DNA from: a virus | IMG/VR virus record: IMGVR_UViG_3300044825_002969 | Coordinates: 1-32,684 of that record | DNA: 32,684 nt | Strand: one strand, 5' to 3' | Shown: positions 1-32,684 of the stretch, piece by piece | Numbering within the stretch: position 1 is the first letter of the stretch | Layout: each line of letters starts with the position of its first letter | Notes under the pieces: model-generated | Told to the model about the DNA's origin: nothing | Databases searched by the model: none | What the model saw: the letters and a program-made list of their open reading frames with translations, nothing else | Position numbers and translations under genes: made by a program

Positions 1-135
1 TCGTGGGTTGCAGGTCGGGCAGCAGTGCTCGCACAGCTGGCGGCCGAGGTGGTCGTCGTCGTGCCACACGGTGGGGTCGAGCGGGTGGCCGCTGGGGCAG
101 CGTTCGGTGTCCGTGACGGCGGGAACGGCGGTCAC
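1..135 (-). CDS. Partial small Cys/His-rich protein (3' end outside window)
   Basis: A reading frame opens with GTG at 133-135, overlapping the stop of the next gene in a GTGA, and runs off the left edge without a stop after 45 codons. It has clustered potential metal ligands: Cys13 and His17 in CPSGH, then CEHCCPTC near residues 35-42, which suggests a small zinc-ribbon protein. Such proteins are common at the ends of phage early operons, but nothing more specific can be assigned. Joining the two window ends gives no sensible continuation, so the gene probably continues in sequence not shown. Confidence 0.5.
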   Translation of the reverse strand, partial: MTAVPAVTDTERCPSGHPLDPTVWHDDDHLGRQLCEHCCPTCNPR

Positions 136-377
136 AGTGCGAGCACTCCGCGTTGGGCGGCGACACGCTGGTAGGCGCGTTCCTCGGCGAGCTGCTCGGT
201 GAGCATGACGGCGAGCAGGCCTTCGGGGTCGGCCACGCCTTGGAGGCGGAGGTCGGCGATGGCTTCGTCGAGGATGCGGGCGACGGTGACCTGCTGGCGG
301 GCGGTGAGCTCGGGCGGGTCGATGTGGACGATGTAGCCGCCGCCGGCCCCTTCGACCTCGGCACGGATGCGGCTCAC
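132..377 (-). CDS. Hypothetical protein, 81 aa
   Basis: The GTG start at 377 sits in a GTGA overlap with the stop of the RuvC-like gene, which is better supported than an upstream start that would lie deep inside that gene. The N-terminal third (SRIRAEVEGAGGGYIVHI) looks like a short beta hairpin; the remainder is predicted helical and rich in Ala, Glu and Leu. No family is recognised. Its place at the end of the recombination operon is the only hint of function. Confidence 0.6.
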   Translation of the reverse strand: MSRIRAEVEGAGGGYIVHIDPPELTARQQVTVARILDEAIADLRLQGVADPEGLLAVMLTEQLAEERAYQRVAAQRGVLAL

Positions 378-883
378 CTCTTCACCTCCGGCCAGGTGAT
401 CTTCAGCATCACGTCGCGCTGGAGTGCGGGCAGCTCGACCAACGTGTGGCCGAGGTGATCGAGGCCCATGGCCCGGAGCCACCAGGCGTCGACCTGGTTG
501 TCGTCGCCCAGCTCGAGGCCGGCCCGCTTGTAGAGCGCCACGGCCATGTCGGGCTTCGTCGCGTTGCCCTTGCCGGTGGCGTACTTCTTGAGCGAGCTGG
601 GCGGCACGAGGGCGTACGGGGTGGTGGTGCGCAGCAGCGTGGCCTTGACGGCGCCCATGACCTGGGCGGCGGCCATGCCGTTGCCGGGCCCGTGGACGGC
701 GAGGTCCTCGATCACAACGAGATCTGCTCCGTCGCAGACGGCGCTGATCTCGGTGGCGATGTCGACGATGCGCTGGTCACCGCGGTCGGCCTTGCCGCCG
801 ACGCAGCGGGTGGCGCCGGTGTGGTCGGCGATGCCGGTGGCGGTGATGCTCAGGTCGAGGCCGATGACGCGAGGGGCGGTCAT
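374..883 (-). CDS. RuvC-like Holliday junction resolvase
   Basis: The 169-residue protein has an RNase H-fold layout typical of RuvC-type resolvases. VIGLDLS provides a first catalytic Asp (D10), LVVIEDLAV an acidic residue at the end of a hydrophobic strand (E59), and DDNQVDAWWL C-terminal Asp residues (D127, D128, D132). These would hold two metal ions and cut four-way junctions or branched replication products, allowing packaging by the terminase. The length matches RuvC (about 160-175 aa). The ATG start at 883 overlaps the upstream stop as ATGA. It lies downstream of a RecB/Cas4-type exonuclease in the same run of genes, consistent with phage recombination and repair. Another RNase H-fold nuclease is the main alternative. 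Confidence 0.8.
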   Translation of the reverse strand: MTAPRVIGLDLSITATGIADHTGATRCVGGKADRGDQRIVDIATEISAVCDGADLVVIEDLAVHGPGNGMAAAQVMGAVKATLLRTTTPYALVPPSSLKKYATGKGNATKPDMAVALYKRAGLELGDDNQVDAWWLRAMGLDHLGHTLVELPALQRDVMLKITWPEVKR

Positions 884-1191
884 GCTGGACAGCCGGTGTG
901 CGCGGTGTCGGCTGGTGGGGTGTCGGGGTCCTGCACCGCCACCGCCGCCCGCCACTCCTGCACGATGCGACCCAGCCGCACCACGTCCTGCAACGCCTCG
1001 ATCCGCTCGCCGCACTCCTGATGATCGTCAGGCAGCTCGGCGACCATGACGCCGGTCGGGTCGACGTAGACGTCGGCGTCGGGGTAGCCGGCCTCGGCGA
1101 GCGCCATCCGGATTCGCTCGGCGACGGGCTCGAGCTCGGCCTCCCATTCGGGATCCGACCAGGCCTCGAGCTCGAGCTCGGGCGCGCTCAT
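880..1191 (-). CDS. Hypothetical acidic protein, 103 aa
   Basis: The ATG at 1191 overlaps the WhiB stop as ATGA. The protein is strongly acidic at its N terminus (ELELEAWSDPEWEAELEP). A segment around ADVYVDPTGVMVAELPDD may form a small beta unit, followed by a helix containing QECGERIEALQDVVRLGRIV and a Pro/Thr-rich tail. No domain is recognised. It is co-directional and overlapping with WhiB and RuvC, so it is presumably expressed with the early lytic genes. Confidence 0.6.
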   Translation of the reverse strand: MSAPELELEAWSDPEWEAELEPVAERIRMALAEAGYPDADVYVDPTGVMVAELPDDHQECGERIEALQDVVRLGRIVQEWRAAVAVQDPDTPPADTAHTGCPA

Positions 1192-1469
1192 CGTGCGGCC
1201 TTGAGTCGAGCGGCCCGACGGCGGGCGGCTCGGATCCGGATTCGTTCGCGTCGGCCGGTGCCGCCGAGGATCCCGTGATCGTTCGCCTCGGCCTGGGCGA
1301 GCGCGGCCTCGAGGCAGGGCGCCTCGACGGGGCAGGCGTGGCACACGGCCTTAGCTGCGGCGGCGTCGGCGACCTGGCCGGAGCCGGGGAACCAGTCGAG
1401 CTCGGGGTGCTGTCGGCAGGCGGCGAGCTCGGCGTCGGCCGCGGTGAGGGTGATCGGTCGGGCTCTCAT
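1188..1469 (-). CDS. WhiB-family iron-sulfur transcriptional regulator
   Basis: This 93-aa protein carries the WhiB cysteine pattern: Cys18, then Cys43-x2-Cys46-x5-Cys52, the four ligands of a [4Fe-4S] cluster. It also has the family context CRQHPELDWFPG and AKAVCHACPVEAPC. The usual G[VI]WGG turn appears as GILGG (residues 66-70), so the aromatic residue is replaced by Leu. A basic C-terminal tail (RRERIRIRAARRRAARLK) would contact DNA. WhiB proteins bind the principal sigma factor and change promoter choice. A phage copy may redirect host transcription or modulate host WhiB functions, as reported for the WhiB of mycobacteriophage TM4. The ATG at 1469 overlaps the preceding stop as ATGA. Confidence 0.92.
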   Translation of the reverse strand: MRARPITLTAADAELAACRQHPELDWFPGSGQVADAAAAKAVCHACPVEAPCLEAALAQAEANDHGILGGTGRRERIRIRAARRRAARLKAAR

Positions 1470-2023
1470 CGGTCGAGCTCCTCGAGGTAGGCGGCCTGGG
1501 CGGCGGTGAGGTCGACGGTCGAGTAGTGGAGGCCGAGGAACCGGGAGCCGTCGGCCGCGGTGTAGACGGCGGCCTCGCCGGTCGTGAGGATGCGGGCGAG
1601 GATCGCTCGGGTGAGCTCGAGCTCGCGCTCGAGCTCGGAGGAGCGGCGCCGATAGGCGCGGCGGAGCGAGCTCTCGGGGATCGTGCGGTACGGCGTCGGG
1701 GGCTCCTCGAGCTCGCCGATGCGGGCTCGGGCCTGATCCTCGATCCGCTTCCCCAGCTCTGCGAGTGCTTGTTCGGCTCGGGTGGCACGCTCCGCAGTCC
1801 CCGCAGCTTCACGCAACAGGCGGGCCAGCAGCTCGATCATGGGCAGGGCGACAACCCGCATGGTGTGGGCGGCCACGGCGTCGACCGTCCGCATCTGACC
1901 GTTCGACATCATCACGTAGGCCACCGTGTCGTCGAGCGGGCGGAACACGTCCTCGGGGTAGGCGTCGAGCATCGCTTCTGCTCGGGCGAGTGCGTCGGCG
2001 GTGCGGTCGATGAGCCCGCTCAC
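1466..2023 (-). CDS. Hypothetical coiled-coil protein, 185 aa
   Basis: The GTG start at 2023 forms a GTGA overlap with the gene before it. The protein begins with a helical segment (SGLIDRTADALARAEAML). A middle portion (about residues 60-130) is rich in Ala, Glu and Arg with heptad-like spacing and is probably coiled coil. The C-terminal part (AAVYTAADGSRFLGLHYS) resembles a small beta sheet. No catalytic motif is visible and no family is recognised. It is placed between a winged-helix-like protein and WhiB in the early operon. Confidence 0.6.
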   Translation of the reverse strand: MSGLIDRTADALARAEAMLDAYPEDVFRPLDDTVAYVMMSNGQMRTVDAVAAHTMRVVALPMIELLARLLREAAGTAERATRAEQALAELGKRIEDQARARIGELEEPPTPYRTIPESSLRRAYRRRSSELERELELTRAILARILTTGEAAVYTAADGSRFLGLHYSTVDLTAAQAAYLEELDR

Positions 2024-2646
2024 ATCGCCTCCGCTGCTGCTTGGCGGCGGGCGTCGTGCACGGCGGTGCGGTCGAGCGCCTGGTACTGGCCGCGGCCGAT
2101 CCGCCGGATCCGGTCGTGGCTGACGAGCCACTGGACGCTTGCGGCGACGGAGCCCTGGTTCTCGCCCTCGAGGTGCTCGTAGATCTGGGCGAGGGTGAAG
2201 GTGCGGTCGGGGTGGCCGTTGACGGTGGCCAGCACGCGTTCGCGCAGCGTCGGTGGCTCGTCGGCCTGGGCGGCCTGACGCTCGGGCTCGTGCGGGTCGG
2301 TGGTCTCGTCGAGCAGCGGGCTGTCCGGCTCGGGTTCGTCGACGCCGGATCCGGCGAGGTTCCCTTCGTCGTCGTAGGCGCCGAACTCGTGGTGGAAGTG
2401 CGGCCCGTCGTGGTCCTTGAGCAGCCGGCAGCCCACCCACTCGATCTCCTCGCCGGAGTCGTCGACCACGGTGGCGACAGCCAGGTCGCAGAGCAGCTCG
2501 GTCGGATCGGTGGGCTGTCGCAGGTCGAGGACGATGAACATGTCGTCGTCGCGGATGTCGACCTGCGCCCGGTCACCGCGGAGCTGGTCCCAGATGGGTG
2601 CCAGCTCAGCGGGGACGTCCGCGACGACCTGGAGGTTGATCGCCAT
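2020..2646 (-). CDS. Hypothetical protein with C-terminal winged-helix-like segment
   Basis: The ATG at 2646 shares a base with the upstream stop (TGATG), giving 208 aa. The N-terminal half is acidic and contains an unusual Cys/His run (CRLLKDHDGPHFHH). A linker rich in Asp, Glu and Pro follows. The C-terminal 60-70 residues read as a winged helix: a helix near RERVLATVNGHP, a second and third with LAQIYEHLEGE and SVAASVQWLVSHDRI, then a basic wing RRIGRGQY. This points to DNA binding, either regulatory or as a partner of the nearby nuclease. The N-terminal part is unassigned. Confidence 0.55.
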   Translation of the reverse strand: MAINLQVVADVPAELAPIWDQLRGDRAQVDIRDDDMFIVLDLRQPTDPTELLCDLAVATVVDDSGEEIEWVGCRLLKDHDGPHFHHEFGAYDDEGNLAGSGVDEPEPDSPLLDETTDPHEPERQAAQADEPPTLRERVLATVNGHPDRTFTLAQIYEHLEGENQGSVAASVQWLVSHDRIRRIGRGQYQALDRTAVHDARRQAAAEAM

Positions 2647-3254
2647 CAGAACTCCTCGATGGGCGCGCCCGCAGCCGCGGGTGTGGCGTCGGGCAGGGTG
2701 GTGGCGGTCTGCGCGAGGTACTCGGCTTCGGCCAGCTGCACCCACTGGGCGTCCGCGGCGGTCGCCCGGCGGATGGTGAGGTCGCCGTAGAGGCCGAGGG
2801 CCTGCTGGCGGGGCACCTGGTCGCACTGCTCCTGGGTGGTGAGCTGGCCGCCAGTCGGCTTGCCGTTCGCGTCGTACGCCTGCCCGTGGGTGGTGGTGAG
2901 CGTGACGACGTCGCCGACCTGGTGCCTGCCGCCGAGCGCGCCCTTGGCGTCGATGTAGGCGGAGAAGCCGCCGCCGCGCAGGATGGTGCGCACGACGGTG
3001 CCGGGGGCGGCGACGGCGGGCGGGTCCTGGCCGATGCCGGCGGCCATGGTGGTGCCGGGCATGGCGACCATGGTGATGACGAGCTCCTGGCGGGGCTTGC
3101 CGTTGTCCTTCAGCTGGGGCTGGCCGTCCTTGAGGACGTCGCGCTGCTCGGGGTTCTTGACGAGGGCGCCGACGAAGGTGTCGCCGAGGCGCTGTCGTCG
3201 CAGCACGGGGATGCGGGGTCCGGAGGGGCCGTTGTCGTCGAGTTCGATGGGCAT
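2646..3254 (-). CDS. Hypothetical protein next to phage exonuclease, 202 aa
   Basis: The start is ATG at 3254, preceded by AGGAGA about seven bases upstream. The sequence is predicted mostly beta, with charged loops (QRLGDTFVGALVKNPEQRD, RQELVITMVAMPGTTM, GGRHQVGDVVTLTTTHG) and a helical end. This composition could fit an OB-like fold. The gene directly follows the RecB/Cas4-type exonuclease, the position often taken by a single-strand-binding or annealing partner. That role is inference; no diagnostic motif was found. Confidence 0.55.
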   Translation of the reverse strand: MPIELDDNGPSGPRIPVLRRQRLGDTFVGALVKNPEQRDVLKDGQPQLKDNGKPRQELVITMVAMPGTTMAAGIGQDPPAVAAPGTVVRTILRGGGFSAYIDAKGALGGRHQVGDVVTLTTTHGQAYDANGKPTGGQLTTQEQCDQVPRQQALGLYGDLTIRRATAADAQWVQLAEAEYLAQTATTLPDATPAAAGAPIEEF

Positions 3255-3297
3255 GGTGGGTCTCCTGTGTCTCAGGGGTTGGTTGGGGGAGTGGTGG

Positions 3298-5037
3298 TCA
3301 GGCGACCGCGACGAGCGCGGTCGTGCCGTCGGTGACGGCGAGGCGATGCGACTCGGCGACATCGGCCAGCTGGGTGGCCTGCTCGGCCGTGAGCGTCCCC
3401 AGCAGCGCCCCCACCCGATGCACCGGCTGGTGGGCGTCGTCGCCGATCACGAGCGCGAGCGCCGCCCGCGGCCCGGTGTCGTCGCCAGGGGTGTGCCCGT
3501 CGAGCTGGGCGAGACCGAGCGCGGCCCGGGCGATCTCCAAGCGGCGCAACGGGGTCGGCTGACCGGCCGGCGACATCGCCCACGGCACCCCGGCCGACTG
3601 GGCGTCGCGGATCCACTGGAGCACCTCGGCCTGCTGCTCGGGCGCCAACTGGATCAGCACCCGGCGCTGCCAGTCGACATCGGTCGGTTCGGCCACCGGC
3701 CCGTCATCGGGCGGCGCGGTCAACCGGTGCACCACAGGCGTCTGCGCGTCGGCGCGGCGCTCCGACTCTGCGGCCCGGGCGGCGGACACCGCCGGGTCCT
3801 CGACACCGAACGGCATGTGGTGCTGCGCCTCGACCAGGTCGAGCACACGGACCACCTGCTCGACCTGCGCCGGCGACCACGCACCGGGCCCGCCGTGCAT
3901 CGCCTTCGGTGGTGGCACATCGGCCGGCCACAGCTGCGCCATCAGCGCGAGCGCCCCAGCGTTCGCCTTCACCTCGTCCATCCGGTTGACGAGCCACGCG
4001 ACCCGCGCCTGGTGCAGCACAGCATCGAGCGCCGCGGCGAGAGGGACAGGAGTGGCCGATGGAGCGGTGGAAGAGGAAGGGTTGGCCGCTCCATCGGCCT
4101 GGTCTCCGACGCTGTGAGCCCGCGGCTCATGCACCGGCGACGTGCTCGGGGTGGTGGCCGCGTCCTGCGTTGCCGTGCTGGCCGTGCTGGCCGTGCCACC
4201 ACCCTCGATCTCGACCTGCGCGAGCAGCCCCTTGCGGGACCGCCAGTTGCGCACGGCCATGGCCACCTCGAGCGCCTCGGCGCCCGCTGCGATGTCGAGC
4301 GCGTGCACGTCACACAGCCCCGAACCGGGCTGGACGTGCAGGATCAGCGCCTGGTCGCGGTCGACCTCGGGCATCGGCAACCGCTGGTCCTCGGAGCCGT
4401 TGGCCGCGGCGCCCTGGACGTAGAGGGCGTCGGCGCAGGCGTAGACCGCGAGCTGGATCGCCCAGGCGAGCGCCCCGTACCTCACCGAGGCGCCCGTCTT
4501 GAGGTCGGCGATGAACATGCGGCCGTCGGCAACGCGGCGCAGGGTGAGGTCGGAGGTGCCGGCGATGGTGTGGCGGTCGAGCACCACCATGACCTCGCTC
4601 ATCCCGTCGACGACTTCGTAGCCGGCGGCGGTGATCGCTGCCTGCACGGCGGCGACGTCAGCGGCGTACGTGGCGGGCACCGCCCAGGCGGGGTCGGCGT
4701 GGGCTTTCTCGACCATGGTGTGCAGCGCGGTGCCGAGGTCGCGCCGTGCGGTTGCGCCGCCGGCTTCCTTGGCGCGCTCGCACACCTTGTCGAGCTCGTT
4801 GCGGTCGTCGGGGTCGGCGGCCTGGACGAGCGCGAGGAGGTCGGGGCGCTGGGCGAGACCGATGGCGGTCATCCGGTTGGCCCACTTCATGAGGTTCGAC
4901 GTGTCGTCGAGCGCCTTGGCCACGGTGGTGGCCCGGGTGTAGCCCTGGGGCTTGTTGCCGCCGGGGGGGACGACGAGGTAGCGGCCCCACCGGTCTCGGC
5001 GGGCGTTGTCGCCAGGGGCGTCGAGCTGGATCGTCAC
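3298..5037 (-). CDS. RecB/Cas4-type PD-(D/E)XK exonuclease with long C-terminal extension
   Basis: The first 200 residues carry the Cas4/RecB nuclease signature: GTALHTMVE with His106, AGTSDL with Asp163, ADLKTG with Asp178 and Lys180, and a later Gln195 in AIQLAVY. These bind the metal and cut one strand of linear duplex DNA, so the protein probably serves phage recombination or end processing. No FeS-type cysteine cluster is evident, so it is closer to phage RecB-like exonucleases than to classical Cas4. The total of 579 aa is about twice the usual length. A Ser/Thr/Ala-rich linker near residues 280-330 leads to about 250 C-terminal residues, mostly helical and unassigned. GTG at 5037 overlaps the upstream stop as GTGA. 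Confidence 0.8.
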   Translation of the reverse strand: MTIQLDAPGDNARRDRWGRYLVVPPGGNKPQGYTRATTVAKALDDTSNLMKWANRMTAIGLAQRPDLLALVQAADPDDRNELDKVCERAKEAGGATARRDLGTALHTMVEKAHADPAWAVPATYAADVAAVQAAITAAGYEVVDGMSEVMVVLDRHTIAGTSDLTLRRVADGRMFIADLKTGASVRYGALAWAIQLAVYACADALYVQGAAANGSEDQRLPMPEVDRDQALILHVQPGSGLCDVHALDIAAGAEALEVAMAVRNWRSRKGLLAQVEIEGGGTASTASTATQDAATTPSTSPVHEPRAHSVGDQADGAANPSSSTAPSATPVPLAAALDAVLHQARVAWLVNRMDEVKANAGALALMAQLWPADVPPPKAMHGGPGAWSPAQVEQVVRVLDLVEAQHHMPFGVEDPAVSAARAAESERRADAQTPVVHRLTAPPDDGPVAEPTDVDWQRRVLIQLAPEQQAEVLQWIRDAQSAGVPWAMSPAGQPTPLRRLEIARAALGLAQLDGHTPGDDTGPRAALALVIGDDAHQPVHRVGALLGTLTAEQATQLADVAESHRLAVTDGTTALVAVA

Positions 5038-5354
5038 GACGCACCTCCAGAGCGAGCGCGCCGTTCGACCGAGAAGCGCGTGTTCAACTCGTCCTCGGTG
5101 AGGCTTCGCTCGGTCTCGTCGTAGCGATGCGGCGGCTCGGGCACCGCTTTGTAGACCTCGGGCCGAACCAACTCGGTGAGCGGATCGTTGAGGATGTCCT
5201 GAGCGAGAGTGACCCAGTGCTCCCAGGTCCCCTCGGCGTTGCTGTTGCTGTTGCGTGGCGAGAACGAGGTGAACCAGTCACCCATCCACGGTGTCCAGAC
5301 GAGGCCGCACCGCTTCGCAGCGCCATGAACGATGACCTCTTCGAAGTCGCTCAC
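5034..5354 (-). CDS. Hypothetical protein, 106 aa
   Basis: The GTG start at 5354 overlaps the preceding stop in a GTGA. The protein is rich in aromatic residues (GLVWTPWMGDWFTSFSP; EHWVTL), has a low-complexity SNSNAEG loop, and ends in a charged helix (RSLTEDELNTRFSVERRARS). It is soluble in appearance with no signal peptide. The family is not recognised. Tight coupling to the downstream exonuclease suggests co-translation with it. Confidence 0.6.
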   Translation of the reverse strand: MSDFEEVIVHGAAKRCGLVWTPWMGDWFTSFSPRNSNSNAEGTWEHWVTLAQDILNDPLTELVRPEVYKAVPEPPHRYDETERSLTEDELNTRFSVERRARSGGAS

Positions 5355-5689
5355 AGCGTCACGACCGAGGCTCGGGTGGTGGTGCCGTGCAGGGGCGCGG
5401 CGTCAGGCATCGACGGCGGCTGGCCGAGCGCAGTGTGCACCTCGGCCACGTCGTCGCTGGCGAGCTCGGCGATCAGGTCGAGCGTGCCCTGGCGGATCCG
5501 ACCCGCGATCGCCAGGAGGTTCTCCAGGCGCTCGCGGTCGGTGTCGCCGGCGACGAACACCTTGCCGGCGTCGAACACCGTCGAGTCCTTCTCGAGGAAC
5601 CCGACGTAGACGTAGTGGTCGTTCTTGAGCTGCACCCGCACGTCGTCGGGTGCAGCCTCGTGGATGGAAGGGGGGCACGCATTGGCCAC
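5351..5689 (-). CDS. Hypothetical protein, 112 aa, first gene of the recombination operon
   Basis: The start chosen is GTG at 5689 because AGGAGA lies six bases upstream. A GTG further out at 5716 would place this ribosome site inside the coding sequence. The protein has a beta-rich middle (DVRVQLKNDHYVYVGFL, GKVFVAGD) followed by helices (RERLENLLAIAGRIRQG). No family is recognised. It is the first gene after the 145-bp gap downstream of the small membrane genes, so it may begin a separate transcript. Confidence 0.6.
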   Translation of the reverse strand: MANACPPSIHEAAPDDVRVQLKNDHYVYVGFLEKDSTVFDAGKVFVAGDTDRERLENLLAIAGRIRQGTLDLIAELASDDVAEVHTALGQPPSMPDAAPLHGTTTRASVVTL

Positions 5690-5710
5690 TGGTAGTCTCC
5701 TGGTGTCGAC

Positions 5711-5746
5711 GCCCACCCCGCTCCCAGTCAGAGCAACGGGGTGGGC
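5711..5746. repeat. 10-bp perfect inverted repeat in the gap before the recombination operon
   Basis: GCCCACCCCG at 5711-5720 pairs perfectly with CGGGGTGGGC at 5737-5746 around a 16-base loop. It lies in the noncoding stretch 5690-5834, between the small-membrane-protein genes and the next minus-strand gene. No T-run follows on either strand, so it is not a classical intrinsic terminator. It may act as a weak terminator or leader structure. The rest of the gap is G-rich and shows no convincing gene. Confidence 0.5.
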
Positions 5747-5834
5747 ATTGGTGTTGTGGGGGAGGGGGCCCGAGCCGGCCCCAGCGCTGCACCCGTCGGG
5801 GGGATGGGCAGGTGCAGGGCCGCGGCCCGGGCGG

Positions 5835-5936
5835 TCAGCGACGCGGCTCTGCGTCGTAGGCGTCGGGGAGGCCGCGCACCGCTGCGATCAGCAGCACGGC
5901 GATGGCCAACGTGAGCGTGGCGGCGAGTCGCCTCAT
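5835..5936 (-). CDS. Tiny hydrophobic protein, 33 aa
   Basis: The ATG at 5936 overlaps the stop of the preceding small gene as ATGA, and the frame ends with TGA at 5835-5837. The N terminus is two Arg residues followed by a hydrophobic stretch (LAATLTLAIAVLLIAAV), then a polar tail with Asp and Glu. It could be a single-pass membrane peptide or a secreted micropeptide. It is the last of five coupled membrane genes. Support comes from the coupling rather than from any known family. Confidence 0.5.
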   Translation of the reverse strand: MRRLAATLTLAIAVLLIAAVRGLPDAYDAEPRR

Positions 5937-6052
5937 CGGCGGGACCTCCGTTCGTTGCGGGAGTACAGGAAGGCGCCGACGATGACGGCGACCGAGATCA
6001 CGGCGCCGATGGCGAGGTAGCCGTGGCCGAGCACGAACACGCCCGCGGTCAC
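5933..6052 (-). CDS. Small single-pass membrane protein, 39 aa
   Basis: GTG at 6052 overlaps the upstream stop as GTGA, and the stop overlaps the next ATG. One hydrophobic segment (YLAIGAVISVAVIVGAFLY) is followed by a strongly basic tail (SRNERRSRR). By the positive-inside rule the C terminus should face the cytoplasm. The family is unknown. Confidence 0.6.
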   Translation of the reverse strand: MTAGVFVLGHGYLAIGAVISVAVIVGAFLYSRNERRSRR

Positions 6053-6318
6053 GACTGCACCTTCTTCCGGTCGCGCAGCTCCTCGTCCAGCGCCCCGTAG
6101 GTGAGCGAATCGCAGATGAAGAAGACGACCGTGAACGGCGTGAGGAGCAGGAACCGCCAGTCGACCCAGAGACCTGCCACGACCAGCGCCGGCGTTCCCC
6201 AGAGCCAGGCGTGGCACCATGCGCGCTCTCGCCACATCTTCCGGCGGACCTTCGCGTCAGGCCAGTCGGCCCACCGTTCGCGCAAGGTCTCGGACAGCGA
6301 CTTCTTGGGAGCGGTCAC
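6049..6318 (-). CDS. Small two-helix membrane protein, 89 aa
   Basis: The GTG start at 6318 gives a GTGA overlap with the gene before it. About 40 basic and charged N-terminal residues (PKKSLSETLRERWADWP, then AKVRRKMWRERAW) are followed by two hydrophobic segments, around LWGTPALVVAGLWV and RFLLLTPFTVVFFICDSL. The C terminus is charged (DEELRDRKKVQS). Both termini are probably cytoplasmic. It is the longest of the small membrane proteins in the chain and has no recognised family. Confidence 0.65.
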   Translation of the reverse strand: MTAPKKSLSETLRERWADWPDAKVRRKMWRERAWCHAWLWGTPALVVAGLWVDWRFLLLTPFTVVFFICDSLTYGALDEELRDRKKVQS

Positions 6319-6485
6319 TGGTCGCCTCCGGGCATCCGGTACTCGGCGAGCTCTTCGCGCTCCGGGGCCAGCCCGACCCACGCCAACACCGCGGCCGACA
6401 CGGCCAGGGCGACGAAGGCCAGCGGGTGCTGGGTCGTCACGTAGACGACGGTGAGCACGGTGGTGACCGCGAGCAGCCGGATCAC
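6315..6485 (-). CDS. Small membrane protein, 56 aa
   Basis: The frame runs from GTG at 6483-6485 to TGA at 6315-6317, with four-base overlaps on both sides. Two hydrophobic segments (IRLLAVTTVLTVVYVT and LAFVALAVSAAVLAWVGLA) are separated by TQHP, and the polar C-terminal tail is PEREELAEYRMPGGDQ. The layout is that of a small hairpin membrane protein. Overlap on both sides makes translation likely even though no family is known. Confidence 0.6.
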   Translation of the reverse strand: MIRLLAVTTVLTVVYVTTQHPLAFVALAVSAAVLAWVGLAPEREELAEYRMPGGDQ

Positions 6486-6577
6486 GACGCCACCGGCGGG
6501 AACAGGATGACGAAGACGGTGGCGCCGAACATGATGCCGGCGGCCAGCAGGGTGAGGGTGCGGAGCAGTCGCGTCAT
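6482..6577 (-). CDS. Tiny single-pass membrane protein, 31 aa
   Basis: ATG at 6575-6577 overlaps the stop of the excisionase-like gene (ATGA), and the TGA at 6482-6484 overlaps the next GTG. The peptide is a short basic N terminus (MTRLLRT) followed by one hydrophobic helix (LTLLAAGIMFGATVFVILF). It is the first of five consecutive small membrane genes. Confidence 0.55.
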   Translation of the reverse strand: MTRLLRTLTLLAAGIMFGATVFVILFPPVAS

Positions 6578-6888
6578 GCTGCGTCCTGGTCGAGTCGGAC
6601 CACGGCGGCGATCTGGTCGGTGGTCGCTGCGGAGTCGAGCTCGAACAGCGACAGCGTCGAGATCACGACCCGGGAGCCGGGCGTCGCGTTGTCGCCGAGG
6701 TCCATGCGGCGGATCCGTCCGTCGCGGAGCAGCTGGCGGACCTTGTCGTCGCCGACCGACAGCAGGCGGGCCGCTTCGGTGATCGACACGCCGACCGGGT
6801 ACGGCGCCGGGCGGGTGACGCCGGCAGCGGCGAGGCCGGCTTCGATGCCGCGGGCGACGGCGCCCTCGAGGAGCGTCTCGAAGCTCAT
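6574..6888 (-). CDS. Excisionase-like DNA-binding protein, 104 aa
   Basis: ATG at 6888 overlaps the Cro-like stop as ATGA. Residues 34-64 read as a MerR/excisionase-type winged helix: SITEAARLLSVGDDKVRQL followed by RDGRIRRMDLG and a basic turn (GSRVV). Such proteins bend attachment DNA and turn an integrase towards excision. Its place directly after the Cro-like gene at the head of the early lytic operon fits that role. A transcriptional regulator of the same fold is the alternative. The N-terminal 30 residues are predicted helical and unassigned. Confidence 0.7.
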   Translation of the reverse strand: MSFETLLEGAVARGIEAGLAAAGVTRPAPYPVGVSITEAARLLSVGDDKVRQLLRDGRIRRMDLGDNATPGSRVVISTLSLFELDSAATTDQIAAVVRLDQDAA

Positions 6889-7136
6889 GCGAGGTCTTCC
6901 ATCGGTGGCCAGGGGAACAGGTCGGCGGGGGTTGTGCCGAGCGCCCGTGCGAGGACGACCTTGGTGTCGTCTCGGGGGAGGGCTCGCCCGCTCTCGACGA
7001 GGCTGACACCGGCCTGGGTCATCCCGGCGAGTTCGGCCACCCGGGCCTGGCTGAGGCCCAAGGCCCGGCGGCGGGCCGTCACCCGCGAAGCCCAATCGTC
7101 AGCGAGGCGCTTTGAGGTCCGGGGGCCGTCGTTCAC
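6885..7136 (-). CDS. Cro-like helix-turn-helix regulator
   Basis: This 83-residue protein is almost entirely one HTH_3 (Cro/C1-type) domain, about residues 16-73: ARRRALGLSQARVAELAG, then the recognition helix MTQAGVSLVESGRALP, and the helical end LARALGTTPADLF. The GTG start at 7136 lies about seven bases after a TATAAC -10 box, so the mRNA is probably leaderless. It diverges from the repressor gene across shared operators and heads the early lytic operon. It is the likely lytic-side switch protein. Confidence 0.85.
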   Translation of the reverse strand: MNDGPRTSKRLADDWASRVTARRRALGLSQARVAELAGMTQAGVSLVESGRALPRDDTKVVLARALGTTPADLFPWPPMEDLA

Positions 7137-7148
7137 AACACTCGTTAT
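7135..7148. promoter_or_regulatory. Operator-like dyad 1 (ACAAC-N4-GTTAT)
   Basis: ACAAC at 7135-7139 and GTTAT at 7144-7148 form a dyad with one mismatch from perfect symmetry. It covers the Cro-like start codon and the -10 box of its promoter, so a protein bound here would block leftward transcription. The architecture matches two further dyads at 7169 and 7209. Confidence 0.5.
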
Positions 7149-7172
7149 ACCACCTTCGTTGTGGCGCTACAA
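7144..7172 (-). promoter_or_regulatory. Leftward early promoter
   Basis: On the minus strand TTGTAG (7167-7172) and TATAAC (7144-7149) are separated by 17 bases, a good sigma70/HrdB-type fit in the -10 box. The predicted start of transcription, about 7137, is at or next to the GTG of the Cro-like gene, giving a leaderless transcript. Dyads 1 and 2 overlap its -10 and -35 boxes. Confidence 0.6.
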
Positions 7173-7182
7173 CCCCTGTTGT
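7169..7182. promoter_or_regulatory. Operator-like dyad 2 (ACAAC-N4-GTTGT)
   Basis: ACAAC at 7169-7173 and GTTGT at 7178-7182 form a perfect dyad with a four-base centre. It lies between the -35 boxes of the two divergent promoters. Its left half also pairs with GTTGT at 7158-7162 in a second, overlapping 16-bp imperfect palindrome, which could allow a second binding register. Confidence 0.6.
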
Positions 7183-7207
7183 GAAATCACGTCGCTGAAA
7201 CTACAGA
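7179..7207 (+). promoter_or_regulatory. Possible rightward promoter for the repressor operon
   Basis: TTGTGA (7179-7184) and TACAGA (7202-7207) are separated by 17 bases. The -10 match is weak, so this is tentative; CACAAT at 7208 is an alternative -10. Transcription would begin about 7214, inside dyad 3 and about 24 bases before the repressor ATG. Confidence 0.35.
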
Positions 7208-7208
7208 C

Positions 7209-7222
7209 ACAATCAAGATTGT
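7209..7222. promoter_or_regulatory. Operator-like dyad 3 (ACAAT-N4-ATTGT)
   Basis: ACAAT at 7209-7213 and ATTGT at 7218-7222 form a perfect dyad, which extends to CACAAT-N4-ATTGTG at 7208-7223. It lies just upstream of the repressor start codon, a position suited to autoregulation. The sequence varies slightly from dyads 1 and 2 (T for C), as expected if the sites differ in affinity. Confidence 0.55.
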
Positions 7223-7237
7223 GGGAAGATCCACCAC

Positions 7238-7642
7238 ATGTCGACCGACACTCCAGCCATGTGGCTCGCGGCGTTGCTCGACGAACAGATGCACCAGCAA
7301 CGGCTGACCCAGGTCGACATCGCCGACCGAGTAGGCGTGTCCCAGGCAGCCGTCAGTCGCTGGGTCATAGGCAAGGGGCTGCCGAAACCGGGGCAGGCCG
7401 TTCGGCTGGCCTGGGCGCTCGGACTCGAGCCGCTCAGCTTCATGGGCGAGCTGTGGCCAGAAGTCGCTGAAGCGCTAGCGGATCTGTCCGGCGGCGCGCT
7501 GAACGACTCTCTCGAGCAGCTCGGGGAGGCCGACTCCGAGTACGACGACGAGGTCGCAGCAGCGGCTGACACGGGTCGCCCCGGACCCCGAGGCCGGCGG
7601 TTCAACCGTCCGTCGCCGGAGCCTGAACCCGAGGGGCCGTGA
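7238..7642 (+). CDS. HTH phage repressor, 134 aa
   Basis: Residues 18-66 form an HTH_3 domain: LTQVDIADRVGVSQAAVSRW followed by GKGLPKPGQAVRLAWALGLEP. A short helical region and a Pro-, Glu- and Gly-rich disordered tail (about 100-134) follow, with no LexA-type peptidase domain. The next gene is an ImmA/IrrE-type metallopeptidase. Induction is therefore likely to use proteolysis of this repressor by that enzyme, as in ICEBs1, and not RecA-dependent self-cleavage. The gene diverges from the Cro-like gene across three dyads. The ATG at 7238 has no strong ribosome site. Confidence 0.85.
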   Translation: MSTDTPAMWLAALLDEQMHQQRLTQVDIADRVGVSQAAVSRWVIGKGLPKPGQAVRLAWALGLEPLSFMGELWPEVAEALADLSGGALNDSLEQLGEADSEYDDEVAAAADTGRPGPRGRRFNRPSPEPEPEGP

Positions 7643-7673
7643 CTGTCACCGCGGCGCCCTACGGTGCGCCGGC

Positions 7674-8120
7674 ATGGGTGCAGGACGGTGGAATCCGTGG
7701 AGAGCGTTGCGCGCTCGACCACACATCACGCTTGAGTGGAACCTGCTGCGAAGCGGTGGCCAGTGGGTACTACACGGGGATGGCTCAGTGACGATCCACC
7801 TCGATCCGCGTCTGTCCCAGCGTGAGCGACGCTGCGTGCTCGCCCACGAGCTCATCCACGATGAGCGCCGCATCGGCTACGGGCCAGCCACGCCGCCAGC
7901 GATCATCGAGGCGGAGGAGCGGTACGTGTGGCGGGAGGCTGCCCGCCGGCTGGTGCCGCCAGCGGAACTCGAGCAGCTGGTAGCCAGCACGACTCCGTTA
8001 CCGCTAGAGGTGTGGGAGGTCGCCGACCACTTCGATGTCGATCAGCGAATCGCACGGCTCGCATGTTCGTTGCTCAGGAAGGGGAGCGTAGATGGCAGCA
8101 CCGAGAGAATGGCGTCCTGA
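7674..8120 (+). CDS. ImmA/IrrE-family metallopeptidase
   Basis: The 148-aa protein contains the zinc-protease motif HELIH (His58, Glu59, His62) in RRCVLAHELIHDERR. A downstream acidic helix (IIEAEERYVWREAARRLVP) is expected to supply the third ligand. The segment before it (ITLEWNLLRSGGQWVLHGD) fits the strand region of this family. Such enzymes cleave a partner HTH repressor, and the gene follows one by 31 bases. The C terminus (about 105-140) looks like a small helical domain with LACSLLRKG. The last 29 bases overlap the next gene in another frame. Confidence 0.8.
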   Translation: MGAGRWNPWRALRARPHITLEWNLLRSGGQWVLHGDGSVTIHLDPRLSQRERRCVLAHELIHDERRIGYGPATPPAIIEAEERYVWREAARRLVPPAELEQLVASTTPLPLEVWEVADHFDVDQRIARLACSLLRKGSVDGSTERMAS

Positions 8121-8706
8121 CCCAACGGGCCGTCACCCGTACCGGGAGATGCGCGCTGGCAGCTGGGGTGACATGGTCGCCGCCGATGCCAGCGGGACCG
8201 GACTCGGCACCGATGTGCCCGGCGGTCGCCTCGCCAGAGGGGAGGCTCCGCCCAGCGCCGCCGGGAACGATTCAACTGCGAGTACGGCCGGCAATCAGAC
8301 GCAGAGGTCGAGCGGTCGGAGCGGCTGGATCATCGTGGCGCTCGTCTTGGCGGCGCTGGTAGTCGGAGCATGGGTGGTGAACAGGAACAACGAGCGTGCT
8401 GCGATCTCGGCGCGCAGCGACCTCGTTCAGGCGCTGGCATCCACGTCGGTTGAGTTCTGCTGGAGCGGCACCGCCGCCGGCGTTGACCTCACCACGAACG
8501 TGGACGGCACCACGGAGCAGGCATCCGATCGTGCCAACGATCAGTGCATCACGCGCTCGGCGCGATCCACTGCGGTGATGTCGGTGCAGAACACCGGCTC
8601 ATCAGGGTCCGTGTCCTGCGAGATCCGCAGCAAGGACGGCTACGTGCTGGACTCCGCGACGTCAACCGGCGCGTACGTCGTCGCTCAGTGCCTCGCATCG
8701 GTCTGA
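8092..8706 (+). CDS. Membrane-anchored protein with N-terminal DUF2510-like motif
   Basis: The 204-aa protein starts with REWRPDPTGRHPYREM, which resembles the WxPDPxGRHxxRxW signature of DUF2510 proteins common in Actinobacteria. A Gly/Ser/Thr-rich linker leads to a transmembrane helix (about residues 78-96, WIIVALVLAALVVGAWVV). About 105 residues then lie outside the membrane, with four Cys that could form two disulfides (EFCWSG, DQCITR, VSCEIR, AQCLAS). Co-directional with the repressor and overlapping the metallopeptidase, it is probably expressed in lysogens. Superinfection exclusion or lysogenic surface change is plausible but inferred. Confidence 0.65.
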   Translation: MAAPREWRPDPTGRHPYREMRAGSWGDMVAADASGTGLGTDVPGGRLARGEAPPSAAGNDSTASTAGNQTQRSSGRSGWIIVALVLAALVVGAWVVNRNNERAAISARSDLVQALASTSVEFCWSGTAAGVDLTTNVDGTTEQASDRANDQCITRSARSTAVMSVQNTGSSGSVSCEIRSKDGYVLDSATSTGAYVVAQCLASV

Positions 8707-8713
8707 CTGCGGG

Positions 8714-8735
8714 CATCCCATCACTCATCCCATCA
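8714..8735 (+). repeat. Arm-type site pair left of attP core
   Basis: CATCCCATCA occurs at 8714-8723 and again at 8726-8735, 12 bases apart and in the same orientation. The same decamer recurs on the other side of the core at 8943. Same-orientation copies flanking a tyrosine-integrase core are the usual form of arm-binding sites for the integrase N-terminal domain. A further CAGGGGTCCC at 8737-8746 matches the right arm of the hairpin at 8877. Confidence 0.55.
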
Positions 8736-8830
8736 ACAGGGGTCCCGAGGGTGCCCGAACCGGTCCGGCCGTGTCGTCGGTCTCGCTGAATCCCGGGGGT
8801 TCCGGCACGCTCGATCAGGCGGTGTTCATC

Positions 8831-8873
8831 GACACGGAAGAGGTCCACGGTTCAAGTCCGTGTACGCCCACCA
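8831..8873 (+). other. attP: attP core: 3' part of a tRNA-Val(GAC)
   Basis: The stretch reads as the 3' half of a tRNA. The anticodon GAC with AC begins at 8831. The anticodon-stem 3' strand GGAAG and variable loop AGGTC follow. The T-arm is CACGG/TTCAAGT/CCGTG (8846-8862), then acceptor strand TACGCCC, discriminator A (8870) and CCA (8871-8873). No matching GGGCGTA acceptor strand or D-arm lies upstream, so it is not a functional tRNA. It is the identity segment that restores the host tRNA after integration. The core begins within the anticodon loop, the usual crossover region for tyrosine integrases. Confidence 0.75.
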
Positions 8874-8876
8874 CCC

Positions 8877-8902
8877 GGGACCCCTGCAACCGCAGGGGTC
8901 CC
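8877..8902. repeat. Perfect 11-bp inverted repeat adjoining attP core
   Basis: GGGACCCCTGC at 8877-8887 pairs perfectly with GCAGGGGTCCC at 8892-8902 around the loop AACC. It starts three bases after the tRNA CCA. It could act as a terminator for rightward transcription from the tRNA or lysogeny genes, although no T-run follows, or as a protein site within attP. Confidence 0.5.
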
Positions 8903-8918
8903 GCCGCGTCCGGCCGGT

Positions 8919-8934
8919 ATCGGTCGCGACCGAT
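8919..8934. promoter_or_regulatory. Perfect 16-bp palindrome in attP/int leader
   Basis: ATCGGTCGCGACCGAT is perfectly self-complementary with no spacer. It lies between the attP hairpin and the right arm-site pair, about 50 bases upstream of int. It probably binds a dimeric protein, such as an int regulator or an excision factor. Confidence 0.45.
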
Positions 8935-8942
8935 GCGAGCGT

Positions 8943-8966
8943 CATCCCATCAACGGCATCCCACCA
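8943..8966 (+). repeat. Arm-type site pair right of attP core
   Basis: CATCCCATCA at 8943-8952 is followed at 8957-8966 by the one-mismatch copy CATCCCACCA. The orientation is the same as the pair at 8714 and 8726. The pair ends 18 bases before the int ATG, so integrase bound here could also repress its own gene. Confidence 0.55.
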
Positions 8967-8984
8967 CTCGGTACGCTGGCCGAC

Positions 8985-10163
8985 ATGGCAGGGTCGAAGC
9001 GAGAGCGGTCGCCGGGCGTCTGGGAGCTGCGGGTCTACACGGGCATGGTGCGGGGGAAGCGCCAGCAGGTGTCGCGCACGCACCGCGGCGACGCGAAGAG
9101 CGCCGAGGTCGAGCTCGCACGCCTGGTCGTCGCTGTCGCCGACGGCACACACGCACCAGCACCGCCCGTCGACCCCGACGACCCGACGCTCGGCGAGTGG
9201 ATGGAGGCCTGGTACGAGCGCGAGTCGCCGGACTGGTCGCCAACTTCCGCCGCGACAGCGCGCACCGTGCTCGACGTGCACCTGCTACAGGACCTCGGCG
9301 ATCTCCGCCTGTCCGAGCTGCGCCTCCGGGACGTCGAGCAGTGGCTGCGCACGCTCCGGGCCCGGGGCCTGTCGCCCGCCTCTCAGATCCGGTACTTCTC
9401 GGTGCTGCGAGGCGCGCTCGAGCAGGCCGAACGCTGGGAGCTGATCGCCAGGAACCCGGCGGCGAAGGCGGAACTGCCCAGGGTGCGGTACGAAGAGACG
9501 CACATCCCCACGGCGGCCGAGCTCGTCGCCGCGCTCCAGGTCGCGCCGACCATCCACCACCGCACGCTGATCTGGCTCGCCGCGGCGACCGGCGGCCGCC
9601 GCGGCCAGCTCGTCGCGCTTCGCTGGTCCGACTTCGACCTCGACGAGGGGCTCGTCACGTTCCACCGTGCCGCGGTGAAGATCGACGGCGGCGCGACCGT
9701 GAAGGAACCGAAGGGCGGCCGGCCGATCCGAGCGGCTCTCGACGACGCGACCGTCGAGGTGGTGCGCACGTACCGGCGGCACCGCCAGGAGCAGGCGCTC
9801 GGCGCCGGCGCCGGCCGGCTGCGGCCGAGCTCGTACGTGTTCGCCCGCGACGTGCAGGGCCGCGAGTGCTGGTACCCGGATCGGGCGTCGAAGATGTGGG
9901 CCGAGGTCCGCTCCGCTCGCGCTGAGGGTGAGGGCGGGGAGCCGGGCGAGCTGCTGCTGCCAGGGCTCCAGGGCGTCCGGCTGCACGACCTACGCCACGC
10001 GCACGCCACGCTGCTCATCGCCGCGGGCGTCGACCGCAAGACCGTCGCCGGCCGGCTCGGGCACGCCCAGGTGTCGACCACCGACCGCTACACGCACCCC
10101 GTGACGGCCGCCGATCGCGCCGCGGCCGACATCATGGGCCGGCTGCTGACCGAGGGCGCCTGA
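8985..10163 (+). CDS. int: Tyrosine-family phage integrase
   Basis: At 392 aa this is the usual length for an arm-binding tyrosine integrase. The N-terminal part (GVWELRVYTGMVRGKRQQVS) fits the AP2-like arm-binding domain. Residues 67-165 form a SAM-like core-binding domain. The catalytic domain has Arg205 in ATGGRRGQLVALRW, a candidate Lys243, His334 and Arg337 in HDLRHAH, His360 in GRLGHAQ, and the nucleophile Tyr369 in TTDRYTHP. The full active site is present. It adjoins the tRNA-Val attP and would integrate into that gene. No strong ribosome site precedes the ATG, so a leaderless or weakly translated message is possible. Confidence 0.95.
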   Translation: MAGSKRERSPGVWELRVYTGMVRGKRQQVSRTHRGDAKSAEVELARLVVAVADGTHAPAPPVDPDDPTLGEWMEAWYERESPDWSPTSAATARTVLDVHLLQDLGDLRLSELRLRDVEQWLRTLRARGLSPASQIRYFSVLRGALEQAERWELIARNPAAKAELPRVRYEETHIPTAAELVAALQVAPTIHHRTLIWLAAATGGRRGQLVALRWSDFDLDEGLVTFHRAAVKIDGGATVKEPKGGRPIRAALDDATVEVVRTYRRHRQEQALGAGAGRLRPSSYVFARDVQGRECWYPDRASKMWAEVRSARAEGEGGEPGELLLPGLQGVRLHDLRHAHATLLIAAGVDRKTVAGRLGHAQVSTTDRYTHPVTAADRAAADIMGRLLTEGA

Positions 10164-10207
10164 CGAAACGCGGCGGGGGTGCGACTGACGAGACCCCGGA
10201 CGCGCAA

Positions 10208-10238
10208 GTACCCTCCCCCGCAGAGCGAGGGAGGGTAC
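10208..10238 (+). promoter_or_regulatory. Hairpin enclosing a ribosome binding site
   Basis: GTACCCTCCC (10208-10217) pairs perfectly with GGGAGGGTAC (10229-10238) around an 11-base loop. The right arm contains GGAGG, the only Shine-Dalgarno sequence for the ATG at 10241. In RNA the stem would hide the ribosome site. The whole gap 10164-10240 after int holds nothing else recognisable. An alternative role is an int terminator without a T-run. Confidence 0.5.
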
Positions 10239-10240
10239 CT

Positions 10241-10345
10241 ATGGATCCTTGGCGGATCATCGGATGGATCGTGCTAGGCGTATTCGGGCTGCTCGTGTTG
10301 CTGGTGGGTGCGTCGCTGGTGCAGCGGTTCCTGCTGATGGGCTAG
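10241..10345 (+). CDS. Single-pass membrane peptide, 34 aa
   Basis: ATG at 10241 is preceded by GGAGG with good spacing, and the frame ends in TAG at 10343-10345. The peptide MDPWRIIGWIVLG continues into one hydrophobic helix (VFGLLVLLVGASLV) and a short QRFLLMG tail. It is the last plus-strand gene of the lysogeny block. Its stop lies in the palindrome CTAG that also holds the stop of the convergent tail gene. Expression in the lysogen is plausible; its function is unknown. Confidence 0.45.
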   Translation: MDPWRIIGWIVLGVFGLLVLLVGASLVQRFLLMG

Positions 10346-11049
10346 GCGGGACCCCATACCCGGCCCCGCACCCAGCTGCTCGGCTGCGGGATGTAGATCT
10401 TGGTGAACAGCCAGTCTCGAGCGAACGTCTGGTCGAACGTGGGCCACGTCACAGCGCCGCCACCGTGGTTCTCGCGCGAGCCCACGCCTCCGCGCATCAA
10501 CGATCCCGAGTAGCTGCCAGGCGAACGAACCGTGAAGCTGTTGGCAGACGCGTAGCCGGGCGTCGCGCCCGACACCCCGCCTTGCGCCGAGAACATGACG
10601 AGCAGGCCGGCCTTGGCTGTTGAGGAAGCTGGGGTGATGGTTGTTGGCGCTGTCGACGTGTACTGCGTCTCCTGGTCGCATGTGATCGTGGTGGGGCTGA
10701 CAACGCCGCGCCACGCCATGACGATCGACCGCCAGCGAGGCGACGAAGCTGCGCCGGACTGAGCAATCGTGACGGACGGTTCCGAACTGCCGGCGACTTT
10801 CCAGAACACGTGCTGGACGTACTTCTCGGTGGGGTCGAAGGTGCCGGTGACGACCAGCGGCGGCAGCGCCGACCATCCCGACGGCACGGTCCACGGGTCG
10901 CCGCCGTACCCCGAGGCGTTCCACTTGGCGACGTTGAACACCATGAGCAGGTCGCCTGCGGCGAGCCCGGTCGGCATGGTCAACGTGAGGCTGACCCCGT
11001 TGGTGGTGGTGCTGCCGGCGCCCCCGGCGTTGACGAACGAGACGGTCAT
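10342..11049 (-). CDS. Putative fibre or minor tail protein, 235 aa
   Basis: ATG at 11049 overlaps the stop of a 31-codon gene as ATGA. The protein is rich in Thr, Ser and Gly and predicted nearly all beta (SFVNAGGAGSTTTNGVSLTL, GDLLMVFNVAKWNASGYGG). Repeated short strands and a Gly-rich C-terminal region (PGSYSGSLMRGGVGSRENHG) end with RVWGPA. It is the last gene of the rightmost transcription unit, downstream of the tail fibre. Similar beta-rich proteins act as receptor-binding or fibre-tip parts. No enzyme motif is visible. Confidence 0.6.
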   Translation of the reverse strand: MTVSFVNAGGAGSTTTNGVSLTLTMPTGLAAGDLLMVFNVAKWNASGYGGDPWTVPSGWSALPPLVVTGTFDPTEKYVQHVFWKVAGSSEPSVTIAQSGAASSPRWRSIVMAWRGVVSPTTITCDQETQYTSTAPTTITPASSTAKAGLLVMFSAQGGVSGATPGYASANSFTVRSPGSYSGSLMRGGVGSRENHGGGAVTWPTFDQTFARDWLFTKIYIPQPSSWVRGRVWGPA

Positions 11050-11141
11050 CGGTGACCGGGAATCTCAGTCAGCGGTACACGTGAGGCGAGCGTGGTGCCC
11101 GCTGCGGGGGTGCCGCCCACTGTGATCGTTCGAGTCGCCAT
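11046..11141 (-). CDS. Small coupled protein in fibre region, 31 aa
   Basis: The frame opens with ATG at 11139-11141, preceded by GGGAG five bases upstream. It closes with TGA at 11046-11048, in ATGA overlap with the next gene. The peptide starts MATRTITVGGTPAAGTTLAS and has no hydrophobic helix. A ribosome site plus translational coupling supports expression, but its length limits certainty. It may simply couple translation of the gene behind it. Confidence 0.45.
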   Translation of the reverse strand: MATRTITVGGTPAAGTTLASRVPLTEIPGHR

Positions 11142-11157
11142 CAGATCTCCCTGGTCG

Positions 11158-11430
11158 TCACGGTTCGAGCGCCGCGACTCTGGCTTCGACCGCGGCGAAC
11201 GGTGCGAGCGACGCTGGTGTTGCGACCCCGACCTGTACGTCGCCGTCGCCGCCGAAGTCGGTGACCGCGGTCAGGTCGACTTCGACGGCGGTGACGTTGC
11301 CGGTGGTGGGCCAGTCGATGGGGGTGCGGTCGGTGCCGAAGCCGGTGTCGAGCGCCGGCGACGACGAGTAGACGGCAGGCTGGTCGTTGGCTGCGCCGAC
11401 GGTGTTGCCGGGGGTAGCGGTGTAGATCAT
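11158..11430 (-). CDS. Hypothetical protein of the fibre region, 90 aa
   Basis: ATG at 11430 begins six bases after the stop of the preceding small gene. The protein has strand-like Thr/Val-rich segments (MIYTATPGNTV, GNVTAVEVDLTAVTDFGGDG) and a helical Ala-rich end (PFAAVEARVAALEP). Its composition matches the virion fibre genes around it. No family is recognised. Confidence 0.55.
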   Translation of the reverse strand: MIYTATPGNTVGAANDQPAVYSSSPALDTGFGTDRTPIDWPTTGNVTAVEVDLTAVTDFGGDGDVQVGVATPASLAPFAAVEARVAALEP

Positions 11431-11436
11431 CAGTGC

Positions 11437-11580
11437 CTAGTTGTGTTCTCCCGTGACAACAACGTCACGGGAGAACACAGCTAGCGAACCGACCACCGCC
11501 GGATCGGCGCTCGCACCGACGTCGATGTTGCCCTGAATCTTCGCCGTCAGGCTGTCGAGCCGTTCACGCTTGGTTGACAT
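11437..11580 (-). CDS. Small protein, 47 aa, ending in a palindromic coding segment
   Basis: ATG at 11578-11580 shares a base with the upstream stop (TGATG), and the frame ends in TAG at 11437-11439. The N terminus is charged and helical (STKRERLDSLTAKIQGNI). The C-terminal 15 codons are encoded by a nearly complete inverted repeat, giving AVFSRDVVVTGEHN. No family is recognised. It could be a small structural or assembly factor, or a remnant carrying a DNA or RNA signal. Confidence 0.5.
   Translation of the reverse strand: MSTKRERLDSLTAKIQGNIDVGASADPAVVGSLAVFSRDVVVTGEHN
11442..11479. repeat. Perfect 16-bp inverted repeat inside a gene end
   Basis: The arms at 11442-11457 (TGTGTTCTCCCGTGAC) and 11464-11479 (GTCACGGGAGAACACA) are exact reverse complements around the six-base loop AACAAC. 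The repeat lies just before the stop of the 47-aa gene and is much stronger than any other structure in the fibre region. There is no T-run on either side. It may be an mRNA stabiliser, a partial terminator between tail and fibre-tip genes, or the footprint of a small mobile element. Confidence 0.65.
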
Positions 11581-11840
11581 CAGGGTGTGCCCCCTGCCGC
11601 AGCAGCGGCGTCACGGATCTCTTCCAACGACTGCGCGTCCATCAGCGCGGCGATGAGCGTCGCGAGTCGTTCCTCTGCGGTCGGTTCGGGTGGCACAGGG
11701 ATGGGCAGCCCCGTGAGCTGTTCGACCGTGTCGACCTCACCCTCCGGTGTGTAGGTGGTGCGGGTGCCGGTGCCGTCGCCGTTGTCGACCGTCTGCTCGA
11801 CGACGTTGCCGTTGGCGTCAAAGGTGGTTTCGTTCATCAT
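11580..11840 (-). CDS. Hypothetical protein after tail fibre, 86 aa
   Basis: Two adjacent ATG codons (11840 and 11837) overlap the fibre gene stop, so the protein begins M or MM before NETTFDANGNVVEQTV. The first half is strand-like with Asp/Gly turns (DNGDGTGTRTTYTPEGEVD). The second is a Pro linker and a helix (AEERLATLIAALMDAQSLEE). Its place directly behind the fibre gene is where fibre-assembly chaperones are often found, but no such family is recognised here. Confidence 0.55.
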   Translation of the reverse strand: MMNETTFDANGNVVEQTVDNGDGTGTRTTYTPEGEVDTVEQLTGLPIPVPPEPTAEERLATLIAALMDAQSLEEIRDAAAAAGGTP

Positions 11841-13021
11841 GCCGCCCTCACTGCGATCTTCGGTGCCGAGACATGCCAGTTCATCGACGGGCACGTCGAA
11901 GGGATTGACCCTGTCGTCACGCCGGTCAGCGTGCGACAGAACGCCGAACCGGCGGTCGCATTGACCATCGTGGTCGTCACTCCGGTAAGGGTGGGGGTGG
12001 CGAACGACGAGGCGTTCCACGAGCTGACCGTCGGGTTCGCCGAGTAGGCGTCACATAGGGCAGCGAGCCAGTAGAGGCCGGCTGTGGCGATCGACTGTGA
12101 GATCGTGATGGCGAGCAGTCCTGCGGTTGCGCCCATGTCGACCGTTCCGGCGTCAAGTAGTCGTGCCTGCCCGTCGGGTAGCCCATCTGTGCCCGACGGG
12201 TAGATGCCGAGCCGCCATGTTGTCCCCGACCCCGCAGATGTCGTGTAGACACCGATACGGTCGATGGTTCCGGCATGGAGATAGACCGGTAGCAGCGTCA
12301 ACCTGCCAGCGAGCGCCAGCGAACCACCAATCACGGCCGACGGTAGCGGCGCGTCGGCCGAGTACCACTCGCCCGTGATCCTCGGCACGACATACTTGAG
12401 CGGCACCCCGAGGTCGGTCTTGACCTGTGCGACGGTCCGGTGTGTCCACGCCCCCGACTTGCGCTGGAGGAAGTCGTCGTTGCTGCCGCCCGGATCGGCG
12501 ATGCCCGCGGCGGGGATGACCAGGTCGTCGAGCTTCTGGGCGACTTCCTGCACCGTGTCGTCGCTGGTGGTGAGGTTGCCGTTGAACCCCGACGCATCGA
12601 CCGTCACCTGGGTGCCGGTGTGGGTGTGCGACGCAGCAGCAAAGTCGCCAGTCGCCGCCGTCGCCGCGGTACCAAGTCCGAGGTTGGTGCGGGCGGTCGC
12701 CTGGTTCGACACACCCGACAGGTCATCAACCAGTCCTGCCGCGGTACCTGCGGCGTCGAAGTCCCCGGTCGCAGCGACCGCCGCCGTACCCAAACCAAGG
12801 TTGGTTCGTGCCGTCGCTGCCGACGCAAGGTCTGACAGGTTCGATGCCTTCTTCGCGTACTGGGTGTGGTCGTCGTCGGACAGCCCGGTGAGCGCACCGT
12901 GATCCGACACACCACCACCGCCGGCGTTGGGGTCGGCGATGACCACCTGGAACACGGCGCCCGGGGTGGTGCTCGACTCCCACAGATCCTCGGCCACCGT
13001 CGTCGTCCACGTGTCGGTCAC
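11837..13021 (-). CDS. Tail fibre protein
   Basis: GTG at 13021 overlaps the upstream stop as GTGA, giving 394 aa. The N-terminal region has the fibre motif HGALTGLSDDDHTQY. Two near-identical repeats follow (each containing ATARTNLGLGTAA and AATGDF), then SHTHTGTQVTVDASGFNGNL, as found in trimeric phage fibres. The C-terminal half (from about residue 210) is beta-rich without enzyme motifs (TWRLGIYPSGTDGLPDG) and is the likely receptor-facing part. The repeats could vary in number by recombination. Confidence 0.8.
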   Translation of the reverse strand: MTDTWTTTVAEDLWESSTTPGAVFQVVIADPNAGGGGVSDHGALTGLSDDDHTQYAKKASNLSDLASAATARTNLGLGTAAVAATGDFDAAGTAAGLVDDLSGVSNQATARTNLGLGTAATAATGDFAAASHTHTGTQVTVDASGFNGNLTTSDDTVQEVAQKLDDLVIPAAGIADPGGSNDDFLQRKSGAWTHRTVAQVKTDLGVPLKYVVPRITGEWYSADAPLPSAVIGGSLALAGRLTLLPVYLHAGTIDRIGVYTTSAGSGTTWRLGIYPSGTDGLPDGQARLLDAGTVDMGATAGLLAITISQSIATAGLYWLAALCDAYSANPTVSSWNASSFATPTLTGVTTTMVNATAGSAFCRTLTGVTTGSIPSTCPSMNWHVSAPKIAVRAA

Positions 13022-13410
13022 GGCGCCACCTCCACAGCGACCCGGGCCCGCACCGTCCACTTGTGCCGCATGATCACCTTGAGCAGCCCGTTGACCTCAC
13101 ACTGCGCCTCGATCCAGTAGTCGCCCGGCTCGATCGTCGCGGTCACCGCCTTCGGGATCGACCACTTGAGCACCGGGGTCGCCGCCTCGAGGTCGGTGCC
13201 GGTCGTCGAGATGTTCGCCGTCACGCCCTCCGCCGTCACCGACGTGGCCACCAGCACGGCGTCCTCGGTGCGGCCGTCGCGCAGCTGGATGAGCAGCGAC
13301 GCGTTGTCGTACGTCGACGAGCCCGTCGTGCGGGTCCACTCGCGCTCCCAGTCCTCGCCGCGCGTGTCGGACCACTCGGCGGCCTCGGCCTGGGCCGCGG
13401 TGAGCGCCAT
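13018..13410 (-). CDS. Putative baseplate or fibre-attachment protein, 130 aa
   Basis: The start at 13410 shares a base with the holin stop (TGATG). After a helical N terminus (ALTAAQAEAAEWSDTRGEDW) the protein is one beta-sandwich-like unit: SLLIQLRDGRTEDAVLVAT, then TAEGVTANIST, then KAVTATIEPGDYWIEAQ and RHKWTVRARVAVEV. The pattern resembles the small Ig-like or BppU-type adaptors that precede fibre genes in many phages. It probably links the fibre to the tail tip. Confidence 0.6.
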   Translation of the reverse strand: MALTAAQAEAAEWSDTRGEDWEREWTRTTGSSTYDNASLLIQLRDGRTEDAVLVATSVTAEGVTANISTTGTDLEAATPVLKWSIPKAVTATIEPGDYWIEAQCEVNGLLKVIMRHKWTVRARVAVEVAP

Positions 13411-13694
13411 CAGCCGACGCCCTTGTGCTGGTCGTAGGCGTTCTGCGCCGCCGAGACGAGGAACACGAGCGCGCCGGTCCCACCGACGAGCAGCGCTGCG
13501 GCACGTCCCGGGATGTCGACGCCCGCCTGGGTGAGCACCGCGAGCGCGCCGGGCACGGCGAGCAGCACGGCGACGATCACCTGCACGGCGGTCCGCCAGG
13601 TGCGCCGCTTCGGGCCCGGACCGGCCGGCATGACCTCGACGGTGACCGGCTCGCCGATCACCGGTCCGGTGTAGGGGGGTGGGGTGTCGGACAT
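13410..13694 (-). CDS. Two-helix holin
   Basis: ATG at 13694 follows AAGGAG with good spacing. The 94-aa protein has a Pro-rich cytoplasmic N terminus and a basic stretch (PKRRTWR). Two transmembrane helices follow (about 35-56, AVQVIVAVLLAVPGALAV, and 64-84, RAAALLVGGTGALVFLVSA), then a short polar end. Two helices within about 95 aa, next to an endolysin, is the class II holin layout common in actinophages. It would form the pore that releases the endolysin at the end of the lytic cycle. Confidence 0.75.
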   Translation of the reverse strand: MSDTPPPYTGPVIGEPVTVEVMPAGPGPKRRTWRTAVQVIVAVLLAVPGALAVLTQAGVDIPGRAAALLVGGTGALVFLVSAAQNAYDQHKGVG

Positions 13695-13705
13695 CGGAGT
13701 CTCCT

Positions 13706-14623
13706 TCAGGCGGCGGTCTTGTAGATGCGGAAGTCGGCGATCGACAGGTCGCCGTCGGCGATCTGCACGTTGATGCGCGGGTCCATCGGCAGGCGGGTGT
13801 TGCCGGCGGCGTCGATCTCGGTCATGGTCCGGTCGGTGTAGATGCCGCCGTACTCCTCGAGCGCGTTGACGATCGCGACGGTCTCGATGTTCGGGGCCTT
13901 CGCCCGCAGCCGCTGCGCCGTCTCGGGTCGCAGGCCGAGTCGGTCGCCGTACTCGATCGGCAGCGACGGGTGCAGCCCGTCGGAGAAGCGGGCCGGCCAG
14001 TGCCAGCGCGGCGACGCGGGGCCGGTGATCGCCAGGGCGCGCGGGATGTGCCCGGCGAGCATCTCCTCGGGCCGGGGCATGAGTGCGAGCATCGGGATCT
14101 TGGAGGCCGTGGCGGCGTCCGACTCGGCGAACGGGCGGCCGGTGTCGGAGCGGGTGACCTTGCGGGCCTGCCAGCCGCGCCAGCCGACACCGAGCGCCGC
14201 GGCTTCCCACAGCACCGGGTTCGGGCCCGACAGGTCCACGCCGAGCCACTGGGAGTCGCCGAGGAACCCGGTGGGGTCACCGAACCTGGCGACCACCGGG
14301 GGCAGCGGGGTGCGCCAGCCGAGCCCGCCGAACAGCGACACGGGCCACACCTGGGTTGCACGCACCCCGTCGACGAGCTGGTACGGGGTGCCGGACCGCA
14401 CGTTGTCGTAGAAGCTGGTGCGGCACCGGATCCGGAACCCGAGTTCGAGCAGCATCCGGGAGCGCACCGTGTCGACCTCGAGGTCGCCGATCGGTCGATG
14501 CCACGGCATGTCCGGCCAGAACACGCGGCCGCCGAGGTCGGGGCACGGGAGCGCGGGCACGTTCTTCCAGCCGCCGGAGCGGATCGCCTTCGCCCGGTAG
14601 GCCTGGTCGAACGTGACCGGCAT
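13706..14623 (-). CDS. Unknown 305-aa protein between endolysin and holin
   Basis: The ATG at 14623 lies three bases past the endolysin stop. There is no signal peptide or membrane helix. From residue 200 on, the segment from the ALAITGPASPRWHWPARFSDG region through GDRLGLRPETAQRLRAKAP to VNALEEYGGIYTD recalls, from memory, a domain in secreted actinobacterial surface proteins. In those, LRL, AxxIxxALxxYGxYxxD and an earlier DG element are conserved. If correct, the protein acts at the cell envelope, perhaps as a second lytic enzyme or a receptor-binding part. No catalytic residues can be named. Confidence 0.5.
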   Translation of the reverse strand: MPVTFDQAYRAKAIRSGGWKNVPALPCPDLGGRVFWPDMPWHRPIGDLEVDTVRSRMLLELGFRIRCRTSFYDNVRSGTPYQLVDGVRATQVWPVSLFGGLGWRTPLPPVVARFGDPTGFLGDSQWLGVDLSGPNPVLWEAAALGVGWRGWQARKVTRSDTGRPFAESDAATASKIPMLALMPRPEEMLAGHIPRALAITGPASPRWHWPARFSDGLHPSLPIEYGDRLGLRPETAQRLRAKAPNIETVAIVNALEEYGGIYTDRTMTEIDAAGNTRLPMDPRINVQIADGDLSIADFRIYKTAA

Positions 14624-14626
14624 CGC

Positions 14627-15361
14627 TTAGGCCTTGGCGTCGACGGTGATGTCGAACCGGAGCTGCGACGCGATCGGGCTGCCCGAGAGGTCCTCGAACG
14701 GGACACCGAGGTCCTCTCGGAGCACCTTGATCTTGGCCTTGTTGGCCTCGTTCGTGGGCCGGTCGTTGACCCGCACCCGGAACGGCGTGCCCTCGTAGTA
14801 GAGCCACCACGTCTTGTCGTGGTGGTAGACGAGCTTCATCGGGTCCTCCTCGATGGGGGGTGGTGGGACGGTGACGGGCACCTCTGCGGGCCCGTGGCCG
14901 AGGTGTGACGCTGCGAGCATCGCTGTGATCTGCCGGGCGTCGGATGGCCAGCCGCGGAACTCGAAGTGCATGCCGTCGGGCCGGCGCCATGCGCCGCCGT
15001 GGTCGAACCCGTACGCGTTGAACAGGTCGATGATCCACTGGGGCGGGTTGCGGTGGACGCCCATCGGGTACTCCTGGGCGTCGATGTCGATCGCGAGGCC
15101 CCAGCTGTGGTTCGACGCGACGTTCCGACCGCGGATCGGCCGGTTGCTGTAGCCCCACTCGTCGTCGACGTCGTCCGGTCCGTGGTCGAACCAGTAGCCG
15201 CGCCGCTCGACCTCGTTGACGACGAACCGGACGATCGGGGCAATCAGCTCGTGGACCTGCCACTTGGCCCCGGAGCGGGTGGCGCGCACCCACTCCATCT
15301 CTGAGGAGCGGTCGACGGGCCAGCCCTGGCCCCAGCCGCGCAGGTTCGCCGGCGCGGTCAC
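14627..15361 (-). CDS. M15-family peptidase endolysin
   Basis: The 244-aa protein carries the M15 (VanY/L-Ala-D-Glu peptidase) motifs. SNHSWGLAIDID fits SxHxxGxAxD with zinc ligands His85 and Asp92. DGMHFEFRG supplies the catalytic Asp129 region and the third ligand His132. It should cut peptide cross-links in peptidoglycan. A Pro-rich linker (VPVTVPPPPIEED) at about 161-173 leads to a 70-residue C-terminal domain (MKLVYHHDKTWWLYYEG and following) that may bind the cell wall. GTG at 15361 overlaps the preceding stop as GTGA. With no signal peptide, export relies on the holin two genes downstream. Confidence 0.88.
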   Translation of the reverse strand: MTAPANLRGWGQGWPVDRSSEMEWVRATRSGAKWQVHELIAPIVRFVVNEVERRGYWFDHGPDDVDDEWGYSNRPIRGRNVASNHSWGLAIDIDAQEYPMGVHRNPPQWIIDLFNAYGFDHGGAWRRPDGMHFEFRGWPSDARQITAMLAASHLGHGPAEVPVTVPPPPIEEDPMKLVYHHDKTWWLYYEGTPFRVRVNDRPTNEANKAKIKVLREDLGVPFEDLSGSPIASQLRFDITVDAKA

Positions 15362-15726
15362 GCCTGACGTCCGATCTCTTCGCGGAACATGGCGAGGACC
15401 TCCTTGCCGACCGAGCGGCCGACCTCGCGTCCGATCGACTCGCCGAGCGTCGACGTGACCGCGCTGATGTGGCCGCGCATCTCGGCGATCTCTCGTTCGC
15501 AGTCGTGCTTGTCGGTGAGCCGGGCTCTGTGCTCGACCTCGAGGCGGCCTCGGAGGTCGGCGTTGTCGGCCCGCAGCTCGGCGTTGATCGTCGTCAGAAT
15601 CTCGACCGACGCCTTCGCTGAGCTCGACCGGGCGATCGCGAACGCGGCGCCGCCGGCGGAGGCGAGCCCGACGATCGTCACCAGGAGGCCGAGCCAGGCC
15701 GGCACGTCGATGGTCATGGCGATCAC
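15358..15726 (-). CDS. Membrane-anchored coiled-coil lysis protein (DUF2746-like)
   Basis: One N-terminal transmembrane helix (AWLGLLVTIVGLASAGGAAF) is followed by about 80 residues of predicted coiled coil (INAELRADNADLRGRLEVEH, then DCEREIAEMRGHISAV). This matches the second membrane protein often found in actinophage lysis cassettes (DUF2746-type), thought to assist the holin or act like a spanin. The start is either GTG at 15726, coupled as GTGA to a 23-codon frame, or ATG at 15717. It directly precedes the endolysin. Confidence 0.65.
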   Translation of the reverse strand: MIAMTIDVPAWLGLLVTIVGLASAGGAAFAIARSSSAKASVEILTTINAELRADNADLRGRLEVEHRARLTDKHDCEREIAEMRGHISAVTSTLGESIGREVGRSVGKEVLAMFREEIGRQA

Positions 15727-15794
15727 GTTGTGGTGCCTCCCAGGCGCACGGTGATGGTGGTGAGAGCGGTGTTGTGGGCGTGCGGTGTGGTCAC
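15723..15794 (-). CDS. Possible 23-codon reading frame between tail and lysis genes
   Basis: A GTG at 15794 overlaps the tail-gene stop as GTGA. The frame ends in TGA at 15723-15725, itself overlapping a GTG start of the next gene. It encodes a Thr-rich peptide starting VTTPHAHNTALT. There is no ribosome site. Coupling on both sides suggests ribosomes pass through it, which may be its only role. Confidence 0.35.
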   Translation of the reverse strand: MTTPHAHNTALTTITVRLGGTTT

Positions 15795-17917
15795 GTCGCC
15801 GCCATGCAGAGCGCGGTCGCTGAGAGGCCCTGAGCGCCACCGGCGGCGGTGGTCTCGACGTTGAGCCAGTCGGTGACGGTGACGAGCACCGGGGTGAGGA
15901 TCTGCCGGTAGAAGTTCTCGCCCGTGGCCAGGGTGCAGGTTCCGATCGATGAGCCGTTGACCTCCGCCCGCACGGTGGTGGCTCCGGAGGCGCCGGCGAC
16001 GTCGGCCTCGAGGTCGAACGCGATGACGAGGAGCGGTTCGTCGGGCCGTTCGGGGGTGCCGCGGTCGCCGACGATCGTGACGCCGGATCCGCCGGTGGAG
16101 AACCGGAGCTTCACCGGGGTGAGGTTCTCGACCTCGAGGACGAACGCGTCGCTGGTCTCGGCGGTCTCGGAGCGGCCGTCGAGGGTGCCGGACACCTTGC
16201 GGAACCAGCGGTCGTTGCGGGCGGAGGTGTCGTCGCGAGGGACGCCGAACCCGGAGGTGACGAACCCGTTGCCGTCCTTGTCGGTGTCGACAGCTCGCGA
16301 CACGCACCGCCAGGTGCCGGAGGTGCCGTCGCGGTTCGGGAGCGTGACCCGGTCGCGCACCCGGTACTGGGTGGCCTCGGTCATGGCGTGGCGGACGTCT
16401 TCGATCGACTCGCCGGCGGTCGACAGGTTGACCATCTGGCGGGCGGTGTTCCAGAACGTCTGGATGCCGTCGGTGGTGTCGGGGATCGACAGGTACCCCT
16501 CGAGTGGGTAGTCGTCCGCGCTGGTGGCCAGCTCGAGGTAGCCGCCCGCCCAGCGGGTCAGCATGACGGTGACCTCGGGCGTGGTCGAGTGGTGGGTCAG
16601 CTCGAGGACGTTCTCTCTGGGCACGAGCTCGACCCCGGAGTCCTCGCCGCCACCGACAGCGGTCCCGCCGCCTTCGAGGTCGAGACCGAGGATGTTCCAC
16701 AGCTGGAGCTCGCGGCCGTAGGTGCTGGCGAAGTCGACGGCGAACTCGGTGTAGTTCTCGGCCAGGGACCGGTAGGCGTCGATCACCTTCGATCCGACGC
16801 GGGTGGAGAACTCGGCGATCGTGGGGAGCGGGTCGCCGGCGGTGTCGTCGTTGCCGGTGAACCCGAAGGTCCAGTTCGACAGCAGGAAGGCGTCGCGGTC
16901 CTGGGGCTCCTCGATGAGGGATCGGGCGATGCCGGCGACGTTGTACCCGGGGCGGGGTTGCCCGAAGTCGACGCACTTCCAGCCGTTCGCTGCCGACGTG
17001 TAGGTGACGGGGTCCTCGACGAGGCCCTGGCCGTAGTCGAGGTGGGGGAACGCGACGAACGCGAAGCCGGTGATCTCGCCGGAGTCGCCGGCGCCCTGGT
17101 GGGAGAGGCGGGCGACGATGCGGTGGGTGCCCTCGTTGGCGGCGAGCGTGATCTTCTTCGGCTTGAGGGCGTCCTTGGCGTCGATCGTGAGGATCGGGAC
17201 GCCGTCGCACCAGATCGTCGCGGAGGTGAGCGGACCCGTGGCGAAGAACAGGTCCCACGAGACGTAGGGGGCCTCGGCGTCCCAGGTGCCGGTGCAGTAC
17301 CAGTCGCCGTTGGGGTGCGCCCCGCCGGAGATCGCTCGGGGTGCGATCCACTGGGTGAATGGGTAGGGCCACGGCGACGGTGCGCCGATGTACCCGTTCG
17401 GTGGCCACTCGGGCGGGGTCTGGCCGGTCGCTTCGATGTCGACCGCGGTCGTCCACGAGCTGTAGGACGGGAGCGTGGCGTAGTTCCAGTAGCGGGTGTC
17501 GGCGAACGGCTTCGACGCGAGCCGGAGACCGTCGAGGTAGCCGCCTGACCACGCGCTGATCGGGGTGGGCCCGTAGACGATCGCCCGGTCGAGCTCGGCG
17601 AGCGTCGACCGGCCGGAGTAGGTCGTGATCTGGGCGGCTTCTTCGCCGCCGGCGACGGTGACCTGCACGATGTCCTCGATGACGCCGACGAACGCGGCGA
17701 CGCCGAACTCCTTGAACAGGACCGTGGTGCCGTGGGCGAGGAGGATCCGCTGCTCGTCGGTGTTCTGCATCGTGAAGGAGAACGAGCCCAGGTCGTTGTG
17801 GGTCTCCTCGTACTTGATGCCTCGGGCGGCAGTGAGCCGGGTGGTGCCGACGTACGCGGTGACCTCGGGCAGCTGCGCGGCGACCGGGGTGGGCTTCGGT
17901 GTGACGGTCGCCGGCAT
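15791..17917 (-). CDS. Large minor tail protein, 708 aa
   Basis: ATG at 17917 shares a base with the preceding stop. The N-terminal part (LPEVTAYVGTTRLTAARGIK, then SFSFTMQNTDEQRILLAHG and AAFVGVIEDIVQVTV) reads like the first domains of siphophage tail-tip proteins of the gp27/baseplate-hub type. Around residues 170-300 a beta-sandwich, lectin- or PA14-like unit appears to be inserted (NGDWYCTGTW, SWDLFFATGPLTSATIWCDG, KKITLAANEGTHRIVARLSH). The rest is beta-rich, with a further possible Ig-like end (LRFSTGGSGVTIVGDRG). It is probably part of the tail tip and may contact surface sugars. Confidence 0.7.
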   Translation of the reverse strand: MPATVTPKPTPVAAQLPEVTAYVGTTRLTAARGIKYEETHNDLGSFSFTMQNTDEQRILLAHGTTVLFKEFGVAAFVGVIEDIVQVTVAGGEEAAQITTYSGRSTLAELDRAIVYGPTPISAWSGGYLDGLRLASKPFADTRYWNYATLPSYSSWTTAVDIEATGQTPPEWPPNGYIGAPSPWPYPFTQWIAPRAISGGAHPNGDWYCTGTWDAEAPYVSWDLFFATGPLTSATIWCDGVPILTIDAKDALKPKKITLAANEGTHRIVARLSHQGAGDSGEITGFAFVAFPHLDYGQGLVEDPVTYTSAANGWKCVDFGQPRPGYNVAGIARSLIEEPQDRDAFLLSNWTFGFTGNDDTAGDPLPTIAEFSTRVGSKVIDAYRSLAENYTEFAVDFASTYGRELQLWNILGLDLEGGGTAVGGGEDSGVELVPRENVLELTHHSTTPEVTVMLTRWAGGYLELATSADDYPLEGYLSIPDTTDGIQTFWNTARQMVNLSTAGESIEDVRHAMTEATQYRVRDRVTLPNRDGTSGTWRCVSRAVDTDKDGNGFVTSGFGVPRDDTSARNDRWFRKVSGTLDGRSETAETSDAFVLEVENLTPVKLRFSTGGSGVTIVGDRGTPERPDEPLLVIAFDLEADVAGASGATTVRAEVNGSSIGTCTLATGENFYRQILTPVLVTVTDWLNVETTAAGGAQGLSATALCMAAT

Positions 17918-18405
17918 CAGAGGAACGCCCCGGCGGGGATCCGGATGACCAGCTGGCCCTCCCAGAGACGCCAGTCCTGGCGGGCGCCAGGGACGAGCCA
18001 GCAGTGGATGTCCGCTGTGCGGACCGAGCCTTCGCCGGGCACCTGGAGCGTCGCCGCCCTCGTGCGGTTGCCGGTGAGGGTGCGGCCGGTCAGCACGTTG
18101 GTGCGCAGGTAGTTCATGTTCGACGCGAGCCCGATCTGCTCGGCCCGGTAGATGCCAGAGGCCGCGTACGCAGCGCCGGTGTGGTCGACGTCGCCGACCA
18201 TCTGGAAGTCGAGCGACCACTGCGCCGACGTGTTGCGCATCGGGACGGGGTCCTCGCCGTCCTTGCCCGGGATCGTCACGTACTCGCCCCGGAGCGCCGA
18301 GTCGAACTGGAGCAGCGACACGTTGCGGATCCGCCACGCCGCCGTGTGCATCGACACGCTGTTGATCTTCAGCTCACCGGCACCGAGCGCGACCTCGAAC
18401 CCCAT
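17917..18405 (-). CDS. Distal tail protein (Dit-like), 162 aa
   Basis: The gene directly follows the tape measure, where siphophages encode the distal tail hub, with a TGATG coupled start at 18405. The protein is beta-rich (VALGAGELKINSVSMHTA, YVTIPGKDGEDPVPM, SAQWSLDFQMVGDVDHTG) and ends with a strand-rich half (ATLQVPGEGSVRTADIHC). This is consistent with Dit-type beta-sandwich proteins, although shorter than most. The assignment depends mainly on position. Confidence 0.65.
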   Translation of the reverse strand: MGFEVALGAGELKINSVSMHTAAWRIRNVSLLQFDSALRGEYVTIPGKDGEDPVPMRNTSAQWSLDFQMVGDVDHTGAAYAASGIYRAEQIGLASNMNYLRTNVLTGRTLTGNRTRAATLQVPGEGSVRTADIHCWLVPGARQDWRLWEGQLVIRIPAGAFL

Positions 18406-21305
18406 CAGCTCGCCACCAGCTTCCGGGAGGCGCGCAGGCCGCGGCCGGAGCGGCGAGCGACACCGCGAAGGCTCTCGACGACCGCCGCGCCGGCGAGCTC
18501 GTCGTCGCGCGCGGTCAGCTGGATGACGACGCCGTCGATGACCAGGTCACCCTCGCGCTTCACGACAGCGCCGCCGGCCGGCTGGTCGCGGACGATCTCG
18601 GGCCAGCGGGCCGACTGGTTGAGCTGAGCGACACGAGCTGGGCCGAGAGCATCGACGGTGCTCTTCTTCAGCATGAACTCGCCGGCCGACGCTGCGATCA
18701 GGACGTCGTCGCTGGTGCCGGTCCCGGTGCCCTCGATCGGTCCGCCGGCAGCTCGGCCGTACAGCGGGATGCCGAACTGGTCGACCGGGACCCGCTGGCC
18801 GGGGTCCACGCCCCCCGTCAGCCTGCCAGCACCCGCCTGCGCCGCCGACCCCGCCGCTCCGCCTGCAGCGATGGCGAACAGCGCCATGCGGCCGAGGAGC
18901 ACGTCGTACGCGCCCGACACGCCGCCGAGCGCGCTGGCCCAGAGGAGTGCCTGCGCGACGAGCGGGTCGAGCTGCGCCTTCATGGTCGCAGCCGCCTCGC
19001 CGACGGGCCCGCCGCGCGCGATCCACTCGTCGAGCTTCCCGTTGAGCTCCCCGACCGCCTCGACTCCGTTGTCCCTGATCCACTGCGCCAGGTCGGCGTC
19101 GGCCGCCTGGACAGCGAGGTTCGCTTCGATGACCGCCTGGGCGGCCTCGGCGTACTCGTCGCTGTTGATGCCGTGCTGGGCCTGCACCTCGGCCAGCTGC
19201 CCCTGGGCATCGACGACACCCTGGTTGGCGTCCGCGAGGCCCCGCTGGGCGTCCTCGACGGCACGCTGGGCGTTCGCGATGTCGTCGGCGCGCTGCTCGG
19301 CGTTGCGCCGCTCGTCCTGCTGGCGGCGGCTCGCGTCCTCGAGGTCGAGCACCGCGGTGTCGCGCATCGTGAGCGCCAGGGCGTCGCCGGGGTTCGCTGC
19401 GAGCCGCCGGTTGGCCTCGGCGAGCCGGTTGCGGGCATCGGCGATCTCGTCCTCGGGCGACACCGACTTCAGTCCGAACATCGGGTCGTCGTTCAGGACG
19501 TCGTTGAGCTCGGCCTGGGCATCGGCCAGGCTGCGGGTGGCGTCCTCGACCCGGCGGCGGGCGTCGGCCAGGTTGCGGCTGGCGTCGACGATCTCCTTGC
19601 CGTTGGTGTCGGCGGCAGCGGCCAGGTCCTCCTCGGCGTCAGCGAGCCGCTGATTCGCGTCGAGCAGCCCCAGGATCGGGTCGAACGCCCCCTGGAGCGC
19701 ATCGACGTAGCTCCTCGCCCCTGAGGTGGCCTTCTCGCCGGCGCCGGCGGTGCGGTCGAACGAGTAGGCCATCAGGTCGAGCGAGCCGCTCGCCGACGAT
19801 GCCTCGTCGGCAACCTCACCGGCGCTGTCGGCGAAACCCTCGTTCTCGCCGGCGGCGGACGCGATGTACGCCCGGTAGTCGTTGACCTTGTCGCCGAGCT
19901 TGTTGAACTGGGCGGTGGCCTCGACGCCGAGGTTCGGGGGCCGGAGGCTCTCGATGTCGCCCAGGTAGTCGAGGACGCGGGCGAGCTGCTCGGGGTCCTT
20001 CGCGTAGAGCTCGTCGAGGAACCTCGTCAGGTCGTCGATCTGGACGGAGAACTCGCCGACCTGGATCTTGCCGACGTCCCTCCCGGCGGTCGTCAGGCGG
20101 TACAGGGCGTCCGATAGGTCGTCGACGGTACCGGCGGTCGCAGCAGCGCCGTCAGCGATCGTGGCTTCGATGTCGGCGTTGGACGTGGCGCTCTTCAGCT
20201 CGTTGACCGCGGTCGCCAACCCGACCGTGTCGCGAGAGGCATCGTTGAGCGCCGAGGCAACCTGGAAGGCAGCGAGCGCGCCGAGAGCTATGCTCAGCCC
20301 CGCTGCCGCCTGTCCCGTCTTCGTGAGGTCACCCTCGGTGGTGCGCAGCCGCCCACCGAGCTCGGTCGCCATCTCGTAGGCCTTGATGCCCTGGCCGGCG
20401 ACGAACGCCAGCCCGCCACCGGCGAGCGCGCCGACGGTCGCGTACGTGGCCAGCGTGCCGACCAGCCCGTTGGACGCCTCGTCAGCGGCGGAGACCGCCT
20501 CGGCGCCGTCGGTCAGCACCCCGACGAGCTGCTCGATCACCGGCAGCGCGGCGTCGCCGGCCTCGGTCTTCAGGTCGCCGTACGACGCTGCGAGCTGCGC
20601 GTTGCGGAACGCGTTCGTCTCGGTGACGTCACCCGACCGGGCGAGCGTCGCCGCGGCGGACTCGTTGATGATCGCGAACGTGGCGGTGGCCTTCTCGGCC
20701 ATCGTGAGCTCGTCGGCGCTGGCCTTGCGGGTGTCGGCCAGCGCTCGTTCCTGGATCGCCGCAGCGGAGATCGACGGGACGAGCCGCTGCAATGAGTCGT
20801 ACTCGCCGATGAGGCCGGCGGACACGGCGTCGAGCGCGTCGGCGGGCGACTGGCCCTTCAGCAGCGCGAGCTGCGACACGAGCCGCACGGTCTCGACGGT
20901 CATGCCCGCCGCGGCGTTCTGGCCGATGCCGAGGCCGACGGCGAGCTCGCCGATGTTCGCGACGTACTGGGCGGCGGCCTGGTCCGCCAGCCCAACGTCG
21001 TTCGCGTCGCGCACGAACTGCTGCGCGCCGGCGGCCGCGGCGCCGAAGTTGCCGTCGATGCGCGCCAGGTTGGCGTCGAGCTGGCCGGCGGCCTGCGCCG
21101 CGCCGTACAGACCGACCGCGGCGACCGCGCCGGTGCCGACCGCCGCGGCGCCCCACGTGGTGAGGCGCGACCCCATCAGCGCGAGCCGGTCGTCGGCGCG
21201 GCCGAGCTCGCGTTCCGCCGCGCCGCCGACCTTCTCGATCTCGGTGATCGCGCCGCGCCCGTCGCCGGTGATGATGAGCGCGAGGACTTCCCGTGCGGTG
21301 GTCAC
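18405..21305 (-). CDS. Tail tape measure protein
   Basis: At 966 aa this is the longest gene. GTG at 21305 starts three bases after the stop of the frameshift extension and follows a GGGGGTGA ribosome site. The N terminus has the usual phage-tail helical region and hydrophobic segments (WGAAAVGTGAVAAVGLYGA; VGALAGGGLAFVAGQG). Residues about 590-790 form a long coiled coil with repeated DAQxxLxDA-like units. The end (GTGTSDDVLIAASAGEFML) is the typical tape-measure tail. At the usual 0.15 nm per residue the tail would be about 145 nm long. Confidence 0.92.
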   Translation of the reverse strand: MTTAREVLALIITGDGRGAITEIEKVGGAAERELGRADDRLALMGSRLTTWGAAAVGTGAVAAVGLYGAAQAAGQLDANLARIDGNFGAAAAGAQQFVRDANDVGLADQAAAQYVANIGELAVGLGIGQNAAAGMTVETVRLVSQLALLKGQSPADALDAVSAGLIGEYDSLQRLVPSISAAAIQERALADTRKASADELTMAEKATATFAIINESAAATLARSGDVTETNAFRNAQLAASYGDLKTEAGDAALPVIEQLVGVLTDGAEAVSAADEASNGLVGTLATYATVGALAGGGLAFVAGQGIKAYEMATELGGRLRTTEGDLTKTGQAAAGLSIALGALAAFQVASALNDASRDTVGLATAVNELKSATSNADIEATIADGAAATAGTVDDLSDALYRLTTAGRDVGKIQVGEFSVQIDDLTRFLDELYAKDPEQLARVLDYLGDIESLRPPNLGVEATAQFNKLGDKVNDYRAYIASAAGENEGFADSAGEVADEASSASGSLDLMAYSFDRTAGAGEKATSGARSYVDALQGAFDPILGLLDANQRLADAEEDLAAAADTNGKEIVDASRNLADARRRVEDATRSLADAQAELNDVLNDDPMFGLKSVSPEDEIADARNRLAEANRRLAANPGDALALTMRDTAVLDLEDASRRQQDERRNAEQRADDIANAQRAVEDAQRGLADANQGVVDAQGQLAEVQAQHGINSDEYAEAAQAVIEANLAVQAADADLAQWIRDNGVEAVGELNGKLDEWIARGGPVGEAAATMKAQLDPLVAQALLWASALGGVSGAYDVLLGRMALFAIAAGGAAGSAAQAGAGRLTGGVDPGQRVPVDQFGIPLYGRAAGGPIEGTGTGTSDDVLIAASAGEFMLKKSTVDALGPARVAQLNQSARWPEIVRDQPAGGAVVKREGDLVIDGVVIQLTARDDELAGAAVVESLRGVARRSGRGLRASRKLVAS

Positions 21306-21308
21306 TGC

Positions 21309-21796
21309 TCACCCCCAGTAGTCGTCGTCGGGCTGGCTGTTCGGGTACCTGAGGACGTCGCGTTCGACGAGGTCGTCGACGAGGAGCTGGAGGTCACACC
21401 ACCGCTGGCGGCGCACCACGTCTGGTGGCCACCCCTTGAGCTCCGCGAACAGCGCGATCAGGTACTCGCCGGTGCGTCCACCGTCGGAGGGTCCTGCTCG
21501 CCGTCCTCGCCGTCGTCGGCGGGCTGGTCACCGTCGGCCTCGTCGCCGATGGTCGGGACCCGCTTGTAGAAGCTCGCGAGCTTCGGCGAGGTGAGCACGT
21601 TCGGGACCTTGAGGTCGCGCTTCGCGCACTGCCTGGCGTACAGGTTGAGCATGAGCTCGCCGTCGCCGACGACGGGCATCTCGACGACGTGCGACCACGA
21701 CGTCTTGTGCGCCTTCGCCAGGTCGACGACCTCGCCGTGGAGCAGCTCGTCGGTGCGGACCTTCTCCCCGTTGGGGAGCGTGATCTCGTACGCCAT
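21309..21796 (-). CDS. Tail assembly chaperone frameshift product (gpGT-type)
   Basis: A second frame without its own start runs in the -1 register past the stop of the chaperone gene to TGA at 21309-21311. The extension reads GEYLIALFAELKGWPPDVV, then a helical stretch (RRQRWCDLQLLVDDLVERDV) and ends DDDYWG. It is the T-like domain that binds the tape measure in gpG/gpGT systems. The -1 frame is open only from 21527 downward, so slippage must occur between 21527 and 21458. A mild candidate site is CCCTCCG at 21485-21491. The downstream frame has the same high GC and acidic/aromatic composition as real genes. Confidence 0.75.
21458..21796 (-). CDS. Tail assembly chaperone (gpG-type)
   Basis: The 112-aa protein sits between the major tail protein and the tape measure, the fixed position of this chaperone. 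ATG at 21796 shares a base with the previous stop. It begins YEITLPNGEKVRTDELLHGE, is mostly helical through the centre (ARQCAKRDLKVPNVL), and ends in an acidic, disordered stretch (ADGDQPADDGEDGEQDPP) where the frameshift is expected. It should coat the tape measure before tube polymerisation. Most ribosomes would make this short form. Confidence 0.8.
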   Translation of the reverse strand: MAYEITLPNGEKVRTDELLHGEVVDLAKAHKTSWSHVVEMPVVGDGELMLNLYARQCAKRDLKVPNVLTSPKLASFYKRVPTIGDEADGDQPADDGEDGEQDPPTVDAPAST

Positions 21797-22212
21797 CAGA
21801 TCACACCGCGGGTGATCGCCCCGGCCGCCTTGTAGGTGACGGACTGGCCGATCTTCTTGGTGACGCCGCCGTCCTCGGACACGGCGAGGATGATCTTGCC
21901 GTAGTTGTACTTCTTCTTGCCGGCGCCGGCGTCCCGGTTGGGGTACAGGTAGTGCATGCGGGCCTTGCCGTCGGCGGCCTTGTAGAGGAGGTCGGAGTCG
22001 AGGTCCTGGTTGGCGGTGAACTGGCCCTTGTAGTCGGGCAGGCCCGCCACGTACTCCTTGTTGTCGGAGTCGGAGTGGCTGGTCTCGACGTCGTCGGTGG
22101 CCCGGTCCGTGGACCAGTCGACGACCATCGGCACCAGGACGGGCACACCGTCGGCGTCGTCGGACATGTCGAGCAGGATGCGGACCTTGCGGCCGTGCTG
22201 CGCGGTGGTCAT
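21796..22212 (-). CDS. Major tail (tube) protein, 138 aa
   Basis: ATG at 22212 follows AAGGAG with proper spacing, the strong site expected for an abundant virion protein. The sequence fits the small tube-protein class with beta-rich segments (RKVRILLDMSDDADGVPVL), a loop (ETSHSDSDNKEYVAGLPDYK) and a C-terminal strand region (KIILAVSEDGGVTKKIGQ, TYKAAGAITRG). It lies just before the tail chaperone. It is also the gene next to the glycosyltransferase, making it one possible substrate of it. Confidence 0.8.
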   Translation of the reverse strand: MTTAQHGRKVRILLDMSDDADGVPVLVPMVVDWSTDRATDDVETSHSDSDNKEYVAGLPDYKGQFTANQDLDSDLLYKAADGKARMHYLYPNRDAGAGKKKYNYGKIILAVSEDGGVTKKIGQSVTYKAAGAITRGVI

Positions 22213-22258
22213 GGTGCTGTCTCCTTGGGACGGCCGCTCGGCCGGTTGGGGGGTGGGG

Positions 22259-23293
22259 TCACGAGACCTTGCGCAGCAGCTCGGCTGCGTGGTGCTCGAA
22301 GGTGCGCTCAGCGACCGCGGCGCGGGCCTGGTCGGCGAGCTCCTGGCGGCGCTCTGGCCGCTCGAGGTAGTGGTGGATGATCTCGGTGAGCTCGGCCGGG
22401 TCGGTGAAGGTGGGGAGCATCGGGAGGATCTCGTCGCCCTCGCCGCCGTGGTTCGTCGGCGAGTGCCGGGCGTAGAAGCAGCCGGTCGCTGCGAGCTCGA
22501 CTTCGCGTGGGCCCATCGCCCAGCCGCCCTCGAACGCTTCGTCGGCGCGGTCGTCGTTGGTCCGGTAGAGGTTGGCGGAGATCCGTGCGCCCCGGTACAC
22601 CTCGGCGGTCTCGTCGTTGTCCATGCACGCCTGGGGGCGGATGAACGGGATGAGCGGCGATGTGTCGGCCACGCCGTCCCAGAGCCCGGCGAGGAGCACG
22701 TTGGCGTCGCGCCAGGCGACCTGTTCGAAGAACCGGGTGCGGGACGGGAACGTGGCGCCGGCGGTGCCGACCCAGGCGAAGTCGAGGTCGTAGCGGGACG
22801 GGCCGGGCTTGTGGACCGCGGGGTCGTAGCTGTGCGGCATGTAGATCGACTCGGCGACGTCGTTCCACACGTCGATGTTCAGCGGGTCGTTGAGCACGTT
22901 CAGGTCGACGTGCGGGGCGACGAGCAGCTGCTCCTGGTCTTCGTAGGGGCACTCGGTGTGCAGCACGATGACCTTCGACTCGCCGCGCTTGCGGATCTGG
23001 TCGTAGATGTAGGCGGGGATCAGCCGGGCGGACACGACGATCACCAGGTCGGGCTGGAACGTGTAGCAGGCCTCCCAGAGGCCGTTCGACGCGCAGCGGA
23101 GCGCGTCGATGTCTTCCCAGAGCCGGTGGTACTCGCCGTCGTGCTCGAAGTGGGCGGACTGGAACGCGTGGAGCCGGTCGTTGAAGTTGAAGGGGCGCAC
23201 GTCGACGCCGTTGGCGATCAGCCCTCGGATCCACCCGCGGTACACGTCGGCGACCGCCCAGTGCGGCCCGGGGTGTACCACGATCGCCTTCAT
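22259..23293 (-). CDS. GT-B-type glycosyltransferase (CgeB/GT1-like)
   Basis: The 344-aa protein starts MKAIVVHPGPHWAVADVYRG, the first strand and glycine loop of a GT-B fold, and ends with a typical donor-binding half. DNDETAEVYRGARISANL (226-242) and GPREVELAATGCFYAR (261-276) are followed by TFTDPAELTEIIHHYL and the terminal helices of Glyco_trans_1/CgeB proteins. It should transfer a sugar from a nucleotide donor. ATG at 23293 overlaps the methyltransferase stop as ATGA, so the two are made together. It sits inside the tail operon, which suggests a virion protein or host surface target. Confidence 0.8.
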   Translation of the reverse strand: MKAIVVHPGPHWAVADVYRGWIRGLIANGVDVRPFNFNDRLHAFQSAHFEHDGEYHRLWEDIDALRCASNGLWEACYTFQPDLVIVVSARLIPAYIYDQIRKRGESKVIVLHTECPYEDQEQLLVAPHVDLNVLNDPLNIDVWNDVAESIYMPHSYDPAVHKPGPSRYDLDFAWVGTAGATFPSRTRFFEQVAWRDANVLLAGLWDGVADTSPLIPFIRPQACMDNDETAEVYRGARISANLYRTNDDRADEAFEGGWAMGPREVELAATGCFYARHSPTNHGGEGDEILPMLPTFTDPAELTEIIHHYLERPERRQELADQARAAVAERTFEHHAAELLRKVS

Positions 23294-23781
23294 CGGACCG
23301 CGACCGCCCGCACGTCGTCGCCGAGCTGGTTGACGGTGACTCTCGCGAACGATCCTTCGAGCACTCGGCGGAGGTCCGCTGGATCGATGTTCTGGTACCA
23401 CTCGCCGGGTCGGAGCTCGCCGCCGTCGACCGCCGAGTGCGGCGCCCGGCCCGGGCCGGCGGCGGTGAAGATGAACAGGCCGTCGTCGCTGGTGAGGAGG
23501 TTCGCGGCGTGCCAGATGATGTCGGCCCACTCGGGGGTGTGCTCGGCGACCTCGAGGCAGAGCGCCACGTCGAACGGTTCGATGTCGCCGTAGTCGAGGA
23601 TGTCGCCGATCCAGGTGACTCGCGGTCCGCCGACCAGGTCGACGACCTCCCACTCGGACTGCGGGTGGAACAGGCCGCCGGGGTGGCCGTTGATGTCGCG
23701 GCCGCCGATGTCGAGGATCCGCAGCGGGTGTGTGGCTGCCGGTGCGCTGGTGCGCACCCACGCCATCGCCTCAGCGTGCAC
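23290..23781 (-). CDS. Class I SAM-dependent methyltransferase
   Basis: The 163-aa protein carries motif I as LRILDIGGRDINGHPG (residues 20-35), an acidic strand end (VVDL, Asp48), WIGDILD (Asp60) and the post-II region FDVALCLEVAEH (70-81), with a loop resembling IIWHAANLLTSDDGLFIFT. These match small Methyltransf_11-type enzymes. The start is GTG at 23781 (AGGTGA upstream) or ATG at 23766. Tight coupling to a glycosyltransferase suggests it methylates the sugar or its acceptor. It has no DNA-methylase motif and no target-recognition domain. Confidence 0.8.
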   Translation of the reverse strand: MHAEAMAWVRTSAPAATHPLRILDIGGRDINGHPGGLFHPQSEWEVVDLVGGPRVTWIGDILDYGDIEPFDVALCLEVAEHTPEWADIIWHAANLLTSDDGLFIFTAAGPGRAPHSAVDGGELRPGEWYQNIDPADLRRVLEGSFARVTVNQLGDDVRAVAVR

Positions 23782-23787
23782 TGGCGG

Positions 23788-24429
23788 TCACCTGAACGTC
23801 TCCACGAGCGCCCGGCGGTGAGCTGTGGTCCAGACCTCGCCGACCTGCTGGCGGCTGGCGTCGACACCGTTGCGCCACGGGTGGCGGCCGGTCGACTTGG
23901 CGGTGGTCCAACGGCGCACGACGCCGTTGAACTTGATGACGGCGCGCCGGTCGCCGGTCACGTTGACGCCGAAGATCTTGGCCGCCGACCGGGTGTCGAC
24001 CCGGATGCGTCGCTTGCTGCCGATCGGCGCGTCCGGGTCGCGGTAGGAACGCGACCGGGTGCGGACGCCGTCAGCTCGAGCGAACCGGGAGAACACGTAG
24101 TGCCGGTCGATGTCGCCCTCGACCAGCTGGGCGGACCCGGTGGCCCCGACCACCGCGCGGGTCTGCGCGCCCCTGCCGATGAGCCGGTAGCGGGCACCGA
24201 CCTTGCGTTCCTTCCGCTTGTACTTCCTGGCCGAGCCGGGAGCGTCGGTGATGCGGGCGGTGCCCGACAGCATGAAGTCGCCGCCCGTCGCCGCTGACAT
24301 GCGGGTGCGCACGTTCGTCGTGACGGCGAGCGCCGCGGCCTCGGTGCCAGCCCGGGTCGCTTCCTCCGTGGCTGTGATCATCGCTTCGAACTTGCGGGCG
24401 AGGTCGGCCGGCGATGACGAGGTGCCCAT
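23788..24429 (-). CDS. HK97 gp10-like head-tail/tail completion protein
   Basis: The 213-aa protein has the helical N terminus of the HK97-gp10 family (LARKFEAMITATEEATRAGT, then ALAVTTNVRTRM). A basic beta-rich centre (KYKRKERKVGARYRLIG) and the typical HPWRNGVDASRQQVG segment before a C-terminal helix follow. ATG at 24429 overlaps the preceding stop as TGATG. Members sit in the connector region and finish the head or tail joint. It is longer than the usual 110-160 aa because of extra charged strands. Confidence 0.75.
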   Translation of the reverse strand: MGTSSSPADLARKFEAMITATEEATRAGTEAAALAVTTNVRTRMSAATGGDFMLSGTARITDAPGSARKYKRKERKVGARYRLIGRGAQTRAVVGATGSAQLVEGDIDRHYVFSRFARADGVRTRSRSYRDPDAPIGSKRRIRVDTRSAAKIFGVNVTGDRRAVIKFNGVVRRWTTAKSTGRHPWRNGVDASRQQVGEVWTTAHRRALVETFR

Positions 24430-24842
24430 CAGTAGAACACCTCCACGTCGATCCGGACGCCCCAGTACGTGGTGCCTGCGACGTCGATCTCGCCTTCGGC
24501 CCACTCGCCGTCCACCGCGGCGTCGACCCCTTCGCCGAGCCCGAGGTCGGGCGCCGCGCTGACCGCCGCTGCGATGCTCTGCGGGCCGGCGATGACCTGG
24601 TCGATGGTCTGGTGCTGGGACTCGTCGGTCGCTGACACGACGGTCCAGACGGGGATCGTCACGGACCGTGACCCGGCGATCTCCTCACCGTCGCACGTCT
24701 CGGCCTTGCCTTGGCGGGACCCGGGGAACGACTCGGGCGGGTTGACGCTGCGCGGCGGCCGCTGCCGGCAGCGGATGCCGGTGGTGACCGAGATGGTGCC
24801 GGCGAGCGCCTCCATGATCTCGGGCAGGGTGCGCACCGCCAT
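24429..24842 (-). CDS. Putative tail terminator or head-tail stopper, 137 aa
   Basis: The start at 24842 is coupled (TGATG). The fold pattern is a helix (TLPEIMEALAGTISVTTGIR), a variable loop, two long strands (SRSVTIPVWTVVSATDESQH), a helix (IDQVIAGPQSIAAAVSA) and final strands (WAEGEIDVAGTTYWGVRIDV). This order is that of tail terminator proteins, and the position between adaptor and tube genes fits. The alternative is the neck stopper. Confidence 0.6.
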   Translation of the reverse strand: MAVRTLPEIMEALAGTISVTTGIRCRQRPPRSVNPPESFPGSRQGKAETCDGEEIAGSRSVTIPVWTVVSATDESQHQTIDQVIAGPQSIAAAVSAAPDLGLGEGVDAAVDGEWAEGEIDVAGTTYWGVRIDVEVFY

Positions 24843-25420
24843 CAGGCCATCCCCGCGATCGCTCGGCCACGACGGAACGGGGCGAGCAGCAGCTGCACGT
24901 CGCCATCCTCGAAGCGGCTGATCCTGGTGACGCCGAACCCGTCCAGCCCTTCCATGCCCTCGGGCGAGTCCTTGCGTCGGTAGACCTTCGCCGCCTTGAT
25001 CAGCGTGGCGGCCACAACGTCCTCGGGGACCGCTGCCCAGCCCCACGTGCCTGTGACCCGCACCCACGCCGCGAACCGGAACGTCGCACACACCTTGGTG
25101 ATCGGCTTGCCGTCGTCGGCTGCGTTCAACGGCTCGGTCCACCAGTCGGTGGCTGACCGGGTCGCCCAGCTCTGTCGGTCGCTCGACTCCTCGACGAGCG
25201 TCACGGTCGTGGCGTCATCGATCAGCACCGTGTCGATCCGCTCGGAGCGGAACAGCTTGGCGGTGGCAGTGCTGGCGACGATGAAGCGCCGGTTGGTGTA
25301 CTCGTCGACGGCGGAGGAGGCGACGACGACGGCACGGTCGAGCGCTTCCTGCTCGCTGCTGCTCGGGTCGCCACCCAGGTTGAGGTGGGCCGCCAGCTGC
25401 TCAGCCGTCGCGTAGGCCAT
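24842..25420 (-). CDS. Head-tail adaptor (gp6/connector-like)
   Basis: The 192-aa protein begins AYATAEQLAAHLNL, then SEQEALDRAVVVASSAVDEY with TNRRF. This is the helix-turn pattern of gp6-type head-tail connectors, and a final helical part (VPEDVVAATLIKAAKVYRRK) is followed by EGMEGLDGFGVTRI. It would dock on the portal ring. ATG at 25420 shares a base with the preceding stop and lies inside the left end of the 145-bp repeat. Confidence 0.75.
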   Translation of the reverse strand: MAYATAEQLAAHLNLGGDPSSSEQEALDRAVVVASSAVDEYTNRRFIVASTATAKLFRSERIDTVLIDDATTVTLVEESSDRQSWATRSATDWWTEPLNAADDGKPITKVCATFRFAAWVRVTGTWGWAAVPEDVVAATLIKAAKVYRRKDSPEGMEGLDGFGVTRISRFEDGDVQLLLAPFRRGRAIAGMA

Positions 25421-25562
25421 CAGTCGTCGTCGACGTCGGTGAGGCGGGCGACGAGCTCGGCCTTGGTGCCCGACGTGTCGACGCCGCGCTCGGTCGCCAG
25501 GGTGACCAGGTCGGCCTTCTTGAGCGCCGACAGGTCCTCGCCGGGTGCCTCCGCCGGGGCGG
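25418..25562. repeat. Perfect 145-bp direct repeat, copy 1
   Basis: The bases here are identical to 25666-25810 (offset 248 bp), with no mismatch by eye. The segment spans the C-terminal codons and stop of the 82-aa gene and the start codon of the following adaptor gene. Identity at synonymous positions points to a very recent event, gene conversion, or an assembly effect. Confidence 0.9.
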
Positions 25563-25668
25563 CGTAGCCGCATCGGATGAGCTCGGCGGCCTCGTCGTCG
25601 GGGAGGTCCACGACATCGCCGCTCTGCGGGCCGTTCTCGACCAGCTGTGCGAACAGAGTGACCAGCAT
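25420..25668 (-). CDS. Small head-region protein with HeH/SAP-like C terminus (copy B)
   Basis: The 82-aa protein starts at ATG 25668, coupled to the preceding stop (TGATG). Its own N-terminal part (MLVTLFAQLVENGPQSGDVV, then DLPDDEAAELIRCGYAAP) is followed by 45 residues identical to the end of the previous gene. These include LSALKKADLVTLATERG and TSGTKAELVARLTDVDDD. This helix-extension-helix unit resembles HeH/SAP or Rho-N motifs, which often bind nucleic acid. It lies among connector genes, so it may be a virion or head-maturation protein. Confidence 0.65.
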   Translation of the reverse strand: MLVTLFAQLVENGPQSGDVVDLPDDEAAELIRCGYAAPAEAPGEDLSALKKADLVTLATERGVDTSGTKAELVARLTDVDDD

Positions 25669-25810
25669 CAGTCGTCGTCGACGTCGGTGAGGCGGGCGAC
25701 GAGCTCGGCCTTGGTGCCCGACGTGTCGACGCCGCGCTCGGTCGCCAGGGTGACCAGGTCGGCCTTCTTGAGCGCCGACAGGTCCTCGCCGGGTGCCTCC
25801 GCCGGGGCGG
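25666..25810. repeat. Perfect 145-bp direct repeat, copy 2
   Basis: This is the second copy of the segment at 25418-25562. It covers the C-terminal codons and stop of the 108-aa gene plus the start codon of the 82-aa gene. Each copy therefore carries both the HeH-like domain and the TGATG coupling junction to the next gene. Confidence 0.9.
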
Positions 25811-25994
25811 GCGGGCTGGCCGGTCCGGTGTCGACGGTGAGGTCGTCGAGCGGCTGGCGGTCGAGGTTCGCGATGGAGCCCTCGGGCACCTCGATCTCCT
25901 CGCCAGCGGGCACGGCGATCTCGAGCTTGGCGATGCCGTTCGACCTGTTGCGGTAGCGGCGCAGCGGCCGCAGCCCGGGGGTGGGATCGTTCAT
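25668..25994 (-). CDS. Small head-region protein with HeH/SAP-like C terminus (copy A)
   Basis: ATG at 25994 overlaps the previous stop as ATGA and has GGGAG five bases upstream. An in-frame ATG at 26006 would hide that site. The 108-aa protein has a basic N terminus (LRPLRRYRNRSNGIAKLE), a beta hairpin (IAVPAGEEIEVPEG) and a Pro/Ala linker. Its C-terminal 45-residue unit is shared exactly with the next gene (LSALKKADLVTLATERG and following). The unit may bind DNA near the portal or act in assembly; this is inference. Confidence 0.65.
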   Translation of the reverse strand: MNDPTPGLRPLRRYRNRSNGIAKLEIAVPAGEEIEVPEGSIANLDRQPLDDLTVDTGPASPPAPAEAPGEDLSALKKADLVTLATERGVDTSGTKAELVARLTDVDDD

Positions 25995-26347
25995 GTGGTC
26001 TCCCATCGTTCGACGAGCTCGTAGGGCGAGCCCTCGTCCTGGTGGTGCGGGAAGTAGGGCCTGTGGCCGCTGACGGTGAAGAACTCGCCGGCTTCGTGGA
26101 GCTCGGCGAGGAGCAGCTGGTCGAAGGCCCATCGGTAGAAGCTGCGTGGGTCGTCGATCTGTGGCAGCTCGAACATGTGCTGCGTGGTTCGGGCCCGTTC
26201 GGGCTGCGTGGAGTCCGGCGTGGTCGCCTGGACGCACAGGTACCGGTTGCCGGGGCCGCCGAGGCGGAACGCCCAGCCCGGCTTGTAGGTGATGGTGGCC
26301 ACCAGGCCGGCCGGGTCGAGCCCGGCCGGCCGTGGTGTGTCGGCCAT
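25991..26347 (-). CDS. Conserved-looking head protein after capsid, 118 aa
   Basis: The ATG at 26347 begins just after the capsid stop. The sequence has strands (LVATITYKPGWAFRLGG, YLCVQATTPDS) and a His/aromatic-rich part (SFYRWAFDQLLLAELHEAGE, FFTVSGHRPYFPHHQDE). From memory this layout occurs in unannotated genes next to the capsid in other actinophages. The role is unknown; a capsid-associated or connector protein is likely from position. Confidence 0.6.
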   Translation of the reverse strand: MADTPRPAGLDPAGLVATITYKPGWAFRLGGPGNRYLCVQATTPDSTQPERARTTQHMFELPQIDDPRSFYRWAFDQLLLAELHEAGEFFTVSGHRPYFPHHQDEGSPYELVERWETT

Positions 26348-26349
26348 CG

Positions 26350-27942
26350 TCAGGGGGTGACGTTGTAGCCGATGGCCGTGTCGTCGTTGCTCGAGGCATC
26401 CCCGATGTTCTGGAAGTCCTCGCGCATGAAGCCGACGACCACCCGCTGGTAGGTCTCGCGGTAGATGCTGTCGTCGACCTCGACGTCGAGCGCCATCCGC
26501 TGACCCATCGCCCACTCGCTGCGGTTCACGCACAGGTTGTAGGTCTTGGTGCTGGTGATCCCGTCCTGGATGCCCGAGGCGTTCAGGTTCTCGCGCACGT
26601 GCTCCGACACGATGATCGGGATGCCGTACACCGACGCCAGCTGGCCGTTGAGGATGGTCGCGTTGGGCCCCATCTTGTCGACGGTCAGGACGTTGGAGTC
26701 ACTGATCAGGTCGTGGGCCGCCGACACGCCGACGATGAACGCCAGGTCCGCGGGGTTGAGGCCCCACTTGCCCATGAGCGCCCGGATCGCCGCCAGGTTG
26801 GCCACCGTGCTGGTGGTCGTGGCGGCCGAGGCGTTGGCGAGCGCCCGCTTGCGGAGGCCGTCCCATGCGGTGCGGGGATCGGTCGCGCCGATCGACTGCA
26901 CGTCGGCGTCCTGGTGGGTGCCGTCGGAGTCGCCGTCGAGGATCGCCTTCTCCTCGGCGTCGACGAACGCCTGGATCAGCTTCCGCTGCGCGTAGGGCAG
27001 GATCGCGAGCGCCGAGTCCGCCTCGAGCGACCGGGAGAACAGCGTGCGTGCGCCGAAGATCTCGGCGTCGAACGTCGCCGCGACCGTGCCGGGCGTGGAG
27101 GCGCCCACCTTGGTCTCGGTGTCGCCGGTGGGCTCGGCCACGCGGTAGGCGGTGGCGTCGGCGCCCTCGATCGGCCACTTCCACGGGTTCGTGGGCAGGT
27201 CGATGCGGGCGAACAGCGCCGAGACGCGGCCGGCGGCACGCACCTTCTCGTGGAGGCTGGCGCCGATGCCGGTCGGCACCCAGGTGCCGCCCTCGCCCGA
27301 GGTGTCGACGTCGAGGGCGCGGCAGATCTGCGCCCAGCGGTCCGCGAACAGGCGGTGGGACCGGGCGGCCTCGAAGCCGTCGCGCGAGGACTTGGAGCCG
27401 CGGTCGACGAGCAGACCGAACAGCGCCATGTCGGCGACGGTCTGCTGCATCGCCCGGATCGCCTGGCGCTGCTCCGGCACGAAGTCGGTGATGCGCGGCG
27501 CCTGGACCAGGTCGTCGTCCTGGGAGCGGACCACGACCTGCTCGACGGCGTTCACCGCGGTGCCGTGCTGGTGGAACCGGCCGGCCTTGTCGAAGGTGCC
27601 GGCGGGCACGGCCTCGTCGGTCGCCCACAGCAGCTCGTCGAGCGAGCGTGCGGCGTGCGCCGGGGCGGTCGTGATGGTGTTGACGCCGACGCTGGCGTAG
27701 CGGGCCCGGCGCAGCTCGGCCGCCTCGAAGCGGTCCGCGTCGGCGCGCTCGATCTCGGCGTGCGCGAGCACGCCGTCGATCTGCTCGACGCGGGCGACGG
27801 CCGCGTCGTGGCGGGTGCGCTCGTCGGCCTCGAGGACGGAGCGGGATGCCTCGCGGGCGGTCCCGAGGATGTCGTCGATCTCGGTCAGGAGACGGCTGCG
27901 CTCGTCGCGCAGGTCGTCGATGGAGGGGGTTCCCTCGGCCAT
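26350..27942 (-). CDS. HK97-fold major capsid protein
   Basis: The 530-aa protein has an N-terminal acidic coiled-coil region (residues 1-80, IDDLRDERSRLLTEIDDIL), expected to act as the scaffold (delta) domain removed by the prohead protease. The HK97-fold part begins about residue 200, with GGTWVPTGIGASLHEKVRAA, TLFSRSLEADSALAILPYAQ, EKAILDGDSDGTH and the C-terminal strand FMREDFQNIGD. ATG at 27942 follows AGGAGG, the strongest ribosome site in the cassette. This suits the most abundant virion protein. Confidence 0.93.
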   Translation of the reverse strand: MAEGTPSIDDLRDERSRLLTEIDDILGTAREASRSVLEADERTRHDAAVARVEQIDGVLAHAEIERADADRFEAAELRRARYASVGVNTITTAPAHAARSLDELLWATDEAVPAGTFDKAGRFHQHGTAVNAVEQVVVRSQDDDLVQAPRITDFVPEQRQAIRAMQQTVADMALFGLLVDRGSKSSRDGFEAARSHRLFADRWAQICRALDVDTSGEGGTWVPTGIGASLHEKVRAAGRVSALFARIDLPTNPWKWPIEGADATAYRVAEPTGDTETKVGASTPGTVAATFDAEIFGARTLFSRSLEADSALAILPYAQRKLIQAFVDAEEKAILDGDSDGTHQDADVQSIGATDPRTAWDGLRKRALANASAATTTSTVANLAAIRALMGKWGLNPADLAFIVGVSAAHDLISDSNVLTVDKMGPNATILNGQLASVYGIPIIVSEHVRENLNASGIQDGITSTKTYNLCVNRSEWAMGQRMALDVEVDDSIYRETYQRVVVGFMREDFQNIGDASSNDDTAIGYNVTP

Positions 27943-27986
27943 GGTGTGTCCTCCTGGGACGGATTGGGGGGTGGGGGTGGGGGTCC

Positions 27987-28757
27987 TCAGCTGCGCCGGC
28001 GGCGCTGCGCCGCTGCGAGCTCGAGGAAGTCGACGGACGCAGCGGGGTCCACGGGAGGTGCCTCGACGGCTGGCTCCTGGGCTGCTGTGTCGTCGGTTCC
28101 GTCCTGTCCGTCCGAGATGCCGGCGGCTGTCTCGGTCTGGGTGGACGAGGCCTTGAGGAACGCGGCGATCTGCTCGACCTGCTCCTCTGTGACGCCGACC
28201 TGCTCTGCGACGGAGCGGACGGCGACGATCTCGGCGCCGTTGTTCACGGCGTGGCGGGCGGGCCCGTAGTCGGTGAGGCCCAGGCCGGTGTGGCGGTAGC
28301 GCGGGAGGCCGGCGACCGGGTCGACACCGCGCTCGATGGACTGGAACACGTCACCGCGGAACGACTGGGCGTGGATGGCGCCCTCGCGGATCAGCTCGAG
28401 CACCTCGTCGGCCAGGTCGGTCTTGGCGTAGCGGGTGCGGGTGAGCAGGCCGCGAGCCTCGGCCTTCACCTCGAGGGGCGTGCCGACCGGCATGGAGTAG
28501 CGGTCCGAGGGCGTGTGGGTGCCGGGGATGAAGCCGTGGTTGAACAGGACCGATGTGCGCGTCAGCCCGTGCATGCCGAGCCACCGGTTGAACGCTGCGC
28601 GGTCGATCTCTTCGATGTAGCGGCCGTACTGGTCGGACACCTCGTAGGGGTCGTCGAAGGTCGCCGCGTACGCGGTGACGGTGCGGCCGTCGCCGCCGCG
28701 CTCGATCTCCATGTCGATGATCGGCACGGCGCGTGCGATCGTCAGGCGCTCGGTCAT
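27987..28757 (-). CDS. Prohead maturation protease (HK97 gp4-like, S78)
   Basis: ATG at 28757 overlaps the portal stop as ATGA and follows AAGGAG. The 256-aa protein shows the S78 order: TVTAYAATFDDPYEV at the start, VLFNHGFIPG with candidate catalytic His74, PLEVKAEARGLLTRTRYAKT, and AIHAQSFRGDV with candidate Ser132. The spacing of the two is near that of HK97 gp4. A disordered Asp/Glu/Pro tail (about 200-245) precedes a basic end (AAAQRRRRS). It cleaves the capsid delta domain and itself inside the prohead. Confidence 0.88.
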   Translation of the reverse strand: MTERLTIARAVPIIDMEIERGGDGRTVTAYAATFDDPYEVSDQYGRYIEEIDRAAFNRWLGMHGLTRTSVLFNHGFIPGTHTPSDRYSMPVGTPLEVKAEARGLLTRTRYAKTDLADEVLELIREGAIHAQSFRGDVFQSIERGVDPVAGLPRYRHTGLGLTDYGPARHAVNNGAEIVAVRSVAEQVGVTEEQVEQIAAFLKASSTQTETAAGISDGQDGTDDTAAQEPAVEAPPVDPAASVDFLELAAAQRRRRS

Positions 28758-30121
28758 GTCGGAGCTCCTTCCAACCCGGCGGGCAGAATGGTGTCGAGGC
28801 CGGCGCCGAGCCGGTCCACGATGCGGCGCGCCTCCTCGGCGCTGAGGACGTCGGGCACCCCGAGGTAGATCTTCTGGATGGTCTCGGCGATGGTGCGGGG
28901 CGACGCCTCGCCGGCGGAGTCGTCGATGGCGTCGGGCCCGACCATGCGCATGTTGAGCGGCACGAGGAAGTAGTCGAGGCCGGCGATTCGGTCCCAGCCC
29001 TCGTCCTCGCGCCACTCGTTCGGCGAGAGCGCACCCTTGTCGACGGCGATGCCCTTGGCCTCGAACCTGGTCTTGATGTCGCCCCGGAGCAGCCCGTCGA
29101 GGTCGGCCTCGGTGAAGTTCAGCGCGGGCGTGAGGTCGGGATCGAAGCTGAGCCAGGTCTCGATGCGTTCGACGATCGGCTTCACGCCGTCGGTGACGGA
29201 CTCGATGGCCTGGTGCTCGATGTTGGAGAACGTCGCCCGGTCGAGCTCGTAGAGCTTGTGGGGCGGCATGCGGAGCAGCCGGGCGACGTCGAGCACCCCG
29301 TACTTGCGGGTCTCGAGCAGCTGGGTCTGCTGGGGGTCGAGTGAGATCGTCTTGTACTCGGCGCCGTTGCCGAGCACCCCGAACTCGTGCGCGTTCTGGA
29401 TGCCCCGATGGAACTTCGACCACTGCACCTTGAGCTCGTCGGCCTGCTCGGGGCTGAGCGGCTGGGGCAGCGAGATGTAGGCCTGCATGTGGGTGCCCTG
29501 ACCGAACGAGCGGGCGGCGAACTCGTCGGCCGCGGCGATGAGGCCGAGCGCCTCGGCGTGGATGCGGATCGGGTCGAGGCCCATGACGCCGTCGTAGGAC
29601 AGGCCGGGGATGTGGAGGATCTCTCGGCTGGTGAACCCGATGTCCTCGCGGTTGTCGACCTGGAAGACCTTCGTGCCGTCGGACGCCCGTCCCGGCTTCA
29701 CACGGTCGGGATGCAGCGGCCGGAGCCCGACGACCTGGCCGACGTTGTTGCGGAGCTTGAACCCGTAGGCGTTGCCACGGTGGAGCAGCGACATCACCCA
29801 GTGCTCGAGCAGCGCGGGCCACGGAGTCTCGGCGTCCGGCTTGCGCATCCACGGCGGGTCGGTGCGTCGGACCCGAGGGCCCATCGGTGGCTTGCGGTAG
29901 GTCGCCCAGGGAAGGAACGCGACTGAGGTGCTGAGGTACAGGCAGCCGGAGTACCAGGCGGGGATGGCGAGCGCCCGGTTGACGCCGACGCTGACTCCGG
30001 AGCGGGTGTGTCCGGTCGTTCCGCTGGTCTGACCGAGGAGGTAGCCGAACTCCTCGAGGGTGACGGGGTCAGCGCGCTGCAGCTCGGTGACGCGCCCGGC
30101 GACCCGGTCGGCCAGCCCCAT
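28754..30121 (-). CDS. Portal protein (HK97 family)
   Basis: The ATG at 30121, coupled to the preceding stop as TGATG, gives 455 aa; an upstream ATG lies inside the membrane-protein gene and is not used. Portal features are RALAIPAWYSGCLYLSTSVAFL near the N terminus, LRPLHPDRVKPGR, EILHIPGLSYDGVMGLDPIR, and the clip/stem region FHRGIQNAHEFGVLGNGAEY with LDVARLLRMPPHKLYELDRA. It forms the dodecameric DNA gate at one vertex. The terminase genes lie just upstream. Confidence 0.92.
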   Translation of the reverse strand: MGLADRVAGRVTELQRADPVTLEEFGYLLGQTSGTTGHTRSGVSVGVNRALAIPAWYSGCLYLSTSVAFLPWATYRKPPMGPRVRRTDPPWMRKPDAETPWPALLEHWVMSLLHRGNAYGFKLRNNVGQVVGLRPLHPDRVKPGRASDGTKVFQVDNREDIGFTSREILHIPGLSYDGVMGLDPIRIHAEALGLIAAADEFAARSFGQGTHMQAYISLPQPLSPEQADELKVQWSKFHRGIQNAHEFGVLGNGAEYKTISLDPQQTQLLETRKYGVLDVARLLRMPPHKLYELDRATFSNIEHQAIESVTDGVKPIVERIETWLSFDPDLTPALNFTEADLDGLLRGDIKTRFEAKGIAVDKGALSPNEWREDEGWDRIAGLDYFLVPLNMRMVGPDAIDDSAGEASPRTIAETIQKIYLGVPDVLSAEEARRIVDRLGAGLDTILPAGLEGAPT

Positions 30122-30312
30122 CAGTCGGTTCCTCGGCGACGGACGGAGTCGGTGAACCCGACCTGGACCGCCGCAATGATCCACAGGAGAACGAGCCAGA
30201 GAAGGCCGGCGACGAAACCGATGAGCCAGAACGGTGCGGCGATCACGCCGAGCACGATCTTGGCCAGCTGCAGCTCGGAGGCCCGGCTGGCAACTCTGTC
30301 CGGGTAGGTCAT
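30121..30312 (-). CDS. Small membrane protein between terminase and portal, 63 aa
   Basis: ATG at 30310-30312 overlaps the terminase stop as ATGA, and the stop overlaps the portal ATG. A charged N terminus (TYPDRVASRASELQLAK) is followed by one long or two closely packed hydrophobic helices (IVLGVIAAPFWLIGFVAGLL, then WLVLLWIIAAV), and a basic end (RRRGTD). The frame is fully locked by neighbouring overlaps. A membrane protein here is unusual; its function is unknown. Confidence 0.7.
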   Translation of the reverse strand: MTYPDRVASRASELQLAKIVLGVIAAPFWLIGFVAGLLWLVLLWIIAAVQVGFTDSVRRRGTD

Positions 30313-31919
30313 CCGTCGCCTCCGATCATCATCACCAGCGGGGCGTCGCCCACGTCGTCGGGCTGGGTCAGCTCCCAGGTGGCCATGGAGCCCGCCCGGA
30401 TGAGGTCCATCGGACCCTTGGCCTTGCCCTTGGACAGGTACCGGCCCCGGTCGTTCTCGCGCCATGCCGCAGCCGCGGAGTGGGCGTTCAGGAACGGGTT
30501 GTCGGGGACGACGAGCCCGCCGCCCACCACGAGGTTGAACAGGTGGCCATCGGCCGGCACCAGCCGCTCGGGCGACTGGATGAACTCGACCATCAGCAGG
30601 CCCTCGTCCTCGAGGAGCCGAGCCTGGGTCTCGAAGAAGCGGGGGTCGTAGGTGACGGCCCGGATGTTGAACCGATCGGCGAGCTCGCCGCGGATCGTCT
30701 GGAACACGTCGGCGAAGTCGATCTTGCCGGCAGGGTCGGCTGCCCAGTGGTGTGGTTCCCAGATGACCTGGTCGCCGTGTTCGGCGGCGACGATGACGCC
30801 GACGGAGTCATGACGGAGCGCCATGTCAATGCCGACAACGACGTCGGTGCCGTCGGGAATCGATGCTGCCGGGTCGATCGATGCGGGCCAGGCGTGCGGA
30901 TGTTCGATCAGCCAGTTGTCGTCGGCGAGGTCGACGAACCGGTTGCCGAAGTAGCGGAGGAACTCGTGCTCGGGCATCTTGCCCGTCTCGAACTCCCGGG
31001 CCCGCACCTCGACCGACCAGGTCACGTCCGGAGCTCGCATCGATCGGAGCGCCGCGCGCAGCTGGTCGGGGTCGTGCAGGTCGACGTCCGGAGGGAACTC
31101 CCGCCAGTCGAACAGGAACCGGGACCCGGGGTCGTCCTTCGACAGGAGGCCTCGGACGTACAGCTTCCACAGCAGCGGGTCGTTGGGCGCCGGTGGGATC
31201 TGACCGCGGCCGGCGCCGGCGGTCGACAGGGTGATCGACCGGCCCGGTGTCATGCGCTTGGTGAGCGCCGCCGTGATCACGATGTGGACCCGGGCCTTGT
31301 TGCCGGTCCACTCGTGCGCCTCGTCGGCAGCGAACAGTGTGGTCTTGCCGCCCTCGTTCGTGCCGGCGACAGCGGCGATGCGTTCGATCTTGCCGGGGCT
31401 GCCGTCGACGAGGGAGATTTCGGTGTCCCAGACGTTGCACAGGCCGTGGAGCGGCGCCTGGGGAACGGTGCCGCCCTGGCCGCCCGCCATGATCTGGCAC
31501 TGACGGAACAGCTCACCGGCCTGGTCGTAGGAAGCCGCGGCGACGTGGACGATCGGGGTAGGCCGACGAAACGGTGCGGGCCCGGCGAACTCGAGCATCG
31601 CGATGGCGGCCACGAACTCGGTCTTCGACGCGCCGCGCTCGGCGCCGACGAGCGCTTCCTGGTACCACCACTCGGCCGGGCTGGCCGGGTCGAGCTCGTA
31701 CCAGCGCCAGAGGAACTCCTTGTGCCAGTCGAGCAGCCGGTACGGCTGGGCGAACAGGTCGCCCTCGCCGTGGATCAGTCGGGACTCCATCCACCGGATG
31801 GCGGTGGCGCCCCTGGACTCGCGCAGCTCAACCCGTGGCGGTGGTGTCGATGACCCGGAGCCGCGGGTCGGCTTCTTGCGTGCCGGCTTCTTCTTCGCCG
31901 TCGTCTTCGCGGAAGTCAC
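30309..31919 (-). CDS. Terminase large subunit
   Basis: The 536-aa protein has an ATPase with a deviant Walker A (GAERGASKT, residues 92-100) and Walker B (LFAADE, 195-200). A coupling motif (SITLSTAGAG) and a nuclease domain follow, with VVVGIDMALRHDS (Asp365) and AVTYDPRFFE (Asp425) as metal ligands. It cuts concatemeric DNA and drives packaging. GTG at 31919 lies 92 bases inside the small-subunit gene; a later Met44 start at 31790 is a less likely alternative. The N-terminal 20 residues are very basic (AKKKPARKKPTRG). Confidence 0.93.
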   Translation of the reverse strand: MTSAKTTAKKKPARKKPTRGSGSSTPPPRVELRESRGATAIRWMESRLIHGEGDLFAQPYRLLDWHKEFLWRWYELDPASPAEWWYQEALVGAERGASKTEFVAAIAMLEFAGPAPFRRPTPIVHVAAASYDQAGELFRQCQIMAGGQGGTVPQAPLHGLCNVWDTEISLVDGSPGKIERIAAVAGTNEGGKTTLFAADEAHEWTGNKARVHIVITAALTKRMTPGRSITLSTAGAGRGQIPPAPNDPLLWKLYVRGLLSKDDPGSRFLFDWREFPPDVDLHDPDQLRAALRSMRAPDVTWSVEVRAREFETGKMPEHEFLRYFGNRFVDLADDNWLIEHPHAWPASIDPAASIPDGTDVVVGIDMALRHDSVGVIVAAEHGDQVIWEPHHWAADPAGKIDFADVFQTIRGELADRFNIRAVTYDPRFFETQARLLEDEGLLMVEFIQSPERLVPADGHLFNLVVGGGLVVPDNPFLNAHSAAAAWRENDRGRYLSKGKAKGPMDLIRAGSMATWELTQPDDVGDAPLVMMIGGDG

Positions 31920-32352
31920 GGTTGAGGTCCTCGAGCGATCGGGCAGCTGCGCCGAACGTGACGCCGAGCTTGAGGCGTGCCATCGGTGTGATGCCGAGCC
32001 GGTCCTCGAGCTGGAGGATGCGCCCGTCGAGCGATGCGATCTCCTTCGCCCCGGGGTGCATCGTGAGCTGGCCGGTGGAGCCGGTGACGAACGGCGTCTT
32101 CAGCACCACCCGCTCGAGCCGGGTGCGTTGGTCGTACATGCGGAACAGCCGCACCAGCGCGGGCCGGTCGGGATCCTGAACGAGCCCCGAGATCTCCGAC
32201 GTCCAGAACGCCGTCCAAGCCTTGGTGGTCTCGGCGAGCAGCTTCGAGTTCGCAGGGTGCGGAGCTGGTGGCACCTTCGACGCCGGCCGCACCGCGCCAG
32301 CGTCCTTCGTGCCCCGACCCTGCCGCTGGTCGGGCGCCTTCCGTCGCGGCAT
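31828..32352 (-). CDS. Terminase small subunit (P27-like)
   Basis: The 174-aa protein starts with a basic, disordered arm (PRRKAPDQRQGRGTKD). A helical DNA-binding and oligomerisation region follows (WTAFWTSEISGLVQDPDRPA, ALVRLFRMYDQRTRLERVV), then EIASLDGRILQLEDRLGITP and the P27-type end MARLKLGVTF. An acidic C-terminal tail (REDDGEEEAGTQEADP) overlaps the large-subunit gene. It should recognise the packaging site, which in this arrangement lies near the right end of the window. Confidence 0.8.
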   Translation of the reverse strand: MPRRKAPDQRQGRGTKDAGAVRPASKVPPAPHPANSKLLAETTKAWTAFWTSEISGLVQDPDRPALVRLFRMYDQRTRLERVVLKTPFVTGSTGQLTMHPGAKEIASLDGRILQLEDRLGITPMARLKLGVTFGAAARSLEDLNRDFREDDGEEEAGTQEADPRLRVIDTTATG

Positions 32353-32355
32353 CGG

Positions 32356-32631
32356 TCACCACCGATCCCGCCGGCCGCTGTTGCACGTCCGGTGTGCTGG
32401 CCGTGCGAACGGGGTGGACTCGGGGTCAGAGATCGGAATGACGTGGTCCCAGGTGAGCGGGTCGTTGTCTCGGGCAGGCCTTCCGCAGATCCAGCAGCGC
32501 CCGGTCTGCGGGCACTTGCCGAGAGCGGCGGCGTGAGCGTTGCGCACCGACTTGCGGCGCTTCGCACACGGCGAACAGCGGTTCCCGGTGCGGACCAAGG
32601 TCTGGCAGTCGAGGCAGCGGCGGAGCGGCAC
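32356..32631 (-). CDS. HNH endonuclease
   Basis: The 91-aa protein has two Cys pairs that bind a structural zinc (CLDCQ and CSPC; CWICGRP). Its HNH core reads PLTWDHVIPISD with the catalytic His, then AHRTCNSGRR. Such free HNH proteins next to the terminase genes help cut the packaging site in HK97-type phages. GTG at 32631 follows a GGGGGG ribosome site. It is the first gene of the virion operon. Confidence 0.88.
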   Translation of the reverse strand: MPLRRCLDCQTLVRTGNRCSPCAKRRKSVRNAHAAALGKCPQTGRCWICGRPARDNDPLTWDHVIPISDPESTPFARPAHRTCNSGRRDRW

Positions 32632-32684
32632 AACGCACCCCCCAGGAAAAACGGGGACCGAGGTCCTACACGAGAAAATCGTGG
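32632..32684. other. Noncoding leader before the HNH gene; possible cos region
   Basis: These 53 bases contain no gene. They hold two small inverted repeats: CACGA-GAAAA-TCGTG close to the window end, and GGACC-GA-GGTCC just to its left. In related phages the cohesive-end site lies just upstream of the HNH gene, so cos may be here. No cleavage site can be placed from sequence alone. The final six bases (TCGTGG) match the first six of the window. Confidence 0.3.

Follow-up and report, generated by a model that had tools for sequence, protein, structure and literature searches.

A chain of five tiny overlapping genes with predicted membrane helices behind the Cro-like and excisionase genes of a temperate actinobacterial phage

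Early small membrane proteins in described phages

In cluster K mycobacteriophages, a small transmembrane (TM) gene (55–58 aa) that overlaps its neighbours follows the genes of the repressor, Cro and excisionase, and genes for WhiB and a Cas4-family nuclease come later. The order in mycobacteriophage Amelie is repressor, cro, excise, gp41, gp42 and gp43, in which gp43 encodes a protein of 58 aa bearing MTPAPYCLPCNRHHVGDC (Cys/His-rich) and then a hydrophobic stretch. One report describes gp43 as a single-TM protein, highly toxic when overexpressed and likely an early gene, and gp50 of Hammy as its toxic relative (PMC11797047), and another describes Adephagia gp47, located in the same slot, as not toxic (PMC11373665). 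Gordonia phage Upyo has two adjacent genes for small hydrophobic proteins (66 and 67; 84 and 31 aa), which are annotated as membrane proteins and overlap by 4 nt. In Pseudomonas phage Fc02, expression of an early-operon gene beside the Cro-like ner leads to phage exclusion, and the product of this gene is found in the insoluble fraction; its homologue in Ps56 seems to block DNA injection (PMC9936078). As far as the available portions of these three reports extend, no multi-gene chain like the one presented here is described in them (PMC11797047, PMC11373665, PMC9936078).

The locus of this study was found in a window of 32.7 kb, which is the whole virus record IMGVR_UViG_3300044825_002969 of a temperate actinobacterial phage. 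Having small TM genes within a few genes behind cro and excisionase, it belongs by position to the actinophage group with early small TM proteins in this slot. It shares the order of repressor, cro, excisionase and overlapping small TM gene with the cluster K phages, but has five TM genes instead of one, and gp43 bears a Cys/His-rich N-terminus; the likeness is one of slot and membrane character. When gp43 was compared by tblastn with a phage collection from which the window was absent, only Mycobacterium phages were matched, in a search whose low-complexity filter masks TM stretches. Genes 66 and 67 of Upyo also resemble the chain in small size, hydrophobicity and 4-nt overlap, but they adjoin a gene for a Holliday junction resolvase and differ in sequence. 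Gene 10 of Fc02 and Ps56, the exclusion gene, is likewise an early gene beside the Cro-like ner with an insoluble product, but it is a single gene in another type of phage and is likened to the chain by position and character.

Layout of the chain and its conserved core

In the original prediction, five tiny linked genes (o1–o5) had been placed directly behind Cro-like and excisionase-like genes, and this description was confirmed: coordinates, lengths, starts and overlaps were all correct (Table 1), the Cro-like gene and the excisionase gene both matched their families above cut-off, and the latter belongs to TIGR01764 (29.2 bits, cut-off 28.8). Every junction from o1 to o5, and also that between the excisionase gene and o1, is a 4-nt overlap (ATGA or GTGA). 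The best 19-residue Kyte-Doolittle means were 2.4, 2.4, 1.7, 2.35 and 2.15 for o1 to o5, respectively, with one hydrophobic segment in o1, o4 and o5 and two in o2 and o3, of which the second was weaker (1.46 and 1.16, respectively). Helix topology was judged by eye with the positive-inside rule. Third-position GC of o1–o5 was 0.85–0.95, the same as in the neighbouring genes, and GGAGG-like ribosome sites for o3 and o5 were located within the tail of the preceding gene, with weaker ones for o1 and o4. The longest 4-nt-linked run of small TM ORFs in the window was five on the minus strand and one on the plus strand; in Markov-shuffled windows (n = 60) it was 0–2 and never five.

Table 1. Positions of the chain, its neighbours and the counterparts in the relative L002 (window coordinates unless L002 is given)
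Feature	Position	Strand	Properties
Divergent HTH gene, presumed immunity repressor	7238–7642	plus	weak HTH-family matches
Cro-like HTH gene	6885–7136	minus	83 aa, GTG start; HTH_31/HTH_3 above Pfam cut-off; opens the early lytic operon
Excisionase gene	6574–6888	minus	104 aa; 4-nt overlap with Cro-like gene and o1
o1	6482–6577	minus	31 aa, ATG start; one TM, N-in predicted; begins MTRLLRT
o2	6315–6485	minus	56 aa, GTG start; two TM, both ends predicted inside
o3	6049–6318	minus	89 aa, GTG start; basic N-terminus, then two TM
o4	5933–6052	minus	39 aa, GTG start; one TM, Arg-rich C-terminus, C-in predicted
o5	5835–5936	minus	33 aa, ATG start; one TM, N-in predicted
Gap after chain	5717–5834	minus	118 nt; GC-rich stem-loops, continuing into the leader of the next gene
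GC-rich hairpin	5711–5746		perfect 10-bp stem, 16-nt loop
Downstream conserved gene, function not assigned	5351–5716	minus	47% to its L002 relative; present in L090 and, weakly, in L003/L019
Cas4/RecB-like exonuclease	3298–5037	minus	PHROG 466, E 1.4e-61; anchor for finding relatives
Holin candidate	13410–13694		94-aa hydrophobic ORF; no family match
Peptidase_M15_4 endolysin gene	14627–15361		near the holin candidate
o2 orthologue	L002:4984–5175		63 aa, 46% identity
o4 orthologue	L002:5270–5362		30 aa, 57% identity
o5 orthologue	L002:5359–5466		35 aa, 52% identity
GC-rich hairpin	L002:5541–5574		at the place matching window 5711–5746

A distant relative, L002, was found via its exonuclease (73% identical). 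Its own chain consists of four small TM ORFs, likewise linked by 4-nt overlaps (63, 33, 30 and 35 aa), in which o2, o4 and o5 recur in the same order, followed by relatives of the downstream gene and the exonuclease. The scores of these three against L002 were reached by 0 of 1000 shuffles that kept the hydrophobic pattern (p 0.001 each). The 33-aa gene of L002 matched o1 weakly (shuffle p 0.009) and in a different order, and no counterpart of o3 was found in L002. The original prediction had staked itself on the frames and their order being kept in relatives, and it withstood this check, with o2, o4 and o5 as the conserved core; o1 and o3 are variable and not securely conserved. Because three genes recur in order in this distant relative and other actinophages fill the same slot, the evidence supports o1–o5 as real genes in an early lytic position that encode membrane proteins.

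At the level of single genes, a degenerate pattern for o2 matched the L002 contig only, and a profile search with o2 in the L090, L051, L002, L003 and L019 records gave a match in L002 only. BLAST of o2 and its L002 orthologue against phages, and of o3 against viral contigs and phages, returned nothing, an absence that low-complexity masking makes weak evidence. Genome contigs were searched with the exonuclease for a prophage, and none was found. The tail of o2 is EREELAEYRMPGGDQ, similar to that of L003/L019 (LAKYRHPGSQ), and the tail of o5, LPDxxDxxP, is conserved. The PGG ending of o2 was rejected as a conserved motif by itself; the same codons form the GGAGG site of o3 in the window. In L002, the HTH gene is followed by a methyltransferase-like and a nuclease-like gene (3421–4987) before the tiny genes begin, and the window has neither.

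Downstream of the chain, the gap and the leader of the next gene contain the hairpin at 5711–5746, just before the ribosome site of that gene, and a second, larger stem-loop directly 3′ of o5 (folding z −2.2 and −3.5), and the corresponding 130-nt gap of L002 has similar stem-loops. These structures may mark a site of RNA control at the boundary of the chain with the genes that follow. The true start of the downstream gene is probably GTG 5689 and not 5716, as judged both by an AGGAG site and by the alignment with L002; its structure prediction was poor (mean pLDDT 62, five sequences). At the upstream end, an imperfect inverted repeat and direct repeats, operator-like in arrangement, lie between the divergent repressor-like and Cro-like genes (7132–7185), TATAAC is located a few nucleotides 5′ of the Cro-like start, and the Cro-like gene may be leaderless. 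A simple scan for sigma-70 promoters and terminators found none in 5000–7400. Elsewhere in the window, the stretch at ~8837–8872, just before the integrase gene, resembles the 3′ end of a tRNA gene and is likely the attP core.

The slot in related viral loci

The slot was surveyed in ~100 viral loci, metagenomic ones together with the window, which were collected by a degenerate exonuclease DNA pattern and each of which encodes a related exonuclease. In 86 of 100 upstream regions, one or more small TM ORFs overlapped a neighbour, a count that is approximate, as are the others of the survey, since it comes from one heuristic gene caller and from loci that are related and partly redundant. The window alone had five TM ORFs, and L002 alone had four; L090 apparently has two small hydrophobic genes and L003/L019 one, and most other relatives have one or two small TM proteins that look unrelated. 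Three layouts were recurrent: that of the window, L002, L003, L019 and L090; a pair of a ~57-aa two-TM and a ~30-aa one-TM protein, which overlaps a RusA-like resolvase gene (PHROG 244) and usually follows a gene for a Cys/His finger protein; and one ~90-aa two-TM protein on its own, with the C-terminus ARxxHPT. Excisionase-like HTH genes were seen upstream of the slot in several loci. Metagenomic relatives such as L014, L064, L041 and L071 share with the window the slot upstream of a related exonuclease and the short overlaps, but have one or two genes, whose homology to o1–o5 is not demonstrable.

HP[TSGA] occurred within the last 16 residues of 12/88 non-redundant TM proteins, 10/18 finger proteins and 5/320 others. 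A C-terminal ARxxHP[TSG] or HP[STA]N was observed on TM proteins in one group of loci (L041, L071, L073 and others), and the same motif on Cys/His finger proteins in another (L014, L058, L062, L075 and others). The finger and two TM are fused in L065 and L068, and L028 combines finger, HPS motif and two TM in one protein, with the motif between the finger and TM parts. Upstream of the exonuclease of L033, about seven small ORFs in 8-nt overlaps were observed, which resemble a tandem gene family (most begin MAD, and several end EARRG or similar), and a similar run with 8-nt overlaps was present in L104.

We regard it as unlikely that the slot from excisionase to the recombination genes serves temperate actinophages in general as an early membrane module that evolves fast, in which interchangeable small TM families would share the partner-binding tail ARxxHP[TSG], and which would be expanded here to a five-part complex on one conserved host target.

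Possible roles of the chain

The reading that we favour, with a probability of about 0.4, is that o1–o5 are genuine early lytic genes and form a block of tiny cytoplasmic-membrane proteins for host takeover. Upon loss of the repressor, one leftward message would carry cro, xis and o1–o5, and the stop-start overlaps would hand translation from gene to gene, by which the peptides would be made together at the onset of the lytic cycle. In the membrane, the end facing inside would be the N-terminus in o1 and o5, the Arg-rich C-terminus in o4, and both termini in the hairpins of o2 and o3; the core (o2, o4 and o5) would then bind and alter a host membrane-associated process, with o1 and o3 as variable additions. 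Consistent with this reading are the slot itself, behind the Cro-like gene and a confirmed excisionase and divergent from the repressor-like gene, a chain longer than expected by chance, the retention of the core in L002 despite different genes just upstream, and the occurrence of a coupled small TM gene in the slot of 86 of 100 regions, with sequences that vary between phage groups, as with host-facing proteins. The reported toxicity of Amelie gp43 at the same place would also fit as an analogy of slot and membrane character, but toxicity upon overexpression need not reflect the natural role, and the non-toxic Adephagia gp47 in the same slot argues against takeover.

A multi-part membrane complex of o1–o5 is possible. 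The multi-part device of the original prediction is more than the evidence supports: three genes are conserved together as a core, yet one or two such genes suffice in other phages. Since o1 and o3 are not securely conserved and the relatives mostly have one or two genes (L090 two, L003/L019 one), five parts are not a general requirement.

The main rival, to which we give clearly less weight, is dedicated superinfection exclusion, in which the peptides would keep the DNA of a second phage from entering the cell soon after infection begins. T4 Imm acts in this way, and small early membrane proteins of variable sequence would suit such a role. Known actinophage defence and exclusion systems are mostly expressed in lysogens and not from the early lytic operon, which counts against exclusion here. 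The ner-adjacent early gene of Fc02 that excludes phages, and the apparent block of DNA injection by its Ps56 homologue, point the other way (PMC9936078). No sequence link of o1–o5 to any exclusion protein emerged from the Pfam, PHROGs, NCBIfam and PADLOC searches; in these profile searches o1–o5 matched no family above cut-off, as the original prediction had held.

It is improbable that the chain anchors the replication or recombination of phage DNA to the membrane, with cytoplasmic tails tethering the exonuclease and resolvase machinery. Such tethering has a model in p16.7 of phi29, a membrane anchor of phage DNA replication. The exonuclease is encoded downstream of the slot, in many relatives the slot directly overlaps the RusA-like resolvase gene, with the same join in Upyo, and basic tails ending in ARxxHPT are found in many relatives; in the window, however, the exonuclease comes only after the structured 118-nt gap and two genes, and o1–o5 have no DNA-binding domain.

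Quite improbable is an anti-defence role, in which the peptides would disarm a host defence that acts at the membrane, for example a pore-forming or TM effector. Early timing would suit it, and o2 offers a lead in its sub-threshold resemblance to the SLATT two-TM effector domain (Pfam PF18181, E 0.021, 15.3 of 26.3 bits; NCBIfam NF033634, E 0.010, 15.8 of 41 bits). Both scores are below cut-off, however, the L002 orthologue of o2 had no match in Pfam, SLATT included, and PADLOC defence models gave no match to o1–o5 up to E 0.1. The SLATT, spanin, DUF2061 and FixS matches were all dropped as below cut-off.

We consider it very improbable that o1–o5 are accessory holin- or spanin-like lysis proteins: they are small TM proteins and o4 gave a non-significant match to a PHROG Rz-like spanin (E 0.45), but no significant holin or spanin PHROG match was found among o1–o5, their position is early and not late, and the likely lysis cassette is elsewhere (13.4–15.4 kb). 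The claim that the holins lie at 13.4 kb is plausible from the hydrophobic ORF near the endolysin gene, although this ORF matches no family. A lack of coherent function, with ORFs that arose by chance or are remnants preserved by translation coupling, would fit the insecure conservation of o1 and o3, but a run beyond that in the shuffles, the ribosome sites and three co-linear orthologues make this hardly credible.

Tiny membrane proteins without an assigned function abound in phage genomes. The chain of o1–o5 is a fresh form of the already known, mostly uncharacterised early small TM proteins of actinophages; in this slot, order, frames and neighbours persist while the sequences diverge, and a counterpart in an isolated phage has already been reported to be highly toxic to the host. 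The five genes therefore constitute a defined, testable set of candidate early takeover or exclusion proteins, with the three-gene core as the starting point.
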